Shown: positions 1 through 64,000 of the stretch, piece by piece
Layout: each line of letters starts with the position of its first letter
Position numbering within the stretch: position 1 is the stretch's first letter
NCBI RefSeq assembly: GCF_001687335.1
Contig: NZ_MAGO01000002.1
Location: forward strand, 124,001-188,000
Direction of reading: 5' to 3'
Length of the DNA stretch: 64,000 nucleotides
From: Dissulfuribacter thermophilus
Lineage (GTDB): Bacteria; Desulfobacterota; Dissulfuribacteria; Dissulfuribacterales; Dissulfuribacteraceae
Notes under the pieces: generated by a model
The model's database searches: none
What the model was told of the DNA's origin: nothing
Seen by the model: only the letters and a program-made list of their open reading frames with translations
Made by a program: the position numbers and the translations under genes

Positions 1-564
1 CACGGCAACGGGACTCAAAGGAGTTTCTATTCTCAAAAAAATGTACTCTATTTTTCTACCCACCAATATCCTTACTATCCAGGCACAGGTGCTCATACTG
101 AAGTGGGTTCCGGCAGTGCAAAGGGTTTTACTGTCAACTGTCCACTTCCAGCAGGCTGTGGAGACCAAGACTATGCCGCCATCTTTAAATTACTACTAGA
201 TCCCATTTGCTCATCATTCAAACCAGATATCATATTAGTATCCGCTGGATTCGATATATTTTGGCAGGACCCACTGGGGGGCATGAATGTAACAGAAAAG
301 GGATTTTCCGCAATCTCTAGAGCTCTCATCACTATGGCTGAAACCACATGCAATGGAAGGCTCCTCTTTGTATTAGAAGGTGGCTACAGCATGGATGGTC
401 TAAAAACTGGTGTAATATCAATATTGAGGCAACTTGTTTCCAGAAAAGAGGATGACAGTGTAATTAAAGATGCAACGAAATTCCTTGAAGAGGCACAACC
501 ATTTGCAGCCAGACAATCCTTAGAAAAGGCCATTGGGGTGCAAAAAAGCTATTGGGACCTTTGA
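1..564 (+). CDS. Histone deacetylase-family protein, C-terminal part (5' end outside window)
   Basis: The reading frame is open from base 1, so the N-terminus lies upstream; a GTG at 103 is internal. The fragment starts with HGNGTQ, the core that follows the catalytic DVH motif of HDAC/acetoin-utilization/acetylpolyamine amidohydrolase proteins. It continues with YPGTG, the SAGFD...DP segment carrying a zinc-ligand Asp, and LEGGYS near the end. These fit a zinc-dependent deacetylase of the class II-like bacterial group. The substrate (acetyl-lysine, acetylpolyamine or acetoin-related) cannot be told from this part. The gene ends convergent with glgC, and a 45-bp repeat copy sits between the two stop codons. 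Confidence 0.9.
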   Translation, partial: HGNGTQRSFYSQKNVLYFSTHQYPYYPGTGAHTEVGSGSAKGFTVNCPLPAGCGDQDYAAIFKLLLDPICSSFKPDIILVSAGFDIFWQDPLGGMNVTEKGFSAISRALITMAETTCNGRLLFVLEGGYSMDGLKTGVISILRQLVSRKEDDSVIKDATKFLEEAQPFAARQSLEKAIGVQKSYWDL

Positions 565-571
565 TTTTATA

Positions 572-616
572 CCTAAATCCTGCACGGCAAAAGGGGGCAA
601 AAATTAATTGTATAGG
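572..616. repeat. Structured repeat family, 45-bp deletion copy (copy A)
   Basis: Starts CCTAAATCCTGCACGGC and is identical over 33 bases to one end of the 256-bp copy at 39458-39713. It then jumps to a short other end, AATTGTATAGG. It is flanked on both sides by the 5-bp direct repeat TTATA (567-571 and 617-621), so it is a complete insertion with an internal deletion. The right duplication supplies the stop codon of glgC. It lies between two convergent genes. Confidence 0.75.
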
Positions 617-1810
617 TTATATACGCATCCCAGGAGCAGGCCCAATTTCAGTTCCATCCGGGACTACCTGGTCTTTTGATATAGTGGCACCTGCACCGAT
701 TGTAGTAATGAGTCCATCTTTTTTCCCGATGATGGAACCTCTTCCAACAGTCACTCCTATGTCCGTAATGGTTCTATAGACTCTGGCCTCAGGGGCTATT
801 TGCGTATCAAAAAAGAGTATAGAATCTTCGATCACAGCACCTTTTCCCACTACGACACCTGGAAAGAGTATTGAACGCCTTACAATCCCGTCAACCCTCA
901 CACCATTATAAATCCTAGAGTCTGTAACCTGAGCATGCCTACCAAAACTTGCAGGACCCCTGTCTCGTATGGCCTCATGATCCAAATTTGTCCTAATATT
1001 CCAGCGATCCAAGTCGATTTTTGGTTCTTGGCCAAGTAAATCCATATTGGCCTGCCAATACTCTTCAAGAGTCCTCGAATATGCCCAGTAACCACGGAAA
1101 AAATAGCCGAAAAATCTCCTTCTACCAACTAACTTGGGCATTATATCCTTTCCAAACTCATGAGATGAGTCTCTAACATTTTCCTGTAGAAGCTCCAAGA
1201 GAACTTGGGTGTTAAAGAGATATACAGTCATTGACGCCCAGTTAGAGTAGTGTGTTTTCGGTTTTTCTTCGTAGCCAAGTATCCTTCCCCCTTTTGGGTG
1301 CGAATCTTCTATTTTAGCCTCTCCAAACCTTGAGGGCCCATCAGCCTCTCTGTCCACAAAGGCACAGGTAATTTCTGCTCCCATCTCTAGGTGGAATGAT
1401 ATCATGTCACGGTAATCCATTCGATAAATGTGATCTCCGGACAAAATCAAGACCATTTCAGGTTTAATAGATTCTATAAAATCAATATTTTGATATACTG
1501 CATCCGCAGTACCTTTATACCAATCCGATGCACGGAGGGCCTGAAACGGGGGAAGGAGCGTTACCCCGCGATTTCTTCCTACCATATCCCATGAAGATCC
1601 ATTACCGATATGTTCCACCAGGGACGAGGCCCTGTATTGACAGAGGACCCCTACCCTTTCAATTCCAGAGTTCATTAGATTGCTTAGTGGAAAATCAATA
1701 ATCCTGTAAAGTCCGCCAAAGGGCATGGTGGATTTAGGCCTTAGGTGAGTAAGTACTCCTAGCTCGTCCACTCTTCCGCCTGCAAGTATCAGGGCTAAAA
1801 TATTATCCAT
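617..1810 (-). CDS. glgC: Glucose-1-phosphate adenylyltransferase
   Basis: Makes ADP-glucose from ATP and glucose-1-phosphate, the committed step of bacterial glycogen synthesis. The 397-residue length is usual for the family. The N-terminus has the nucleotidyltransferase signature LILAGGR followed by RPKSTMPFGG; GDHIYRMDY is the metal/sugar-phosphate region and GYEEKPK is typical of GlgC. The last ~110 residues are hexapeptide-like left-handed beta-helix repeats ending in GTEIGPAPG. The ATG at 1810 is well placed. The next gene upstream on this strand is a zinc-ribbon protein ending 36 bp away; no other glycogen gene is in the window. Confidence 0.9.
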   Translation of the reverse strand: MDNILALILAGGRVDELGVLTHLRPKSTMPFGGLYRIIDFPLSNLMNSGIERVGVLCQYRASSLVEHIGNGSSWDMVGRNRGVTLLPPFQALRASDWYKGTADAVYQNIDFIESIKPEMVLILSGDHIYRMDYRDMISFHLEMGAEITCAFVDREADGPSRFGEAKIEDSHPKGGRILGYEEKPKTHYSNWASMTVYLFNTQVLLELLQENVRDSSHEFGKDIMPKLVGRRRFFGYFFRGYWAYSRTLEEYWQANMDLLGQEPKIDLDRWNIRTNLDHEAIRDRGPASFGRHAQVTDSRIYNGVRVDGIVRRSILFPGVVVGKGAVIEDSILFFDTQIAPEARVYRTITDIGVTVGRGSIIGKKDGLITTIGAGATISKDQVVPDGTEIGPAPGMRI

Positions 1811-1846
1811 ACCAACTCCTAACCATCCTGCCCAGCATCACTCCAC

Positions 1847-2194
1847 CTAGTCTGTTTCCTCTGTTTTTTGATCTCCTGAGGCTGCCTCTTCAACTGCTTC
1901 ATCTACCATCTGATCGAAATCCTCTCCTAGATCATCTCCTGCAAGACTTCCCATCTTCTTCATCCATTTGGCCATAGTCTTTGGATCACTTTCGTCTAAC
2001 CCCCCGAGCATTGTTGGATCCATGAGCCTCTCTAATCTTGTCTCCTCAGAGAGGCGAACCCTCACCCTTGATATGAGTTTTTTTACGGACTTACTTCCAC
2101 AATGGGAGCAAAATGGTTCAAATTCTTTGACATTAAGCACCAGGTGAGAAGAGATTCTACTACACTCATGGCACCTGTATTCATAGATAGGCAT
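1847..2194 (-). CDS. FmdB-family zinc-ribbon protein
   Basis: A protein of 115 residues starting MPIYEYRC, the hallmark of the FmdB/CxxC_CxxC_SSSS regulatory family. The ribbon has two CxxC pairs (YRCHECS and FCSHCG), followed by an acidic tail with EEAA. I place the start at the ATG at 2194 because AGGAGG lies eight bases upstream; a GTG three codons earlier (2203) is too close to it. Function is unknown in the family; a regulator or small metal-binding accessory protein is usual. It lies between glgC and a DHH phosphoesterase on the same strand. Confidence 0.85.
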   Translation of the reverse strand: MPIYEYRCHECSRISSHLVLNVKEFEPFCSHCGSKSVKKLISRVRVRLSEETRLERLMDPTMLGGLDESDPKTMAKWMKKMGSLAGDDLGEDFDQMVDEAVEEAASGDQKTEETD

Positions 2195-2216
2195 ACCCAC
2201 CACCTCCTCAAAAAAG

Positions 2217-3275
2217 CTATTTCAAAACGCTCTTAAAAAATTTCTGAAGCCCTTTAGTGTCAAAGGTAGAGGGATCAATGTCTGGGAGATTTTTGAAGGG
2301 CACCTCTGCCCTTGCGCTTTGTCTATGTCCTCCAGCTGAACCCACTTTTCCGAAAACCTTTTGGGCCAGTTTGCCCGCATCTTTTTTATAACCATCGGAA
2401 CGAAATATAACAATTAGTTTCTCTCCATATTGACCGGAGATGATGACCCATCCAATCTCATGGACATGGGTGAGAAAATCAGCCACCACAACGAGGATAT
2501 CCGGATTTCCAACTCTCCCTAAGTGGGCATAAATTCGATTTTTACGAATTTTCATGTTTTCAAAGGCAATCTTAAAATATTTCAGCTCAGATCTTCTGAT
2601 ATCGGCAGTCTCTATTTTGTTTAGAAGATTTTGATTTATACGTTTAAAAAGATACTGAAAACACAATACATCTGAATAGGAGCACTTAACAGTGAAATTT
2701 TGGGTATCCACTTTTATTCCATAAAAAAGACCAGTGGATAGCGCAACAGAGGGCTTGATTCCAGCAGCTTTAAGATATTCCGTCATCATTGATGAAACAG
2801 CACCGTACTCAGGTCGAACGTCGATAAATCGTGCATTCCACCCGGTGGTGAGGGGATGGTGATCAATGACCACATCGAATTCAATCTTTTGGAAGTCTGG
2901 GTGATGGGAAGGCTGAGAATCCACAATGATCCTCTTGGTAAACTCCTCTGCCTTTACATTCTTCAGTCGCACTAGAGGGATCTTCAAAAGGTCTCTCATA
3001 GCAAGATTATTAACACGTTTAATGTTATTGGGGTGAGCTATAACTATTTCCCGAACCCTACGACTCAAAATTCTCTTGAGTGCCATGGCACTTGCCATGG
3101 AGTCTGGATCAGCAACTATAACTATGAGAACCCTATCTTCCCTTGAAAAAAGTTGGCAAAAGGAACGAAAACGCTCTTTATTGGAGAGCCTTTTTAGGGC
3201 CTTAACACAACATATTATATCATTACGACCGTTTTTACTGGCATTAGCACCCTTTTTACCATTTTCTGTAGCCAT
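2217..3275 (-). CDS. DHH/DHHA1-family phosphoesterase (NrnA-like)
   Basis: A 352-residue protein of the DHH superfamily, which includes NrnA oligoribonuclease/pAp phosphatase. Visible elements are VADPDSMASAMAL in place of the classic HxNPDxDxxGS motif I, IVDSQPSHHP, the DHH motif in VIDHHP, and GIKVDTQNF. A C-terminal DHHA1 domain has GSAGGHR. An N-terminal basic stretch of ~45 residues is extra. By family it would hydrolyse short RNA, pAp or cyclic dinucleotide products using Mn2+. The variant motif I (DPDS) means substrate cannot be assumed. Confidence 0.85.
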   Translation of the reverse strand: MATENGKKGANASKNGRNDIICCVKALKRLSNKERFRSFCQLFSREDRVLIVIVADPDSMASAMALKRILSRRVREIVIAHPNNIKRVNNLAMRDLLKIPLVRLKNVKAEEFTKRIIVDSQPSHHPDFQKIEFDVVIDHHPLTTGWNARFIDVRPEYGAVSSMMTEYLKAAGIKPSVALSTGLFYGIKVDTQNFTVKCSYSDVLCFQYLFKRINQNLLNKIETADIRRSELKYFKIAFENMKIRKNRIYAHLGRVGNPDILVVVADFLTHVHEIGWVIISGQYGEKLIVIFRSDGYKKDAGKLAQKVFGKVGSAGGHRQSARAEVPFKNLPDIDPSTFDTKGLQKFFKSVLK

Positions 3276-3711
3276 ATCTTACCAGTTCTTTTTGAATGCC
3301 TCTATCTTTCCCTATGACTCTAATGGAGGTTCCGATTCCCTTGGAAAAGTTTCTTTTTGAGAATATTTTGTGGCGATTATAATCAGTATTCCCAACTGTG
3401 GCAATGCCAACCTTATATTGGATTCAAATTATGATGCAGCTGGCAAATTTTACAAAATATTATTTGAGGGCTATACAGGTGAAGTTTTCAATAGAATTTA
3501 GCTAACAACCTATTGAAATTTAAATATATTATTTTTTACTCACATTATGGAGTGCTCAATCTACTTGAAAAGCGCTTGCCTTATAGAAGTTCCCTAGATA
3601 TGTTGACAAATAGTATGAGGTTTTACAAAATTGTCTGGCTGGGGCTCCTTATTAGGGGTATTTTAGATACGGCTGCAGAAATTAAAAGAAGGAAAAGGAG
3701 GACTGTTAAAC
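3276..3711. other. Intergenic region without a clear gene
   Basis: 436 AT-rich bases upstream of two divergent genes. A 44-codon frame at 3370-3501 (+, GTG start, no ribosome-binding site) reads protein-like (PNCGNANLILDSNYDAAGKF) and could be a remnant, but I cannot identify it. The longer frame starting near 3513 has no ribosome-binding site and runs through the 5' part of the next gene in another phase. Confidence 0.4.
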
Positions 3712-3954
3712 ATGAAAGCCTACATACTGATAAACACCCAGATAGGAAAAACAACAGAGGTGGTCAAGGAACTTTCGGAGATGAAAGAGGTAAAAAAACT
3801 TGATATCATTATGGGACCTTACGATATCATAGCAGAAGTGGAAACCGACAACCATGACACCTTATCACGGATAGTAATCAATCGCATGCAAAGAATAGAT
3901 GCCATAAACCATACAATGACTTGCCCTGTTGTGGCCATGGAAGACGCCCTTTAA
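3712..3954 (+). CDS. Stand-alone Lrp/AsnC ligand-binding (RAM) domain protein
   Basis: An 80-residue protein made only of the AsnC_trans_reg/RAM fold: MKAYILINTQIGKTTEVVKE, then VKKLDIIMGPYDIIAEVE, then TCPVVAM. There is no helix-turn-helix. Such stand-alone domains form dimers or decamers that bind amino acids or small effectors and may modulate full-length Lrp proteins. AAGGAGG lies nine bases upstream of the ATG. It is convergent with the small flagellar-operon gene that follows (six bases between stop codons). Confidence 0.85.
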   Translation: MKAYILINTQIGKTTEVVKELSEMKEVKKLDIIMGPYDIIAEVETDNHDTLSRIVINRMQRIDAINHTMTCPVVAMEDAL

Positions 3955-3960
3955 AGCCTT

Positions 3961-4305
3961 TTATTTAGGCCTTTTTGCCAGGGCAAGCTCAACTTCAGTT
4001 TGAGTTAGGCCTAAACGATCGGCAATTTCTTCCACGGATTTTCCCATTGAAGAGAGTCGTTTTATCTCTGTATAAACATCTATAGGAGCTGTTTTTTTTA
4101 CCTTTGCTTTACTGGTAGCGGAGATCTCTTCTTGCAGTCTCGTGGTCAACTCTTGACTCTCTTTGAGAATCTTTATGAGTCGTTCGATCTTCTTGGGATC
4201 TAAAAACGTAAGGCGCCTGTAAATAGCCCAAAAGGCTACTATAAGTATAAGATCAATAATTATCTGAAATAGTATTAAGACATTAAGACCAACTTCGAAA
4301 TTCAT
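3961..4305 (-). CDS. Small membrane-anchored HTH-like protein, last gene of the flagellar operon
   Basis: 114 residues: an N-terminal membrane helix (~7-28), a Lys/Glu-rich coiled-coil-like middle and a C-terminal helix-turn-helix-like segment, SVEEIADRLGLTQTEVELAL. This layout resembles DUF2802/DUF6115 proteins found at the end of flagellar operons (SwrB-like in Bacillus); that assignment is from layout, not clear identity. Its ATG overlaps the stop of the preceding 95-residue gene by four bases (ATGA), so the two are translationally coupled. Confidence 0.65.
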   Translation of the reverse strand: MNFEVGLNVLILFQIIIDLILIVAFWAIYRRLTFLDPKKIERLIKILKESQELTTRLQEEISATSKAKVKKTAPIDVYTEIKRLSSMGKSVEEIADRLGLTQTEVELALAKRPK

Positions 4306-4589
4306 ATGGTTATATCAACTTTTTTTGACTCAACAGGGTGTGTATCTTCTTCCTTTTCTCCTTTTTCTGATGAATAAGACCTGTCGTTGGCCTCATCCTC
4401 CTTGTCCGTTACAGAAAGAGTGACCCTGTCTTCAGGATAGACATCTTCCTCATGCCTTTCATCTTTATCTTGTTCTTTTTCTGGATCCTTTTCTTTACCC
4501 CTTTTGAAGACGGCATCACCTCCTCCATGTTTTTGAATACGAGATAGAGGAATAGCACCATTTATTTTTTTTACTATGCCATCTGACAT
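4302..4589 (-). CDS. Small highly charged protein of unknown function in the flagellar operon
   Basis: 95 residues, hydrophilic, dominated by Glu, Lys and Asp after an N-terminal SDGIVKKINGAIPLSRIQ segment. No membrane helix, cysteine or recognisable domain; the tail is likely disordered. It starts one base after the stop of the FliL-like gene and overlaps the next gene by four bases, so it belongs to the operon. I do not recognise it. Confidence 0.6.
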   Translation of the reverse strand: MSDGIVKKINGAIPLSRIQKHGGGDAVFKRGKEKDPEKEQDKDERHEEDVYPEDRVTLSVTDKEDEANDRSYSSEKGEKEEDTHPVESKKVDITI

Positions 4590-4590
4590 T

Positions 4591-5559
4591 TTACTTCAGT
4601 ACAAACCCTACCAATCTAAGATCTTCGACCTTGTTTGGGGCCAAAAACTTGTTTAGGCGATCCATTATGGGCTTTCTATAAGAAAATAAAGATCTTTGAC
4701 TCAATCCAGAACTTATATCGATTCCTTTTAATTCAGAATATATAATGTCCCTTACCCATGCAACTTTTTCACTGAATGCCCTCTTTGATGCCACATCATC
4801 GAACACCAGTTCTGCCTTAAGCTTGAAAAATACGAGTTCCCCGTTCATTTGGGCTGGAATGATAAATGGATCCAAATTCATAGTATAAAAACCGCGATCC
4901 AACCTTTGTAAATCTTGGATCTTACCTTCTGAGGTCTTAGTTGAAGTTTTGACATTAAGTGTCTGTTGACTAGTGTGTTTTAGATAATCTTGAGGAGGAG
5001 GTTCTGTCTTGAGTACCTTGAACAGGACAAAGATACCAACAAGGAAAATAATAGAATTTACAAAAGAAAAAATATTCGTCAAATTGAACCATTCTAGCAG
5101 AGACCCATCTTTTTCTTCCTCTAATTCTTCCTCCTCCACCTGATCTTCATGCTCTTCAGATCCAGAGACTAGCTCATCTCCAGATTCATCTTTACTTTCC
5201 GTCACCACTGTCTCTTCATCAGACTCAGGAGGCTCAACTTGAGACTCTGGCTCTGGAGTGTCCTTTATAAGGGGTTCCTTGTTGTCCTCTGTTATATCGT
5301 CAAATAAAGGGATCTCATCAAGCCCGCCACTTTCATCCCAAAGTTCATCATCGGTAATAGAGATTCCAAGGTCTTCTTCAAAATCCTCAAGGGGAGGGAC
5401 TGAACTTTGGTCCTCCTGCTCCTCATTCAGCTGGTTGTCTTTGAGTGCGTTATCGTCCTGGCCCTCTTGGGGAATATCCTTCCCGATTACTTCTTCTTTT
5501 TTAGGACCCGGCTCTACAATATCTTCTATTATGCCTTCTTTGCGTTCTTCTTCAGCCAC
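4591..5559 (-). CDS. FliL-like protein with a long acidic N-terminal extension
   Basis: 322 residues. Residues 1-155 are extremely acidic and low-complexity, with runs of Glu and Asp. One membrane helix follows at ~163-181. The last ~100 residues resemble the periplasmic FliL domain (YTMNLDPFIIPA ... LVFFKLKAELVF). FliL supports stator function at the flagellar motor. A conventional 175-residue fliL heads the same operon (15734-16261), so this is a second FliL-type protein with an unusual cytoplasmic tail. The GTG start has no obvious ribosome-binding site and lies ten bases after the cheY stop. Confidence 0.75.
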   Translation of the reverse strand: MAEEERKEGIIEDIVEPGPKKEEVIGKDIPQEGQDDNALKDNQLNEEQEDQSSVPPLEDFEEDLGISITDDELWDESGGLDEIPLFDDITEDNKEPLIKDTPEPESQVEPPESDEETVVTESKDESGDELVSGSEEHEDQVEEEELEEEKDGSLLEWFNLTNIFSFVNSIIFLVGIFVLFKVLKTEPPPQDYLKHTSQQTLNVKTSTKTSEGKIQDLQRLDRGFYTMNLDPFIIPAQMNGELVFFKLKAELVFDDVASKRAFSEKVAWVRDIIYSELKGIDISSGLSQRSLFSYRKPIMDRLNKFLAPNKVEDLRLVGFVLK

Positions 5560-5569
5560 TTTTTAAATA

Positions 5570-5950
5570 TCAAGAAAAGATTTTTTCAATCTTTTCACTC
5601 AATGTTTCCGGAGTAAAGGGTTTTACTATGTAATTGCTAACCCGTGCCTTAACAGCCTCAATAATATTTTCTTTTTGAGCCTCTGCAGTGACCATCAGAA
5701 ATGGAATATCTTTAAAACGCTCATCTGCCCTAACCTTTTTGAGCAACTCTAGCCCTGTCATCTTTGGCATATTCCAATCTGATACAATGAAATCTACAGG
5801 CTCTTTTTGAAGGATCTCCCAAGCGGTAGATCCGTCGTCTGCCTCAATAAAATTTTTAAAGCCTATTTGGGACAAAATATTTTTCACAATACGCCTCATA
5901 GTGGCAAAATCATCTACGATCATAACCTTCATATTATAGTCAATGGCCAT
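5570..5950 (-). CDS. cheY: Chemotaxis response regulator CheY
   Basis: 126-residue single receiver domain, the usual CheY length. Visible are the acidic pocket (VDD), the phospho-acceptor Asp in FIVSDWNMP, the conserved Thr in MVTAEA and the Lys of IVKPF. Phospho-CheY binds the FliM/FliN switch to change rotation sense. The sequence ALKDIPFLMVTAEA-type spacing fits motility CheY rather than sporulation-type regulators. It lies in the flagellar operon after fliA with AGGAGGTTGAC upstream of the ATG. No CheA, CheW or other che gene is in the window. Confidence 0.93.
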   Translation of the reverse strand: MAIDYNMKVMIVDDFATMRRIVKNILSQIGFKNFIEADDGSTAWEILQKEPVDFIVSDWNMPKMTGLELLKKVRADERFKDIPFLMVTAEAQKENIIEAVKARVSNYIVKPFTPETLSEKIEKIFS

Positions 5951-6039
5951 GTCAACCTCCTTTTATTACGCAGACTTAATCTAAGCTACCCTCACATCTT
6001 ATTCGGCTAATGGTTCAAAGATCTAAAATAGAATTCCTT

Positions 6040-6843
6040 CTACACGGCAACTGCAAAAAGATCCTCTTTAAAGGCCCTGAGCTTTGCCCTGAGTCTGAGA
6101 ATGGCCTTGGTGTGCATCTGAGATATTCTGGATTCGGTATAGCCCATGATCTCACCAATCTCCCTCATGGTCAGTTCTTCATAATAGTACAGAGATACAA
6201 CTAGCTTTTCCTTTTCCGGAAGTCCCTGTATGGCCTCTTTGAGAATCTCTTTTACCTCACTCATATTGAGCTTCACAAAGGGATCTTGGTCACCATTGTC
6301 TGCTATTAAATCAAAAAGATCCTCTTCTGAGTTACTATCAGGCAGGCGTCGCCTTATCATTTCAATGTCTAGAAAGGTGACATTTTTTGTCTGATCTAGA
6401 AGTTGGTAGAATTCATCCAGACTTATCCCCAAGGCCTGGGCAACTTCTTCATCCTCAGCCGGTCTTCCAAGCCTCTTTTCCAGGTCGGCATAGGCCTTTT
6501 CTAAGTCAGAGGCCTTCTTTCTCAGGGAACGAGGAACCCAATCAAGAGATCTTAGCTCATCGAGCATGGCACCTCTAATTCTGAATTCTGCATAGGTTTT
6601 GAACTGATTTTTTTTTGTTGGATCGAATTTTTCAATGGCATCAATAAGACCCATTACACCGGAGCTGATGAGATCATCTATTGAAATATGCGGAGGAAGA
6701 CGCATGGCCAATCGACCAGCCACATAACGAATAAGCGGCGCATAGTGGAGTATGAGTTGTCCACGCTCCTCACTTGTAAGCCGCCTATTTTTACTTAATA
6801 GCTCTTCAGCTAAATCCTTTTGACTTCCAGAGCTACCAGACAT
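6040..6843 (-). CDS. fliA: Flagellar sigma factor sigma-28 (FliA/WhiG)
   Basis: 267-residue sigma-70 family factor without region 1.1, as usual for FliA. Region 2 shows DLISSGVMGLIDAIEKFDP and FKTYAEFRIRGAMLDELR; region 3 has WVPRSLRKKA; region 4 has LTMREIGEIMGYTESRISQ. It directs RNA polymerase to late flagellar and chemotaxis promoters and is normally held by the anti-sigma FlgM, which is not in the window. It follows flhG in the operon, an arrangement common in polar-flagellated bacteria. Confidence 0.95.
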   Translation of the reverse strand: MSGSSGSQKDLAEELLSKNRRLTSEERGQLILHYAPLIRYVAGRLAMRLPPHISIDDLISSGVMGLIDAIEKFDPTKKNQFKTYAEFRIRGAMLDELRSLDWVPRSLRKKASDLEKAYADLEKRLGRPAEDEEVAQALGISLDEFYQLLDQTKNVTFLDIEMIRRRLPDSNSEEDLFDLIADNGDQDPFVKLNMSEVKEILKEAIQGLPEKEKLVVSLYYYEELTMREIGEIMGYTESRISQMHTKAILRLRAKLRAFKEDLFAVAV

Positions 6844-6869
6844 CCCTATCCCGGCTTTAATCCTTTAAG

Positions 6870-7682
6870 TTATTGAATCATCAAAAAATCTTTCCAGAAA
6901 AATCTTATATTTCCATCGGGCTTGGCCTCTTGACCCATCCTGTTAATCCTGTGAGCGAGATCTCGGAATGCCGCACTCGATGAGGCATTAGGATACATAT
7001 CAAGGACTGCCCTTTGTTGCAATACTGCTTTTTGTAAATATTGATCCCTTGGGACAAAACCAATGAACTCCAATCGTAACGGTCCCAAGAAACGATCTGC
7101 TACCGATGCCAATTGACTATAAACCTTCTTGGCATCATTTTCACTATTTGCCCAGTTTACCAGGATGCAAAAGTCCTCGACCTTGTGCCTAGTATAAAGG
7201 ACCTTGATGAGTGCATAGGCGTCAGTAATAGAAGTTGGTTCTGGTGTGACTACGATTATTCTATGTTGACTTGCTATGTTGAAATAGAGGACATTGTCTG
7301 AAATACCCGCGGCAGTGTCTATAAGCAGCGTGTCAATCATATCAGATATGGTTTCCATTTCATCGAGGAGAATTCTCTTTTGAGTCTCAGTCAGATCCAA
7401 AAGTTCCGGAACACCTGAACCTGCGGGAAGAATGAGAATCCCATGAGGACCTTCAACAAGTACGTCCTTGATAGTCTTTTCCCCTGATAATACGTGCTTA
7501 ATATTATAGCGTGGGGCCAGGCCCAAAAGCACGTCAATATTTGCCAGTCCAAGGTCCGCATCTAGGATTAATGGCCTTTTGCCCATATTGGCCAAGGCAA
7601 TAGCCGTATTGGCCACTATATTTGTCTTACCTACACCGCCTTTTCCGCTTGAAAATGAAAAAACACTATGGGTGGATCCCAC
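6870..7682 (-). CDS. flhG: Flagellar number regulator FlhG (FleN), MinD-like ATPase
   Basis: 270-residue ParA/MinD-type ATPase. The deviant Walker A is FSSGKGGVGKTN, followed by ILDADLGLANIDVLLG and LIDTAAGISDNV, both typical of FlhG/FleN. It limits flagellar number, working against FlhF. It starts with GTG at 7682 with AAGGAG seven bases upstream, and overlaps the end of flhF by 17 bases, which fixes the pairing. Confidence 0.93.
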   Translation of the reverse strand: MGSTHSVFSFSSGKGGVGKTNIVANTAIALANMGKRPLILDADLGLANIDVLLGLAPRYNIKHVLSGEKTIKDVLVEGPHGILILPAGSGVPELLDLTETQKRILLDEMETISDMIDTLLIDTAAGISDNVLYFNIASQHRIIVVTPEPTSITDAYALIKVLYTRHKVEDFCILVNWANSENDAKKVYSQLASVADRFLGPLRLEFIGFVPRDQYLQKAVLQQRAVLDMYPNASSSAAFRDLAHRINRMGQEAKPDGNIRFFWKDFLMIQ

Positions 7683-8562
7683 TGATTATCTCCTTTGCCT
7701 GCGTCCTCAAACTCTTTTTCGCAAGCGCCTTTAAAAAAAACTGCCTCTTTTTACATGAAGAATGGCCCAGGGTACTAAATTTAAACTCTTCAAAGTCGGC
7801 TGTTACCCTTTGACCACTTGAAACATATACAACATCTACACTCAGATCCGCAACAATTTCTCTTACACGGCCTCTGTCTTTTAGCTCGTCAACCTTTGTC
7901 AATACAAAGGCGCATAAGGGAAATTCATAGATTTCACGAACAAGTGCCTTTAAATCCACTGGATTCATGTTTGAAGGCATCACTGCCAATGCCTTAAGAC
8001 CTGGTGTTGCTACAAAAAACCTTTTCAGTCTATCCCTCTTTTCTTCATCAAAAAGGTTAACTCCTGGAAAGTCTGCAAGTAGAATTTCGTCCTCTGCTGA
8101 GGCTGATACAATCCTTAGCAATTCCAATGGAGTCTTTGCATTATAATATGGTATCTCAAGTATATGGGAAACCTTTTTGAGGGCCTCATGAGCGCCTAAA
8201 CGTATGTTATCAACGTTTACTATCTTTACCCTGTAACCCTTTTGTTTAAATCTGAATGCAAGTTTCAAAAGAACTGTGGTTTTACCACTACCAGATGGGC
8301 CAATAATGCCGAAAAATTTGGGACTTGCGCTCAATAATTCATTTTCTGTGCAATAGAGCTTACGCCTTGATATTGACCTTGCGTCAAATTCGTCGTGCTG
8401 GACCTCATCTAGGTCCACTGCTGCAACTACTTCAAATAGTCGTGCTCCGTTTTCCCCTTCTACGGATCCAGTTTCAATAATTACGGCGTCATCGCCCATA
8501 TTCTTTTTGACCAATTCAAAGGCAGACGCCATGTCTCTTGCACGAAATCTTTGAATCTTCAT
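7666..8562 (-). CDS. flhF: Flagellar biosynthesis GTPase FlhF, short form
   Basis: 298-residue SRP-type GTPase, clearly shorter than the usual ~380-450. The start MKIQRFRARDMASAFELVK is typical FlhF. The P-loop GPSGSGKTT comes at ~88-96, leaving little room for the B and N domains. TKVDEL is the G4 motif. The G3 motif, DTAG in most FlhF, is DFPG here, so nucleotide turnover may differ. FlhF sets the site of polar flagellum assembly. It begins directly before the flhA stop codon. Confidence 0.9.
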   Translation of the reverse strand: MKIQRFRARDMASAFELVKKNMGDDAVIIETGSVEGENGARLFEVVAAVDLDEVQHDEFDARSISRRKLYCTENELLSASPKFFGIIGPSGSGKTTVLLKLAFRFKQKGYRVKIVNVDNIRLGAHEALKKVSHILEIPYYNAKTPLELLRIVSASAEDEILLADFPGVNLFDEEKRDRLKRFFVATPGLKALAVMPSNMNPVDLKALVREIYEFPLCAFVLTKVDELKDRGRVREIVADLSVDVVYVSSGQRVTADFEEFKFSTLGHSSCKKRQFFLKALAKKSLRTQAKEIISGIHP

Positions 8563-10677
8563 TTATCCCAGACGAATTCCTCCTATTGATTCAAGTTTTA
8601 CATAACTTGGAATTTCGGAATGAGAAAGCACTACTACTTGTGGTATAAACCTCTCAATGAGTCTTCTTAGGTGCCTTCTGATTTGAGGACTCGTCAAAAT
8701 CACAGGCTGGTGCCCCTGATTTGTCACCTGCTCACACGCATCCTGAACGGCCTTGATGATCCTCTGGGCTGTTCCCGGATCAAGTGACATATAGCTACCA
8801 TGTTCTGTATGTTGAACTGCTCCTTTGATCATGTCTTCAATGCTTGCATCCAATGTAAGCACCCTAAGTGTCCCATCTTCTTGCACCAGGGGTTTAACAA
8901 TGGCGCGACCAAGCCTTTGCCGGACATATTCAGTCAAGATCTCCGGGTCTTTGGTCATTGGCCCAAAGTCTGCTAAGGTCTCCACAATTGTCAATAGGTC
9001 TCTAATAGACACCTTCTCGCGAACAAGGTGTTGAAGGACCTTTTGTATAATTCCAAGGCTTAAGGCCTGAGTGGCCTCTTCTACGGCCTTTGGATGATGC
9101 TTTGCCAGTGCATCCAAGAGCCTTTGAACTTCCTGGCGTCCCAATAGTTCGTCAGCATTTTGACGTATTATCTCAGCCAGATGGGTAGCAATAACAGTAG
9201 AGGGATCCACTACAGTGTAGCCTGCGAGCTGTGCCTCTTCTCTTTTTTCTTCAGGTATCCATATAGCAGGGAGTCCGAAAGCTGGCTCTTTAGTGGGTAT
9301 TCCTTCGATTTCCTTTGAGACATCCCCTGGATTTATGGCTAGGTATTGGCCCATAATGACTTCGCCCTTTGCTATATCAATCCCCTTAATAAGTACTACA
9401 TACTGCCCTGGATTCAGTTGGAGATTGTCCCTAACATGTAGAGGGGGAATGAGTATCCCCATTTCCTGTGCAAATTGTTTTCTAATTGAACGAATCCGCT
9501 CCAAAAGGTCACCTCCCTGGGATTCGTCCACTAAGGGGATCAGACCGTAACCCACTTCAAGTTCCAATATATCCAGGGATAAAAGACGCTCAATCTCCTC
9601 AGGGGCTGATTCACCTGAAGGAGTTTTTTCCTCCTTGGCCTTTTTTTCTTCTTCCTCCACCTCTTCTATAATATGCCTTTTTTTCTCCCTTAGAGTAATC
9701 CAGGCCAAGGTACCAAATATTGAACTTAAAAGAAAAAAAGGAAAAAAGGGAAGACCAGGTATCATCCCAAAGATAGCTACAACCCCTGCTGCCACGATCA
9801 TTGCCTCTGGATTAAGTGAAAATTGCCTTACAAACTCCTTCCCCATGCCAGCGTCTGAGGCTGCGCGGCTCACTAGGATTCCAGAGGCGGTTGATACTAT
9901 GAGAGCTGGAATCTGGGAGACAAGTCCGTCTCCAATAGTCAAAAGCGTGTAGCTTTGAGCTGCAGCTCCAATATTGAGGTCTTGTTGAAAAACCCCAATA
10001 ATAAAACCACCGATGATATTGATTGACATAATTATAAGGCCTGCTATGGCCTCGCCTCTAACAAATTTACTGGCACCATCCATCGCCCCATAAAACTCTG
10101 CTTCCCGTGCAATCTCTTGCCTTCTTCGCCTAGCCTCATTCTCATCTATGAGGCCGGCATTGAGGTCTGCATCAATTGCCATCTGCTTACCTGGCATGGC
10201 ATCCAAGGTAAAACGAGCTGCAACCTCTGCTATTCTTCCAGCACCCTTGGTGATGACAACGAAATTAATGATGACGAGTATGGCAAAGATGATACCACCT
10301 ACAACGTAATTCCCACCCACTACGAATTGGCCAAATCCCTTAATGATATTTCCAGCAGCATCGACCCCTGTATGCCCTTGCAGGAGGATCAGTCTCGTAG
10401 AGGCTATATTTAAGGATAGACGAAATAGAGTAGTTAAGAGAAGTAGGCTAGGAAATATAGGAAAGTCAAGGGGCTTGATAATGTAGAGCGAAAGAAGCAT
10501 CACAAGGAGACTAAATGTAAAGTTAAAGGCAAGCAGTATGTCCATGGCTGCTGCCGGAACAGGCATTACCATGATGACCAGTATTGCCAGCACACCACCA
10601 GCAGCAATAAGGTTATTGGACTCAATAGGGAGAATCGATGTAATCCTGCCCATTGTAGATGCTGGGGTTGCTGCCAC
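8563..10677 (-). CDS. flhA: Flagellar type III export gate protein FlhA
   Basis: 704 residues, full family length. The N-terminal half has about eight membrane helices (ILVIMVMPVPAAAMDILL ..., FPSLLLLTTLFRLSLNIASTR) and the conserved FHIPEP-region signature GAMDGASKFVRGEAIAG. The C-terminal half is the soluble domain that docks chaperone-substrate complexes. The start is taken as GTG 10677, with AGGGGGA nine bases upstream; an ATG eight codons later is possible. A 169-base gap with no gene separates it from flhB. Confidence 0.95.
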   Translation of the reverse strand: MAATPASTMGRITSILPIESNNLIAAGGVLAILVIMVMPVPAAAMDILLAFNFTFSLLVMLLSLYIIKPLDFPIFPSLLLLTTLFRLSLNIASTRLILLQGHTGVDAAGNIIKGFGQFVVGGNYVVGGIIFAILVIINFVVITKGAGRIAEVAARFTLDAMPGKQMAIDADLNAGLIDENEARRRRQEIAREAEFYGAMDGASKFVRGEAIAGLIIMSINIIGGFIIGVFQQDLNIGAAAQSYTLLTIGDGLVSQIPALIVSTASGILVSRAASDAGMGKEFVRQFSLNPEAMIVAAGVVAIFGMIPGLPFFPFFLLSSIFGTLAWITLREKKRHIIEEVEEEEKKAKEEKTPSGESAPEEIERLLSLDILELEVGYGLIPLVDESQGGDLLERIRSIRKQFAQEMGILIPPLHVRDNLQLNPGQYVVLIKGIDIAKGEVIMGQYLAINPGDVSKEIEGIPTKEPAFGLPAIWIPEEKREEAQLAGYTVVDPSTVIATHLAEIIRQNADELLGRQEVQRLLDALAKHHPKAVEEATQALSLGIIQKVLQHLVREKVSIRDLLTIVETLADFGPMTKDPEILTEYVRQRLGRAIVKPLVQEDGTLRVLTLDASIEDMIKGAVQHTEHGSYMSLDPGTAQRIIKAVQDACEQVTNQGHQPVILTSPQIRRHLRRLIERFIPQVVVLSHSEIPSYVKLESIGGIRLG

Positions 10678-10846
10678 TATTGAATGTCCCCCTGCGTGTT
10701 TAGGCTAAGGTCTAATAAATTAGATTTTGCTCTTAAGGTACTCATAGCATTTGTCATTTTTTTGTCTCTTTTTTTGCTCCTTGAAATTAATTAAGCAAAA
10801 TAAATGCCACACATAAGTCTTCATGGTTCTAAGGCCCGTTTAATCA

Positions 10847-11914
10847 TCATTGAACCTTTCCCTTCAACCTGTAAACATAGGCCAGAACTTCGGCCACAAC
10901 CTTATAAAGGCTCTCTGGAATAATGTCTCCCACATTACAAGACCGAAACAGGCTCTGTGCAAGGGGCTTATTTTCCACTACTGGGACATCGTGCTCATAG
11001 GCTATATCTTTTATCCTCTGGGCCACATAACCAGATCCTTTGGCTACTACCTTTGGAGCGTCCATGGCACCGGGCTCATATCGCAAGGCTACAGCAAGCT
11101 TCGTAGGGTTAGTGATCACAACGTCGGCCTCTGGGACTTCGGCCATCATGCGCTTCCTTGCCATCTCTCTTTGTATGCTCCTGATCCTTGACTTTACTTG
11201 AGGATCACCTTCGGTCTGCTTGAATTCCTCTTTTAGCTCCTGACGCGTCATGCGAAGATTTTTTTCAAAGTCCCACCTCTGAAACAGATAATCCAAAATC
11301 GAAAGTACAATCATCACTGCACATGTCTTCCAAAAGATCGCAAAACTGACCTGTCCAAGATAGGCCAGGATTTGAAAGGGACTCTTCTGTAACATCAGCG
11401 GGATATTTTCAAACTCAGCCCTCACGGTCACATAGGCAACATAGCCTACCACTGCCACCTTAAATAGACTCTTCAGGAGTTCGGCAAAAGATTGGGCGGA
11501 AAAGAGTCGCTTAACCCCTTCTAACGGATTGATACGCGAAAATTTTGGCACAAGTGGTTCACTAGTAAATATGAATCCAAACTGAAGTATATTTGAAAGT
11601 ATTGCCAGGACCACCACTACCAAAAAGATTGGCGCCAGTATCACAAAGAGCTGTTTTATTATGAGATATGAAACTCCAAGGATATTTGTATCATCAATAC
11701 TTATGCTGCCAACACGTCCAAAATAGTATCGCAGGCATATAGTCAACTGGTGATAAAAGAAGGCGCTCCCCCAATACAGTGTAAATAGCCCACCTAGAAG
11801 GACGGACACTGAGGCAAGCTCCCTGCTCTTTGCTACCTGTCCCTTTTCTCTTGCCTCTTGCCTCCTTCGCGGAGTGGCCTTTTCAGTTCGTTCTTGAAAG
11901 CTCTCATCAGGCAT
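10847..11914 (-). CDS. flhB: Flagellar export switch protein FlhB
   Basis: 355 residues, the usual length. The N-terminal tail is ERTEKATPRRRQEAREKGQV, followed by four membrane helices and a cytoplasmic domain with the self-cleavage site NPTK (VVITNPTKLAVAL). FlhB switches export from rod/hook to filament substrates after cleavage between N and P. It lies between fliR and flhA, as in most bacteria. The short gap before fliR holds a TCAAAACTCAAAACT motif related to the inverted repeat near 43.5 kb. Confidence 0.96.
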   Translation of the reverse strand: MPDESFQERTEKATPRRRQEAREKGQVAKSRELASVSVLLGGLFTLYWGSAFFYHQLTICLRYYFGRVGSISIDDTNILGVSYLIIKQLFVILAPIFLVVVVLAILSNILQFGFIFTSEPLVPKFSRINPLEGVKRLFSAQSFAELLKSLFKVAVVGYVAYVTVRAEFENIPLMLQKSPFQILAYLGQVSFAIFWKTCAVMIVLSILDYLFQRWDFEKNLRMTRQELKEEFKQTEGDPQVKSRIRSIQREMARKRMMAEVPEADVVITNPTKLAVALRYEPGAMDAPKVVAKGSGYVAQRIKDIAYEHDVPVVENKPLAQSLFRSCNVGDIIPESLYKVVAEVLAYVYRLKGKVQ

Positions 11915-11960
11915 GGGCTTTTTTCTCCCTTAACTCAAAACTCAAAACTTTTTTGAGAGC

Positions 11961-12755
11961 CTATCTCCCAGAAAAGGCCTGGAGCAGGTCTGGCAAAATT
12001 TTAAGTCCAGTATCTAGTTCTTTTGCCAGTGTAGGCCAAAATACCTGGAGCGTTATCCCCAAGAAAAAGAGTCCGAGTATGACATTCATTCCAAAACTCA
12101 TCATTAGCATATTCATTTGCGGCACTGTCTTTGCTAGTATGCCCAAGGCTACCTGCCCCAATAAGAGGATTGCCATAACAGGGGCCATGAGCTTTATTGA
12201 CAGTACGAACATCTTATTTCCTAGTTCTACCATGAGGTCAAAAATAGGTTGACTTAGGTTTAATTCGCCGGGCTTAAGCAACCAAAAACTGTCATGGAGC
12301 ACTTTCAATACGTAATGGTGACCATTGGCTGTCAGAAAGAGAAGTAAGGCAAAAAGATACGCAAACTGCGAGATGACCACTGACTGGGTCCCGGACTGAG
12401 GATCAACGACGTTTGCAACACTGAATCCAATCTGAAAACCAACCATCTGCCCTGCTGTCTGAAGCCCCGCAAATATTAGCCTTAGGATCAGGGCAAGACT
12501 CATCCCCACAAACAACTCACTTACTACAAAGAGAATAAATTGAACTGCCTCTCTTGGAAGTTGCTCTGGTGTTAGAGGGACAAGTGGGGTCAACACCAAG
12601 GAAACTACTATGGTAAATGCAGCCTTTACCTGGATTGGAAGTACCCTGGAACTAAACACTGGCATCATGAAAAAAATTGCCCCGACTCGCATGGCCACTA
12701 GCACGAATACCTCAAAGTATTGGATCAAAAATATGTAAATTTCTGCCTCTTTCAT
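11961..12755 (-). CDS. fliR: Flagellar export gate protein FliR
   Basis: 264 residues, about six membrane helices, with the family pattern VAMRVGAIFFMMPVF near the start, LIFAGLQTAGQMVGFQIGFS in the middle and QVALGILAKTVPQMNMLMMSFG after it. FliR sits in the FliPQR core of the export gate. Its ATG overlaps the fliQ stop by four bases. Confidence 0.96.
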   Translation of the reverse strand: MKEAEIYIFLIQYFEVFVLVAMRVGAIFFMMPVFSSRVLPIQVKAAFTIVVSLVLTPLVPLTPEQLPREAVQFILFVVSELFVGMSLALILRLIFAGLQTAGQMVGFQIGFSVANVVDPQSGTQSVVISQFAYLFALLLFLTANGHHYVLKVLHDSFWLLKPGELNLSQPIFDLMVELGNKMFVLSIKLMAPVMAILLLGQVALGILAKTVPQMNMLMMSFGMNVILGLFFLGITLQVFWPTLAKELDTGLKILPDLLQAFSGR

Positions 12756-13021
12756 CGTATCATTAATGGTATTTGTTCAATAAGTTCTTTTGTAAAATCT
12801 AGTAGTTTGTGCATTATCCATGGAAAGGAAAAAAGGAGTCCCAAAAGCACTGCAACTATCTTGGGAACAAAAGAAAGGGTCATCTCCTGAATCTGGGTTA
12901 CAGCCTGAAAGATGCTAACTATGAGTCCAACAATTAGTCCCAACCCCAACATGGGGAGACTGATGATTAGCGTAAGTTCTATTGCATGTCTTGCAAGGCC
13001 CACTACAAAATCCTGTGTCAT
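12752..13021 (-). CDS. fliQ: Flagellar export gate protein FliQ
   Basis: 89 residues with two membrane helices and the family core GLIVSIFQAVTQIQEMTL then FVPKI. Canonical length. FliQ wraps the FliP5-FliR1 complex of the export gate. The order fliP-fliQ-fliR is conserved here, with 12 bases between fliP and fliQ. Confidence 0.96.
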   Translation of the reverse strand: MTQDFVVGLARHAIELTLIISLPMLGLGLIVGLIVSIFQAVTQIQEMTLSFVPKIVAVLLGLLFSFPWIMHKLLDFTKELIEQIPLMIR

Positions 13022-13033
13022 ACTTTTGACTCC

Positions 13034-13834
13034 TTAAAAAAAGCTCTTCACCAAGGAACCTATGAGTAGATGCCAACCATCCACCAGTACAAACAAAAGG
13101 AGTTTAAAAGGAAGTGAGATCAATACTGGTGGGAGCATCATCATACCCATGGAAAGAAGTACACTTGCCACTACCATGTCTATTATCAAAAAGGGAATGT
13201 ATAAGACAAAACCTATCTCAAAGGCAGTTTTGAGCTCACTTATCATATATGCCGGAATGAGGACAAATGTAGGTATATCATCCTTGGTGTTGGGATTGGT
13301 TATACCAGCCATATTTGTAAAGAGCTTAAGATCCGCCTCTCGTGTCTGCCTGAACATAAATTCCCTGATGGGTTTTTGGACACGATCAAGGGCCGTCTTC
13401 AAGCTTATTTCATCCCTCAGATAGGGTTGAATGGAATTCACATTGGCCTCGTTCCACACTGGATACATAATAAAAAAAGTGAGAAAGAGGGCCAGCCCTA
13501 TGAGGACCTGATTGGGAGGCATCTGTTGAGTCCCTATAGCCTGCCTTAAGAATCCAAATACCACTATGAGCCTCGTAAATGAGGTAGTCATAAGAAGGAT
13601 GGCAGGTGCCACAGACAGGATTGTCAGTAGCAATATGACCTCTAGGACAGTTGCCACTTTGGATGGATCTTCAGTATTTTCAAACCCTACTTGAAAGGTG
13701 GGAAGTGTGAGACAGTGAGCTGGGCTGCTACTAAATAGTAAGAAGAAAAGAGATGTCAATAAAATGACAACAAGGTATTTGCTACTTATTGCCTCCTTCG
13801 TTTTGTTCTTTAACCCCTGAATCCCCTTTTCCAC
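13034..13834 (-). CDS. fliP: Flagellar export gate protein FliP
   Basis: 266 residues: an N-terminal signal-type helix (LVVILLTSLFFLLFSSSPAHC), then the FliP domain with MTSFTRLIVVFGFLRQAIGT, NQVLIGLALFLTFF and the C-terminal GMMMLPPVLISLPFKLLLFV signature. The GTG at 13834 lies inside the 3' end of fliO, giving a 53-base overlap. A shorter form from an internal start would lose the signal helix, so the long form is preferred. Confidence 0.95.
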   Translation of the reverse strand: MEKGIQGLKNKTKEAISSKYLVVILLTSLFFLLFSSSPAHCLTLPTFQVGFENTEDPSKVATVLEVILLLTILSVAPAILLMTTSFTRLIVVFGFLRQAIGTQQMPPNQVLIGLALFLTFFIMYPVWNEANVNSIQPYLRDEISLKTALDRVQKPIREFMFRQTREADLKLFTNMAGITNPNTKDDIPTFVLIPAYMISELKTAFEIGFVLYIPFLIIDMVVASVLLSMGMMMLPPVLISLPFKLLLFVLVDGWHLLIGSLVKSFF

Positions 13835-14096
13835 GATTTAACTCCCCCAATAAATTGATACCTGCATCTGAAATACCAAGAATGAGCTCATTATCTGCTA
13901 CTCTCACTATAGATATGTATTTTTTGGGGAGAATCTGCTTCGTGGATACCACGTGAATTTGCTCATCCTTTGAGCCCTTGCCTGGCAGACACGCTCCCCA
14001 TCTTCTTACTGCATAGTTAAATGCAAGGAGCATGCCCAAGATAATGCTGAGGGCCCCTATAGTCTTTATGAGCAGGGGGAAGGTTACTGAATCCAT
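13782..14096 (-). CDS. fliO: Flagellar biosynthesis protein FliO
   Basis: 104-residue bitopic membrane protein. One helix (LLIKTIGALSIILGMLLAFNYAV) is followed by the small cytoplasmic FliO domain with IHVVSTKQILPKKYISIVRV and LILGISDAGINLL. FliO helps FliP assemble. It sits between fliN (four-base gap) and fliP (53-base overlap). The C-terminal tail beyond LNRGKGDSG is poorly conserved and lies in the overlap. Confidence 0.88.
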   Translation of the reverse strand: MDSVTFPLLIKTIGALSIILGMLLAFNYAVRRWGACLPGKGSKDEQIHVVSTKQILPKKYISIVRVADNELILGISDAGINLLGELNRGKGDSGVKEQNEGGNK

Positions 14097-14100
14097 ATTA

Positions 14101-14700
14101 TCATCCCAAAGACTTAACTCTATCAGATGGACTAATAATCTCTGTCAACCGCACTCCGAACTTCTCATTAACCACTACTATCTCGCCTTTTGCCATGAGC
14201 TTATGGTTTACGTAAATTTCCGCTGGCTCTCCTGCCAATTTATTGAGCTCTACAACAGACCCCTGTCCAAGCTGTAGAAGGTCCTTTATCCTCAATTTGG
14301 CGCGTCCTAGCTCAACTGACACATCAAGTGGGATATCCAGAATAAAATCGAGGTCCGGGTGTTCTACCCCCTTTTTGGAAGTCTCTTGTCCGAAGTCTGA
14401 AAAATTGGGTGCCACATCTTTCTCTGAGTCTGTCTCTTTAGGCCCCTCTGAGCCTACTTGACCTTGATCCAATGCCTTCTTAGCAGCTTCATCGCCACCC
14501 TGTGCAGCTTCTTTGAAGGCATCATCCCAACTTACATCTTCTGTGCTTGATTCTTGTCCATCCTTACTATCCCCGACCTCAGTCTTTTGTTGGGCATCCT
14601 GTTGGCCTTCACTCCCACTCTTGGCATCTAGAGAGCCTTCACCCTCCTGTTCGTCAATCCCTTCTTCCAAAAGCTTATCTAATTCCTCTTGTGACAACAT
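14101..14700 (-). CDS. fliN: Flagellar switch protein FliN with acidic N-terminal extension
   Basis: 199 residues. The C-terminal ~80 residues are the SpoA/FliN fold (LDIPLDVSVELGRAKLRIKD, LGQGSVVELNKLAGEPAEIYVN, FGVRLTEI). Residues ~10-115 are an acidic, low-complexity linker, starting with MLSQEELDKLLEEG, the FliM/FliN-type N-terminal motif. FliN forms the base of the C-ring and binds CheY and FliH. It is longer than the ~130 residues of enterobacterial FliN. Confidence 0.95.
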   Translation of the reverse strand: MLSQEELDKLLEEGIDEQEGEGSLDAKSGSEGQQDAQQKTEVGDSKDGQESSTEDVSWDDAFKEAAQGGDEAAKKALDQGQVGSEGPKETDSEKDVAPNFSDFGQETSKKGVEHPDLDFILDIPLDVSVELGRAKLRIKDLLQLGQGSVVELNKLAGEPAEIYVNHKLMAKGEIVVVNEKFGVRLTEIISPSDRVKSLG

Positions 14701-14731
14701 GACACAACTCCTTGTAATTTATTGCAAACTA

Positions 14732-15724
14732 CTATAAGTCGTCAGGATTCAAGATCAGGCTTTCGATCTTGAATGCCCTATGTCCCCTCTTTATTCCTGG
14801 AGAACCTTTAAATTTGGGAAGTCCCTGGACATATGCCAGTAACAAATCATCTACATTTGTATCAAGCTGAATTATATCTCCTTCATCCAAATCCAATAAT
14901 TCAGCGCCAGAGATTGTGGCCTTTCCAAGCGGGACAACAAAATCAAGTTCTGTCTGTCTTAGATTGAGAATTATTCCCTGCCTCCATTGGGGATCTGTGG
15001 ACTCCTCTCCTTGAAATGAGGTCTGCAACTTGTTTTTAATCGGTTGTAATATGGTTAATGGAATACACAGAGTCATGAATCCTGTCACTTCTTCCAGTTC
15101 GAGCTGGTACTTACTCACCAGAACAGTGTCATCATCTTGGGCAACTTTGGCAAACTGCGGATTAATCTCGCTCCTCACATACTGGAGCGTGACAGGATAA
15201 ATTGGTCTCCAGGCCCTCTCAAGATCGGACAAGAGGGCATTGACTACCTTTTTGATTAGCCTCTGCTCAATAGAGGTGAATTCTCGACCCTCTACCCGCA
15301 TCTGCCCAAACTGAGATGCTCCCAAAAAAATCTCCACAATACTAAATACGATCTGAGAATCCACCACCATGAGCACATGGCCTCTTAGCGGTTCCATCTT
15401 GAGAACATGAATATTACTAGGTACAGGTACCCGCCTTAGAAACTCCTTGAATGTTATTATCTCTGTGGGAACAACTGTACTATCGACAACTACCCTCAGA
15501 ATAGAAGAAAGTGTGGTTCTCAGTCCACGATTGAAATAGTCGTTTATTACGTCAAATGCCGGGAATCGAACGCGAGTTAGCCTTGCAGCATTAGTAAAAT
15601 CATATGGTTGAATCCCATCAGGGCTCTGTTCAGCCTTGGAACTTTCTTCTGGCTCCTCTGACGCTAAGTCATCAAGCCCCCCCAACAGGGCATCTATTTC
15701 TTCTTGACTCAATACCTGGGCCAT
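14732..15724 (-). CDS. fliM: Flagellar motor switch protein FliM
   Basis: 330 residues, normal length. The N-terminal CheY-binding-type motif is MAQVLSQEEIDALLGGLDD. The middle domain has YDFTNAARLTRVRFPAFDVINDYFNRGLR, and the C-terminal SpoA domain has LDLDEGDIIQLDTNVDDLL. FliM receives phospho-CheY and turns the C-ring. It lies between fliL and fliN. Confidence 0.96.
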   Translation of the reverse strand: MAQVLSQEEIDALLGGLDDLASEEPEESSKAEQSPDGIQPYDFTNAARLTRVRFPAFDVINDYFNRGLRTTLSSILRVVVDSTVVPTEIITFKEFLRRVPVPSNIHVLKMEPLRGHVLMVVDSQIVFSIVEIFLGASQFGQMRVEGREFTSIEQRLIKKVVNALLSDLERAWRPIYPVTLQYVRSEINPQFAKVAQDDDTVLVSKYQLELEEVTGFMTLCIPLTILQPIKNKLQTSFQGEESTDPQWRQGIILNLRQTELDFVVPLGKATISGAELLDLDEGDIIQLDTNVDDLLLAYVQGLPKFKGSPGIKRGHRAFKIESLILNPDDL

Positions 15725-15733
15725 AGCACCCTC

Positions 15734-16261
15734 TTACTGGACAACAAACTGGGCAAAGTAAACATTTTTTACGGCATCCTTTCCAAGGATCCTGCTAACT
15801 CTTGCCATAATTTCATCCCTTAGCCTTATCTTACCTTCCATGGTAATTACGTCTTCAAGGGTTTGACTACTTAGCAGTAATATTATGTCATTTCGAATCC
15901 TTGGAAGCAATTTATCTGCTTTATCTTTGACTTCATCGTTTACCAACTCAAGAGTAATGGTGGCCTTCACAAAATGCCTTGCCTTAGGATCTGCAAGATT
16001 TACCACAAAAGGATCCATAGAGAACATCACACCTATTTCAGGGGAACTTTGTTTTACTGGTTGAGAGCTTTCCCCTTGTTGTTGCTCTTGCTGTATCTCC
16101 TGGGCAATCTCTTGATCACTAGGTCCTGAAAAGAGGAAAAAATATGCTCCTGCACCGCACAACAACAACACTACCACCCCTATAATAATGAAAAGAAGCA
16201 GAGGCTTCTTCTTCTTTTCTGTCCCTTCAGCCTGCTCTTTGCCTTTTTTTTCCTTTGCCAT
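15734..16261 (-). CDS. fliL: Flagellar basal body-associated protein FliL
   Basis: 175 residues: a Lys/Glu-rich N-terminus, one membrane helix (LLLFIIIGVVVLLLCGAGAYFFLF), a Gln/Glu-rich linker and the periplasmic FliL domain (MFSMDPFVVNLADPKARHFVK to NVYFAQFVVQ). It is the first gene of the leftward flagellar operon; AGGAGG lies seven bases upstream of the ATG. The 281 bases upstream must hold the promoter, but I see no convincing sigma-54 or sigma-28 site. Confidence 0.94.
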   Translation of the reverse strand: MAKEKKGKEQAEGTEKKKKPLLLFIIIGVVVLLLCGAGAYFFLFSGPSDQEIAQEIQQEQQQGESSQPVKQSSPEIGVMFSMDPFVVNLADPKARHFVKATITLELVNDEVKDKADKLLPRIRNDIILLLSSQTLEDVITMEGKIRLRDEIMARVSRILGKDAVKNVYFAQFVVQ

Positions 16262-16542
16262 GCCTTTTCCTCCTGCAAATCTTATACCTTTTTTTCGTCA
16301 CACTTTTGACGCTTATCTTGAATCAAATCGTACAGCCTAGGTTAGGCATAATCTTTATAGATCTATCGGCTGTATTGAGCACAACACAAAATTCTCTGTC
16401 CACTTGCCAAGGCCCTATTTGTTACAGCAAGTTCTGATTCACCGACAATGTCAGAAAAAACTTCCAAATCCTTCCCTGCCTCCTCTCTCTACTTGTTAAT
16501 AGACATATTTCTTGTTCGACATTTAAAGTGAATAATCTTAAT

Positions 16543-17826
16543 TTAAGTCTGGCTCCTCAGTATCTTGCCAATGATTTTAGTGGTGGAAACATCATGGACA
16601 AAAGGAATCCTTTTTACTACTCCCCCATGTGCCTTGACAAAATTGGCCCCTACTATCTCATCCTCACGCCAGTCTTCGCCCTTTATCAGACAGTCAGGGA
16701 CAATTGCCTTGATGACATTAATGGGCGTTGGCTCATCGAATAGCACCACATAGTCCACTGCCTCTAGTCCAGCAAGGACAGATGCCCTCATTGCCTCTGG
16801 ATTTACAGGCCTAAATGGCCCTTTAATGGACCTTATAGACTCATCAGTATTCATTCCCACTACAAGAAAGTCTCCAGCCCTACGGGCCTCTTCAAGGTAG
16901 GCTACATGACCTGCATGAAGGATATCAAAACAGCCATTTGTAAATACGCATTTTTGCCCTGTGGCCTTACGCCGTTGAACAATCTTCACAAGCGTAGGAA
17001 GATCTAGCACCTTGCTTGAAGAACATTGATGCCAGGTTGGTGGACGAGCTGTAAAAAATTTCTTTCTGACACCTTCTACTAGAGTTAGATCTATTTCACA
17101 TACGATCTCCTCTGGGTCAGTACCTGCTTGGGCAATTACTCTACCATCAGGGGCAACGACAAGTGAACTTCCACCAAACTCAATGCCATGGAGCTGTCCT
17201 GATGCATTGACTCCTATTACAAAGCACTGATTTTCAATGGCCCTGGCCCTAATTAAGGTAGAGAAATGTTCGATTCTCTCCTTGGGCCAAAGCGCCATGC
17301 ATACAATAATGGAACAGCCAAGTAGACTGTATTCCCTGGAAAGATCAGGAAACCTTAAATCATAACAGATAATTGGACCTATCCCCACCTCGACACCGTC
17401 AAAATTCTGCCACATGGCAACAGGCTCTTCTCCTGATTTAAACAACTTGTCCTCTTCAAAAGGTGGAAACAGGTTGATCTTTCGATAGCACCTGGGTTTC
17501 TGGCCAGGAGTTATAAAAAAGGCGCTATTATAAATTGTCTCTGCCGATCTCAACTCATCCTTTTCAGCAAGCCCACCTAAAATTGAAAAGGAATACCGAG
17601 TGGCAAGCGTCTCCAGTCTAAACAGGATTTGAGAAGTGCAATCTGCAAGACTAAGGCTATGTTCTTTGAGTGGGCCTGTACTCCATAGCTCAGGAAGCAC
17701 TACAAGATCAGGAATCTTGCCTGAGAGATTGCGAATCTTTTCTTCTACTCTATTACATTCTTCTATAGGATCTTTACCCTCAGGATCATGTTGAATTAAG
17801 GCTACCTTAAAAGTTTTAGATTCCAT
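16543..17826 (-). CDS. Fusion: nitrilase-superfamily amidohydrolase + HldE-type adenylyltransferase
   Basis: One uninterrupted frame with two enzymes. Numbering from a GTG two codons upstream, residues ~5-265 are a carbon-nitrogen hydrolase with the catalytic triad Glu48 (VVLPELW), Lys118 (CYRKINLF) and Cys156 (IICYDLRFP), closest in pattern to omega-amidase/YafV. Residues ~285-427 are a cytidylyltransferase-fold domain with FTNGCFDILHAGH, like the C-terminal domain of HldE/RfaE that makes ADP-heptose. I prefer the ATG at 17826, with AGGGG close upstream. It follows a UDP-glucose-epimerase-like gene by 11 bases, so a role in nucleotide-sugar supply is plausible. The reason for joining an amidase is unknown. 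Confidence 0.88.
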   Translation of the reverse strand: MESKTFKVALIQHDPEGKDPIEECNRVEEKIRNLSGKIPDLVVLPELWSTGPLKEHSLSLADCTSQILFRLETLATRYSFSILGGLAEKDELRSAETIYNSAFFITPGQKPRCYRKINLFPPFEEDKLFKSGEEPVAMWQNFDGVEVGIGPIICYDLRFPDLSREYSLLGCSIIVCMALWPKERIEHFSTLIRARAIENQCFVIGVNASGQLHGIEFGGSSLVVAPDGRVIAQAGTDPEEIVCEIDLTLVEGVRKKFFTARPPTWHQCSSSKVLDLPTLVKIVQRRKATGQKCVFTNGCFDILHAGHVAYLEEARRAGDFLVVGMNTDESIRSIKGPFRPVNPEAMRASVLAGLEAVDYVVLFDEPTPINVIKAIVPDCLIKGEDWREDEIVGANFVKAHGGVVKRIPFVHDVSTTKIIGKILRSQT

Positions 17827-17837
17827 AGTCACCCCTA

Positions 17838-18791
17838 CTATTCCTTTTCCAACCTCCAGTCCAGTGTCTTCATGAGGCCTTCTCTTAAATTGTGCCTAGC
17901 CTTCCAACCAAGCTCCTTTTCAGCAAGTTTAACATTGAGACAGCTTTTCTTTAGGTCTCCTGGACGGGCTTGTGCAAACTCTGGTTCCATGAGGTCTTTG
18001 TCCAATCCAAGTCTTTCATCCATGACATCGAAAATGGCTCGGTATAGCCACAGGGTCTTAGTTTCAATACCTGTGCCAATATTGAATCGACCCCTTGACC
18101 CCTTGTTAAGGGCAAGGATATTGGCCTCCACCACATCGCCAACAAAGCAATAGTCCCTTATCATGCCCTCGGCATCATCTTCATAGTGATAGATCGTACA
18201 TTTTTTTCCATTTAGCAATCTGTCCATAAATATTGCCACAACCCCTGCCTCACCATGGGGGATCTGCCTTGGACCATAGATATTGGCATATCTCAAGACT
18301 GTATAGTCAAGACCATATTCATGGTCATAAAATCTCAGATAGTCCTCTGAAACAGCCTTTGCGATTGCATAAGGACTCAAAGGCACAGGGTTATATGCCT
18401 CAGATGTTGGATACTCTTTTGCTTCACCGTAAATTGCCCCACCAGACGAGATAAAAATGATCTTTTGGACAGAATTTCTCCTGGCAGCCTCAAGCACATT
18501 CAAGAAACCATCGATATTTACCGAGGCATCAAATCTCGGATCTCTTACTGATTCAGGCACTGAGATCTGGGCAGCATGGTGGTTTATGACGTGTGGCCTC
18601 TTTTTTTCCACCAAACGTTGAAATTCGTCTGATCTTATATCCATGAGATAGAATTCTGCCCTAGGATTTAGGTTTTCCCATTTTCCTGAATAAAGGTTAT
18701 CGACTACGATACAGTCGTGGCCCATCTCCACGTACGCATCCACGACATTGGAACCAATAAAACCCGCACCTCCAGTTACAAGGATCTTCAT
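17838..18791 (-). CDS. NAD-dependent epimerase, UDP-glucose 4-epimerase-like
   Basis: 317-residue extended SDR protein. The NAD-binding motif is VTGGAGFIGSN; the catalytic Tyr-Lys pair is in PYAIAKAVSEDY, with the preceding Ser in ISSGGAIYGE; RYANIYGPRQ is typical of GalE/WbpP-type UDP-sugar epimerases. Length and motifs fit UDP-glucose or UDP-GlcNAc 4-epimerase, but specificity cannot be fixed. TAGGAGGT precedes the ATG. It is co-oriented with the amidase-adenylyltransferase fusion downstream. Confidence 0.87.
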   Translation of the reverse strand: MKILVTGGAGFIGSNVVDAYVEMGHDCIVVDNLYSGKWENLNPRAEFYLMDIRSDEFQRLVEKKRPHVINHHAAQISVPESVRDPRFDASVNIDGFLNVLEAARRNSVQKIIFISSGGAIYGEAKEYPTSEAYNPVPLSPYAIAKAVSEDYLRFYDHEYGLDYTVLRYANIYGPRQIPHGEAGVVAIFMDRLLNGKKCTIYHYEDDAEGMIRDYCFVGDVVEANILALNKGSRGRFNIGTGIETKTLWLYRAIFDVMDERLGLDKDLMEPEFAQARPGDLKKSCLNVKLAEKELGWKARHNLREGLMKTLDWRLEKE

Positions 18792-18917
18792 TTTACCTCC
18801 TAATGATTAACTTCTTTTTAAAAGCATTTTGTGCTAGTATTAACCCCTAAAAATCAAATTCGAAATACAAATATCGTGATTCAAAACAAATTTTATTTGA
18901 CTAAAATGCCACATTAT

Positions 18918-19173
18918 CCAAAATTATGCACTGCGAAAGAGGGCAAAAATGAATTTTCTTTTTATATCAACTGGTTACCTTATTGTAGCCTATTGCTGAA
19001 CATTCACCTTTTTGGTGCAGCAAAATTCATGCTGTTTTTGCCCTCTTTCGCAGCCCTTCGGGATTGGCGATTTTGCCCAATCTGCTTTGTTGCTCGGGGC
19101 TCGAAGTACCTAAGTACGTCTTCGCCCCTCGCGCCTCGCATCTTGGACAAACTCGCCAATTGCATAATTTGGG
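18918..19173. repeat. Structured repeat family, full 256-bp copy (copy B)
   Basis: Terminal inverted repeats are CCAAAATTATGCA (18918-18930) and TGCATAATTTGGG (19161-19173), flanked by the 5-bp direct repeat ATTAT on both sides. Arm I is a perfect 19-bp inverted repeat, 18931-18949 with 19035-19053, extended by about 9 bp after a small bulge. Arm II pairs ATTGGCGA (19063-19070) with TCGCCAAT (19153-19160) and encloses a GGGGC/GCCCC hairpin at 19096-19128. It is the same length as the copy at 39458-39713, in opposite orientation; the arm II half is about 94% identical and the middle of arm I is diverged. It lies between divergent genes. Confidence 0.85.
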
Positions 19174-19230
19174 ATTATTTGTGGCTGAAGGTCTTAAGTT
19201 CCTGTAATTCGATGTTTTAACGAGTTGAAT

Positions 19231-20532
19231 ATGAAATTTTCCTTTTTACATGCAGCAGACTTACACCTAGACAGCCCATTTTCTACCTACTCTAATCTAC
19301 CAACTACATTAAAAGACGCCCTATTAAACGCCCCGTTCAAGGCATTACAAAAACTTGTAAATTTCGCCATAAAAGATAGGACCTCATTTTTATGCCTCTC
19401 AGGAGATATATTTGATTCCATGGAACTTGGTCTAAGGGCGCAGACGAGGTTCCTCATGGAAATTGAAAGACTATATAAGGCAGGCATAAAGGTATTCATA
19501 TGTTTTGGAAATCATGACCCTTTAGGATCATCATCTCTTTCAGTGAATCTTCCTAAAAATTGTTTCGTCTTTCCATCAGAAAATCTTGAATCATTTGATA
19601 TAGAGCCCATAACAGGGGTTCGCTGTAAGATTTCAGGCATTAGTTACAAAAGAAGGGATGAAAAAAGAAATTTATCGAGGCTCTTTGGAAAACTTACTCC
19701 TAAACAAGACCAATTTTCCATAGGGATGCTACATACCAACTGCGGGGGGATTAGCAGTCACTATAACTATGCTCCATGTACATTGAATGACTTAAAAGGA
19801 GCCCCTATTGACTATTGGGCCCTTGGCCATATCCACAAGATGACCATACTGTCAGACTCTAATCCATTTGTAGGATACCCAGGTGTAATTCAAGGGAGGA
19901 GCTTTAAAGAAACTGGCCCTAAGGGATGTTTTCGCGTACAAGTTGAAGGGCAAAAAGTAAAAGTGGAATTTATTCCCCTGGATACGATCAGGTGGACAGT
20001 TACCGAGTGTGTACTTTCTCAGGAAAAGACAAAAGAAGAAATCTTTGAAACAATTTCTAGAGTCCTTAACTCCTTTTTAAATAATATGCCTGATCAAAGT
20101 CCCTTACATATTGTTAGGGTCGTCCTTTCAGGAAAGGCCTTTTTAAAAGAGACCATTTATAAAGAAGACCTATTGTTCGACATCAAAGAGGCCTTGAATG
20201 ACATTTTTTTTAGCGTGAATACAGGTCTTTGGATCGATGAAATAGTGGACAAGACCACATGCCCCATGGATATTGAAGAGCTAAAGATTGGAACGGATCT
20301 CGTAGCTGAGATCCTCAGGACCATGGATCATGTCCAAAAGGATAATGAGACGCTAGAGCAGTTGAGAAAGGTACTTGATCCAATCTATAGGAGACGGGAG
20401 ATATCGAGGTTTCTTTCCCCTCCTGGAGAAGAAGAATTCCTAACACTGCTAAATGAAGCGAGAGATCTACTGCTGGAACTATTTGAACCTAAATCCTGCA
20501 CGGCAAAAGAGACAAATCTGGACAGTTTTTGA
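19231..20532 (+). CDS. YhaO/SbcD-like Mre11-family DNA exonuclease subunit
   Basis: Calcineurin-type metallophosphatase with all Mre11/SbcD motifs: HAADLHLDSPF, LSGDIFD, CFGNHDP, MLHTNCGG and ALGHIHK. The AADLHLDSPF start is typical of the Bacillus YhaO group. By family it is the Mn2+-dependent nuclease partner of the SMC-like ATPase encoded next. I take the ATG at 19231 rather than a TTG two codons upstream; the ribosome-binding site is weak. The last ~15 residues (EPKSCTAKETN...) are encoded by a partial copy of the structured repeat, so the C-terminus was probably remodelled by insertion. The stop is seven bases before the next gene. Confidence 0.9.
   Translation: MKFSFLHAADLHLDSPFSTYSNLPTTLKDALLNAPFKALQKLVNFAIKDRTSFLCLSGDIFDSMELGLRAQTRFLMEIERLYKAGIKVFICFGNHDPLGSSSLSVNLPKNCFVFPSENLESFDIEPITGVRCKISGISYKRRDEKRNLSRLFGKLTPKQDQFSIGMLHTNCGGISSHYNYAPCTLNDLKGAPIDYWALGHIHKMTILSDSNPFVGYPGVIQGRSFKETGPKGCFRVQVEGQKVKVEFIPLDTIRWTVTECVLSQEKTKEEIFETISRVLNSFLNNMPDQSPLHIVRVVLSGKAFLKETIYKEDLLFDIKEALNDIFFSVNTGLWIDEIVDKTTCPMDIEELKIGTDLVAEILRTMDHVQKDNETLEQLRKVLDPIYRRREISRFLSPPGEEEFLTLLNEARDLLLELFEPKSCTAKETNLDSF
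20488..20509. repeat. Structured repeat family, partial end inside coding sequence (copy E)
   Basis: 22 bases starting CCTAAATCCTGCACGGC, identical to one end of the 39458-39713 copy. Similarity fades after 20509. No matching second end or 5-bp duplication is visible, so this is a decayed or solo end. It lies in frame in the 3' end of the yhaO-like gene and encodes part of its C-terminal tail. Confidence 0.6.
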
Positions 20533-20539
20533 GATTGCG

Positions 20540-23500
20540 ATGGAAGATATAAGGCTTTATCCGTACATAAATTCAATTCACATAGATAAATTTTTTGAAT
20601 TTTACAATGTATCTTTAGAAGGTCTCGGTCCCTCTCTAAATATGTTTATTGGCCCAAATGAAGCTGGAAAATCCACCATACTCAAATTTTTAAGGGCAAT
20701 CTTCTTTGGTTTCGATAAAAAATATCCAAAAGATTGGGGAGGGAGAATTGAAATAATCTCAAAGAACTCTACTCCAATAATTGTTGAAAGAAAGGGCGGG
20801 ACAAAAACTGGTATCCTTAAGGTTCTTGACCAAAATGGCACTTTAAAAGGAGAAGAAGGCATTTCCTTTTTCATCCGTGGCATAAACAAGACACTTTTTG
20901 AAAATTGCTTTGCATTTAGTCTTGATGAACTTCAGACCATATCAAGTCTCCAACATGATCAAATGCAAGATGCACTCTTTGCAGCTGCAAGCGGAACCTC
21001 GCAAAAGGCACTGTCAAGAGTGAAGCTTTATCTTGTAAACCTGGAAAAAGAACTCTTTAGACCCAGGGGACAAAAACCCCTAATAAATAAGCTTCTCAAA
21101 GAACTTACTGAGGTCAGTTCAGCCATATCAAAAGTCGAAGATGAATTGAAGGGCGTGATTCATATCGAAGACACCCTAAAGGAGTTAAAGAACGAGAGAC
21201 TAGAAATCCAAAGCAGGATCGAATCACTTAGAATCACTGAAAAACGCCTTGAACTCTTAGATGAACTCTGGGACAAGTGGATTAATTATAATAATGTTAG
21301 AGAAGAGCTATCAAAGCTAGAACATTTAGACACCACCATTCCAGAAGGGATCGAGAATCTCTTTAGCGCCGTCAATTCCTCAATAGAGGATATAACTCTA
21401 AGAATAAACAGGACTGAGAGGGAACTCAGGCAATTAAATGAAAGGATCTCCTCTTTAGAATTAGACTCTAGAATCACTTCCAATGAAGAAGTAATCGAAA
21501 AAATTTTGAGCAGGCTCCAAGAGGCCATTGGAGCTAAGGAGAGATTTGAAGAATTCTCTCAGAGAAAGACGGTCCTGGCAGAAAGGATAGAGAGGCTGAG
21601 GCGAGATATTGGAATCGATATAGATGAGGACAATATAGTCAATATTGATACATCCTTTATTGTCCGCCAAAAGATATCAACCCTATATGAAGCCATAGAC
21701 GAAGGCCAAAAAAAGATAATAGACCTAGAAAGATCCTTTAAAGACCTGGAATCGAGATCGACCATCCTGAGAGAAAAGGAGCTCCCAGAAATTCAACAAC
21801 GCATTGAAGAAATTGAGGTTCTCTTAAAAGAGTTCCAAGGCCTCAAACTCGAGGCAGAGGAACTCTCAATTACTCAAAAGGCCATCTTCCGCCGCTTTAT
21901 TTCTATTGAGGCGCTTTTGCTCATATTATTTATCACATTGGCCCTGTTATCTATCTGGGGCCAGATAGCCACCAATACCACCTTAGCTCTTTTAGGTGGT
22001 ATACTTTCGACTTTTATGTTTTCTGTCTTGTACCTGCACCAGAAAAAACGAAAATTAGTCCAAAAACGCCTTTCAGAGCTTAAAGAAGCCCAAAATGTAG
22101 TCACTCAACAGACTTCAAAAATCTTGAATGATTTTAATCCAAGAGAAGGATCTTTTTTGGAAATGGGACCTACTGAAGAGCTCAATATCTCTATACTAAG
22201 AGCACTTGACCAATTGGGCTTAGAAAAAAGGCATTTGGAAGAAAAAAAACTCGATATTGATAATGAGTTACAAGAACTTTCAAAAAACTATAAGACTTTA
22301 AAAAAAGCCCTGGCCCACGACAATGATCTCCTGAGAAAAAAGGAAGAAGACCTTTTGGGCCTTTGTAAAAGGCTTGGACTTACTTCTATCCCTCCACATA
22401 ATCTTTTTGTACAATATCTTGATACTATTGAACAACTTCGTGACCTACTTGGAGAGATCCACAAAATTGATAAAAAGATGAAAGAAGAAAAGACCGATCT
22501 CAAATCTTTTTTAGAAGAGGCAACTTCCCTTTTTGAAGCACTTGGTCAAAACCTTCCTCAGGAGGGAGAGATCTTTAACGAACTATATCTCTTGAAAGAT
22601 AGGCTTTCAGATAACAAGACAAAGGCAGCACTTAAAAAAGAACTTGAACTTCAAATTGAATTGAAGGCAAAGGAACTAAAGGACCTTAAATCAGCCCTGA
22701 TGAATCAAAGACAAGAGCTCAATCGAATACTTAATATGGTTGATGCAACCAATTCTGAAGAGTTTTGGTCCGTGGTTGAACAGGTGAAAAAGAAAAGGAA
22801 GCTATTAGAAAAAGAGACCCTACTACGCCTTGAACTTTCACAGCTAGGAGAAGACTTTGACGAATTATACAGGGATGAAGACAGAGATGTAGTGAGGGCA
22901 AAACTTCAAGGCATCATAGACGAGTTAAAAGAACTCGAAACAAAACGCGAGGCCCTCCTCAAAGAAGAGGGTTCTCTAAGAGAAAAGATCACTTCTTTAT
23001 CTTCAAGGGACCTTCTACAAGAACTCAAGACCCAAAAGGAAGGCCTGGAAAGGCAGATCGAGGCACTCACTAAAAAGTGGGCAGTAGTACAGATATCAAA
23101 GGCCATTTTTGACCTGGCCAAACGGTCTTTTGAAGAAAAGAGCCAGCCCGCTGTCCTTAAGGAAGGCGCCCATTACTTTTCCCTCCTCACACGGGGACGT
23201 TACAGTCGAATTCACTATGAAATCGAGACTGGGGCCCTCAGGGTCGTTTCCAACAAGGCACACTGGAAGGGGATAGATGAACTCAGTCGTGGCACTAAGG
23301 AACAACTCTTCCTGGCTCTAAGGTTCGGCTACATAAAGACCCTTGACTCTCAACTCCCGCTTATAATGGATGATATTCTGGTCAATTTTGATCCAGAGCG
23401 CACTCGAAATGCTGCGGACGCCATTTTAGATTTAGCCAGAAAAAGACAGGTCCTTTTTCTCACCTGTCATCCCGAGACCAAAAATGTCTTCGAAGAGGCG

Positions 23501-23551
23501 TCTAGAAAAATAGGAGGCAATGACATAAAATACTTAGAAATCAAGTCATAA
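20540..23551 (+). CDS. YhaN-like Rad50/SbcC-family ATPase with central membrane segments
   Basis: 1003 residues. Walker A is GPNEAGKST (~38-46); the C-terminal lobe has the ABC signature region ELSRGTKEQLFLALR and Walker B LPLIMDDILVNFD. Between lie long heptad-rich coiled coils. Instead of a Rad50 zinc hook (CxxC, absent), two hydrophobic helices occur mid-coil at ~454-475 and ~480-500, as I recall for Bacillus YhaN. With the YhaO-like nuclease it should form a DNA-end-processing complex, perhaps membrane-tethered. The frame is open further upstream through the repeat and the yhaO end, but the ATG at 20540, just after the upstream stop, fits the expected N-terminus. Confidence 0.88.
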   Translation: MEDIRLYPYINSIHIDKFFEFYNVSLEGLGPSLNMFIGPNEAGKSTILKFLRAIFFGFDKKYPKDWGGRIEIISKNSTPIIVERKGGTKTGILKVLDQNGTLKGEEGISFFIRGINKTLFENCFAFSLDELQTISSLQHDQMQDALFAAASGTSQKALSRVKLYLVNLEKELFRPRGQKPLINKLLKELTEVSSAISKVEDELKGVIHIEDTLKELKNERLEIQSRIESLRITEKRLELLDELWDKWINYNNVREELSKLEHLDTTIPEGIENLFSAVNSSIEDITLRINRTERELRQLNERISSLELDSRITSNEEVIEKILSRLQEAIGAKERFEEFSQRKTVLAERIERLRRDIGIDIDEDNIVNIDTSFIVRQKISTLYEAIDEGQKKIIDLERSFKDLESRSTILREKELPEIQQRIEEIEVLLKEFQGLKLEAEELSITQKAIFRRFISIEALLLILFITLALLSIWGQIATNTTLALLGGILSTFMFSVLYLHQKKRKLVQKRLSELKEAQNVVTQQTSKILNDFNPREGSFLEMGPTEELNISILRALDQLGLEKRHLEEKKLDIDNELQELSKNYKTLKKALAHDNDLLRKKEEDLLGLCKRLGLTSIPPHNLFVQYLDTIEQLRDLLGEIHKIDKKMKEEKTDLKSFLEEATSLFEALGQNLPQEGEIFNELYLLKDRLSDNKTKAALKKELELQIELKAKELKDLKSALMNQRQELNRILNMVDATNSEEFWSVVEQVKKKRKLLEKETLLRLELSQLGEDFDELYRDEDRDVVRAKLQGIIDELKELETKREALLKEEGSLREKITSLSSRDLLQELKTQKEGLERQIEALTKKWAVVQISKAIFDLAKRSFEEKSQPAVLKEGAHYFSLLTRGRYSRIHYEIETGALRVVSNKAHWKGIDELSRGTKEQLFLALRFGYIKTLDSQLPLIMDDILVNFDPERTRNAADAILDLARKRQVLFLTCHPETKNVFEEASRKIGGNDIKYLEIKS

Positions 23552-23597
23552 ATGCCTCAACAACAGATACATTAGCGTCTCTTGTGATGGTCTTGTT

Positions 23598-25118
23598 TTA
23601 AATCCTGAATTGTTCTAAGACTACTTTTAAATCACTCGACAACCTACTCAGTCGATCAACGGCCTCCTGTAACTGTCGCGCCCCCTGTGCAGTTTGATCC
23701 CCTGCGGCGGCAATGGATTGGCTCATCTTTACTACCTCGTTTACTTCGCTATTGACTCTCTGGGTATTGCTACTGATCTCATTGGTAGCGGCGGTCTGTT
23801 CTTCCACAGCAACAGCTATGTTGTTAGACAACTCCGCAACAGTTTGAATCACCGAAACGATCCTTTCCACAGCAACCATTGCCTCTTCTGCCCTATCTTG
23901 AAGGTCTCTTACTACCTCGTCAATTTCAGCAACAGAATCACCTGTTTGTCTGGCAAGTTCTTTGATTTCATTTGCCACAACGGTAAAGCCTTTGCCAGCC
24001 TCTCCAGCCCTTGCTGCTTCAATAGTGGCATTCAATGCCAGTAGATTGGTCTGTTCCGAGATAGTACCTATCAGTTTACTGATATCATCTATCTTTTTGG
24101 AAGAATTGGCTAAGGCCTTAATGACCTGATGGACGTGACGGGCCTTCTCATCAGCCTCGTTGGCAACTGTGTTGGCCTGCGAGGTATGCTGAGCAATCTC
24201 AGATATAGCGGCCGTCATCTCTTCCATGGCAGTCGCTATGCTGGATACATTTTCTCCTATTGTTTCGACGGCACTGTTTACCTCATCAACAAGATTCCGG
24301 GTATTATCTGCTGTATCAGCCATCTGTTCTGAGACAGACCTCAAATCTTGGGCCTCAATGGCAACTGTCTGTCCCTTATCCTTTATCTGAGCCACCAGGT
24401 GGTGAATCTTATCTAAAAATTGATTGAAGTATTTTGCTACCTTTGATATTTCGTCTTTCGTCTTACTCTCAATCCTTTTTGTCAAATCACCTGTTCCAGA
24501 GGCCAAATCCTTAGCTAACTCTCTAAAATTATCCAAAGAATTCAATATTTGTTTACTGAGGAAGAAATTTACTAGGAGTATCAATAAGAATAGAATCAAC
24601 CCAAGAGTACTGAGCCATTTTAAAAACTCGTTTTTTAATTGTTCAAAGTAGTCGGCCTTATTGATTCCAGGGATTACCCAAAGTTTCCAAGGAGCTATAT
24701 ATCTAAAAGCGACGATCTTGTCCTGTTGAGTTGCAGCTGAAACGTATTCATAAATTCCACCTTCTTTATGCCTTCTTATGTAATCTACATAACCATGTCC
24801 TGCAAAATTTCTTCCTTCTTTTGTAGGATGAATCACAAAATCACCCTTTTCATTCATAAAATATACATATCCTGTTTTACCAATTTTCAATTCATGCATT
24901 GTTTTTCTAAATTTAGGATCTTTCCACGCATCTGTTCTTATATTTGCAACATATGTTAACTGTTTTTGAAGTACATTAGCCATATTTTCTAAATCTAAAA
25001 TCATTATCCTTTTAATCTCTAATACACTCAAAAAATATGAGACTATTACAGAAATAACTATTGCAATTAATGATAAAATTGTGCTCAGTATTAGCTTTTC
25101 TTTAATAGTTTTGAACAT
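23598..25118 (-). CDS. Methyl-accepting chemotaxis protein with single-Cache sensor domain
   Basis: 506 residues. TM1 is at ~10-30 and TM2 at ~168-188. Between them is a periplasmic single-Cache (sCache_2) domain with [30 protein letters not shown] domain follows ([16 protein letters not shown]), then the cytoplasmic signalling hairpin with [21 protein letters not shown] at its tip. It feeds CheA/CheW, which are not in the window. There is no C-terminal CheR pentapeptide (ends LEQFRI). A perfect CRP/FNR-type palindrome lies 115-130 bases upstream. Confidence 0.93.
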
Positions 25119-25232
25119 CTGCCGACCAACTCCTTATACTTATATTGTTTAGATTGGTTATTTTTTTTATTCTTTATCCCTAAAAAAACAAACCCCAACC
25201 TGTCAAGACTAAATGCTATTGTCTAGCATATA

Positions 25233-25248
25233 TGTGATTGTTATCACA
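25233..25248. promoter_or_regulatory. CRP/FNR-family-type operator upstream of the chemoreceptor
   Basis: TGTGATTGTTATCACA matches the CRP-type consensus TGTGA-N6-TCACA at every defined base. It lies 115-130 bases upstream of the leftward chemoreceptor start. A TTGACA at about 25199-25204 (minus strand) could be a -35 box, but the -10 is not convincing. The family member that would bind (CRP-, FNR- or HcpR-like) is unknown. Confidence 0.5.
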
Positions 25249-25840
25249 TTTGCCATATAAGCACTCTTTCGATATATTATCGTAATAAGATGTCAACACC
25301 TTTAAAAAAAATATTTTTATGGTTCTTTATTAACAAAATCAGATAATTATAAACCATAAATTCTCTTCCCAAAAGGAGATTTCTAGTAGTCGAATGCCGC
25401 TATTGAAAATTAGTTGGTAAAAATTTCTATGAATAGGCACATTACCTGTTTGTACCAAACGTAGGCGTTCCCGTATCACAAGGACCTTCAAGGTAGGGGC
25501 TGAAGAGGCGTGCGTGGATACAGTCACCGACCTTCACGGCATGGATGCCATGTAGGTCGGCCAAACAAAAAATGGCGGATAGGACAAAGCCACTAGATGG
25601 CCATTTATATAGAAATTGGGACCAACTTGGAATGTTCCTCCATAAATTCCAATGGCTCATTCAATGACTCGTACGAATTGCAGGCCTCTTAAATTTCACT
25701 TTGTTGTTATATAATATTTATATGCGTTATCCAATATTGGCCCTTGCCATAGAGGACATTCTGGTTAATTTTGGTCATGACTGACCAGGAAGTTTTCAAG
25801 AAAGACAAGGATTATCATAAAAATATTTGGGATTTGCCAC
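25249..25840. other. Intergenic region with a hairpin and possible gene remnants
   Basis: No convincing gene. A strong imperfect hairpin is at 25527-25560 (CCGACCT ... AGGTCGG with inner GGCAT/ATGCC) and lacks a T-run. A short minus-strand frame (25442-25660) crosses it but resembles nothing I know. At 25722-25784 a 20-residue plus-strand frame reads like the Walker B end of a YhaN/SMC ATPase (IEDILVNFGHD). The region looks decayed. Confidence 0.4.
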
Positions 25841-26551
25841 ATGGAAAATAACAAAAGACCCTTAGCAGTCTGTTTGGTAAGCGGAGGTCTCGATAGTTGC
25901 GTTACTGCTGCCTTTGCAAAAGAAGAGTGTGAAGTCGCCTTTGTCCACGTAAATTATGGACAAAGGACCCAACAAAGGGAACTCGAGGCATTTAACAAAA
26001 TTGCAGACTACTACCAGGTGGAAAAACGGCTTGTTGTAGACATTGGTTACCTAAAAAAAATCGGTGGTTCTGCGTTAACAGACACTTCTATCGACGTCCC
26101 TCAAGATACCCTTTCAACCAATGGGATACCCATTACATACGTACCCTTTAGAAACGCCCACCTCATCTCAATTGCTACTTCGTGGGCAGAGGTTATTGGT
26201 GCTCAATTTATCTACATAGGCGCCACAGAGGTCGACTTTTCTGGATATCCTGATTGTAGGAGGTCCTTTTTCGACGCAATGGAATTGGCCATTCATGAGG
26301 GCACAAGACCTGAGACCAACATCAAGATAAGGACCCCCATTATCCATATGGGCAAAAAGGAAGTAGTAGAAGCAGGCGCAAGGCTTGGAGCTCCACTTGA
26401 ACTCACCTGGTCCTGTTATAAAGATGAGGACCTTGCCTGTGGTAGGTGTGATTCATGCCTTTTGAGACTAAAGGGATTTAAAGAGGCGGGCCTAAAAGAC
26501 CCAATTCCGTACAAAGCAGACAAGGAGAATAGGGGTGAGACCAGTATTTGA
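25841..26551 (+). CDS. queC: 7-cyano-7-deazaguanine synthase QueC
   Basis: 236 residues. The ATP-pyrophosphatase P-loop is CLVSGGLDSCVT near the N-terminus, and a C-terminal zinc site has four Cys (CYKDEDLACGRCDSC). It converts 7-carboxy-7-deazaguanine to preQ0 in queuosine synthesis. FVHVNYGQRT, VPFRNAHLISIA and IYIGATEVDFSGYPDCR are all QueC hallmarks. Its 3' end overlaps the next gene by 17 bases. No queD, queE or queF is in the window. Confidence 0.96.
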   Translation: MENNKRPLAVCLVSGGLDSCVTAAFAKEECEVAFVHVNYGQRTQQRELEAFNKIADYYQVEKRLVVDIGYLKKIGGSALTDTSIDVPQDTLSTNGIPITYVPFRNAHLISIATSWAEVIGAQFIYIGATEVDFSGYPDCRRSFFDAMELAIHEGTRPETNIKIRTPIIHMGKKEVVEAGARLGAPLELTWSCYKDEDLACGRCDSCLLRLKGFKEAGLKDPIPYKADKENRGETSI

Positions 26552-27701
26552 ATGTGCACAATGTGGCCACTGTTGTCATGGGGTAGCAACTGTTTCATTG
26601 ACCCCAGAGGAACAAACAAGAGTTGCTGAGTTTCTAGGGCTTACTAAAGAAGAACTGTTCCAAAAATATCTCATCTACAACGGCAACAGAGTAGAAATGA
26701 AAATAGTGGATGGCCACTGCATATTTTACGGAAAAGATAATCTGTGCAAAATCCATCCAGTAAAACCCTTTCACTGTAGACGCTGGCCACTTCATCCCAG
26801 CATCCTTAATGATGAAAATGCATGGCTGGCTATAAAGGCCGATTGCCCCGGTTTTAGAAAAGATGCCACATATGAAGAAGTGGTGACCTTAATTTGCTCC
26901 AGATCTTTTCTTAACGTAACATGCCCATTTGACCTATTGGTAGAACAATATTTAGACACAGTGTTGGAGTCCAGGCTAAATCTTGAAATCGGCTTAAACG
27001 GGGGAATTTTAGATAAATTCTCAGTACAAGACTTTGAACGAGTAAATGACATACTCAAAAAAAATGATCTTAAAGTGACTATACACGGACCCTTTACAGA
27101 TCTTCCCTTAGGATCAGTAAATTCTTCGATCAGGGAGGCTGTCGTAAACATCCTTAAAAAAGCCATTGATATTACAAGAATATTTGGTTCAAAAACCATG
27201 GTAATTCACACGGGGTTTGATCCCAAGCACCATGGCGAATACGAGAAGGCCTGGGGAGAAAGGGCAAAGGAATCACTTTTTGAACTCATAGATCATGCAA
27301 ATCAAAAAGCCCCTAATGTCAAACTCCTGATAGAAAACACCTTTGAATACGATCCTAGACTTCACGAAGACATTTTTGCCGCATTTGCCCAAGAGGCTGT
27401 TGGCTTCTGCTTTGATCTTGCCCATCAAGTAGTATTTTCCAAGTGCTCCATGGATGAGTGGCTGAGTAGTTGCGGAGATCGTCTCATGGAACTTCACCTT
27501 CATGATAATCATGGAAAGAGCGATGAGCACCTTGCTGTAGGACGTGGAAGACTTGACTTTGATTCCCTATTTAAGTGGTTAAAGGAACATAAAAAACTAC
27601 CAATCCTCACCATCGAGGCCCATAATGAGGATGCAGTCATGCCCGCAATTCGAGCAGTAAGTAACCTACTGAAAAAATACCTAAATACCTCCTTGAAATA
27701 A
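26535..27701 (+). CDS. Fusion: YkgJ-type cysteine-cluster domain + xylose-isomerase-like TIM barrel
   Basis: 388 residues in one frame. Residues ~5-110 are a YkgJ/CxxCxxCC Zn/Fe-chelating domain: CAQCGHCCHG, CIFYGKDNLCKIHPVKPFHCRRWP and DCPGF. Residues ~140-385 are a sugar-phosphate isomerase/endonuclease IV-type barrel with VTIHGPFTDL, MVIHTGFDP, LLIENTFE, GFCFDLAHQV, ELHLHDNHG and LTIEAHNE, which supply the usual His/Glu/Asp metal ligands. The start is GTG 26535, with AAGGAG upstream. It overlaps queC by 17 bases. No function can be stated; the link to queC may be operon position only. Confidence 0.85.
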   Translation: MRPVFECAQCGHCCHGVATVSLTPEEQTRVAEFLGLTKEELFQKYLIYNGNRVEMKIVDGHCIFYGKDNLCKIHPVKPFHCRRWPLHPSILNDENAWLAIKADCPGFRKDATYEEVVTLICSRSFLNVTCPFDLLVEQYLDTVLESRLNLEIGLNGGILDKFSVQDFERVNDILKKNDLKVTIHGPFTDLPLGSVNSSIREAVVNILKKAIDITRIFGSKTMVIHTGFDPKHHGEYEKAWGERAKESLFELIDHANQKAPNVKLLIENTFEYDPRLHEDIFAAFAQEAVGFCFDLAHQVVFSKCSMDEWLSSCGDRLMELHLHDNHGKSDEHLAVGRGRLDFDSLFKWLKEHKKLPILTIEAHNEDAVMPAIRAVSNLLKKYLNTSLK

Positions 27702-27737
27702 AACTCTAAATGTTATATATATGCGCGAACTATTTCA

Positions 27738-27806
27738 CCTAAATCTTGCACGGCAAAATGGGGCAAGAATGCCTATTGGGTAAACTCGCCAATTGCAAGA
27801 TTTAGG
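27738..27806. repeat. Structured repeat family, 69-bp deletion copy upstream of rpmB (copy C)
   Basis: Terminal inverted repeats CCTAAATCTTGCA and TGCAAGATTTAGG pair perfectly over 13 bp. The inside keeps only the outer strand of arm I (ACGGCAAAATGGGGC) and of arm II (AAACTCGCCAAT) of the full element. The flanking pentamers TTTCA and TTCTA do not match, so any target duplication is decayed. It ends 17 bases before the rpmB ribosome-binding site, so if transcribed it forms a stem in the leader. Confidence 0.8.
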
Positions 27807-27837
27807 TTCTATAAAAAAGGACGAAAGGAGTTCAAAG

Positions 27838-28032
27838 ATGGCCAAACGTTGCGATATTTGCGGAAAGGGTCCAGTTACAGGCTGCAATGTAAGCCATGCC
27901 AATAACCACACCAAAAGGCGTTGGCTTCCAAATCTTCAAAAGGTCAAGGCAGTAGTAGGTGGAAAGACAAAGAAGATTACTGTATGCACCAAGTGTATTA
28001 AGGCCGGGAAGGTTACAAAGGCGATTGGATAG
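27838..28032 (+). CDS. rpmB: 50S ribosomal protein L28
   Basis: 64 residues starting [23 protein letters not shown], a zinc-type (C+) L28 with CxxC pairs in CDICG and [19 protein letters not shown] is the family core. The start is the ATG at 27838, with AAAGGAG seven bases upstream; the frame is open further upstream into the repeat but has no reason to start there. It stands alone, convergent with rel. Confidence 0.96.
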
Positions 28033-28044
28033 AAAAGTTTAAGA

Positions 28045-28066
28045 GGGCCTTATGCGTAAGAGGCCC
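28045..28066. terminator. Candidate bidirectional terminator between rpmB and rel
   Basis: GGGCCT (28045-28050) pairs with AGGCCC (28061-28066) across a 10-base loop, between the convergent rpmB and rel genes. The left arm overlaps the rel stop codon. Flanking T-runs are weak, so efficiency is uncertain. Confidence 0.45.
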
Positions 28067-30206
28067 TTCCCACCCAATTTACTCCCTGAACCCGTCTGAT
28101 TCCGCTTATAATCTTCTTTAAGTGGGAACTGTCTCTGACTTCTACTAAAAAATTGAACATGGCGTTATTGTCAGGGGTAGTTATTACCTTGGCCTCTTTT
28201 ATATTGCCCTCTCCATTACTTATGGCGTTGCTTACTGCTGCGAGCATTCCCTTTTTGTCTGTAGTCATTACATGAAGCCTTACAGGGTAAGTCTCTCCAG
28301 GCTCTCTATGCCATGTAACGTCTACCTTTCTCTCAGGATCTAAATTTTTTACGTTTACGCAATCTGTCCTGTGAACAGTGACCCCACGGCCTCGAGTAAT
28401 GTAGCCAATAACGTCATCGCCCGGCACAGGAGTACAACACTTTCCAAGATGAACCATTATGTTGTCAATACCATGAATATTGATTCCCTGCTGAGCGCTT
28501 TCTTCTAGTTTCTTGGCATCGTCCTGGTTAAGCTCTTCTATTAATTCATCGTCTGTCTTTTCCTCTATCTGTTCAAGGCGTTGAAACTTTTTAAAGACCT
28601 GAATCGGAGAGATCTTTCCATAGCCAATGGCAATAAGCATGTCGTTCAGACCTTTAAAAGAAAGCTCTTTTGCGACTTCTTCGCCCTTATCTTTTATAAA
28701 CTCTGAAAAATCGGCCCGGTTCTTCTTAAATTCCCTCAAGAGCAGGTCTTTTCCGAGATTTAAGCTCTTTTGTCTCTCTTCAGTTTTTATCCAATGACGA
28801 ATACGTGTCAGGGCCCTGCTAGTCTTGGCAATCTTCAGCCAGTCTCTGCTGGGCACATGCTGAGGAGAGGTAATAATTTCAACAACATCACCATTTTGCA
28901 ACTCATACTTAAGAGGGACCATTTTTCCATTCACCTTAGCTCCAGCACAATGGTGACCAACTTCTGTATGGATGGCATAGGCAAAATCTATAGGGGTTGC
29001 TCCTCTGGGAAATTCCTTGACATCTCCCCCAGGTGTAAAGACGTAGACATCGTTAGGGAATAGATCCATCCTAACAGAGTCAAGAAACTCCCGTGGATCT
29101 TCGAGCTCCTTTTGCCACTCCATTAGCTGATTGAGCCAGTCAAACTGTTTTTGTTTATCAGGTGTGATGATGGTCCCTTCCTTGTACAGCCAGTGGGCTG
29201 CGATACCTTCCCGAGCCACCTTGTCCATCTCTTCCGTACGGATCTGGATCTCCATCTTCTCGCCATAAGGACCAATTACCGTTGTATGGAGACTCTGGTA
29301 CATGTTGGCCTTAGGAAGGCTAATATAGTCCTTAAAGCGCCCTGGGACCGGTTTCCACAGGGAATGGACTATGCCAAGGGCTTCATAACATTCCTTTTTT
29401 GTCTTAAGAATTATCCTAAAGGCAATTAAATCGTATATCTCCTCCAGAGGAAGGTTTCTAAGCCTCATCTTTCTAAAGACGCTATAAAGGTGCTTTGGAC
29501 GCCCTAGCACCCTACAGCTCAGGCCAAAGTCTGCCATCTTTCTTGCAATAAGATCTTTGACCTCCTCTACATAGGCCTTCCTCTGACCGAGCTTGGCCTC
29601 TACCTTCTCTTTTAATTCTTCATACTCTGCAGGATACAGATATTTAAAAGAAAGATCTTCGAGCTCTCTTTTTATCCAGTCAATTCCAAGCCTACTGGCA
29701 AGAGGGGCATAAATGTCAAGGGTTTCTCTTGCGACCTTCACCCTCTTGTGTTCCTTTTGGTATTCTAGGGTCCGCATATTGTGAAGTCTGTCTGCTAGTT
29801 TAACCAGTATGACCCTAAGGTCCTTGCTCATAGCAAGGATCATTTTTCTAATATTTTCAGCCTGCTTTTGTATCTGACTGTGAAATTTTATTTTACTTAG
29901 TTTGGTGACACCGTCTAGGATCTGAGCAACATCGTCTCCAAAAAGGCTCTTTATATCGTCTAGAGTAGCCAGGGTATCCTCGACTGTGTCATGAAGTAAT
30001 CCCGCAGCAATACTTGGGAGATCAAGGCGCATCTTCGCCAGAATTAGAGCAACTTCAAGAGGATGTGAAAGATATGGCTCTCCAGATAGCCTCACCTGCC
30101 CTGCATGTACCTTTGCAGAGTATACGTAGGCCTTTTCTACTAAATGAGTGTCGGCATCAGGCAGATATGAGTGAATCTGATCAAGGATGTCATGTATTCG
30201 GATCAT
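28050..30206 (-). CDS. Bifunctional (p)ppGpp synthetase/hydrolase Rel/SpoT
   Basis: About 718 residues with the full long-RSH layout. The HD hydrolase has HPLEVALILAKMRLD and LLHDTVEDT; the synthetase has YHSVFRKM-type RPKHLYSVFRKM and YQSLHTTVIGPYG; the TGS domain has VYVFTPGGDVKEFPRGATPIDFAYAIHTEVGHHC; then a zinc-finger region (CCTPVPGDDVIGYITRGRGV) and a C-terminal ACT domain. It makes and degrades the stringent-response alarmone. Intact hydrolase motifs argue for a bifunctional enzyme. I use the ATG at 30206; a GTG two codons upstream is possible. It is last in ispG-proS-rel. Confidence 0.94.
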   Translation of the reverse strand: MIRIHDILDQIHSYLPDADTHLVEKAYVYSAKVHAGQVRLSGEPYLSHPLEVALILAKMRLDLPSIAAGLLHDTVEDTLATLDDIKSLFGDDVAQILDGVTKLSKIKFHSQIQKQAENIRKMILAMSKDLRVILVKLADRLHNMRTLEYQKEHKRVKVARETLDIYAPLASRLGIDWIKRELEDLSFKYLYPAEYEELKEKVEAKLGQRKAYVEEVKDLIARKMADFGLSCRVLGRPKHLYSVFRKMRLRNLPLEEIYDLIAFRIILKTKKECYEALGIVHSLWKPVPGRFKDYISLPKANMYQSLHTTVIGPYGEKMEIQIRTEEMDKVAREGIAAHWLYKEGTIITPDKQKQFDWLNQLMEWQKELEDPREFLDSVRMDLFPNDVYVFTPGGDVKEFPRGATPIDFAYAIHTEVGHHCAGAKVNGKMVPLKYELQNGDVVEIITSPQHVPSRDWLKIAKTSRALTRIRHWIKTEERQKSLNLGKDLLLREFKKNRADFSEFIKDKGEEVAKELSFKGLNDMLIAIGYGKISPIQVFKKFQRLEQIEEKTDDELIEELNQDDAKKLEESAQQGINIHGIDNIMVHLGKCCTPVPGDDVIGYITRGRGVTVHRTDCVNVKNLDPERKVDVTWHREPGETYPVRLHVMTTDKKGMLAAVSNAISNGEGNIKEAKVITTPDNNAMFNFLVEVRDSSHLKKIISGIRRVQGVNWVGRASYA

Positions 30207-30218
30207 TGTCACTCTACA

Positions 30219-31937
30219 CTAAGAGCTATATTTGAGAGAATTAAGCACATCTTCGAGTTTTTCCATTGGAATCAATTCCACTTGCCTCGTCTTTCTATGA
30301 AAGACCTCTACGCTCCCATCTTCTTTCAGGCGTTTACCTACTGTTATGCGAACAGGGATTCCAATCAACTCAGCGTCCTTAAATTTTACTCCAGGACGCA
30401 TATCCCTATCATCGAATAGACAATCGATACCTTTTGACAGAGCTGCTTTGTAAATATTCTCACCAGACGCCCGAAGCTCTTCATCTTTAACATTAACTAC
30501 TGTAACTATTAAATCAAATGGAGCTATTGGCTCAGGGAATACTATACCCAGTTCATCATGGTTTTGTTCAATTGCTGCCTGGACCGTTCTTGAGACTCCA
30601 ATTCCATAACAACCCATTACAATGGGCCTTTCTTTTCCGTCCTTGTCTAAGAAGGTGGCCCCCATGGCCTCACTGTATTTTGTTCCCAGCTTGAACACAT
30701 GTCCTACCTCAATCCCCCTCCTAATCTCAATTGTGGATCCACATTCAGGACAAGGATCGGCCTCAGTAATGTTCCTTATGTCTGAAAAACTGACATCTTT
30801 TATGTCACGGTCCCAGTTGACATTCAAAAGATGAGCATCTTTTTCATTAGCTCCTACCACGAAATTCCTTAGGCTTTTTATGGAGTTATCTGCAATAAGG
30901 ATTACCTTTTCCCTTAATCCCACTGGACCTGCAAATCCTATAGGCGCACCTGTAACCCGCTCTACTGTCGCCTCTTTTGCCAAGGTCAACTCATCGCAGC
31001 CAAGGACCTTTTTCATTTTGACCTCATTTAACTCGTGATCCCCTCTCACCATGGCGACAACCACGTCTTTTTTATCGGTCTCAAGGACAAGGCTTTTCAC
31101 AATCTTATGTAGAGGCACCTTTAGAAACTCAGAAACATCTTCTACCTGTTTGACCCCAGGGGTATTCACCTTTTTGATCTCATCGAAAGCTTCGCCTTCA
31201 TCACCACTGTCTGAACCTGACTTCACCTCTGCTAATTCTATGTTGGCAGCCCACTTACATACTGTACACGAAGCAATCTCATCTTCTCCAGTATCTGCAA
31301 TAACCATGAACTCATGGGATTCATGCCCACCGATGGCACCTGTGTCTGCCTTAACTGCCTTAAAATCCAGGCCACAACGTTCAAATATCCGACAATAGGC
31401 CTCGAACATATTCCAATACTGCCGATCAAGGGCCTCTTCATCCACATCAAAACTATAGGCGTCCTTCATGACGAACTCTCGCCCCCTCATAAGGCCAAAT
31501 CGAGGGCGAATCTCGTCCCTAAATTTTGTTTGGATCTGAAACAGATTAAGGGGCAAGTCCCTATAAGAGCGCACCTCTCGACGTACAAGGTCGGTTATCA
31601 CCTCTTCATGGGTAGGACCAAGACAAAAATCGTGTTCGTGTCTATCCTTAAATCTCAGAAGCTCCTTCCCATACTTTTGCCAACGACCACTCTCTTCCCA
31701 AAGCTCCCTTGGCTGGACCATGGGAAGTAAGACTTCTTGGGCACCTGCCCTAAACATCTCTTCCCTAACGATGGTCTCAACCTTTCTAAGTGCCTTTAAC
31801 CCCAAAGGAAGATAACTATATAAACCCGAAGCCAGCCGTCTTATCATTCCGGCCCTTAACATGAGTTTATGCGAGATAATCTCTGCCTCGGATGGAACCT
31901 CTTTTAGAGTTGGCAAAAAGAGCTTTGAATATCTCAT
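30219..31937 (-). CDS. proS: Prolyl-tRNA synthetase, bacterial type with editing insertion
   Basis: 572 residues. Class II motifs are present: LASGLYSYLPLGLKALRKVE (motif 1), FRDEIRPRFGLMRGREFVMKDAYSF (motif 2) and GCYGIGVSRTVQAAIEQ (motif 3). Between motifs 2 and 3 lies the INS/YbaK-like domain that deacylates Ala-tRNA-Pro. Its ATG overlaps the ispG stop by four bases. Confidence 0.97.
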   Translation of the reverse strand: MRYSKLFLPTLKEVPSEAEIISHKLMLRAGMIRRLASGLYSYLPLGLKALRKVETIVREEMFRAGAQEVLLPMVQPRELWEESGRWQKYGKELLRFKDRHEHDFCLGPTHEEVITDLVRREVRSYRDLPLNLFQIQTKFRDEIRPRFGLMRGREFVMKDAYSFDVDEEALDRQYWNMFEAYCRIFERCGLDFKAVKADTGAIGGHESHEFMVIADTGEDEIASCTVCKWAANIELAEVKSGSDSGDEGEAFDEIKKVNTPGVKQVEDVSEFLKVPLHKIVKSLVLETDKKDVVVAMVRGDHELNEVKMKKVLGCDELTLAKEATVERVTGAPIGFAGPVGLREKVILIADNSIKSLRNFVVGANEKDAHLLNVNWDRDIKDVSFSDIRNITEADPCPECGSTIEIRRGIEVGHVFKLGTKYSEAMGATFLDKDGKERPIVMGCYGIGVSRTVQAAIEQNHDELGIVFPEPIAPFDLIVTVVNVKDEELRASGENIYKAALSKGIDCLFDDRDMRPGVKFKDAELIGIPVRITVGKRLKEDGSVEVFHRKTRQVELIPMEKLEDVLNSLKYSS

Positions 31938-33034
31938 TTACTTCCTCCTCTCTTTTCCTTAATAAGCGTCTCCACCTCTTCCCAGAATTCCTTTAGAAGT
32001 CGTTCTTCTTTTACCTTTTTCAAAATCTTACCGCGTTTAAAGATGATCCCTACCCCTTTTCCTCCGGCAATTCCAATATCTGCGGCCCTCGCCTCTCCAG
32101 GGCCATTCACAACGCACCCCATTACTGCAATAGTAATGGGCTCTTCAATGGTCTGAGCCCTGCTTTCTACCTCTTCAGCAAGGGAGAAGAGATTGATTTC
32201 ACACCTACCACAGGTTGGGCAGGAAATTATTTCCGCCCCCCGCTGTCTCAATCCAGTGGCCTTGAGGATCTCATAGGCTACCTTGACCTCTTCTTCTGGA
32301 GGACGAGTAAGCGAGACCCTGATGGTATCTCCAATCCCATCCATCAACAAGGCCCCAAGAGCAACACTGCTCTTTACAGTCCCTGAAATTAGCCCACCTG
32401 CCTCTGTCACTCCCAGGTGTAGAGGATAGTCTGTCTTTTCAGCAAGCATCCTGTACGCCGCAATAGTTGTGAGTACATCAGAAGACTTTATTGATATCTT
32501 GATAAGTTCATGTCCCAATTCCACAACCCGTTCTACATTTCGAAGGGCACTTTCCACCAGTGCTTCCGGGGTCGGACCGTGATATTTTTGCCGAATATCC
32601 TTTTCAAGGCTCCCTGCATTTACTCCAACACGCACAGGGATCTGAAATTCTTTTGCCTTTTTTACAACCTTCTCTAACTTCTCTTTTCCCCCAATATTTC
32701 CAGGATTTATGCGTATTCCATCGGCTCCATGTTCAATTGCAGAGACTGCAAGCCTCCAGTCAAAATGGATATCCGCAATTATAGGCACAGGACTTGCATG
32801 CTTAATCTTCGAGATGGCCCTCGCAGCCTCCATGTCTGGGACTGCGACGCGGACTATCTCACAACCACAAGAAGAAAGGGATGTTATTTGGTTGATGGTG
32901 GCATTTACATCTCTGGTATCTGTATTTGTCATAGATTGTACTACAACGGGATGGTCGCCACCTATAGGGACATTGCCAACATGGATGGTCCTTGTTTTTC
33001 GTCTCTTAGGTATGTTAAAGGTAAAGTGAGTCAT
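31934..33034 (-). CDS. ispG: 4-hydroxy-3-methylbut-2-enyl diphosphate synthase IspG
   Basis: About 366 residues. The TIM barrel starts with VVVQSMTNTDTRDVNATINQI, and the C-terminal iron-sulfur domain has SCPTCGRCE and GCVVNGPGEA for the [4Fe-4S] cluster. It is the penultimate step of the MEP isoprenoid pathway. I place the start at the ATG at 33034; a GTG six codons upstream lacks a ribosome-binding site. Confidence 0.95.
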   Translation of the reverse strand: MTHFTFNIPKRRKTRTIHVGNVPIGGDHPVVVQSMTNTDTRDVNATINQITSLSSCGCEIVRVAVPDMEAARAISKIKHASPVPIIADIHFDWRLAVSAIEHGADGIRINPGNIGGKEKLEKVVKKAKEFQIPVRVGVNAGSLEKDIRQKYHGPTPEALVESALRNVERVVELGHELIKISIKSSDVLTTIAAYRMLAEKTDYPLHLGVTEAGGLISGTVKSSVALGALLMDGIGDTIRVSLTRPPEEEVKVAYEILKATGLRQRGAEIISCPTCGRCEINLFSLAEEVESRAQTIEEPITIAVMGCVVNGPGEARAADIGIAGGKGVGIIFKRGKILKKVKEERLLKEFWEEVETLIKEKRGGSK

Positions 33035-33117
33035 AGATGAAAAATACTCCACATACAGGATTTGGGCAATCTATTGACAGGCTTTGCGCTTTGAAAAAAT
33101 GAAACAAGGGGCTTTTT

Positions 33118-33582
33118 ATGAAGATATTTCCAGGGACATCACCAAAGACACCTACAATTGAAATAAATAACGATCCAAAGACCACAAATGAAAAGGGAGG
33201 CAAGGCTGTAGGAAGATTTGATGAAATCCTACGCGAGAAGACTGCTGTTTCCAGTCCTAATCCCGCTTCTCCTGTAGATCCAATTCAAGGTATACAGGAT
33301 ACTTCGACGACTACTGATATACAAAAACATGCATTGAGTTATGGGGAAGAAAGCCTTACGTTCCTTGAACGCCTATCCTTTACCATTAAAGAAAACCCCC
33401 CTCAAAAAGATAAGATTTTAGAACAGTACCGTGATATTCTCAATGATCGTACCGAGACCTTAAAGGTCATTCGAGACCTCCTCAATGAAGGAGATCCACT
33501 AAGGGATACATTGAATGAAATTGGGGTAAGGACTGCGGTCGAGGCATACAAAATATATAGAGGCGACTACTCAAGTGGATGA
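33118..33582 (+). CDS. Hypothetical protein, possibly flagellum-related
   Basis: 154 residues, soluble, with no cysteine and no membrane helix. The N-terminal third is Pro/Thr/Lys-rich with VGRFDEILREK, a pattern seen at the start of some secreted flagellar proteins; the C-terminal ~70 residues are predicted helical (LEQYRDILNDRTETLKVIRDL). I do not recognise the family. Its stop overlaps the start of the next glycosyltransferase by four bases. Confidence 0.55.
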   Translation: MKIFPGTSPKTPTIEINNDPKTTNEKGGKAVGRFDEILREKTAVSSPNPASPVDPIQGIQDTSTTTDIQKHALSYGEESLTFLERLSFTIKENPPQKDKILEQYRDILNDRTETLKVIRDLLNEGDPLRDTLNEIGVRTAVEAYKIYRGDYSSG

Positions 33583-34277
33583 ACAAGACCATTTCTGTAA
33601 TTATCCCGTGCCTAAATGAAAAGGCTAATATAGGCAATTTGCTGAAGACAATCGAGGTGTTCGAGGACGTAGAGGCCATCGTTGTAGATGGTGGCAGCAG
33701 TGATGGCACCCCTGAAATAGCAAAGGCCCACAGGACAAAATTACTTAAAGCAGGAGCATGCAGAGGATCTCAGTTAAACGCAGGGGCAAGGGCTGCAGGG
33801 GGTGATATATTTTTTTTTGTCCACGGCGATTCAACTATACCCAGGACGTTTAAAGAAGACATATACCAGATACTCCTGAAAAAAGGGGCAACCTTAGGGG
33901 CATTCAGACTAAAAATAGATTCTCCATCACCTCCATTCAGGCTCGTAGAAACCATGGTCAATCTGAGATCCTCAATTCTTTCATTGCCATATGGGGATCA
34001 AGGGCTCTTTATCAAAAGGGAGGACTTCTTTAGTGCCGGTGGCTTTAAAGACTATCCAATAATGGAAGATTTCGATTTTGTAAGGAGGATGAAAAAGAGA
34101 GGGAGGATTTTACTTGCAAGATCCCATATAAAAACTTCTCCAAGACGCTGGGGAAAATACGGGATCCTAAGGACAACGTTTTTAAATCAGTTGATTATAC
34201 TCGGTTTTTTCCTAGGCGTCCCTCCCAACCACCTAGTTCGTCTGTACTATCCACGAAAGACAAGAAAAGACTTATGA
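33579..34277 (+). CDS. Family 2 glycosyltransferase, TIGR04283 (arsenosugar-type) group
   Basis: 232-residue GT-A glycosyltransferase: ISVIIPCLNEKANIGNLL, VVDGGSSDGTP, the metal-binding FFVHGDSTIP and PYGDQGLFIKREDFF. GACRGSQLNAGARAA with these motifs is what I associate with TIGR04283, a group named for arsenosugar biosynthesis contexts; this is pattern recognition without a search. A C-terminal hydrophobic segment (LNQLIILGFFLGVPPNHL) may touch the membrane. It overlaps the following convergent ferredoxin gene by six bases. Confidence 0.8.
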   Translation: MNKTISVIIPCLNEKANIGNLLKTIEVFEDVEAIVVDGGSSDGTPEIAKAHRTKLLKAGACRGSQLNAGARAAGGDIFFFVHGDSTIPRTFKEDIYQILLKKGATLGAFRLKIDSPSPPFRLVETMVNLRSSILSLPYGDQGLFIKREDFFSAGGFKDYPIMEDFDFVRRMKKRGRILLARSHIKTSPRRWGKYGILRTTFLNQLIILGFFLGVPPNHLVRLYYPRKTRKDL

Positions 34278-34700
34278 AAGGGCCTTTTCCTTGGCGAATC
34301 TGATTTCCATTGCCCTGACTGGACAAACCACCACACAGAGCTCGCATCCCTTACACTTTTTGGGCTCGAACACCACCTCAAAAGTGTCTGGGTCTAAGGT
34401 AAGGGCATTTGTAGGACATATGCCAGTACATGCGCCGCAATGGATGCAGACTTCCTCATTTCGTCTGATCTCCTGAGCAACAGACTTGACCTTTACACCC
34501 TGTGCCTTCAAATACTTGAGTCCTTCTGAGACGTGTTTTTTATGCCCAGAGAGTTCGAGTACCATTATACCCTCCTGACCAGGAAGGATCTCGGCCTTCA
34601 ATATGTTAAAACAGAGGTCAAACTCTCTTGCCAGGCTACACACCAAAGGCTTGTCTGTAATTTCAGGTGGAAATCTCAAAACTAGGATTCGCGTATACAT
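34272..34700 (-). CDS. NIL-domain ferredoxin
   Basis: 142 residues. An N-terminal NIL (ACT-like) domain (~1-75) is followed by two [4Fe-4S] motifs, CIHCGACTGICPTNAL and CKGCELCVVVCPVRAM. Such proteins are common in sulfate-reducing and related anaerobes, where some take part in sulfur transfer for methionine synthesis; the role here is not fixed. Confidence 0.9.
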   Translation of the reverse strand: MYTRILVLRFPPEITDKPLVCSLAREFDLCFNILKAEILPGQEGIMVLELSGHKKHVSEGLKYLKAQGVKVKSVAQEIRRNEEVCIHCGACTGICPTNALTLDPDTFEVVFEPKKCKGCELCVVVCPVRAMEIRFAKEKALS

Positions 34701-34765
34701 AATTACACCTCCAAAAACAAAGAGATACTTAATTACAATTATTATTTGGTGATTATTGAGTTGTC

Positions 34766-34913
34766 ATTTAGTTGTTATTCGGTAGGTACTATATCCCATT
34801 ACACCAGCCTAAAGCTCCTTCAGGAGCATGAATTTATAGGTGGTGGTCTTTATGGAGGACCATGTGCGAACCACAACAAAGTACTACGAAGTGCTACCGA
34901 ATAACTATTGAAT
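34766..34913. repeat. Inverted-repeat element with internal hairpins
   Basis: Ends form a 20-bp inverted repeat (34766-34785 with 34894-34913, 17 of 20 paired) with a perfect 12-bp core, GTTATTCGGTAG and CTACCGAATAAC. Inside are GCTCC-TTCA-GGAGC (34814-34827) and a TGGTC/GACCA hairpin. It lies in the 245-base gap between divergent genes. It could be a small non-autonomous mobile element; no coding potential is seen. Confidence 0.55.
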
Positions 34914-34945
34914 AACGATAGATTTAATAGTATATCATATTTATC

Positions 34946-35536
34946 ATGAAACACAAAAGAAAAAACTTAGCACCAGAATTTTTTGCCTTTGATATCGACG
35001 GTGTTGTGGCAGACACCATGGGGACCTTTATCGAGGTTGCCAGAAATGAATACGGCATTACCAATTTGAGCAAGGATCAGATCACTAATTATTGGCTTGA
35101 ACAATGCCTGCCTGTACCTGAAAAAATAGTATGGGAGATAGTTGACAAAATAATCAAAGATCCATTCCAGGTAGGGCTGAGACCAATTGAAGGGGCACGC
35201 GAAGGACTCAAGGCCTTTTTTGAAAAGTGTGAACATCTTACCTTTGTGACAGCAAGGCCCGAAAAAGAGGGAATTGAGGCATGGTTGCATGATCTCTTAA
35301 AGGAGTTACCTCCAAACCAGATAAGGGTCATTGCCACTGGAGTACATGAAAAAAAGGCCGAAGTTTTAAAGGGTTATGGGTATAAATACTTTGTAGAAGA
35401 CAATCTCGACACCTGCATTCAGCTTTATGAACACGGCATTGGCGCGATTGTTTATGATCAGCCATGGAACAGGAATCATACCCCTTTTAAACGCGTAAGG
35501 TCCTGGAAAGAGCTCCTGGAGCTCACTGGTCTCTAA
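34946..35536 (+). CDS. HAD-superfamily phosphatase, 5'-nucleotidase-like
   Basis: 196 residues with HAD motif I FDIDGVVADT, motif II in TFVTARPEKE, a Lys at KKAEVL and the acidic motif IV YFVEDNLDTC. The cap is small. The layout resembles the NT5C/YqfW deoxynucleotidase group; the substrate is unknown. It is followed six bases later by the DnaJ-domain gene, probably one operon. Confidence 0.82.
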   Translation: MKHKRKNLAPEFFAFDIDGVVADTMGTFIEVARNEYGITNLSKDQITNYWLEQCLPVPEKIVWEIVDKIIKDPFQVGLRPIEGAREGLKAFFEKCEHLTFVTARPEKEGIEAWLHDLLKELPPNQIRVIATGVHEKKAEVLKGYGYKYFVEDNLDTCIQLYEHGIGAIVYDQPWNRNHTPFKRVRSWKELLELTGL

Positions 35537-35542
35537 ATAGTC

Positions 35543-36553
35543 ATGTATCTGGCCCATGTAAAAGACAAAACAGGTAAAACACGTTTTGTGATCCGGGAAT
35601 CCGTTAAAGGCCAAGACGGGCTTTACAGGTCCCGAGACCTCTTTGACCTCGGCGAAGATCCAGAAATTTTTATTAAGTATGTGGGACCAAAGGGCTTTTA
35701 CATTGATCCTGACCTAGAAGACGAGGTGAGGTCAAAGGCCACATATTTTGACTATAGAGAGCTAGAAGAACTTTTTTGGCCGTTTCTTGATCCCGAAATC
35801 AAGATAACCATTGAAAACTTCTCTCATGGCAGATCTAGCCCAAAAGGGCGTTACAGAAGGGGGATCAAGGGACAAAAAATCGATATTCATCCATTTGACA
35901 GGCGAAGACTACTCTTTCTAAAATTTGGCCAGATTAATATTGAACCAATGTGGGAACACCCCTTCCCTTTTTTGGAATTGCCCCTCAATAAGTCTAGGGA
36001 TGAGATAGAACACGCAATAGGATTCATGGAATTGGAACTAAGACCTTGGGAGATGAGGGGCTACTTATATACGATTTTTAACCTCCCAGAACATTTTAAG
36101 CCAAGACAATCGAGATTCATTCCAGAGGTCCAGGATCTCAATCAGATGGACTCTTTCTTTTTAGAAGAGCTATGCAAATTAAACAACGATCCTACCTACC
36201 TGGATCAAGGGGCCAGGGAGACGGACCATTTAGGTGTTCATCCTTACCTAAGGAAATATCTTATATACTACTTCGATATCTTCTTTCACTCAAAAGGTGC
36301 AGGATACATTGGAGGAAGATTCAGGACAGAAGGTACTTATAGGGAGCCTTCAGCTATCCATCCGAACGAAGACGAATACCTGGCCATTCTAGGAATCACT
36401 AAGGACGAATTTGATTCAATGGACGAACAAGAACTGACCAGGACATTTAGGAAAAAGGCCTTGAAACTCCACCCAGACAAAGGTGGAGATCATGAGAATT
36501 TCATCAGATTAAAAGAGGCCTATACTTTTCTCATGAGGCGTAAGAATTGGTAG
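35543..36553 (+). CDS. Protein with C-terminal DnaJ domain
   Basis: 336 residues. The J domain is at the very C-terminus (~275-336), with YLAILGITKDEF and the HPDKGG loop that stimulates Hsp70 ATPase. The N-terminal ~270 residues are not a known co-chaperone region: aromatic- and charge-rich, no Cys clusters, no membrane helix. Placement of the J domain at the end is unlike class A/B DnaJ. The 3' end overlaps the convergent trpA by 23 bases. Confidence 0.75.
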   Translation: MYLAHVKDKTGKTRFVIRESVKGQDGLYRSRDLFDLGEDPEIFIKYVGPKGFYIDPDLEDEVRSKATYFDYRELEELFWPFLDPEIKITIENFSHGRSSPKGRYRRGIKGQKIDIHPFDRRRLLFLKFGQINIEPMWEHPFPFLELPLNKSRDEIEHAIGFMELELRPWEMRGYLYTIFNLPEHFKPRQSRFIPEVQDLNQMDSFFLEELCKLNNDPTYLDQGARETDHLGVHPYLRKYLIYYFDIFFHSKGAGYIGGRFRTEGTYREPSAIHPNEDEYLAILGITKDEFDSMDEQELTRTFRKKALKLHPDKGGDHENFIRLKEAYTFLMRRKNW

Positions 36554-37349
36554 TAGCCTTTTTCATCTCCTTGACAAAATTCCCAATCTCGTCCACGATC
36601 AACTTTTTAGAAGGATTATTTTTCTCAACAATTTTAATGATTGCGCTACCCACGATTATTCCGTCGGCATATTCTCTGAGTTGGCGCACCTGATCTGGCC
36701 TAGAAATGCCAAAACCAACGGAAACCGGCACAGGACTAACCTTCTTCACTTTCTTGAGTCCATCCACAAGCTCCTTCGGTAGCTCCTGTCTGGCACCTGT
36801 GATCCCTGTTACGGACACATAGTATAGAAAGCCCCTCGACTTTCTCGAGATCTTTTCCACACGGTCCATAGGAGTATTGGGAGCAACGAGAAAGATGTTT
36901 GACAACCCAATCTTATCTGCCTCCTTTTGCCACTGGCCTGACTCTTCAAGGGGTAGATCAGGGATAATAGTGCCGTCAGCGCCTGCCTCTTTTGCATCCT
37001 TGGCAAATTGCTTGAGCCCATATTGTAGTATTGGATTATAGTAGCCCATGAGTACTATTGGGCACTGAGTAACAGAACGGAGCCTTGAAACAAGGGAAAG
37101 GATCATTTCAGTGTTAATTCCTCTGGTCAAGGCCCTTTGACTCGATGCCTGAATGGTTGGTCCATCTGCAAGTGGGTCTGAAAATGGCATCCCAAGCTCA
37201 ATAATATCGGCCCCCATCTCTGCCATCTTAAGGCAGATCTCATATGTAGTATTAATATCAGGGTCCCCGGCTGTAATAAATGGTATAAAAGCAGCCTCTC
37301 CCCTTTCCTGACAATGAGAAAATGCCTTATTAATCCTTGATTCCTTCAT
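36531..37349 (-). CDS. trpA: Tryptophan synthase alpha subunit
   Basis: 272 residues. Catalytic Glu is in DIIELGMPFSDPLADGPTIQ and Asp in GADGTIIPDLPLEES; GFGISRPDQV is the phosphate-binding site. It cleaves indole-3-glycerol phosphate to indole for TrpB. Its 3' end overlaps the DnaJ-domain gene on the other strand. It follows trpB after 96 bases. Confidence 0.96.
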   Translation of the reverse strand: MKESRINKAFSHCQERGEAAFIPFITAGDPDINTTYEICLKMAEMGADIIELGMPFSDPLADGPTIQASSQRALTRGINTEMILSLVSRLRSVTQCPIVLMGYYNPILQYGLKQFAKDAKEAGADGTIIPDLPLEESGQWQKEADKIGLSNIFLVAPNTPMDRVEKISRKSRGFLYYVSVTGITGARQELPKELVDGLKKVKKVSPVPVSVGFGISRPDQVRQLREYADGIIVGSAIIKIVEKNNPSKKLIVDEIGNFVKEMKKATTNSYAS

Positions 37350-37445
37350 TTACGTCATTCCTCACTTATAATCAACTCACTGGTTTTAGTTTACTCAAAT
37401 GATACAGCTCTCCAAACCGTAATTAACAAGAGTTCAGCGATTATG

Positions 37446-38624
37446 TTAAACGAGCTCAGACACTGTCTGGACATCTTTATCTCCCCTACCAGAGAGGTTC
37501 ACCACCACAACCTGTCCCTTTTTTAGACTACTAGCCATTTTTATTAGTTGAGCTACTGCGTGTGCACTTTCAAGGGCTGGTATGATCCCCTCTATCTCTG
37601 AGAGGAGCTTGAAGGCCTCCAAGGCCTCATTATCGTCTACTGCCACATAATCTACCCTTTTTTCATCTTTTAAGGCGCAATGTTCTGGCCCGACTCCTGG
37701 ATAATCGAGTCCTGGTGCAACAGAGTGGGCTCCCTTTATCTGCCCCCACTTATCCTGCAGGAGATAGCTCATGGCACCGTGAAGGACACCAGGTGTTCCT
37801 GCACTCAGGGTTGCAGAATGATAATCGCTGGTCAATCCCTTGCCTGCTGCCTCTACGCCAATAAGCCTCACTTCCTCATGCCTCAAGAACGGGTAAAACA
37901 TACCCATGGCATTGCTACCGCCACCTACACAGGCAATACAAAAGTCAGGTAACCGTCCTATGGCCTGTTTGATCTGCCTTTTGGTCTCTTCACCAATCAC
38001 GCTTTGAAAATCCCGCACGATCTTTGGATAAGGGTGAGGTCCAACTACAGATCCAATGACGTAGTAGGTATTTTTAACATTGGTAACCCAGTCCCTAATG
38101 GCCTCATTTATGGCATCCTTTAGAGTCTGGGTCCCAGATTCCACAGGGACGACACGGGCACCTGTTAGTTCCATCCTAAAAACATTCATAGCCTGGCGCA
38201 CTGTATCCTTTTTCCCCATATATACAGTGCACTCGAGCCCCATCAATGCCGATGCCGTGGCAGTGGCTACTCCATGCTGACCTGCCCCAGTCTCTGCAAT
38301 GATCCGGGTTTTCCCCATCCGCTTTGCAAGGAGCACCTGACCTATGGTGTTATTGATCTTATGGGCTCCAGTATGGGTTAGGTCCTCACGTTTTAAAAAT
38401 ACCCTTATACCCCCTAAGTGCTCACCAAGGCGCTTTGCCTCGTAAAGGGGCGTAGGTCTACCAACATAATCCTTGAGAATGGCCTTAAACTCTTGCCTAA
38501 AATTCTTATCTTTTTTGGCCTCATTATAGGCCTCTTCAAGCTCAAGGAGGCACGGCATAAGGGTCTCTGGTACATATCTCCCTCCAAAGATTCCAAAATG
38601 CCCCCTTTTGTCCGGTCTAGCCAT
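37446..38624 (-). CDS. trpB: Tryptophan synthase beta subunit
   Basis: 392 residues from the ATG at 38624, preceded by GGGGGA; a TTG six codons upstream opens the frame earlier but has no support. The PLP lysine is in [15 protein letters not shown], and the phosphate loop is [10 protein letters not shown]. It condenses indole with serine. It is the TrpB1 type by length and motifs, consistent with an adjacent trpA. Confidence 0.97.
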
Positions 38625-38648
38625 GTCAAATATCCCCCACAAATTTAA

Positions 38649-39269
38649 TCAAAGTCCAAATCTACGTGCGATTATAATAAAGTCTTTTACACGTTTAAGA
38701 TCCTTTTTTCCAGGTCTTTCCTCTACACCTGAACTTACATCAACCCCAAAAGGCTGTACACAGGTGAGTACTTCGTCCAGATTGGAGGGATCAAGCCCTC
38801 CAGCAAGGATCACTGGTCTTTTAAACATACCACACAGCCTTTTTGCGAGCTCAAGATCAACCCTTTTCCCGGTTCCTCCATAGCTTTGAGCACACCATGC
38901 ATCCACAAGAAAACCACGAACATAGGGTTCATAGACCTTAAAACGATCTAGGTCATCATCGGCCTTCACCCTAAGGGCCTTGACCACCCTTTGTGGAAAC
39001 AGCTTACAAAATTCTGGCGATTCATCACCATGAAGTTGGACAATGTCGATCCCCGCCTCTCTAATTGCAAAGTCAACTAGATCTTTTTCTGGATTTACGA
39101 AGACACCAAAGGTGCTTATCCCAGGAGGAAGTTCATCAACCATTTTCTTGACTGCTTCTATACCAACCTGCCTGGGACTCCTCGCAAAAACAAATCCCAC
39201 AGCATCAGGCCTAAGGGATGCAATAAGCTTTAAGTCTTCTAGGTTTGTTATTCCACAAATTTTGATCAC
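38649..39269 (-). CDS. trpF: Phosphoribosylanthranilate isomerase
   Basis: 206-residue TIM barrel with the catalytic Cys in KICGITN, VQLHGDE, and DVSSGVEERPGKKD as the phosphate loop. It performs the Amadori rearrangement before TrpC. The start is GTG 39269, with no clear ribosome-binding site. It heads trpF-trpB-trpA; no trpC, trpD or trpE is in the window. Confidence 0.95.
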   Translation of the reverse strand: MIKICGITNLEDLKLIASLRPDAVGFVFARSPRQVGIEAVKKMVDELPPGISTFGVFVNPEKDLVDFAIREAGIDIVQLHGDESPEFCKLFPQRVVKALRVKADDDLDRFKVYEPYVRGFLVDAWCAQSYGGTGKRVDLELAKRLCGMFKRPVILAGGLDPSNLDEVLTCVQPFGVDVSSGVEERPGKKDLKRVKDFIIIARRFGL

Positions 39270-39457
39270 GATCTGTGAAGGTAATCTTGTTTTCTCTATT
39301 CTTCAATAGACTGAAGCCAGTTTATGAAATATGAAGCAAATATCATTTTCAACTAAGTGAAAAAAAGCACCTTTTTAGCCCCCCCTTTTATTTAATAAAA
39401 TTTATGGTATTCCTTATTTCTTGGCAGGAATACATGCTTACATGCTGAAAAATATTA

Positions 39458-39713
39458 CCTAAATCCTGCAATTGGCGAGTTTGCCCAAGATTCAAGGCGC
39501 GAGGGGCGAAGACGTACTTAGGTACTTCGAGCCCCGAGCAACAAAGAAGATTGGGTAAAATCGCCAATCCCGAAGGGCGACAAAAGGGGGCAAAAAACAC
39601 AAAATATGGATTCGCCCAAAAAGTGAATTTGAGGAAAGGCTAAATATTGGCTAACCCCCTAATATAATCGTTCAAAATTCATTTTTGCCCCCTTTTGCCG
39701 TGCAGGATTTAGG
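39458..39713. repeat. Structured repeat family, full 256-bp copy (copy D)
   Basis: Ends CCTAAATCCTGCA and TGCAGGATTTAGG are perfect inverted repeats, flanked by the 5-bp direct repeat TATTA on both sides (39453-39457 and 39714-39718). Arm I pairs 39581-39596 with 39682-39697 perfectly over 16 bp. Arm II pairs ATTGGCGA (39471-39478) with TCGCCAAT (39561-39568) around a GGGGC/GCCCC hairpin (39503-39535). No coding potential. It fills most of the gap between divergent trpF and the YkgJ gene. Confidence 0.87.
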
Positions 39714-39748
39714 TATTAGCTGAAAATATTTATGAATATTTAGGTCCT

Positions 39749-40384
39749 ATGACAACTCCAAAGACAAATACTCCAAAAAGACTTCAATTTCCAGGTGACG
39801 AAAGGAGAAACCCTTGGCTCCCCTTACTCCTTGAGGCCTATTATTGGGGGGATAAAGGGGTCTATGAAGGAATCAAGAGGAGATTAAAAAGGGGGGAGAA
39901 ACTCGCGTGTAAAAAGGGCTGTTCGTCCTGCTGCCATACTCATTCAACGATTCCGGTCTATCCCCTTGAAGTCGTAGGAATCTATTGGTTTGCAGATCAA
40001 AAAATTCATGGAGAGATTAGAAAAAAGCTCTCTGCAAAACTCTTATCACACACATCCAAAGGCCCCTGTCCTTTCTTGATCGATGGGGCATGCTCAATAC
40101 ACCCAATGCGCCCGTTGGCGTGTAGACACTTCAATGTATTTAACAAACCCTGTGCCGAGGGTGAGGACCCATTTTTTACTCGCAGACGAGACGTCTTGAC
40201 CCCAATTGAATCCTACAAGGAAAAGGCATTAATGAAGATGCTTCCATTCCATGGAATAAAAGACAAAAAAATAGCAAAAGATACAGTACGTTCAGGCATC
40301 ATCAACCAACAGGTTAAAAACCTCCTTGAGATTGATTGGAAAAATCTCGGTATTCGTCTGAGTTTATCAGTCAAGCTAAAATAG
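39749..40384 (+). CDS. YkgJ-family cysteine-cluster protein
   Basis: 211 residues with the Zn/Fe-chelating pattern CKKGCSSCCHTH, CPFLIDGACSIHPMRPLACRHFNV and a further NKPC. The function of the family is not established; the cysteines are thought to bind a metal or cluster. It is a paralogue in motif only of the N-terminal domain at 26535. It is likely co-transcribed with the PilZ-like gene 26 bases downstream. Confidence 0.87.
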   Translation: MTTPKTNTPKRLQFPGDERRNPWLPLLLEAYYWGDKGVYEGIKRRLKRGEKLACKKGCSSCCHTHSTIPVYPLEVVGIYWFADQKIHGEIRKKLSAKLLSHTSKGPCPFLIDGACSIHPMRPLACRHFNVFNKPCAEGEDPFFTRRRDVLTPIESYKEKALMKMLPFHGIKDKKIAKDTVRSGIINQQVKNLLEIDWKNLGIRLSLSVKLK

Positions 40385-40409
40385 GCAAGAATTAGGGGTC
40401 ATTTTAAAC

Positions 40410-41372
40410 ATGCTTGTTCCAATAAAATTAAGAGGTAAAGTAAAAGAAATCTTAAGTCGTTCTAATATCCAAATATTTAACCTCAATGCAATCGACAAAA
40501 AGTATAGAGACCTTCTCTTGTCTGGCAAGATCCCGGTCTTGATAATCTTTGAAAATGAGACAAAAAAGGGACGAATTCACGATCTCGGTAATGGTAATAT
40601 TTCAGTAGAAACCTCTGAGGAAATACCAATATATATTAAAAAGGGCAATACTGTAGTTGTAGTATTACCAGTAAGTCAAAATAGAAGATACATTCTTCAA
40701 GGCATAGTTACCAACCGCTACATCAATAGTGTTGAACTTACTATCCTTGACCCACGTACTGACAAGCGCTTTAATGTATTTGATAAAAACATTTCAGTAG
40801 GCGTACACTTTTTACCTGAATCCATAATCCACGGCATCACCTATGAGACTTTATTGATACTGCGCGACATTAATTACGGAATGGAAGATCAAGACCGTTT
40901 AATCCAAGAAAATGCAAGGCATAGGGCCCTAGCAATGTCAAAAGATACTACTATTGATACAAATAATTCTATATCACAGATTAAAGATCCCAAGGACCAA
41001 GATGATTCGAACGATAAATCCAGTTTCACATATAGGGCAAAGGATTTCTGTATTGACTTGGCTACAAGAAAGATTCACCCTGAATTCCAATCTCTAAAGG
41101 ATTCTGAACCCAGTTTTTTCGGTACCATGTATGACATTTCAAAGGGGGGACTCAGTCTCTTGTGTCCAGATGGACAAGAAGGCATGGACTCAGGCACTGC
41201 CATGTTAGTGACGGCCAAATTTCCTCTGGATGATGTATTATGGTTTGACTTCTCTCTTCTCGGCATTGTTAGAGGAATAACCCAAATAGACGAGGGCAAA
41301 AGACTACATGTCATGTTTTTTAAGGCCCTACCAGAACGAACCCAGAACCTCTTTGAAAGAATGATGCAGTGA
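40410..41372 (+). CDS. PilZ-like protein with YcgR-type N-terminal region
   Basis: 320 residues. The N-terminal ~110 residues form a beta-rich region like the PilZN/YcgR partner domain (GNTVVVVLPVSQNRRYILQGIVTN). The C-terminal ~100 residues have the PilZ pattern MYDISKGGLSLL. The N-terminal RxxxR arm of c-di-GMP-binding PilZ domains is not evident, so ligand binding is uncertain. A motility brake or related regulator is plausible given the flagellar genes. Confidence 0.7.
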   Translation: MLVPIKLRGKVKEILSRSNIQIFNLNAIDKKYRDLLLSGKIPVLIIFENETKKGRIHDLGNGNISVETSEEIPIYIKKGNTVVVVLPVSQNRRYILQGIVTNRYINSVELTILDPRTDKRFNVFDKNISVGVHFLPESIIHGITYETLLILRDINYGMEDQDRLIQENARHRALAMSKDTTIDTNNSISQIKDPKDQDDSNDKSSFTYRAKDFCIDLATRKIHPEFQSLKDSEPSFFGTMYDISKGGLSLLCPDGQEGMDSGTAMLVTAKFPLDDVLWFDFSLLGIVRGITQIDEGKRLHVMFFKALPERTQNLFERMMQ

Positions 41373-41447
41373 ACCTTCCACTATAAATTGAAACACTCAA
41401 CTTTCTAAATTTATAAGGGAGGGTAAATACAAAATTTGCAATATATA

Positions 41448-41780
41448 CTAATGATTTTTCAGTCTTGACCTGGATTGAAAGAAAATAACAAGACCTGAAA
41501 AGGACAGTCCAATAATGCCCAACCCAACTACCATTCGATAAGCTAGGCCGTACCAGCCACCTCCCCTATGTACTACTCCTATCAATGATTCAAAAACAGG
41601 ACTGAGGGCATCGTGCTCGGCATGAACATGTTCTACTGGAATACTGACTTTTTCTTTCTTACTTATATTATTCCAATTCCGAACACTAAGGTATAGGCCA
41701 GTAATTGCCTGTAATCCTAAAAAAATGGACAGAGCCACACCTAATATCCTATGGATCTTTCTTATTTTAATTTCTTTCAT
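41448..41780 (-). CDS. Small PepSY-type membrane protein
   Basis: 110 residues with two or three hydrophobic segments (ILGVALSIFLGLQAITGLYLSV and MVVGLGIIGLSFSGLVIFF) and a short extracytoplasmic loop with HVHAEHD. KIRKIHRILGVALSIFLGLQ fits PepSY-associated membrane proteins, some of which are linked to iron or haem redox chemistry. It is divergent from the HAO-like cytochrome gene; a functional link is inference. Confidence 0.65.
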   Translation of the reverse strand: MKEIKIRKIHRILGVALSIFLGLQAITGLYLSVRNWNNISKKEKVSIPVEHVHAEHDALSPVFESLIGVVHRGGGWYGLAYRMVVGLGIIGLSFSGLVIFFQSRSRLKNH

Positions 41781-42149
41781 TCGAATACTCCTAAAAGATA
41801 CTTAGAAGGAATGAACAAAGATGGGACGTTCAGGCATATTTATACAAATCACCCCCAAAAGACATAAACACTTTTCATAAAAATAATATGTTCTTTTAAA
41901 AATAAATACAACTAAATATTTGATATAATCAAAGGAAAAAGAAAAAATAACTGCATATTATGGCAATCATGTCCTAGATATAGGTCGGGTATTTGGCTGA
42001 TTTTCTTTTATGAAATTAAACAATTAGACAAATAAGATTGGATATATAAATAGTATATCTCAATCATTGACAATTACTTGCTTTTTTCTAGACAAAGATA
42101 ACTTTTTTTTATATGGTAAATTAATAATATTATATGAGGGAGGTTTTCC
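41781..42149. other. Intergenic region upstream of the octaheme cytochrome
   Basis: 369 very AT-rich bases between divergent genes. No open frame of note. A TTGACA at 42067-42072 is about 80 bases from the cytochrome start, but no good -10 follows at standard spacing. GGGAGG lies close before the ATG. Confidence 0.35.
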
Positions 42150-43454
42150 ATGAAGCTTTTTAAACAAATTTTGTACCATGTGTTACTGTTTTCAGCTGTT
42201 GTCTTTTTAGGCAATGTTTATGCAGAAGAAAACTGTATCACATGCCACAAAAAAATTAGTCCAGGCCAGGTCAAAGACTGGAGTGTTAGTAAACATGCCG
42301 AAAATGACATCACTTGCTCTGTTTGCCACGGAGATGAACATAAAAGTAAGGCTGACGTCAACAAAGTAATTCTTCCAGACGAACACAAGTGCGCTGAATG
42401 CCACGAAGAACAATTTAACCAGTTCAGAAGGGGAAAACATCAGTTCGGCTGGACCTCACTGAATGCCCTTCCCATTACCCATGTTGAGCCGGATGAATTG
42501 ATGGAAGGTGGCCGTGGATGCGGGGGCTGCCACAATATGGGTATAAAAACTGAGGCCCAAAAACAGGAACAGCGCAAAAAGGGCTATCGGTACCAAAATA
42601 ATTCCTGTGACGAATGCCATACGAGACACAGCTTCTCAAAGAAAGAGGCGTTGGATCCAAGGGCATGTCAGCAATGCCACATGGGATATGACCACCCACA
42701 ATGGGAGATGTGGAGCAGTTCAAAGCATGGTTCAAGATGGTTTGCAAAACAAGCAGGAAACCTCCCCAAAGATGCACAGGCCCCCAAATGTCAGGACTGC
42801 CACATGCCCAATGGCGATCATGAAAACCGTACTGCATGGGGCTTTTTGGGTGTGAGACTTCCTTTACCCAAAGATCCTCAGTGGGCAGCTGATCGAGTCA
42901 CTATTTTAAAGGCCCTTGGGGTACTAAATCCTGAAACCGGAAAACCCACTGCCCGCCTAGAGGCTGTAAAGGCGGTGAAGATGGTACGACTGACAGAGGA
43001 AGAATGGCAGAAGGAACGCAACAGGATGCTTGATATATGTGCAAAATGTCATTCAAGAACATATGCCAAGACCCAACTTGATATGGGAGACAATATCATG
43101 AAGAAAACAGACAGAATGCTTGCCGAGGCCATTGATATAGTAGCCGGGCTCTATAAAGATGGGATCTTGAAAAAGAGGCCTGACCAACCATTTGCCTACC
43201 CTGATTTCCTCTATTTCATGAGGACCGATTTTAGCGCCCCTAATCCCAATAGCTACAAAACAATGGACAAAGGCATATCCTACATCGAACAAGTGCTATT
43301 TCAAATGTACATGAAGCACAGAATGCGTACCTATCAAGCCTTCTACCACGTAAATCCAGATTATGCATATTGGTATGGATGGGCAATGATGACCAAAGAC
43401 CTAGGAGAAATAAAGGAACTCGCAGACCAGATGAGGGCAGCTGCAAAAAAATAA
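42150..43454 (+). CDS. Octaheme cytochrome c of the hydroxylamine oxidoreductase (HAO) family
   Basis: 434 residues with a signal peptide (cleavage near NVYA-EEN) and eight CxxCH haem-binding motifs (CITCH, CSVCH, CAECH, CGGCH, CDECH, CQQCH, CQDCH, CAKCH). CDECHTRHSFSKKEA followed by CQQCHMGYDHPQWEMW is a strong HAO signature, as is HVNPDYAYWYGWA. Periplasmic. In anaerobes such enzymes can reduce nitrite or hydroxylamine rather than oxidise hydroxylamine. Whether the active-site haem is cross-linked to Tyr cannot be read here. It stands alone: no NapC-type partner or nitrite reductase is in the window. Confidence 0.92.
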   Translation: MKLFKQILYHVLLFSAVVFLGNVYAEENCITCHKKISPGQVKDWSVSKHAENDITCSVCHGDEHKSKADVNKVILPDEHKCAECHEEQFNQFRRGKHQFGWTSLNALPITHVEPDELMEGGRGCGGCHNMGIKTEAQKQEQRKKGYRYQNNSCDECHTRHSFSKKEALDPRACQQCHMGYDHPQWEMWSSSKHGSRWFAKQAGNLPKDAQAPKCQDCHMPNGDHENRTAWGFLGVRLPLPKDPQWAADRVTILKALGVLNPETGKPTARLEAVKAVKMVRLTEEEWQKERNRMLDICAKCHSRTYAKTQLDMGDNIMKKTDRMLAEAIDIVAGLYKDGILKKRPDQPFAYPDFLYFMRTDFSAPNPNSYKTMDKGISYIEQVLFQMYMKHRMRTYQAFYHVNPDYAYWYGWAMMTKDLGEIKELADQMRAAAKK

Positions 43455-43484
43455 AAAGAGACTGCTCATGACCTTAATTTTTTG

Positions 43485-43577
43485 AGTTTTGAGTGTTGAA
43501 TTTTGAGTGTTGAGTTGAAGGAAAAGAACTTTAAAAGGTGTTCTGCAACCAACTCAACACTCAACACTCAAAACTGA
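43485..43577. repeat. Inverted repeat of TTTTGAGTGTTGA units
   Basis: The left arm (43485-43517) carries two tandem units of GAGTTTTGAGTGTTGA type; the right arm (43546-43577) carries the complement, AACTCAACACTCAACACTCA. Together they form a long imperfect hairpin with a ~28-base loop, just after the cytochrome gene. A related TCAAAACTCAAAACT stretch occurs before flhB (near 11940). It could act as a transcription end, but no clean T-run follows. Confidence 0.6.
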
Positions 43578-43779
43578 AAACTTTTTTAGGTTTTGCCTTT
43601 GTCGTGATTCTGACCTGGGAACGAGGAGAAAACCCACTGTCTCAACTGTTTGCTAGACTCAGCTTTTAAGGGCCGCCTTTTTTAAGTCCGAAATCTCAAT
43701 TAGGTGATATTTATATTTTATCTAATATGTTATATTAAAGTTTATAAGATGGATTTGATAACAAAGGAGGAAAATCCAA

Positions 43780-44829
43780 ATGAAATCTAGTGTTCGACTC
43801 ACACTACTCCTATTTTGTCTGGGTATGCTCCTATCATCTAATGCCCTTTCTTCCAACATTATCACTGGAGCAGGAGCAACATTTCCGTATCCACTTTACT
43901 CAAAATGGGCACATACCTATGCCAGAGAAACAGGAATCAGGCTCAATTATCAATCCATAGGATCAGGTGGAGGTATACGTCAAATAAAGGCACATGCAGT
44001 AGATTTTGGTGCATCTGACGCCCCACTTGAGGCCAAGGAACTTGTTTCGTCAGGGCTTATACAGTTTCCAATGATAATTGGAGGAGTAGTTCCAGTAGTA
44101 AATATTAAAGGCCTCAAGGGAAACAATATAAAACTGGATGGTGAAACATTGGCACAAATCTTTCTCGGTGAAATCAGGTACTGGGATCATCCAAAGATAA
44201 AAGGCCTCAATCATGGGCTAAACCTTCCACATTTAAAAATCTACGTTGTCCATAGATCCGATGGATCAGGTACTACTTGGATATTCAGTAAGTACTTGGC
44301 CTCAGTGAGTCCACAGTGGCAGAAAAAGGTTGGATTTGGAAAGGCCCTGAGATGGCCCACTGGCATCGGAGGAAAGGGAAATGAAGGAGTAGCGGCATAC
44401 GTTAAGCGCCTAAAGGGGGCCATTGGCTATATCGAGTTTGCTTATGCCAAGCAGAACCACCTAACCCCGGTGCTTTTAAAAAATAAGGATGGTAACTTCG
44501 TAGTTCCAAGCATTGAGACCTTCCAGGCTGCTGCTCAAAATGCAGACTGGCTCAATACCCCAGGCATGGGTGTAATCCTAGTAAACCAGCCAGGCAAAAA
44601 CTCTTGGCCAATAACCGGGGCCTCATTTATTTTAATCCACAAGGTTCAAAAGGATAAAGAAAAGGCCCTTACTATGCTGAAATTCTTTGATTGGTGTTTT
44701 AAACACGGGCAACAGATGGCAAAAGATCTCCTATACGTTCCAATTCCCGAAAATGTAGTACAAATAGTAGAAAAAATGTGGGCAAGAGAGATCCTTGTAA
44801 ATGGGCAACCCATCTGGACGATACAATAA
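43780..44829 (+). CDS. pstS: Phosphate-binding periplasmic protein PstS
   Basis: 349 residues with a signal peptide (LLLFCLGMLLSSNALSS). Phosphate-binding motifs are GAGATFPYPLYSKWA, YQSIGSGGGIRQI, DFGASDAPL and HRSDGSGTTWIFSKYL. It delivers phosphate to PstCAB, which are not in the window. AAAGGAGG precedes the ATG. The gene overlaps the following ferredoxin by 29 bases. Confidence 0.94.
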   Translation: MKSSVRLTLLLFCLGMLLSSNALSSNIITGAGATFPYPLYSKWAHTYARETGIRLNYQSIGSGGGIRQIKAHAVDFGASDAPLEAKELVSSGLIQFPMIIGGVVPVVNIKGLKGNNIKLDGETLAQIFLGEIRYWDHPKIKGLNHGLNLPHLKIYVVHRSDGSGTTWIFSKYLASVSPQWQKKVGFGKALRWPTGIGGKGNEGVAAYVKRLKGAIGYIEFAYAKQNHLTPVLLKNKDGNFVVPSIETFQAAAQNADWLNTPGMGVILVNQPGKNSWPITGASFILIHKVQKDKEKALTMLKFFDWCFKHGQQMAKDLLYVPIPENVVQIVEKMWAREILVNGQPIWTIQ

Positions 44830-45031
44830 GAAAAAAGAGATTGAACTAGACCTCTTCCATTGTAAGGGGTGTGGTGCATGTGTTGAAGTGGCACCAGAAC
44901 ACTTTGTGATGGATGAGGACAATGAGCTTCCAAAGGTTATCGACTCAATTGTAGAAGGAGAACATGATGATCTGGAACAGGCCATGGCCATATGTCCCAT
45001 GGCCTGTATTCAGATCAAGGAAATTGAATAA
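44801..45031 (+). CDS. Small [4Fe-4S] ferredoxin
   Basis: 76 residues with CKGCGACVEVAPEHFVMDEDN and a distal CP (MAICPMAC), a single-cluster ferredoxin of the Fer4_13/Fer4_15 type. The start inside the pstS 3' end is set by the only in-frame ATG; a later start would be needed to avoid the overlap, but none precedes the cluster closely. Small electron carrier; partner unknown. Confidence 0.85.
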   Translation: MGNPSGRYNKKKEIELDLFHCKGCGACVEVAPEHFVMDEDNELPKVIDSIVEGEHDDLEQAMAICPMACIQIKEIE

Positions 45032-45244
45032 CTCAGCTACTGTTTAAAGTTACTAAGCTATTTATCCTCTGTTAAACCATCCAATAAACTCTCCTCAGCA
45101 CACCCCCTTCCATCGAAAACGAAATCTCTTCTACTTTAATTTGGATCACCCTCTACAAATTTAAAATTTATTACACAAGGCTAAAAAAAATTTAAGTTGC
45201 TTTACCACACAGTCGATAAACACAATATCTTGGAGGAAAAAAGG

Positions 45245-45493
45245 ATGGCGGGTATTTCCACTATAACTCAATCTCTTAACTCATTGACAAACCTTACAAA
45301 TAAAATTTACGACAGTCAGAAAAGGCTTCAGGAGACCTTCAGTCCAAAAGACCATACAAAGAACGAATCGACATTTGAACCATCAAAAGAAATAGTAGAA
45401 CAAATTTCACTGACAAGGGCATTTGAGGCAAACTTGAAGGTCATTGAGACAGAAAATGAAAGAATAGGCACTGTAATTGACATAAAAGTATAA
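45245..45493 (+). CDS. Small protein resembling a flagellar rod/hook C-terminal domain
   Basis: 82 residues starting MAGISTITQSLNSLTNL, with GGAGG upstream. The last ~35 residues (EIVEQISLTRAFEANLKVIE ... IGTVIDIKV) match the C-terminal helix motif of flagellar rod and hook proteins such as FlgC, FlgG and FlgE, normally the inner-core helix of the axial structure. There is no N-terminal rod domain. It may be an axial adaptor, a regulator or a relic; no other rod gene is near. Confidence 0.7.
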   Translation: MAGISTITQSLNSLTNLTNKIYDSQKRLQETFSPKDHTKNESTFEPSKEIVEQISLTRAFEANLKVIETENERIGTVIDIKV

Positions 45494-45514
45494 CTAATTT
45501 TCTCCACAACCCAA

Positions 45515-45545
45515 AAAGGCCGGCAGGATAAACCTACCGGCCTTT
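45515..45545. terminator. Bidirectional transcription terminator
   Basis: AAAGGCCGGCAGG (45515-45527) pairs with CCTACCGGCCTTT (45533-45545) with one mismatch and a five-base loop. A- and T-rich flanks on both sides suit termination of the rod-like gene and the convergent actP. Confidence 0.8.
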
Positions 45546-45570
45546 GATGTCTTTAAATTATATTCAACTG

Positions 45571-47349
45571 TTAATGATCTATAGCGGCTCCGGCACCCCT
45601 TGGAGTCCTAATGGAATCCACAAGATCCTGAATTTCTTTTGGAGGAGCCTTTGTTACCATTGAGACCAATATAGTTACTATGAAGTTAATGAGCATACCT
45701 ACAACACCGATACCTTCTGCACTGATGCCTAGGAACCACGGCTTCATTCCAAGGAACTTAACCTGGATAATATAGACAGCCGTGAACACTATTCCGGAAA
45801 TCATACCGCAGATAGCTCCCTCCCTGTTGGTCCTCTTCGAGAAAATACCGAGGATTATGATTGGGAAGAAGGATGAAGCCGCAAGACCGAATGCAAATGC
45901 CACGACCTGCGCCACGAATCCAGGAGGATTGATTCCAAAGTACCCTGCAATACACACCGCAACTGCGATCATGATACGGCCCACTAATAGTCTCTGCTTT
46001 TCAGAGGCCTTTCTATTGATCATACGGTAGTAGAGGTCATGAGATATGGATGAGGCGATGACTAGGAGCAATCCTGATGCAGTTGAAAGTGCTGCAGCAA
46101 GACCTCCAGCTGCCACGAAAGCAATAACCCAAGCGGGGAGATTTGCAATCTCCGGATTTGCAAGCACCATTATGTCTCTATCTATGTAGAGCTCGTTTGG
46201 ATTTGATGTGAGCTCATTTTTTACGAGGCGCTGTCCAAGAGGACCAGTACCCTCTGCAAATACTGGTTTACCCTTAAATGGTTTTCCTGCTCTATACTGA
46301 ATAATACCGTCTCCGTTTTTATCCACCCATGCTATAAGACCTGTCTTTTCCCAGTTTTTGAACCAAGAAGGAGCTTCCTGATAGGGCTTATTATTTAGGG
46401 TGTCTATCATGTTGTAACGAGCAAAGGCTGCCACTGCAGGAGCAGTTGTATAAAGAATTGCTATAAAGAGGAGTGCATAACCAGCGCTGAGCCTTGCAGC
46501 CTTGACACTGGGAACTGTATAGAACCTGATGATAACGTGAGGAAGACCAGCGGTACCGACCATAAGTGCCAGAGTAATACAAAATACGTCGAGCATAGAC
46601 TTTTGTCCCGGGCCAAATGCCGACGTATATTCAGCAAAACCAAGATCCCGGTTCAGTTGATCCAGGACTTCTAACAGATATTTGCCTGCATGTTGCCCTA
46701 CTTCTACGTGACTTCCAAGTCCGATCTGTGGTATTGGTGTGCCTGTAATCTTCATGGCAATTGCAATGGCAGGAATAAGGTAGGCAATAATCAGGACTGA
46801 GTACTGAGCCACCTGGGTCCAGGTAATGCCCTTCATTCCTCCAAGTCCGGCGTAGAAGAACACGATGACCATACCTATGAGGACGCCTGTATTAACGTCA
46901 ACTTCAAGGAAACGGCTGAAGACGATTCCAACACCGCGCATCTGGCCTGCAACATATGTGAGAGATACGAAAATAGCACATATTAAGGCCACTACGCGAG
47001 CTGCATTTGAATAATAACGGTCTCCAACAAAGTCTGGAACTGTAAATTTCCCAAATTTCCTAAGATAAGGTGCGAGCAATAGGGCTAAGAGCACATAACC
47101 ACCAGTCCATCCCATTAAGTAAATTGAACCAGTGTATCCCAAAAATGAGATGAGACCTGCCATTGAGATAAAAGATGCAGCACTCATCCAGTCAGCAGCA
47201 GTAGCCATTCCATTGGCAAGGGCTGGAACACCGCCTCCAGCTACGTAAAATCCCTTTGTATCTTTAACCCTCGATGCCCATGCAATAAATATGTATAGGC
47301 CAAAGGTCAAACCCACCATTATGTAAGTCCACGCTAATATTGACATCAT
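45571..47349 (-). CDS. ActP-type cation/acetate symporter
   Basis: 592-residue sodium/solute symporter with about 13 membrane helices. TAADWMSAASFISMAGLI and YVAGQMRGVGIVFSRFL are typical of acetate-type SSS proteins. A ~75-residue hydrophilic insertion (~320-395) includes DKNGDGIIQY, an EF-hand-like calcium loop. With the DUF4212 small subunit and acs it should take up acetate or another short carboxylate. AAGGAGGGG precedes the start. Confidence 0.88.
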   Translation of the reverse strand: MMSILAWTYIMVGLTFGLYIFIAWASRVKDTKGFYVAGGGVPALANGMATAADWMSAASFISMAGLISFLGYTGSIYLMGWTGGYVLLALLLAPYLRKFGKFTVPDFVGDRYYSNAARVVALICAIFVSLTYVAGQMRGVGIVFSRFLEVDVNTGVLIGMVIVFFYAGLGGMKGITWTQVAQYSVLIIAYLIPAIAIAMKITGTPIPQIGLGSHVEVGQHAGKYLLEVLDQLNRDLGFAEYTSAFGPGQKSMLDVFCITLALMVGTAGLPHVIIRFYTVPSVKAARLSAGYALLFIAILYTTAPAVAAFARYNMIDTLNNKPYQEAPSWFKNWEKTGLIAWVDKNGDGIIQYRAGKPFKGKPVFAEGTGPLGQRLVKNELTSNPNELYIDRDIMVLANPEIANLPAWVIAFVAAGGLAAALSTASGLLLVIASSISHDLYYRMINRKASEKQRLLVGRIMIAVAVCIAGYFGINPPGFVAQVVAFAFGLAASSFFPIIILGIFSKRTNREGAICGMISGIVFTAVYIIQVKFLGMKPWFLGISAEGIGVVGMLINFIVTILVSMVTKAPPKEIQDLVDSIRTPRGAGAAIDH

Positions 47350-47378
47350 TCCCCTCCTTCTCTCCTTAAGTCACTTTT

Positions 47379-47630
47379 TTACTCATGAACATCATAATCA
47401 CGGTCCAACTTATTCATGATCTTATAGTACACAAAGATTAAGACGACGAATACCAGTATTGATCCCTGCTGTGCAAACCAGAATCCCAACGGAAAGCCAC
47501 CGAGGTGAATGTTATTTAATGGCTTCACAAAGAAGATACCGCAAAAGTAGGAAACCACTGCCCAGATACACAACAGGACAGAAACTACGGAGATATTTTT
47601 CCTCCAGTATTCTTCAAGTCTATCTTTCAT
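47379..47630 (-). CDS. DUF4212 small subunit of the sodium/substrate symporter
   Basis: 83 residues with two membrane helices (VSVLLCIWAVVSYFCGIFFV and GSILVFVVLIFVYYKIM). HLGGFPLGFWFAQQGSI is the DUF4212 signature. Family members sit next to SSS symporters and are thought to be a second subunit. The start is the ATG at 47630, which follows AAAGGAGGG; an upstream ORF start is too close to that site. Confidence 0.88.
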   Translation of the reverse strand: MKDRLEEYWRKNISVVSVLLCIWAVVSYFCGIFFVKPLNNIHLGGFPLGFWFAQQGSILVFVVLIFVYYKIMNKLDRDYDVHE

Positions 47631-47696
47631 CTCTATCCCTCCTTTCAAAAATTTTGTACGAGGATAGTGGAATCAAATTTGAATGTCAATATGTCA

Positions 47697-48410
47697 CTAA
47701 AAAATCCACCTCCAACTCCTACCTGCCATATAGAGATCTTTCATGGTTTCAAATCCACCTGATCTCAATTTCTTAACCAAAAAAAGGAATAGATAGGCTG
47801 TTTGGTAGGCGTCTTCCAGGGCATCATGAGGTTCAAAATCCGGGAGTCCATATTCCTCAGATAGGTCTTCTAAATTGAAAGAAATTCTGTAATTAAATTT
47901 GTCATAATAATTTCCCCACTGCTCTTCTTTATATAACTGAGCAAGCTTCATAGTATCTATACACGGATTGTGAATAGTACCCCCAAGATATTGTTTTAAG
48001 GCCTTATTTAAAAATCTTACATCAAGGCCAACATAATGGCCAACCAAAAAACTTCCATGACAGAAGGAAACAAATTCAGGTAAAACCTCTTCAATGCTAT
48101 GGGCCTCGTTTAGAACATCTGGTGTTATCCTGTGAATCAAGGTGGCTGCCTTTGATGGAAGATTTTGGGGGCGAATGTAACAATGAAAGTTTTCTCCTGG
48201 GACAATTCTAAGATTTCGCACTTTGACAGCACCGATGCTGACTATTTCGTCCTTTCTTAAATTAAGACCAGTGAGTTCTGTATCAAAAACTGTAAATTCG
48301 TAATCTTTAATTGGCCTTGATTGATCAAACTCCAAAAAAAAACGCTGGTTTTCTACAAGAATAGGATGAACATCTTTTGTCCTGTGAAAGAGACGAAATA
48401 GACCAAACAT
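47697..48410 (-). CDS. DnaQ-like 3'-5' exonuclease
   Basis: 237 residues of the DEDDh superfamily: VFDTELTGLN (motif I, Asp-x-Glu), a GHYVGLDVRFLNKAL motif II with Asp, and EPHDALEDAYQTA with the His and Asp of motif III. In many proteobacteria this gene sits between actP and the DUF294 regulator, as here. Whether it degrades DNA, RNA or a nucleotide signal in that setting is unknown. Confidence 0.85.
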   Translation of the reverse strand: MFGLFRLFHRTKDVHPILVENQRFFLEFDQSRPIKDYEFTVFDTELTGLNLRKDEIVSIGAVKVRNLRIVPGENFHCYIRPQNLPSKAATLIHRITPDVLNEAHSIEEVLPEFVSFCHGSFLVGHYVGLDVRFLNKALKQYLGGTIHNPCIDTMKLAQLYKEEQWGNYYDKFNYRISFNLEDLSEEYGLPDFEPHDALEDAYQTAYLFLFLVKKLRSGGFETMKDLYMAGRSWRWIF

Positions 48411-48414
48411 TTAC

Positions 48415-50343
48415 TCACGATACTGGATAAAGTTCCTTTATGAAGGACTGAATCCTCCCAATAACGGAGAAGGCCTCCTTTAGCGTCTTTTTTTCTAGTT
48501 CTGTAAGATCTCCTGGATCTATAAAATTGTCAGGCTCTTTACCATCTTCAAGAAGCCTCATTTGATGAACAAGCCTGAGCTGCATCAAAAATTCATATGC
48601 ATCTTTTGACTCTAAAAATATATCTCTAGAAATGAAATCTTTTTCATAAAGTACTTGTAACCTCATAAGGGTATTGGTCTCTTTGATGCCATGTCTAAGA
48701 CTCATCAAACGAGCAAAATCCACGAATGGTACAATCCCACGTGTTTTTAGGTCCAGTCGATTCTTGTGTTCACCATCTTTTTCAACAATGAAATTCCTAA
48801 AAAAAGTAAGAGGAGGCCTTATTGCCAGACAGTCCCCTGCAAGTTGATATTGAAAAATAGAGTATTTTTGGGCCATTTTACTTAGGTGGTCTCTGAGAGA
48901 ACGGCCTAGGTGTAGGTCTCCAAAACCCGGCCTAAAGTCAAAAAATATAGTGGCGTTTCTTACTTCATCTGGCTCAGGTCTTTTTATCCATTCGTCAAAA
49001 TAGCCTTCCCACGTCCTATAGGGCTGGCACCACCGTGGATTCGAGGCCATGATGTCACCTGGACACCTTGGAAAACCACATTTTACTAGATGCTCAATGG
49101 CTTCTTTTCCAAAATTACGGAAATATTCTTGCGCCGCCTTTGAAAGTTCCTCGTCTGCCGGATCTTCATATATCAGGGCATTGTCCTGGTCTGTCCTAAA
49201 TGTCTGCTCCTTTCTCCCTTCACTGCCCATAAGCAGCCAGCAATAGTTGACTGGAGGCATTCCCATCTCATCCTGTAGAAGGGTGAGCAGTTTTTCCAAT
49301 ATCAGGTCGTTTAAAATAGTAATGACCCTAGTAATATTATTTGACCTAGCACCTTCATCTAGGAGATTTCTGATTATAAAGGGGACCTTTTGAGATATTG
49401 GATAAAGGTCCTCGATCCTCTGTTTGGATACGATCTCCCGGAAGATGTATAGAGGTGAGCTTCCCTGAAGCACCATTATATCGTGAGCAGTTACTACCCC
49501 TATGATCTCCCCTTCCTGTTCTATAGCCAGATGATGCACCTGTTCCTGCATCATGGTTAAAAGTGCGTCAAATGCAACGGTCATTGCAGAGACCTTTTTC
49601 ACAGGACTAGACATGATCTTTCGCACTGGCTCACTAAAACCAAGTCCTTTGGCAACCACTTTGGTCCTCAAATCCTTATCTGTGACAATCCCTGTGATAG
49701 CATCATCCTGTCCCCGTACCAGCAGGGAGCCAATGTGTTTCTCTGCCATTTTCTGAGCAGCAGTTTGGATGGATTCCCCCTGGCCTATTGTCTCTGGTTT
49801 CCTTTGAATGAGATCTTTTAACTGTACACTAAAGAGATAGAGTGTGCTTTCTGATTTAGGAGTAATTTTGTGTTTTCTAAGCTCTGAATAGGCCGTTCTA
49901 ATAAGCTTTTGAGAGAAACTCCTTAAAAAGAACTTTACAACCTTTGGGTACTTTTCCAGAAGCTCAAGAAACTTGTCTTTCTCTATTAGAAAACAAAAGG
50001 TATCCTCGACTGTCTCTACATTTAAATTGGCTTTTGAATTCTGTATGATGGGAAGAGCACCAATGTAGGACCCCTCCCCTCGGTAGTCTTTTAAAGTAAT
50101 ATCCCCTTCATCGTCTTTCAAATAGAGTTTGACCCCACCCTTTTGGATCAAATATAAGTGAGAGACTTCGGTTTCATCCTGTTTAAAAATGAGGGTACCT
50201 CTTGGGAAAAAGTCAATCACTATGTCTTTCGACAGTTCCTTAAGGGCCTCTTCAGGTAACTCATTAAAGGGATGAATCTTTTTTAAAAAATCAATGATGA
50301 CCTGTGGAGGGACGGAATGAGGATTTTTCTTGTTATAAACCAT
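48415..50343 (-). CDS. cNMP-binding/CBS/DUF294 nucleotidyltransferase-like regulator
   Basis: About 642 residues from the ATG at 50343 (AAGGGA upstream); a TTG 12 codons earlier is possible. Domains in order: a cyclic-nucleotide-binding fold (~30-140), a CBS pair (~190-310), the DUF294 nucleotidyltransferase-like domain with MGSEGRKEQTFRTDQDNALIY, and its C-terminal helical partner. The GSxGR...DxD pattern is like GlnD-type nucleotidyltransferases. In acs/actP clusters it is thought to be regulatory; the modified target is not known. Divergent from acs. Confidence 0.83.
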   Translation of the reverse strand: MVYNKKNPHSVPPQVIIDFLKKIHPFNELPEEALKELSKDIVIDFFPRGTLIFKQDETEVSHLYLIQKGGVKLYLKDDEGDITLKDYRGEGSYIGALPIIQNSKANLNVETVEDTFCFLIEKDKFLELLEKYPKVVKFFLRSFSQKLIRTAYSELRKHKITPKSESTLYLFSVQLKDLIQRKPETIGQGESIQTAAQKMAEKHIGSLLVRGQDDAITGIVTDKDLRTKVVAKGLGFSEPVRKIMSSPVKKVSAMTVAFDALLTMMQEQVHHLAIEQEGEIIGVVTAHDIMVLQGSSPLYIFREIVSKQRIEDLYPISQKVPFIIRNLLDEGARSNNITRVITILNDLILEKLLTLLQDEMGMPPVNYCWLLMGSEGRKEQTFRTDQDNALIYEDPADEELSKAAQEYFRNFGKEAIEHLVKCGFPRCPGDIMASNPRWCQPYRTWEGYFDEWIKRPEPDEVRNATIFFDFRPGFGDLHLGRSLRDHLSKMAQKYSIFQYQLAGDCLAIRPPLTFFRNFIVEKDGEHKNRLDLKTRGIVPFVDFARLMSLRHGIKETNTLMRLQVLYEKDFISRDIFLESKDAYEFLMQLRLVHQMRLLEDGKEPDNFIDPGDLTELEKKTLKEAFSVIGRIQSFIKELYPVS

Positions 50344-50453
50344 ACAAAAATCCCTTATTTTATCTAGATTAGTTGACAAAAAACATACTTCATAGTAGCT
50401 GTTTCTACAACCAAATTTACGTGATAATAATAACTTGATAAGGAGGTCCCGTC

Positions 50454-52448
50454 GTGTGTGCGAATGAAACCCAAATAGAAAGTTTGATGCAAGAAGAACG
50501 CTTGTTTAGGCCCTCTAGAAAGGACCAGATGAAGGCCCATGTGAAAAGTATGAAAGAATACAAGGCCTATTATAAAGAATCCATGGAAGATCCAGAGGGA
50601 TTCTGGGCTAGACGAGCTGAAGAACTCATCACATGGAACAAAAAATGGAGAAAGGTACTTCGCTGGGACTTTAATGATCCTAAAATTGAGTGGTTTATTG
50701 GAGGGAAGTTAAATGTTTCCTATAACTGCCTAGATAGACACCTAGAGAACGGGAGGAGGAACAAGGCAGCACTCATATGGCAGGGAGAGCCAGAAGAGGA
50801 CGTTAAAGTCTACACCTATCAGATGCTTCACACAGAAGTCTGTCGTTTTGCCAACGTCCTTAAAAAGCTGGGTGTCAAAAAAGGGGATAGGGTAAGTATT
50901 TATCTCCCAATGATACCAGAGCTTCCCATTGCAATGCTTGCATGTGCAAGGATTGGGGCTCCGCATAGCATAGTCTTTGCTGGCTTTAGCGCTTCAAGTC
51001 TTGAAAGCCGTATTCAGGATTGTAAGGCAAAGGTCCTTATCACTGCCGATGCAGTGTTGAGGTCCGGTAGGACAATTCCCCTCAAACCAAATGCTGACCA
51101 GGCCCTCAAGAACTGCCCCACCGTAGAAAAATGTGTCGTGGTAAAAAGGGCCGGTAATGAAATCAACATGGAAGAAGGTCGTGACCTTTGGTGGCATGAG
51201 TTGATGGCAGATGAAAGCATCAAGGATACCTGCGAACCAGAGATCATGGACGCCGAAGATATGCTCTTTATCTTGTACACCAGTGGAAGCACTGGCAAGC
51301 CCAAAGGCGTCATTCACACAACTGGAGGCTATCTGACCTATGCCGCCCATACAACACAGTGGGTTTTCGATCTTAAAGATGACGATGTCTACTGGTGTAC
51401 TGCAGATATTGGTTGGATCACAGGTCATACCTACATCGTATACGGTCCACTTGCCCTAGGTGGAACCTCCCTTATGTTCGAGGGTGTTCCAACATGGCCT
51501 GCGCCAGATCGCTTCTGGAAAATAGTTGAAAAATTCAAAGTCAATATCTTCTACACAGCCCCAACTGTCATTAGGGCACTTATGAGGGAAGGAGTCGAGT
51601 GGACCCAGAAACACGACCTCTCTACTCTTAGAATCCTTGGATCAGTAGGTGAACCAATCAACCCAGAGGCCTGGATGTGGTATCACGAAAATATTGGAAA
51701 GGGTAAACTCCCCATTGTAGACACGTGGTGGCAGACAGAGACAGGAGGTATCCTCATTGCTCCTCTCCCATATGCCACACCACTAAAACCCGGATCAGCT
51801 ACCCTGCCACTACCTGGTGTTGATGCAGCCATCGTTAGAAGCGACGGAACCCCAGCGAAAAAGAATGAAGGTGGCTACCTCGTAGTTAAAAGGCCATGGC
51901 CTGGAATGCTCAGAGGCGTCTTTGGTGACCCAGAGCGTTTCAAGAAACAGTACTTTGACAGATTCCCAGGGATGTATGAATCCGGTGACGGTGCAAGAAG
52001 GGATGAAGATGGATATTTCTGGATCATGGGTCGTCTTGATGACGTCATAAACGTCTCCGGCCACAGACTTGGAACAGCAGAAATAGAGTCTGCCCTTGTA
52101 TCACATCCGTCTGTGGCAGAGGCAGCAGTAGTTGGAATGCCTCATCCAGTAAAAGGCCAGACCATTTATGCATATGTCACCCTTAAGGCAGGCCTAGAAG
52201 AGAGCGATGACCTGAGAGCTGAGCTCAGAAATCACGTTAGAAAGATCATCGGTCCTATAGCATCACCTGAGTACATCCAGTTCGCAGTGGGGCTGCCCAA
52301 AACAAGGAGTGGTAAAATTATGAGGAGGATCTTAAGAAAGATCGTTGCAGGGGAGACTGAGGACTTTGGCGATACCTCAACCCTCGCCGATCCATCAGTA
52401 ATAGAAGACCTTATCAAAGGGAACAAAGAACTGACTGGAAACAAATAA
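50454..52448 (+). CDS. acs: Acetyl-coenzyme A synthetase
   Basis: 664 residues, the usual length. The adenylate-forming signature is [28 protein letters not shown] and [22 protein letters not shown] follow; the C-terminal [14 protein letters not shown] carries the catalytic Lys that is acetylated in regulated Acs. It activates acetate through acetyl-AMP. The start is GTG 50454, with AGGAGG seven bases before. With the divergent actP module it forms an acetate-use locus. Confidence 0.97.
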
Positions 52449-52471
52449 TTAGAACTTAAATCCTCGAGGAG

Positions 52472-52505
52472 GGCTGGGAGGAAAAAATGATTTTTTCTCC
52501 CAGCC
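52472..52505 (+). terminator. Rho-independent terminator after acs
   Basis: GGCTGGGAG pairs with CTCCCAGCC (9 bp), and the inner A-run pairs with the inner T-run, giving a long hairpin 24 bases after the acs stop. It also lies 3' of the convergent radical SAM gene. Confidence 0.75.
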
Positions 52506-52546
52506 TCTTATTTCTGCCTCTTTAATTATCACGCATCTAGCAACCA

Positions 52547-55500
52547 TTAAAGAAACGATACACCTTTAAGGCCATATTTTTTACTGGGATATAGGCAGCA
52601 GGCCCTCTTAATACACTCCCTGTTCCTGTCATATTGAGTACATATGAGATCATGATCCGCCACGAGGTTTATATCAAGATATTTTTCAGAGAATCTCTTT
52701 GCCTCTTTAAGGGCAATATAGGATTCCCTTTGACAACACCTTGAGGCGACCCTTTCCCCTATCTTTAGGAGTACTTCTCCCACAATCTTCTGGACAATGG
52801 ACCTAGCTCGTGGACTCAACGGAGATGAGTCCAATAGGACTGAAAATGCCACTCCAACCCCTATAGCGGCCCCACAAGAGCCCATAAACCCACATGCTCC
52901 GCCTGGAACTTTAGAGCCCTTTTCAATGGCAGCCAAAATCTTTTCATCGCCAATATCGCCTCCGAGATTTTTATAGGTTGCGAGAATAATTCCCGGAACC
53001 ATGGCGTGATGTTCTGGACCATGCATTGGAAACCTTGGATTAGTCCTAATGCGCTTCATAAGACTTATCATGTCTGTTTCTGTCGTATTTATGGCGAGCT
53101 CTCTAATCACTTCAAGTGGTTCTTCTACATGACACGAGTCACAGCAAAAGTGTCCCTTAATACACCTTGTCTGGGTCTTGAAAACAGTCCCACAGATATC
53201 GCACTCTAGTTTGACAGGGGTATCCAAATAGACAATGGGAGCGCCACACAAAAGGCATCCGCTAGGTTGTTTTGGCCTGATTCGTTCCTTTGGCATTACC
53301 TGAGCCAGATTTGGACTAGAGCAACATGAACATGACCCGTCATCTAGCTGATTTAGGGCCTCGCCACTGTGAGGGTCAATCTTTAAAACCAGATCATCAG
53401 GAAGGTCTTCGGAAATATCATGGGAAATACCCTTTGTAGTTCCTTTTGTTAGTAAGGTACCATCCTTTAAAAAAAGGCCCTCGATAGGCCCTTTCAACAG
53501 GGCATTTATCTTCTTTTCTTTAGGCCGATCCTCTAAGGGCTTTTTGGCTTCGAAAGTAAGGCTGTAAAACCTGTGACCTGAGACCTCCCTATAGGGAAAT
53601 CGTTTTATTATCTTTGAATGCTCAAAGCCTAAATCCCTCAACATGGAAAAGAGATAGGACTGAACAAGGGCTCCTCCCAGACACTCGCCAACAAGGACCT
53701 TATTTCCCCGTATCCAAGGCATTGGTTCACACTCTGTCACCACGTCTGAGATAACTATTCTTCCTCCGGGCTTGAGACATCTAAAGGCCTCCTTTAAAAC
53801 TCTCCGCTTGTTCTTTGTAAGGTTTAAGACACAGTTGGATATAATGCAGTCCAAGGTCCCTGACTCTATGGGGATATCCTCCAAATGGGCCTTTATAAAA
53901 CTGATGTTGTCGTAACCAAGGCCTTTTACTATTGAGTGTTTCCCCTCATTAGCGACCTTTAACATTTCGTCAGTCATATCTAACCCTATCACCCTGCCTG
54001 ACGGACCAACCTTTTTTGCGGCAATTAGACACTCTACACCAGTACCGCATCCAAGGTCGCAAACGTATTCACCTGCCTGAAGCAGGGCATCCTCCACAGG
54101 ACTTCCGCATCCGTAAGACCTTTCAATATTCGCCTTGGGCACAAAATTTATCCCTTCTATCCCTGAAAGAGTAGGATTCTGGATCTTTTTGTCGGGTTCT
54201 TTCACTCGTCTTGAATAAAATTCCTGAACAAGCCCCCTCTGATCCCCTTGCCCCATAGAAAGTAGACAGTTTGAATGAAGAAAATTAACATCTTTAATTT
54301 CATGACATTCAAACGAAACATCACCCATCTTTAAGACAACTCCCATGTTATTCTCACGCTTTGGGAGTCCATTACACTCAAATTTGATAGCATATTGAAT
54401 CATTGCTTCATAAAATGGGGAGTTGGGATCAGGATTCAGTGAAAAGCCTTCATGATTTTTGAGGGGCTCAAGACAATGATCAATATCTCCTCCTCCTGTG
54501 AGGAAATGCCATGGATCCTCTCTCATCTCTTGGGAATCAATGAGGCTTAAGGACCTGATCTCCTCCAGTTTAGGGGAAGTTTTCCATATGTCCAAAAGGT
54601 CTTCGCCGCCTTTTAAAAGTTCTCCACACAGAAAACCAGGTCTGTCAACTGTTGCAGGGGTTGGCCAGACCTTTCCATCCGGTCCAACACACAGGGACTC
54701 CCATCCCGCACTTCCAAGATCATAACGAGTGCCAGGAGGAGAAAAGACTTGAGAGCGTATTGCATCGAGATTGTCCACCTCTATACCAAGGCAATCAGCC
54801 TCCTTGAGAAAAGAGGCGAAGTTTTCTATGAGCAATTCATCTTCAGAGACTGAGAGCCCAGTTCCTGCCCCCTGATCAAAATGCCAAAGGAGATGACACC
54901 CAGTAATCCCCAAATCCTTTAGTATATGAAGAGTCTCTTTTATATGATGGATAGTAATTTTATTTACGCTCATTGCGCAGGTAACAGAAAAGCCTCTTTC
55001 AATCAACGACTCTATTCCTGCCTTTGCCCTGTCAAAGCTCCCTTTCCCTCGAATAGAATCGTGAATATCTTTAGGCCCTTCTAAACTGACCTGAAAATGG
55101 ATCCTGTCTTTTTTCAAAAAAGAAAAATCTTTTAAAAGATCCTGGCAGAGAAGCCCATTTGTAAGTACTGCTATCTTTAAATTGGGGATATCCATGCAGT
55201 ACCTTAAGATGCTATCGAAATGGGGATAAAGGAAGGGTTCACCCCCTGTAAAACAGACTACATTAAGTCCGTGATCAATGGCCTTTTTTATGGCCTTTTT
55301 TACTGTATCCTCTTTTAATGTCCTATTTCTCGCCCTAAATTCAGAAAAAAGGCAATGTCTGCAGGAAAGATTGCACCTGTCCAAAAGGTGGAACCATAGC
55401 TCACGTAGGCCCTCTAGCCCCTTTCCTTTTCTACCTTCGTATGGAGAGACAGGTGGAATGGTAATCGACCCCAAAAAGTGCCGCGCCTCAAAAAAGGCCC

Positions 55501-55676
55501 GTTCTGGTCCAATGCTAAAATTGATAAGGCTCCTTACAATCTCTTTTTCACATAACTTTTGAATATCTTTTAAAATGGTATCTGCCCTTTCATTAACTAC
55601 AAACCAAAAAGGCACCTCAGGAAGTACGTAGGTCCTGTCCCCTACCCTCTTTAAAAAAAAGGTCTTGAATGGTCAT
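52547..55676 (-). CDS. Tri-domain protein: radical SAM + ArsM-like methyltransferase + DUF5714, with a T8 frameshift near the start
   Basis: The continuous frame from GTG 55615 gives 1022 residues. (1) A radical SAM domain has CX3CX2C (CNLSCRHC, Cys81/85/88), TGGEPFLYP and a SPASM/twitch-like tail. (2) A class I methyltransferase (~490-710) matches arsenite methyltransferases: SYGCGSP, CDLGCGTGVECLIAAKKVGP, LDMTDEML, SNCVLNL, GECLGGAL. (3) A Cys-rich linker (SCSCCSSPNLAQ) leads to DUF5714 (~790-1022), with two CxxC pairs, HHAMVPG and CGFMGSCGAAIGVG. Upstream of the GTG the frame still reads protein-like (KRVGDRTYVLPEV). An ATG at 55676 starts MTIQDLF in the next frame; removing one T from the T8 run (55653-55660) joins them. 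The chemistry may concern a thiol-bound metalloid or a radical-assisted methylation; that is inference. Confidence 0.82.
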
Positions 55677-55966
55677 ATTTGCCACAGGCTCCTTTTTAAA
55701 AAACTAAAAATTTTGTTTACGGCTCCATGGACCAAAAAATAATTGATTAAAATCTAACACTATACCATGCCACCAGAGCCACAATGTATAAATGTTCTAT
55801 TTCTCTATTTAGAACAAAAAAACTCTCTTCTAAAAGGCCTCTTCCTCAGTACAAAATGACAGGCTTTATAAGGCTAACCTATAGAAAAAAGAGAGCATTT
55901 TTTCTCAGACAAGAAATAGGGGGATGCTTAGAGCAAAAAGATTTGGCATGAATCTAGACCTTATTA

Positions 55967-56749
55967 TTAAATAAGTTTTTTATAATAAGGACATTTTTCC
56001 TTCCTACATCCATGGGGATGAAACGTATCGTAATTACAAACTATTCTTTGTTCAGGTCTAGTCAGCGAAATATTTAGTTCTTCTTTCAAGAATTTTAAGG
56101 CTATTTCCAACGATTTCCATGAATAAGCTTTACAACAGCTTGGGCCAGTAAGCTCAGCGACTGCCTGAGCAATTTTTGCTGTCACATTCATGGTTGTCTT
56201 TTGTTCTCTGTCAGTACCGCATTTTGCCCCTAATAATATGGAAAAACATCCACCAATTGCAGGGACAATTCCGCATACTCCAGTTAAACCACAATAGCCA
56301 CTAAAAGCCTGTTTACTAATTCTCGAAAATACTTCATCAAAAGTATCTTCTGCTATGGTTGTTTTTCCTGCATTCTTAATGGCTGCCAAAAGTGATCCTG
56401 CTACCATAAAGGCATGATGGCAGCCTAGCATTGATATATTTGGAGATTCCAGTATTGATTCAAATATGTGAAAAGGGTTGTCGGAAGTTGTGGCCAAACA
56501 TATTTCCTTTGTTTTTTCAATGGCTGGTCTATTGTGGCAATCTTCACAGATAGCATGACCTTTTGAACAAATTATATATCCTAAAAATTTTTTCCCACAA
56601 TAATAGCATATAAATCTCTTCTCTTTTAAATGATATTCAAGGGGTGCACCACATATCAAACAATCGTTTATTTCGGTTTTCGCCAGATCTGGCGAACTGT
56701 GGTTTGGCTGTCAGCAGCCAGTTGTAATGGGTTGTATCTTACCTATCAT
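55967..56749 (-). CDS. DUF5714 protein, probable selenoprotein (in-frame UGA = Sec13)
   Basis: 260 residues if the TGA at 56711-56713 is read as selenocysteine. The ATG at 56749 follows AGAGGT at good spacing. The N-terminal peptide has TTGCU (Gly-Cys-Sec), then SSPDLAK, which matches the SSPNLAQ linker of the tri-domain neighbour. The body is DUF5714: CLICGAPLEY, CYYCGKKF, GCHHAFMVAGSLLAAIK, GLTGVCGIVPAIGG and GPSCCKAYSWKS. Starting after the UGA needs a TTG at 56659 that cuts the conserved zinc ribbon (loses DC of DCLICG). A stem-loop sits at SECIS distance. Function unknown; a redox or metalloid-binding role is suggested by Cys and Sec. Confidence 0.75.
56679..56713 (-). promoter_or_regulatory. 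UGA codon and candidate bacterial SECIS stem-loop
   Basis: On the minus strand, UGA (56713-56711) is followed after 14 bases by UUCGCC-AGAUCU-GGCGAA (56696-56679), a perfect 6-bp stem with a six-base loop whose second base is G. The loop lies 20 bases after the UGA, within the range used for bacterial SECIS elements. A second small hairpin (UGGCUG/CAGCCA) spans the UGA itself. Confidence 0.65.
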
Positions 56750-56995
56750 AAGTACCTCTTTGAGATTTTTTTCTAAATTTCGCTATTGAAGTTATGTAAT
56801 ATACAGGTGCCGATGATAGCGTCTCCTGCCATGTTTAATCCTGTACAACTCCAACTCATCTCCCCCATAATAACTCCACACCTCATCCCACACAACTCTG
56901 TGCCTACAGTTATATTCCCCTCCACCAGTAGACCCAGATTATGCAATCTGACTCGATTGAGTTCTTTCTAGAACCACTCCCTTAATATCTAACGG

Positions 56996-57916
56996 TTAGG
57001 TCATCTTGGGCAAAAAAGGCTGTCCAAGGGCATTGGCAAAATCCAGGACATCTTCTTCACTACCTCTAAACGGACCACCTTTTTCTAGCTTCATGGTGGC
57101 CGTCATCGCCGCAAATTTACCTACTTCATCAAGTTTGGTGGTTTGCTCCCTATAAAAGAGATAACCAGCCATGTAAGTGTCACCGCATCCTGTCGGATCA
57201 ATGGTACCTAGATCCTGAGCTGAATAACTCGAAATCCAGTATGACTTACCTTTGGAGTAAATCAATGATGGATTACTACCACAGGTTATAACGACTTCTT
57301 CTACACCGAAGTTTGACAATTCAACGGCAATTTCTGTTAGATTCCATTTAGTAGATAGGATTCTCGCCTCTTCTTCATTGGCCTTTACTATGTTCACTAA
57401 AGCAAGCACTTCTTTTTTCTCTTCCCACACTACATGCCTCACTTGTGTCCAGCCTCGCCCCCTCTTTACAAAGTCCCTCACAAGTCCTTGCACATCGAGG
57501 GAAACTGTTGATCTGTCTGCTAGAAACTGTATTACCTCAAGGGGAATATCATATTTAGTCAATGGGCCAAGGTGGAAAATTCTCGCTTCACACCCTGATA
57601 CATCCGAGACAGTAAACGGCTTAGCCACCTCTTTCACCCATTGTACCCTTGTATTGGTGTCATCTGAGTACAAATTCTTGAATGTCGTTGTCCAGTCACT
57701 CTCTCCTAAGAAGACGTGGATGTCCTCTTCCTCTAATTCTCTTAAAAGAAAGGTATCCTGATCATTTATTTTAGTGATCACGGCGACACTCATACCCAGA
57801 TTCTTCAAAGCGATAGCTGTATAATAGGCAGTTCCTCCAGGCATTTGAAATTCACCGTCAGCGCTCTTTACTATGTCCTTCGTTATGTGTCCAACAACGC
57901 AAACATCAAACATCAT
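56996..57916 (-). CDS. PfkB-family sugar/nucleoside kinase
   Basis: 306 residues. The N-terminal substrate motif is MPGGTAYYTAIALKNLGM; the C-terminal anion-hole motif is DPTGCGDTYMAGYLFY, with the catalytic Asp (GCGD in place of the usual GAGD). Ribokinase-like fold. The substrate is not evident; adenosine, ribose-like sugars and ADP-heptose precursors are all possible. It is oriented like the DUF5714 genes but separated by ~250 bases. Confidence 0.87.
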   Translation of the reverse strand: MMFDVCVVGHITKDIVKSADGEFQMPGGTAYYTAIALKNLGMSVAVITKINDQDTFLLRELEEEDIHVFLGESDWTTTFKNLYSDDTNTRVQWVKEVAKPFTVSDVSGCEARIFHLGPLTKYDIPLEVIQFLADRSTVSLDVQGLVRDFVKRGRGWTQVRHVVWEEKKEVLALVNIVKANEEEARILSTKWNLTEIAVELSNFGVEEVVITCGSNPSLIYSKGKSYWISSYSAQDLGTIDPTGCGDTYMAGYLFYREQTTKLDEVGKFAAMTATMKLEKGGPFRGSEEDVLDFANALGQPFLPKMT

Positions 57917-58390
57917 TAGTTTCCTGTTCTTTTTTCCTGGTCAGCTCAAAAGAGCCTGTTTTAATGTGTAATATCTAGCTTTTTTCGAAATTCATTTTCA
58001 TTATATACTTTAGATACCAAAATAACGAATTTACTATCGAGTGCCATCATTGATCATTGACCAAGTGTGCCAACTAATATAGCTCAATTCCTACTTATCT
58101 TTTTTCTTCAGACCAAAAGTGTTTTTGAAAAAATTTACTGAATAGAAAGCCATAATTTTCCATGGCTTTATTATCTCTTTTTTTCACAAAAAAAACGGCA
58201 TTCTTTTTGCAAATAAAATTTAGGAAATGTCTCTAATTAATGGAATCCGGATAGGAATGGATTCTATAAGGTCAGTTCCTTAGCAAAAAAAATGGCAGGC
58301 AAAGGACCATTCCGGGCCCTGTTGAAGAAAAACTTTTAACAGGAATCCGGAAGAGGGAGTTTAATCTACAAAAAAAAGGAGGAAGTCTTA
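57917..58390. other. Intergenic region between divergent kinase and stress-protein genes
   Basis: 474 AT-rich bases with no gene-like frame. It holds two copies of GGAATCCGGA about 105 bases apart (58239 and 58341) and a GAATCC/GGATTC inverted pair near 58240-58265. They could be regulatory, but nothing fixes their role. Confidence 0.4.
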
Positions 58391-58855
58391 ATGGTTGAGA
58401 TCAAGAAAATTTTATTTCCAACAGATCTTGCAACAAGTTCTGAAAAAGTCGTGCCTTATGTAAAGCTTATGGCAGACAAACTAGGTGCGGAAATACATAT
58501 AATTCATGTAATGAGGAGTTTGGAGGACTTCGGTTTTCTAGATGTAGTTTCAGAAGACTATTCTGAAACGCTTTCTTCCTATGAGAAGGAACTTCGTGTA
58601 GGCACTGAAAAGGCACTGGACAAGTTCATTGCAGACAATTTTAGTGATCAAAGCAATGTTCAAAAATTTATTACCATTGGTGATATCATAAATGAGATAA
58701 TTGATTATGCTGATAAAAATCAGATAGATATGATAATAATGGGTACACATAGTAAAAAGGGCCTTGAAAAAATTATGTTTGGTAGTGTGGCAAATGGAGT
58801 GGTAAAGAGAGCCGATTGTCCTGTACTTACAGTAAATCCGTACAAGATGGATTAA
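58391..58855 (+). CDS. Universal stress protein UspA family
   Basis: 154 residues, a single Usp domain. The start is KKILFPTDLATSSEKVVPYV; the ATP-binding loop is GTHSKKGLEKIMFGSVANGV; CPVLTV is at the end. AAGGAGG lies upstream of the ATG. It stands alone between long intergenic regions. The intact G-x2-G-x9-G(S) loop suggests the ATP-binding UspFG-like class. Confidence 0.92.
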   Translation: MVEIKKILFPTDLATSSEKVVPYVKLMADKLGAEIHIIHVMRSLEDFGFLDVVSEDYSETLSSYEKELRVGTEKALDKFIADNFSDQSNVQKFITIGDIINEIIDYADKNQIDMIIMGTHSKKGLEKIMFGSVANGVVKRADCPVLTVNPYKMD

Positions 58856-58883
58856 TAAGGAAGATTCTTAAATTATAATCTTG

Positions 58884-58957
58884 CCTGTTACTGCATTGCA
58901 GTAACAGGACAAACTCTGAAGGGGCCTATTCAATCTTTAGGGCCCCTTTTAGTTTTT
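58884..58957 (+). terminator. Tandem hairpins terminating the usp transcript
   Basis: First hairpin: CCTGTTACTGC (58884-58894) with GCAGTAACAGG (58898-58908), a perfect 11-bp stem with no T-run. Second: AAGGGGCC (58919-58926) with GGCCCCTT (58941-58948), followed by a T-rich stretch. The second is a standard intrinsic terminator. Confidence 0.75.
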
Positions 58958-59036
58958 TGCATGATATTATACGGCAAATTGGAAGAAGTAAGCTATATTT
59001 ATACAACTCAAATATTAAACATTTTAAACTGATATT

Positions 59037-59308
59037 AGGGCACTTTAATGTTCCCTTTTGGAGACATATTGCTTCGATTCGTTCCTTTATAAGAACAGTT
59101 TTTCCGTGGCTCTCTTGGTTATTCAAAAATATGTCTCTTAAGATGTAAGCGCCTATACATCTAAATCACTTCGCTTTTAAATTATGAGTGGCTCCACCCA
59201 ACTCAACGTATTGGCGACCAATTTTCCATATAACAAGAGGTCAAATTCCTATATCTTACGTAGCAGATATCAAATACCCGCAACTCAACTCCTGTGTTAA
59301 AGTGCCCT
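59037..59308. repeat. 272-bp interval bounded by 12-bp inverted repeats
   Basis: AGGGCACTTTAA (59037-59048) and TTAAAGTGCCCT (59297-59308) are perfect complements. If the ends are GGGCAC...GTGCCC, a TTA triplet flanks each side, as a 3-bp target duplication would. The inside has no credible gene. It may be a non-autonomous insertion element or an eroded insertion sequence. Confidence 0.5.
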
Positions 59309-59504
59309 TAGACTTGCTATTGGCCTCGCTGGTATAGACAAGGAGCTGAGTGATAGTACACTACGTCATAGTTTTCAACTATGGACATTGACGTGCAAAG
59401 CTGGATAGACTCATTAATATTCTAATGCCAATATAGAAGATAGACTGATTTCAAAGGCTGCCTATCTGGTTACGAAATCTCGTATTGTGTAGTATAGTAT
59501 CAAG

Positions 59505-60569
59505 ATGAAAAATCTAAGAGAACGAGACGAAATTCTAGTAGCCCTTTCTGGTGGAGTTGATAGCGCGGTTTCCGCTCTTCTTTTGAAGGAACGGGGTTTT
59601 GATGTCCAGGGTCTTTATCTTGAACTCCTAGGAGAAAGTTTTGAAGCCACTGTTCGCAAACAGAAAAAAACCGTCTTGAGGATTGCAGAACAGTTAGACA
59701 TCAAAATCCACTTCGTAGATAGGAAGAATGCCTTTAATAAAGAGGTAATTTCATATTTTATCGATACATATAGAAAAGGGCTTACTCCGAATCCATGTGT
59801 TTTCTGCAATCCATCCATAAAATTTAAGGAAGGCCTGGCGCAAAAAGAGAAGCTTGGCTTAAGGTTCTTTGCAACGGGACACTATGCCAGGATCGAGCTA
59901 CATGATGAACTGGGCTTTATACTGAAAAAGGGTGTAGATCCCAAAAAAGACCAGAGCTATTTTCTCCATAGGTTACCCAAAAGATGGTTGGAGACTATCA
60001 TTTTTCCCCTTGGCGCCTTTAAAAAGGAGGAAATAAGGCAAATCGCCAAGAACAAAGGACTCGATAAGCTCGTTTTAAAAGAAAGCCAAGAGATTTGTTT
60101 TGTTGAAGGTGACTATAGAGAAAGCCTAATTGGGGTTGAAGAAACACCAGGTCCGATTATTTTAAAGACTACTGATGAGATCGTCGGAACCCACAAGGGC
60201 CTCTATAATTACACAATTGGACAAAGACGCGGCATTGGCATCCCTGGCCCAGAGCCTTACTATGTCTTAGAATTAGATACGAAAAATAACGCCTTAATCA
60301 TAGGAACTAAGAAAGATACTCTACAATCAAACTTTTACGTTGAAAATGTTAATTGGCTCGTACCAGAAGAATATGCACGATCTCAAGACATTGAGATAAA
60401 GATACGCTCTCGCCACAATCCAGCACCAGGTAAGATAGTTGAATGTAATAAAAAAACTGGACGATATAAGATTATGTTTTATGAACCACAATCTTCAATA
60501 ACTCCAGGACAAGCTGCTGTCTTTTATGCAGGAGATGTGGTCCTTGGTGGTGGAGTAATATGCGGATAA
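59505..60569 (+). CDS. mnmA: tRNA-specific 2-thiouridylase MnmA
   Basis: 354 residues. The ATP-pyrophosphatase P-loop is ALSGGVDSAVSALLL; the two catalytic cysteines are in TPNPCVFCN and SQEICFVEGDY; DQSYFLHRL and TIGQRRGIG are typical. It thiolates U34 of tRNAs for Lys, Glu and Gln. No ribosome-binding site is clear. The region after the P-loop is shorter and more diverged than in most MnmA. It overlaps mtaB by ten bases. Confidence 0.92.
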   Translation: MKNLRERDEILVALSGGVDSAVSALLLKERGFDVQGLYLELLGESFEATVRKQKKTVLRIAEQLDIKIHFVDRKNAFNKEVISYFIDTYRKGLTPNPCVFCNPSIKFKEGLAQKEKLGLRFFATGHYARIELHDELGFILKKGVDPKKDQSYFLHRLPKRWLETIIFPLGAFKKEEIRQIAKNKGLDKLVLKESQEICFVEGDYRESLIGVEETPGPIILKTTDEIVGTHKGLYNYTIGQRRGIGIPGPEPYYVLELDTKNNALIIGTKKDTLQSNFYVENVNWLVPEEYARSQDIEIKIRSRHNPAPGKIVECNKKTGRYKIMFYEPQSSITPGQAAVFYAGDVVLGGGVICG

Positions 60570-61866
60570 GAATATATACCCTCGGGTGTAAGGTAAATCA
60601 ATTTGAATCTCAGGCCATGGCAGAGGCCCTACAAACGCAAGGACACACTGTTGTGGGCCCAAAGGATGACTTTGATATCTTTATAATAAACACCTGTGCA
60701 GTCACATCCAAGGCATGCTATCAGGCTCGACAGGCGATTAGAAAGGCGCTCAAAAAAAATCCAGACGCAAGGGTCATTGCCACAGGTTGTTATACCCAAA
60801 TCGACCCGTGGGGTCTTATTGAATCGATTGATACGAACATTTGCGTGATTGGAAATGATCAAAAGGAGATGCTCCTAAATCTCAAATTGTCTTCTATGGA
60901 TTGTCTGGAGATATTTGTAGGAGACATCTTTAAAAAGAAGACAATTTCACAATTTACGCTTTCAAAACCACAAGGCAGGACCAGGGCCTATCTCAGGATC
61001 CAAGACGGATGTGATGCCTTTTGCTCATACTGCATAGTCCCTTACGCAAGGGGACCCTCTAGGAGCTTATCCATTGATAAAATCATTGAACAGGCTCAAA
61101 AGTATGTGGATTCAGGGGTAAAAGAGATAGTAGTAACTGGAATTCATGTGGGTTTTTACGGCAAGGATCTTGGTATGAATGATGGCCTTGTTAAGGGCAT
61201 TGATGAACTCACCAGGAGATTTCCTGAGTGCCGTTTTAGACTCAGTTCAATCGAGCCCAATGAGTTAAAGGATGAAATCCTGGACCTTTGTGCAGAAAGA
61301 GAAAACTTTTGTAAGCACTTCCACATTCCCCTTCAAAGTGGAAGTTCCAGGGTTCTAAAGGCAATGGGAAGAAAATATGAACCCGAACTATTTGTTGAAC
61401 GCACTCATACCATAAGGGAACGGTTTCCCGATGCCTCCATAGGTACAGACTGTCTTGTAGGATTTCCAGGAGAAGATATCTCTGATTTTGAACAGACTGC
61501 AAAAATCATTGAAGCAACCCCTGTGACATACGTACATGCGTTCCCCTTTTCAAAAAGGCCCGGAACAAGGGCATATGGGCTAAAAGAGACGGTGAACAAG
61601 AAAGAAAAAGACAGACGCTCCAAGATAATTAGAGAGATTGGGAAACGAAAAAAGGAAGAATTTTATAGAAATCATCTAGGAAAATATCTAAATTGTCTTG
61701 TTGAAAAGGTAGATTTTAAAAAGGGAAAGCTTACCGGTCGCACACAAAACTACTTGTTAATTGAGGCCCTGTTTGACCCACAAAAGTCAGATATTCATCC
61801 AAATAATGAAATCACAGTCCTAACCAAAGATTATGTTAATGAGAGCTTAATCGGAGTTGTAGTGGC

Positions 61867-61870
<4 letters not shown>
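60560..61870 (+). CDS. mtaB: tRNA N6-threonylcarbamoyladenosine methylthiotransferase
   Basis: 436 residues. The UPF0004 domain starts IYTLGCKVNQFESQAM, with further cluster Cys in NTCAVTSKA and ATGCYTQ; the radical SAM domain has CDAFCSYCIVPYARG; a C-terminal TRAM-like region ends at VVA. KVNQFES points to MtaB rather than MiaB or RimO. It converts t6A37 to ms2t6A37 in tRNA. GGAG lies four bases before the ATG; it overlaps the next gene by four bases. Confidence 0.94.

Positions 61871-64000
<2,130 letters not shown>

Follow-up and report, generated by a model that had tools for sequence, protein, structure and literature searches.

The window, by which we mean the whole 64,000-nucleotide stretch of the Dissulfuribacter thermophilus genome analysed here, encodes a protein in which a radical SAM enzyme, an ArsM-type methyltransferase and a DUF5714 domain are joined in one chain. 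We regard this fusion as probably a bifunctional enzyme that forms As-C bonds in an arsenosugar-type pathway, where it would replace ArsM plus ArsS. Sequence evidence suggests that in many relatives among the sulfate reducers the fusion may catalyse the two opening steps in the synthesis of arsenic sugars, which elsewhere are carried out by ArsM and ArsS as separate enzymes, and it supports a descent of the ArsS-like half different from that of ArsS itself. A search of open-licence papers returned neither a description of the fusion nor a paper on DUF5714.

That three modules usually found apart are fused here was proposed in the first-pass annotation of the window, and domain search (Pfam and NCBIfam) together with intact full-length homologues confirmed it. 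The fusion is real, with all three domain scores far above chance; chance is also excluded by intact homologues that share 37-56% identity over the full length and occur in 13 families of the phylum. The four motifs named in that annotation, CX3CX2C (C81/C85/C88), YGCG (C503), GECLGGAL (C645) and SCSCC (residues 761-765), were all located (Table 1), and an AlphaFold2 model of the fusion built on a 31-row alignment reached a mean pLDDT of 86 and a pTM of 0.73.

Table 1 Features of the fusion gene and related genes, in window coordinates.
Feature	Position	Strand	Basis or remark
Three-domain fusion radical SAM - ArsM - DUF5714	52547..55615	-	1022 aa from GTG; coordinates include stop
T8 run; candidate indel, assembly error or slippage site at true N-terminus	55653..55660	-	Upstream frame MTIQDLF.. 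ends in stop
PqqD/RRE-like N-terminal domain, residues 1-60	55436..55615	-	CteB 5wgg aligned from model residue 1; no Pfam match in window protein
Radical SAM core, residues 79-230	54926..55381	-	PF04055, 92 bits
CX3CX2C motif, C81/C85/C88	55352..55375	-	23/23 three-domain, 6/6 two-domain proteins
SPASM/twitch-like region without usual auxiliary-cluster cysteine set, residues 297-384	54464..54727	-	Structure match and alignment
Inter-domain stretch with C437 and C450 (HSNC)	54266..54307	-	Invariant in 25/25 three-domain proteins
ArsM-type methyltransferase including ArsM-like C-terminal subdomain, residues ~459-757	53345..54241	-	Profile, structure, tree
C503 (YGCG), equivalent to CmArsM C72	54107..54109	-	Alignment to 4fr0
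C595 (SNCV), equivalent to CmArsM C174	53831..53833	-	Alignment to 4fr0
C645 (GECLGGAL), equivalent to CmArsM C224	53681..53683	-	Alignment to 4fr0
Cys-rich linker SCSCC, residues 761-765	53321..53335	-	CC or CxC in 24/25 three-domain proteins
Zinc-ribbon-like part ahead of DUF5714, residues 784-830, CxxC..CxxC..C..H..C..CH	53126..53266	-	Conserved cysteines
DUF5714 helical domain, residues 837-1009	52589..53107	-	Pfam, 203 bits
Stand-alone DUF5714 gene, MbdU-like	55967..56659	-	313 bits to NF045648; genome's only other DUF5714 gene
TIGR04283 arsenosugar biosynthesis glycosyltransferase	33579..34274	+	245.7 bits, cut-off 182; 18 kb from fusion

The span originally given for the gene, 52547-55676, stood in part. 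The open reading frame is present, but the frame read from GTG begins at 55615, and the upper limit of 55676 takes in an ATG (55674) that lies upstream of the T8 run and out of frame with the main reading frame. Relatives carry about 20 extra N-terminal residues, starting about 20 residues ahead of the PxWF motif. Because the T8 run puts this ATG out of frame while relatives are about 20 residues longer, translation begins either at GTG 55615 or at the upstream ATG joined through an indel or slippage. Selenocysteine was considered for the fused family and rejected: the in-frame TGA of one homologue (G053) is its terminal stop, another fusion (G256) is split into two frames, and the 1022-residue window protein has no in-frame TGA.

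The fusion is a conserved family, with about 25 homologues that contain all three domains. Among 247 genomes drawn from the phylum, the three-domain form was found in 21, belonging to 13 families, with some of these fusions split by a frameshift or a contig end. Among 60 relatives of the window genome, about a dozen carry near full-length or split fusions, the closest at 56% identity. A genome scan located the full fusion in Desulfurivibrionaceae, in Desulfocapsa and in one further bacterium, and an Armatimonadota contig carries a fusion cut at its 5' end. A two-domain radical SAM-ArsM form without DUF5714 is present in Scalindua and other anammox bacteria, Omnitrophota, Hydrothermarchaeota and other archaea (L007-L022).

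Profile, structure and tree agree in assigning the methyltransferase half to the ArsM type, and no clustering with non-metalloid methyltransferases was observed. Pfam matches to Methyltransf_31, Methyltransf_11 and Methyltransf_25 lie within residues 514-629 (up to 105 bits), and the best NCBIfam methyltransferase match is the arsenite methyltransferase profile NF008823 at 194.7 bits (E 2e-57), below its curated cut-off of 263 bits; the two-domain relative L007 scores 239.7 bits. ArsM also provides the best PDB and the best structural matches of the domain, with ArsM 6cx6 at Z 26.9 (rmsd 2.1 over 223 residues) and human AS3MT at Z 21.0, and the best non-ArsM methyltransferase at Z about 20.6. 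The positions corresponding to C72, C174 and C224, the As-binding sites of CmArsM (PMC3877260), are invariant in all 25 three-domain and all six two-domain proteins. The As-binding cysteine ascribed to GECLGGAL in the first-pass annotation is confirmed: C645 pairs with C224 in the alignment to 4fr0. Two-domain relatives align with CrArsM (5evj) through the C-terminal domain of that enzyme. In the tree, which has two outgroup rows only, the fusion methyltransferase falls on the ArsM side. Three-domain methyltransferases make up one clade (96/99, Armatimonadota row left out) and most other, stand-alone ArsMs a separate one (98/97); two-domain proteins and the ArsMs of arsenosugar-type genomes are placed outside both, at deep forks that the tree does not resolve.

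One N-terminal ArsM motif, LCCP, is altered in the fusion, where QN replaces CC, and it is gone in 24 of the 25 three-domain proteins. Human AS3MT requires C32 and C61 for methylation of arsenite and not of methylarsenite (PMC3877260). By alignment position, the LCCP cysteine is the likely counterpart of C32, so with its loss from nearly the whole three-domain family the initial methylation may proceed differently: methylarsenite may be the preferred substrate of the fused enzyme, or another cysteine may stand in for C32.

By its sequence the radical SAM half is no ArsS. ArsS orthology was ruled out, as the ArsS profile TIGR04167 matches the fusion with 52.2 bits against a cut-off of 300, and over profile positions 7-151 (the core) only. 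The nearest profiles are instead Rv1681, NirJ2, AhbD and RiPP maturases. Among SPASM/twitch structures, the first half of the protein matches CteB (Z 28.9, from residue 1), anSME, ChlB and PqqE at Z 21-29, with SuiB and TigE also among the best structure matches. The PqqD profile PF05402 is above cut-off in the two-domain relative L126 and not in the window protein. These fold matches bear out the SPASM-like tail described earlier, but the auxiliary-cluster cysteines of the two-domain relatives are largely missing from the three-domain family. Two-domain proteins keep the SPASM cysteines in 4-5 of 6 cases, whereas in the three-domain proteins the four C-terminal SPASM cysteine columns are conserved in 0/25 and the other SPASM columns in 1 to 7 of 25. 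A canonical SPASM domain with auxiliary clusters was ruled out for the three-domain form by this cysteine loss. A tree groups the radical SAM halves of three-domain and two-domain proteins with the stand-alone halves of 'split' forms (96/87), apart from ArsS, TrsS and a set of SPASM-type enzymes of the order; its details are unsure because some branches are long, among them those of two unrelated window-genome proteins that fall inside the group.

The fusion and ArsS are distributed in a mutually exclusive manner. In the sample of 247 genomes, with ArsS and TIGR04283 counted over profile cut-off, ArsS was present in 73, TIGR04283 in 97 and the three-domain fusion in 21. No genome held both fusion and ArsS (Fisher p 7e-4), and 19 of the 21 fusion genomes have TIGR04283 (p 6e-7). 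The 97 TIGR04283-positive genomes divide into 58 with ArsS, 19 with the fusion, none with both and 20 with neither; the probability of no overlap within them is 9.9e-10 by genome and 1.9e-7 by family, the families having been tallied by hand and their collapse correcting only partly for shared ancestry. Among the 20 genomes with neither, one (G061) has the two-domain fusion and two (G067 and G104) the split form. The other 17 have no ArsM or such radical SAM enzyme near TIGR04283, and TIGR04283 alone is therefore not proof of arsenosugars. The window genome itself contains no ArsS over cut-off, and the fusion is the only ArsM found in it.

Gene neighbourhoods point in the same direction. A textbook set, ArsM - TIGR04169 - ArsS - TIGR04282 - PHO4-like, occurs at L023, the ArsM of which is close to that of the fusion. 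A TIGR04282-TIGR04283 fusion, with both parts over cut-off, directly follows the three-domain fusion at L005. TIGR04283 or TIGR04282 adjoins the fusion or lies no more than about 8 kb away from it at L005, L084, L086, L088 and L090 (profile-confirmed) and, by homology, near it at L087, L122, L123 and L124. In a control set, TIGR04283 was near ArsS in 7-8 of 20 inspected genomes, depending on contig ends, and the fusion is near TIGR04283 or TIGR04282 at least as often as ArsS is near TIGR04283. Recurring neighbours of the fusion also include related glycosyltransferases, VTT (TMEM64), GT87, GT2 and rhodanese. In the two genomes with the split form (L128 in G067 and L127 in G104), the order is TIGR04282 - TIGR04169 - stand-alone homologue of the fusion radical SAM half - TIGR04283, with TIGR04282 cut off by the contig end at L127 and the TIGR04169 matches just below cut-off (109 and 114 bits against 120). 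The radical SAM homologue occupies the ArsS slot in both, and neither genome contains ArsS over cut-off. The neighbours of the two-domain Scalindua locus are different (PHO4, DUF547, AhpD-like and GT2). In the window genome, TIGR04282 is on another contig and TIGR04283 is inside the window. That this glycosyltransferase is 18 kb from the fusion rather than adjacent to it counts against the proposed function, as do the non-ArsS sequence of the radical SAM half, the loss of LCCP and the 20 TIGR04283 genomes that carry neither the three-domain fusion nor ArsS.

The DUF5714 domain (PF18978) is covered over its full profile, 1-173, at 203 bits against a gathering cut-off of 26.2, and its position behind the SCSCC linker was as first described (linker 761-765, DUF5714 837-1009). 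Most two-domain ArsM relatives also carry CC at the C-terminus, like the linker of the fusion. The MbdU profile NF045648 matches residues 774-1011 with 129 bits (cut-off 600). Within DUF5714 and its zinc-ribbon-like start, 14 cysteines are invariant across the three-domain set; a profile search with the N-terminal part gave zinc-finger or ribbon matches only, at E 0.01 or worse. When modelled alone, DUF5714 reached pLDDT 85 and pTM 0.79, and a Foldseek search of this model against the PDB returned nothing reliable (best E 0.78). In VIA-align the only match to stand out was the cysteine desulfidase CyuA (Z 5.6, 143 residues), the next being at 3.6; because Z 5.6 is below the trusted level, we take CyuA as no more than a hint of an Fe-S site. 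A survey of DUF5714 neighbourhoods showed links to radical SAM and metal genes, the kind of link that the first-pass annotation asked for. At L132 the gene accompanies TrsS, a DVU_1556 methyltransferase and a DVU_1553 ligase; at L025 it is fused to a radical SAM enzyme that groups with TrsS and adjoins a DVU_1556 methyltransferase; it adjoins an ArsR-type regulator at L120 and both an ArsR-type regulator and a DGC protein at L131; and at L137 its surroundings are corrinoid methyltransferase genes together with CobW and RACo. From these loci, DUF5714 recurs with radical SAM chemistry, methyl transfer and metal handling, yet is not arsenic-specific.

Other functions were weighed against these results. 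The C-As bond could be made with a group other than 5'-deoxyadenosyl (3-amino-3-carboxypropyl, as in ArsL/ArsM arsinothricin synthesis, or another alkyl) to give a non-arsenosugar organoarsenical, which we judge unlikely though credible. ArsM is known to pair with ArsL as well as with ArsS, tree and cut-off place the radical SAM half outside ArsS, and the arsinothricin ArsM profile NF040538 is the second-best methyltransferase match (153.7 bits, cut-off 500); the gene set nevertheless points to the ArsS reaction, and so does the fact that fusion and ArsS exclude each other. Detoxification of arsenic or another metalloid (Sb, Te or Se) is also improbable. It would have ArsM methylate, the radical SAM half and DUF5714 serve in redox chemistry or sequestration, and the glycosyltransferase link be incidental, in keeping with the ArsR-type regulators adjoining DUF5714 genes, the naming of MbdU as metal-binding and the selenoprotein nature of other ArsM fusions. 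Yet the fusion excludes ArsS and not ordinary ArsM, a second ArsM being kept in G114 and G120, and most stand-alone ArsMs belong to a separate clade.

We give very little credence to a RiPP-type maturase, in which the PqqD/RRE-like N-terminus and SPASM fold would bind a peptide that the methyltransferase and DUF5714 would modify too. The structures that resemble the N-terminal half do include CteB (from residue 1), ChlB, SuiB and TigE, but small ORFs at 18 fusion loci yielded no obvious shared precursor (short divergent ones could escape), the strongest widely shared matches located being antisense to the VTT gene. The auxiliary-cluster cysteines of a SPASM domain have disappeared, and a peptide substrate leaves the invariant As-binding cysteines and the glycosyltransferases unexplained. 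It is equally hard to believe that the TIGR04282/TIGR04283 guild makes another glycoconjugate on which the fusion acts, with or without arsenic. The TIGR04282 and TIGR04283 names rest on curated profiles, no experiment on these families having been found. In addition, 20 TIGR04283-positive genomes have neither of the two, ArsS or three-domain fusion, and in 8 of the 17 inspected a VTT gene is near TIGR04283 without ArsM or radical SAM; sets with ArsS or the fusion, however, include an ArsM-type methyltransferase with invariant As ligands.

The reading we prefer therefore remains an As-C bond-forming enzyme of an arsenosugar-type pathway. The earlier suggestion of sequential steps on one thiol-bound metalloid gains support from the ArsM identity, the invariant As ligands, the arsenosugar-type gene sets and the apparent replacement of ArsS. 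Trivalent arsenic held by the ArsM cysteines would be methylated by SAM, and the methylarsenical would reach the radical SAM half via protein thiols (C437/C450 and the CxCC linker). There, SAM would be cleaved reductively, and the resulting radical, which is most likely 5'-deoxyadenosyl like that of ArsS, would add to arsenic; radical SAM enzymes have precedents for C-As bond formation in ArsS adenosylation and ArsL aminocarboxypropyl transfer (PMC12159101, PMC8552651). The product would be a nucleoside precursor elaborated by the TIGR04283/TIGR04282 glycosyltransferases. For DUF5714, put forward in the first-pass annotation as carrier or partner, we can only guess at a role: most probably it binds either the trivalent arsenical itself or a metal centre by which arsenic and thiols are maintained in the reduced state. 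A more specific proposal, tentative though of real weight, is a single-chain arsenosugar-precursor synthase that methylates As(III) and adds a SAM-derived radical, and in which DUF5714 together with the CxCC linker acts as an internal carrier of trivalent arsenic; such an enzyme would have replaced ArsS non-orthologously and would have arisen in anaerobes, outside the cyanobacteria.

What is new here is the tie between the fusion and arsenosugar synthesis, a pathway elucidated so far through ArsM and ArsS. Should the ArsS step also be catalysed by a second, unrelated line of radical SAM enzymes, genome surveys based on ArsS overlook the pathway in many of the phylum's members and, should the two-domain form act likewise, in some archaea and in anammox bacteria too. 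A fused enzyme would offer a direct handle on the transfer of a reactive trivalent methylarsenical between active sites, and it supplies a testable role for DUF5714, a domain of unknown function.

Comparison with known systems further delimits the fusion. It shares with ArsM/AS3MT (CmArsM 4fr0, 6cx6; CrArsM 5evj) the fold, three As-binding cysteines and the C-terminal subdomain, but adds radical SAM and DUF5714, scores below the NF008823 cut-off and has lost LCCP. ArsS (TIGR04167) keeps the same gene company (TIGR04282, TIGR04283, TIGR04169 and ArsM) and has the CX3CX2C core, with a mutually exclusive distribution; the radical SAM half of the fusion is of another sequence family in which the core only matches. 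Two-domain radical SAM-ArsM proteins have the N-terminus, radical SAM, ArsM and invariant As ligands in common with the fusion, while lacking DUF5714 and keeping LCCP and most SPASM cysteines. In arsinothricin synthesis (PMC8552651), ArsL and ArsM likewise act in turn on one arsenic atom, though as separate proteins, a likeness drawn from their description. The metal-binding double selenoprotein MbdU (NF045648) resembles the fusion in its DUF5714 with a zinc-ribbon-like start; MbdU has two Sec, whereas the fusion has no selenocysteine, is joined to radical SAM-ArsM and is under the 600-bit cut-off. Finally, the TrsS, DVU_1556 methyltransferase and DUF5714 set (L132; fused at L025) brings together at a single locus the three kinds of domain that the fusion joins, but TrsS is of a different radical SAM family, related to the tetraether synthase Tes, and its methyltransferase is non-ArsM.

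In the window sequence, the ATG at 55674, likely the start codon of the fusion, and the remainder of the gene lie in different frames owing to a T8 run. This frame break may represent an indel, an assembly error or slippage. In G002, a genome carrying a fusion homologue, the counterpart of the stand-alone DUF5714 gene is placed on a different contig. Elsewhere, DUF5714 was observed together with a TrsS-type radical SAM protein and the DVU_1556 methyltransferase, a set that is fused in Bacteroidota with differing domain order (L025 9995-12729; L132 8177-12304).

Coordinates of features around the fusion and its two-domain relatives
Feature	Position	Strand	Context
T8 run	window 55653-55660	(-)	between ATG 55674 and rest of fusion frame
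Stand-alone second DUF5714 gene (LGCHHA type, MbdU-like)	window 55967-56659	(-)	close upstream of fusion, same strand
Anammox gene set with two-domain radical SAM-ArsM	L007 1370-9906; further Scalindua loci		

The arsenosugar glycosyltransferase family TIGR04283 was observed near a VTT/TMEM64 gene at L140, L142, L143, L144, L147, L152, L154 and L155, and the genomes of these loci contain neither ArsS nor the fusion. Many ArsS genes among the profile matches of the phylum possess a single in-frame TGA, the pattern to be expected for the selenoprotein form of ArsS.

Archaeal loci (L014, L016 and L017) also carry a radical SAM-ArsM fusion, and its transfer between domains of life is therefore suggested. 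The gene set conserved in anammox bacteria combines the two-domain protein with DUF547, thioredoxin-like proteins, FMN reductase, an AhpD-like protein, PHO4, GT2 and DUF3179, and is a candidate organoarsenical cluster.

Follow-up and report, generated by a model that had tools for sequence, protein, structure and literature searches.

A stand-alone DUF5714 protein of Dissulfuribacter thermophilus with a very probable Cys-selenocysteine pair, a single-domain relative of MbdU

How is a UGA codon read when it interrupts an otherwise open frame shortly after the start? The question is raised by a DUF5714 gene on the minus strand of a 64,000-nucleotide stretch of the Dissulfuribacter thermophilus genome (the window), at 55967 to 56749, where a standard gene call begins past the UGA, so that a Cys-Sec arm, probably the active part of the protein, is lost. 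The frame from the ATG at 56749 encodes MIGKIQPITTGC-U-QPNHSSPDLAK..., with U standing for the UGA of codon 13 (56711 to 56713) and Cys12 (TGC, 56714 to 56716) directly before it, and past the UGA it runs without a further stop to the TAA at 55967. A Shine-Dalgarno-like AGAGGT (56754 to 56759) lies 4 nt 5' of the ATG (AGAGGT-ACTT), and DUF5714 (PF18978) matches residues 81 to 256 with 178.5 bits against a gathering cut-off of 26.2. The ATG, the AGAGGT and the single TGA at codon 13 had been placed by an initial annotation of the same DNA, all with correct coordinates. From the single UGA in the frame, the DUF5714 score and homologues that share the frame, the product is delineated as a protein of 260 residues with an N-terminal Cys-Sec arm, zinc ribbons and DUF5714. 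We consider it very probable, from comparison of sequences, that the gene encodes a selenoprotein in which UGA is read as selenocysteine, and that this is a single-domain relative of MbdU.

The simplest alternative is that the UGA is an ordinary stop, that the protein starts at the TTG at 56659, and that the codons upstream are a leader or chance. Gene callers indeed give a 230-residue open reading frame from this TTG, and DUF5714 lies entirely downstream of the UGA. However, the TTG lies inside the CLICG ribbon, so that a start there would cut off the first ribbon cysteine, and no Shine-Dalgarno-like sequence precedes it, in contrast to the ATG. With the UGA kept beside a cysteine codon in 14 loci and a covarying hairpin behind it, a stop with a TTG start was rejected as highly improbable.

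The homologues were sought in 395 genomes of the phylum, 46 of the order and a plasmid collection, and they form a strongly supported clade (100/100). A Cys codon directly adjoins the UGA in 14 loci from 13 genomes. Twelve of these genomes come from the phylum of the window, and one, Acetoanaerobium noterae, is recorded as Bacillota, so that the feature is not limited to one phylum; the order is Cys-UGA in 13 loci and UGA-Cys in one (L025). Coding sequence is thus conserved on both sides of an in-frame UGA in two phyla. In most of these loci an ATG lies 9 to 18 codons upstream of the UGA; at one (L026) the frame, followed back from the UGA to the stop before it, has no standard start codon. 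The initial annotation would have given up its reading if homologues lacked conservation upstream of the CLICG ribbon; the UGA beside Cys proved to be conserved there. Sequencing error or a pseudogene was also considered and rejected, the feature being common to 13 genomes. The remaining clade members are two cut by contig ends (L009/L017 and L016) and one without UGA (L024), and across 12 sequences 18 Cys/Sec positions are invariant, of which two form the vicinal pair, seven are C30-C33-C48-C51 and C61 (with H65)-C68-C71, and the remaining nine are other cysteines. Viral contigs were also searched and yielded no relative of the selenoprotein.

Several members of the clade depart from the common form. 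In L025 (1477 to 2253) the pair is inverted (TG-U-C-HP), the hairpin lies one base closer and its loop is AGUA. One genome (G412) has a second DUF5714 copy (L088 / L092-L093, G412:C84) that keeps Cys-UGA and is broken across frames; no clear hairpin was found at L088, and this copy looks like a decaying duplicate. The member without UGA, from genome G004 (L105 1712 to 2716; L024), is fused to an N-terminal stretch without a Pfam match.

What would direct selenocysteine to this codon? A stem-loop 14 bases past the UGA had been noted at the outset and is present as described: UUCGCCA-GAUC-UGGCGAA, a 7-bp stem with a GAUC tetraloop (56696 to 56679, loop 56689 to 56686), which we regard as a SECIS-like hairpin on its fold, its covariation and its rarity. 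Among the 2474 TGA triplets of the window, counted on both strands and in all frames, two have a stem of at least 7 bp with a tetraloop at the same spacing and G in loop positions 1-2; one is the UGA of codon 13 and the other, at 62791, lies outside any open frame. Similarly, of the 6708 TGAs in stretches from 15 other loci, 5 are followed at this spacing by a stem of at least 5 bp with a GGUC tetraloop, and all five belong to the stand-alone DUF5714 selenoprotein family. The covariation check proposed initially gave a clear outcome: the hairpins of 12 homologues align without gaps, 98.3% of pairs over the five inner positions are standard, and each of the five inner pairs shows changes in both of its partners, in 25 cells, where shuffles give 7.9 (sd 2.1). 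Pairing falls to 28 to 50% when the partner column is slid by 1 to 3, a comparison biased somewhat in favour of the hairpin since its structure was derived from the same 12 sequences.

The loop is GGUC in eight homologue hairpins; the window copy has GAUC, and the loops of L022, L025 and L076 also deviate. In most loci the loop starts at a distance of 25 nt from the UGA, and in two (L020 and L023) at 22 nt. When codons were shuffled synonymously, the stem stood out at 7 of the 13 loci (p 0.004 to 0.03). Folding energy alone gave p 0.04 for the window copy and >0.05 in 10 of 13 loci; it separates the hairpin poorly from the shuffles, and the SECIS case is therefore one of position, stem and covariation. 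Compared to the SECIS of Escherichia coli fdhF, which was located in the annotated gene and its loop position counted by eye, eight homologues share the GGUC tetraloop on a stem, and the fdhF loop, at nucleotides 22 to 25 from the UGA, is placed as in L020 and L023 and one codon closer than in most homologues. Unlike fdhF, the window copy has GAUC as its loop, and a bulged U is not seen in its stem.

The genome also encodes the machinery, the lack of which had been named as a second ground for dropping the selenoprotein reading. All of selA, selB, selC and selD were found: a tRNA-Sec with anticodon UCA (73.5 bits) and matches to SelB (366.8 bits), SelA (578.8 bits) and SelD (381 bits). SelD (G000:C10:23416-24339, minus strand; locus L078) itself contains an in-frame UGA (KASGUAAKIGPGDL) at its usual Sec site, and thus serves as a positive control for UGA as Sec in this genome. 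SelB, guided by the hairpin past the UGA, would then bring Sec-tRNA-Sec to codon 13, and the resulting vicinal Cys12-Sec13 pair is a well-supported prediction from sequence. Every one of the 13 genomes in which UGA adjoins Cys has a tRNA-Sec of at least 69.7 bits. Among the clade members whose upstream sequence is known, L024 alone lacks the UGA, and it belongs to a genome, G004, in which tRNA-Sec was not found in an assembly only 91% complete; the best-scoring matches there are a tRNA-Ser and a tRNA-Trp (48.8 and 47.4 bits).

The same genome has a tRNA-Cys (GCA) of tRNA-Sec-like structure (G000:C11:21794-21882, minus strand) just before a second selB (G000:C11:19880-21757, minus strand; loci L002 and L045), whose product is 34% identical to the main SelB. 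This pair is consistent with the selC*/selB* pairs that PMC7609411 describes (after Mukai 2017). Could the UGA of codon 13 be read through as Cys by such a tRNA, or as Trp? The adjoining second selB and the opal anticodon of some selC* tRNAs (PMC7609411) speak for it. Yet the anticodon of this selC* tRNA is GCA, which reads UGC/UGU, and the UCA anticodon is on tRNA-Sec; decoding as Cys by the selC* tRNA was rejected for this reason. Since tRNA-Sec is also present in all Cys-UGA genomes and SelD has UGA at its usual Sec site, we give read-through as Cys or Trp very little credence, and the selenocysteine reading is kept.

The locus has a second DUF5714 protein. A paralogue of 1022 residues (52547 to 55615, minus strand) is, by its Pfam, NCBIfam and PDB matches, a fusion of radical SAM, ArsM-type methyltransferase and DUF5714; among its 25 best NCBIfam matches no cut-off is reached. 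It has no UGA and reads DGSCSCC-SSPNLAQ...GCLLCGAPIVY, so that the motifs compared in the initial annotation (SCSCC, SSPNLAQ and GCLLCGAPIVY) are all present. Such fusions share the zinc ribbon and DUF5714 body of the window protein and usually have Cys-Cys before the ribbon, but they are about 1000 residues long, lack UGA and form a separate, well-supported clade. Most tri-domain proteins, like the stand-alone L038 and L041, have Cys-Cys ahead of the ribbon, with a loose register of the arm. The selenoprotein claim of the initial annotation is hence borne out by 14 loci with UGA beside Cys in two phyla, the covarying hairpin, selA, selB, selC and selD, and Cys-Cys in most tri-domain paralogues.

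Is DUF5714 then a new selenoprotein family, as the initial annotation had supposed? The NCBIfam model NF045648 ("metal-binding double selenoprotein MbdU"), which has a CU motif, matches the window protein at 1.6e-95 over profile positions 30 to 268 of 468. Sec falls at profile position 9 in L019, L020 and L081, as judged from the alignment starts, so that the model already includes the Sec site, and MbdU appears in the review PMC13188914 as a family with a CU motif and two Sec residues, attributed there to Haft & Tolstoy 2025. With domain and Sec site covered by the model and the family listed in the review, the claim of novelty fails for the family. In the literature searched, to which Haft & Tolstoy 2025 did not belong, there was no mention of DUF5714.

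The window protein resembles MbdU in its homologous DUF5714 half, the N-terminal CU motif before the ribbon and, where the N-terminus aligns, Sec at profile position 9; it differs in having one Sec rather than two, 260 residues against 468 profile positions, and no C-terminal half with the second Sec, identified as DUF2284, the frame ending at the TAA at 55967 after DUF5714. It scores 320.8 bits against the curated cut-off of 600 bits over 468 positions, and the best of five other members (L081) scores 393; in the 395 phylum genomes all matches stayed below the cut-off. The single curated model requires the two halves together and overlooks the short form. DUF5714 is already on record as a selenoprotein family, and what seems to be new is the stand-alone, single-Sec architecture.

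What might the Cys-Sec pair do? An AlphaFold2 model from a shallow alignment has a mean pLDDT of 73.5, with residues 1 to 27 below 50, and the Cys-Sec arm is predicted to be disordered; searches of the PDB with Foldseek and by sequence gave nothing significant for the selenoprotein. Together with the cysteines of the zinc ribbons and those conserved in the helical DUF5714 body, the pair on its flexible N-terminal arm may capture or reduce a soft metal(loid), with arsenic as the most plausible candidate, and this would be passed to methylation or efflux. We infer this role from ArsR or efflux neighbours and the paralogue fused to ArsM, and put it at about an even chance. The methyltransferase domain of the paralogue aligns with the arsenite methyltransferase 5evj (PDB) and retains the motifs GCG, SNC and GEC, whose cysteines bind As(III) in ArsM. 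In G216, G383 and G269 the copy has an ArsR-type regulator nearby, as has that in G412 (read from the sequence); the copy in G156 lies beside genes for an RND pump and for cation efflux, and a likely RND operon, recognized by eye, precedes that in G408. Such neighbours occur at about half of the loci; apart from the paralogue, nothing near the window copy points to metals.

The main rival on function accepts the selenoprotein and takes it for a general thiol/selenol redox protein instead of a metal(loid) handler. In L019, L021 and L076 the vicinal Cys-Sec stands in a GCUG context, which resembles the C-terminus of mammalian thioredoxin reductase, and DUF5714 weakly matches C_GCAxxG_C_C, a "putative redox-active protein". 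The ArsR and efflux neighbours, the ArsM fusion of the paralogue and the joining of DUF5714 in MbdU to DUF2284, "predicted metal-binding", argue against it, and we regard general redox chemistry as a serious contender, though somewhat short of an even chance.

The 14 loci link a Cys-Sec site to domains of arsenic methylation and to regulators of the metal response, and the protein offers a concrete subject for the question of what selenium does for anaerobes in their metal(loid) chemistry. The fusions form a triangle: DUF5714-DUF2284 (MbdU), ArsM-DUF2284 (NF041536, by name) and ArsM-DUF5714 (window). The ArsM/DUF2284 and ArsM/AhpD selenoproteins (NF041536 and NF041537) are likewise tied to arsenite methylation, and NF041536 also to DUF2284, but they lack DUF5714 and match at the locus only via the ArsM domain of the paralogue. 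A more tentative proposal, which we hold to be rather doubtful, is that the stand-alone Cys-Sec DUF5714 proteins make up a class, so far undescribed, of metalloid carriers or reductases that give arsenic to ArsM-type methylation or efflux, with the radical SAM/ArsM/DUF5714 fusion as the Cys version of the pathway in a single chain. In two genomes a small protein (L094 3163 to 3513; L115 4574 to 4885) is encoded between an ArsR-type gene and the DUF5714 selenoprotein gene, and the one in L094 has a weak FeoC-like winged-helix match.
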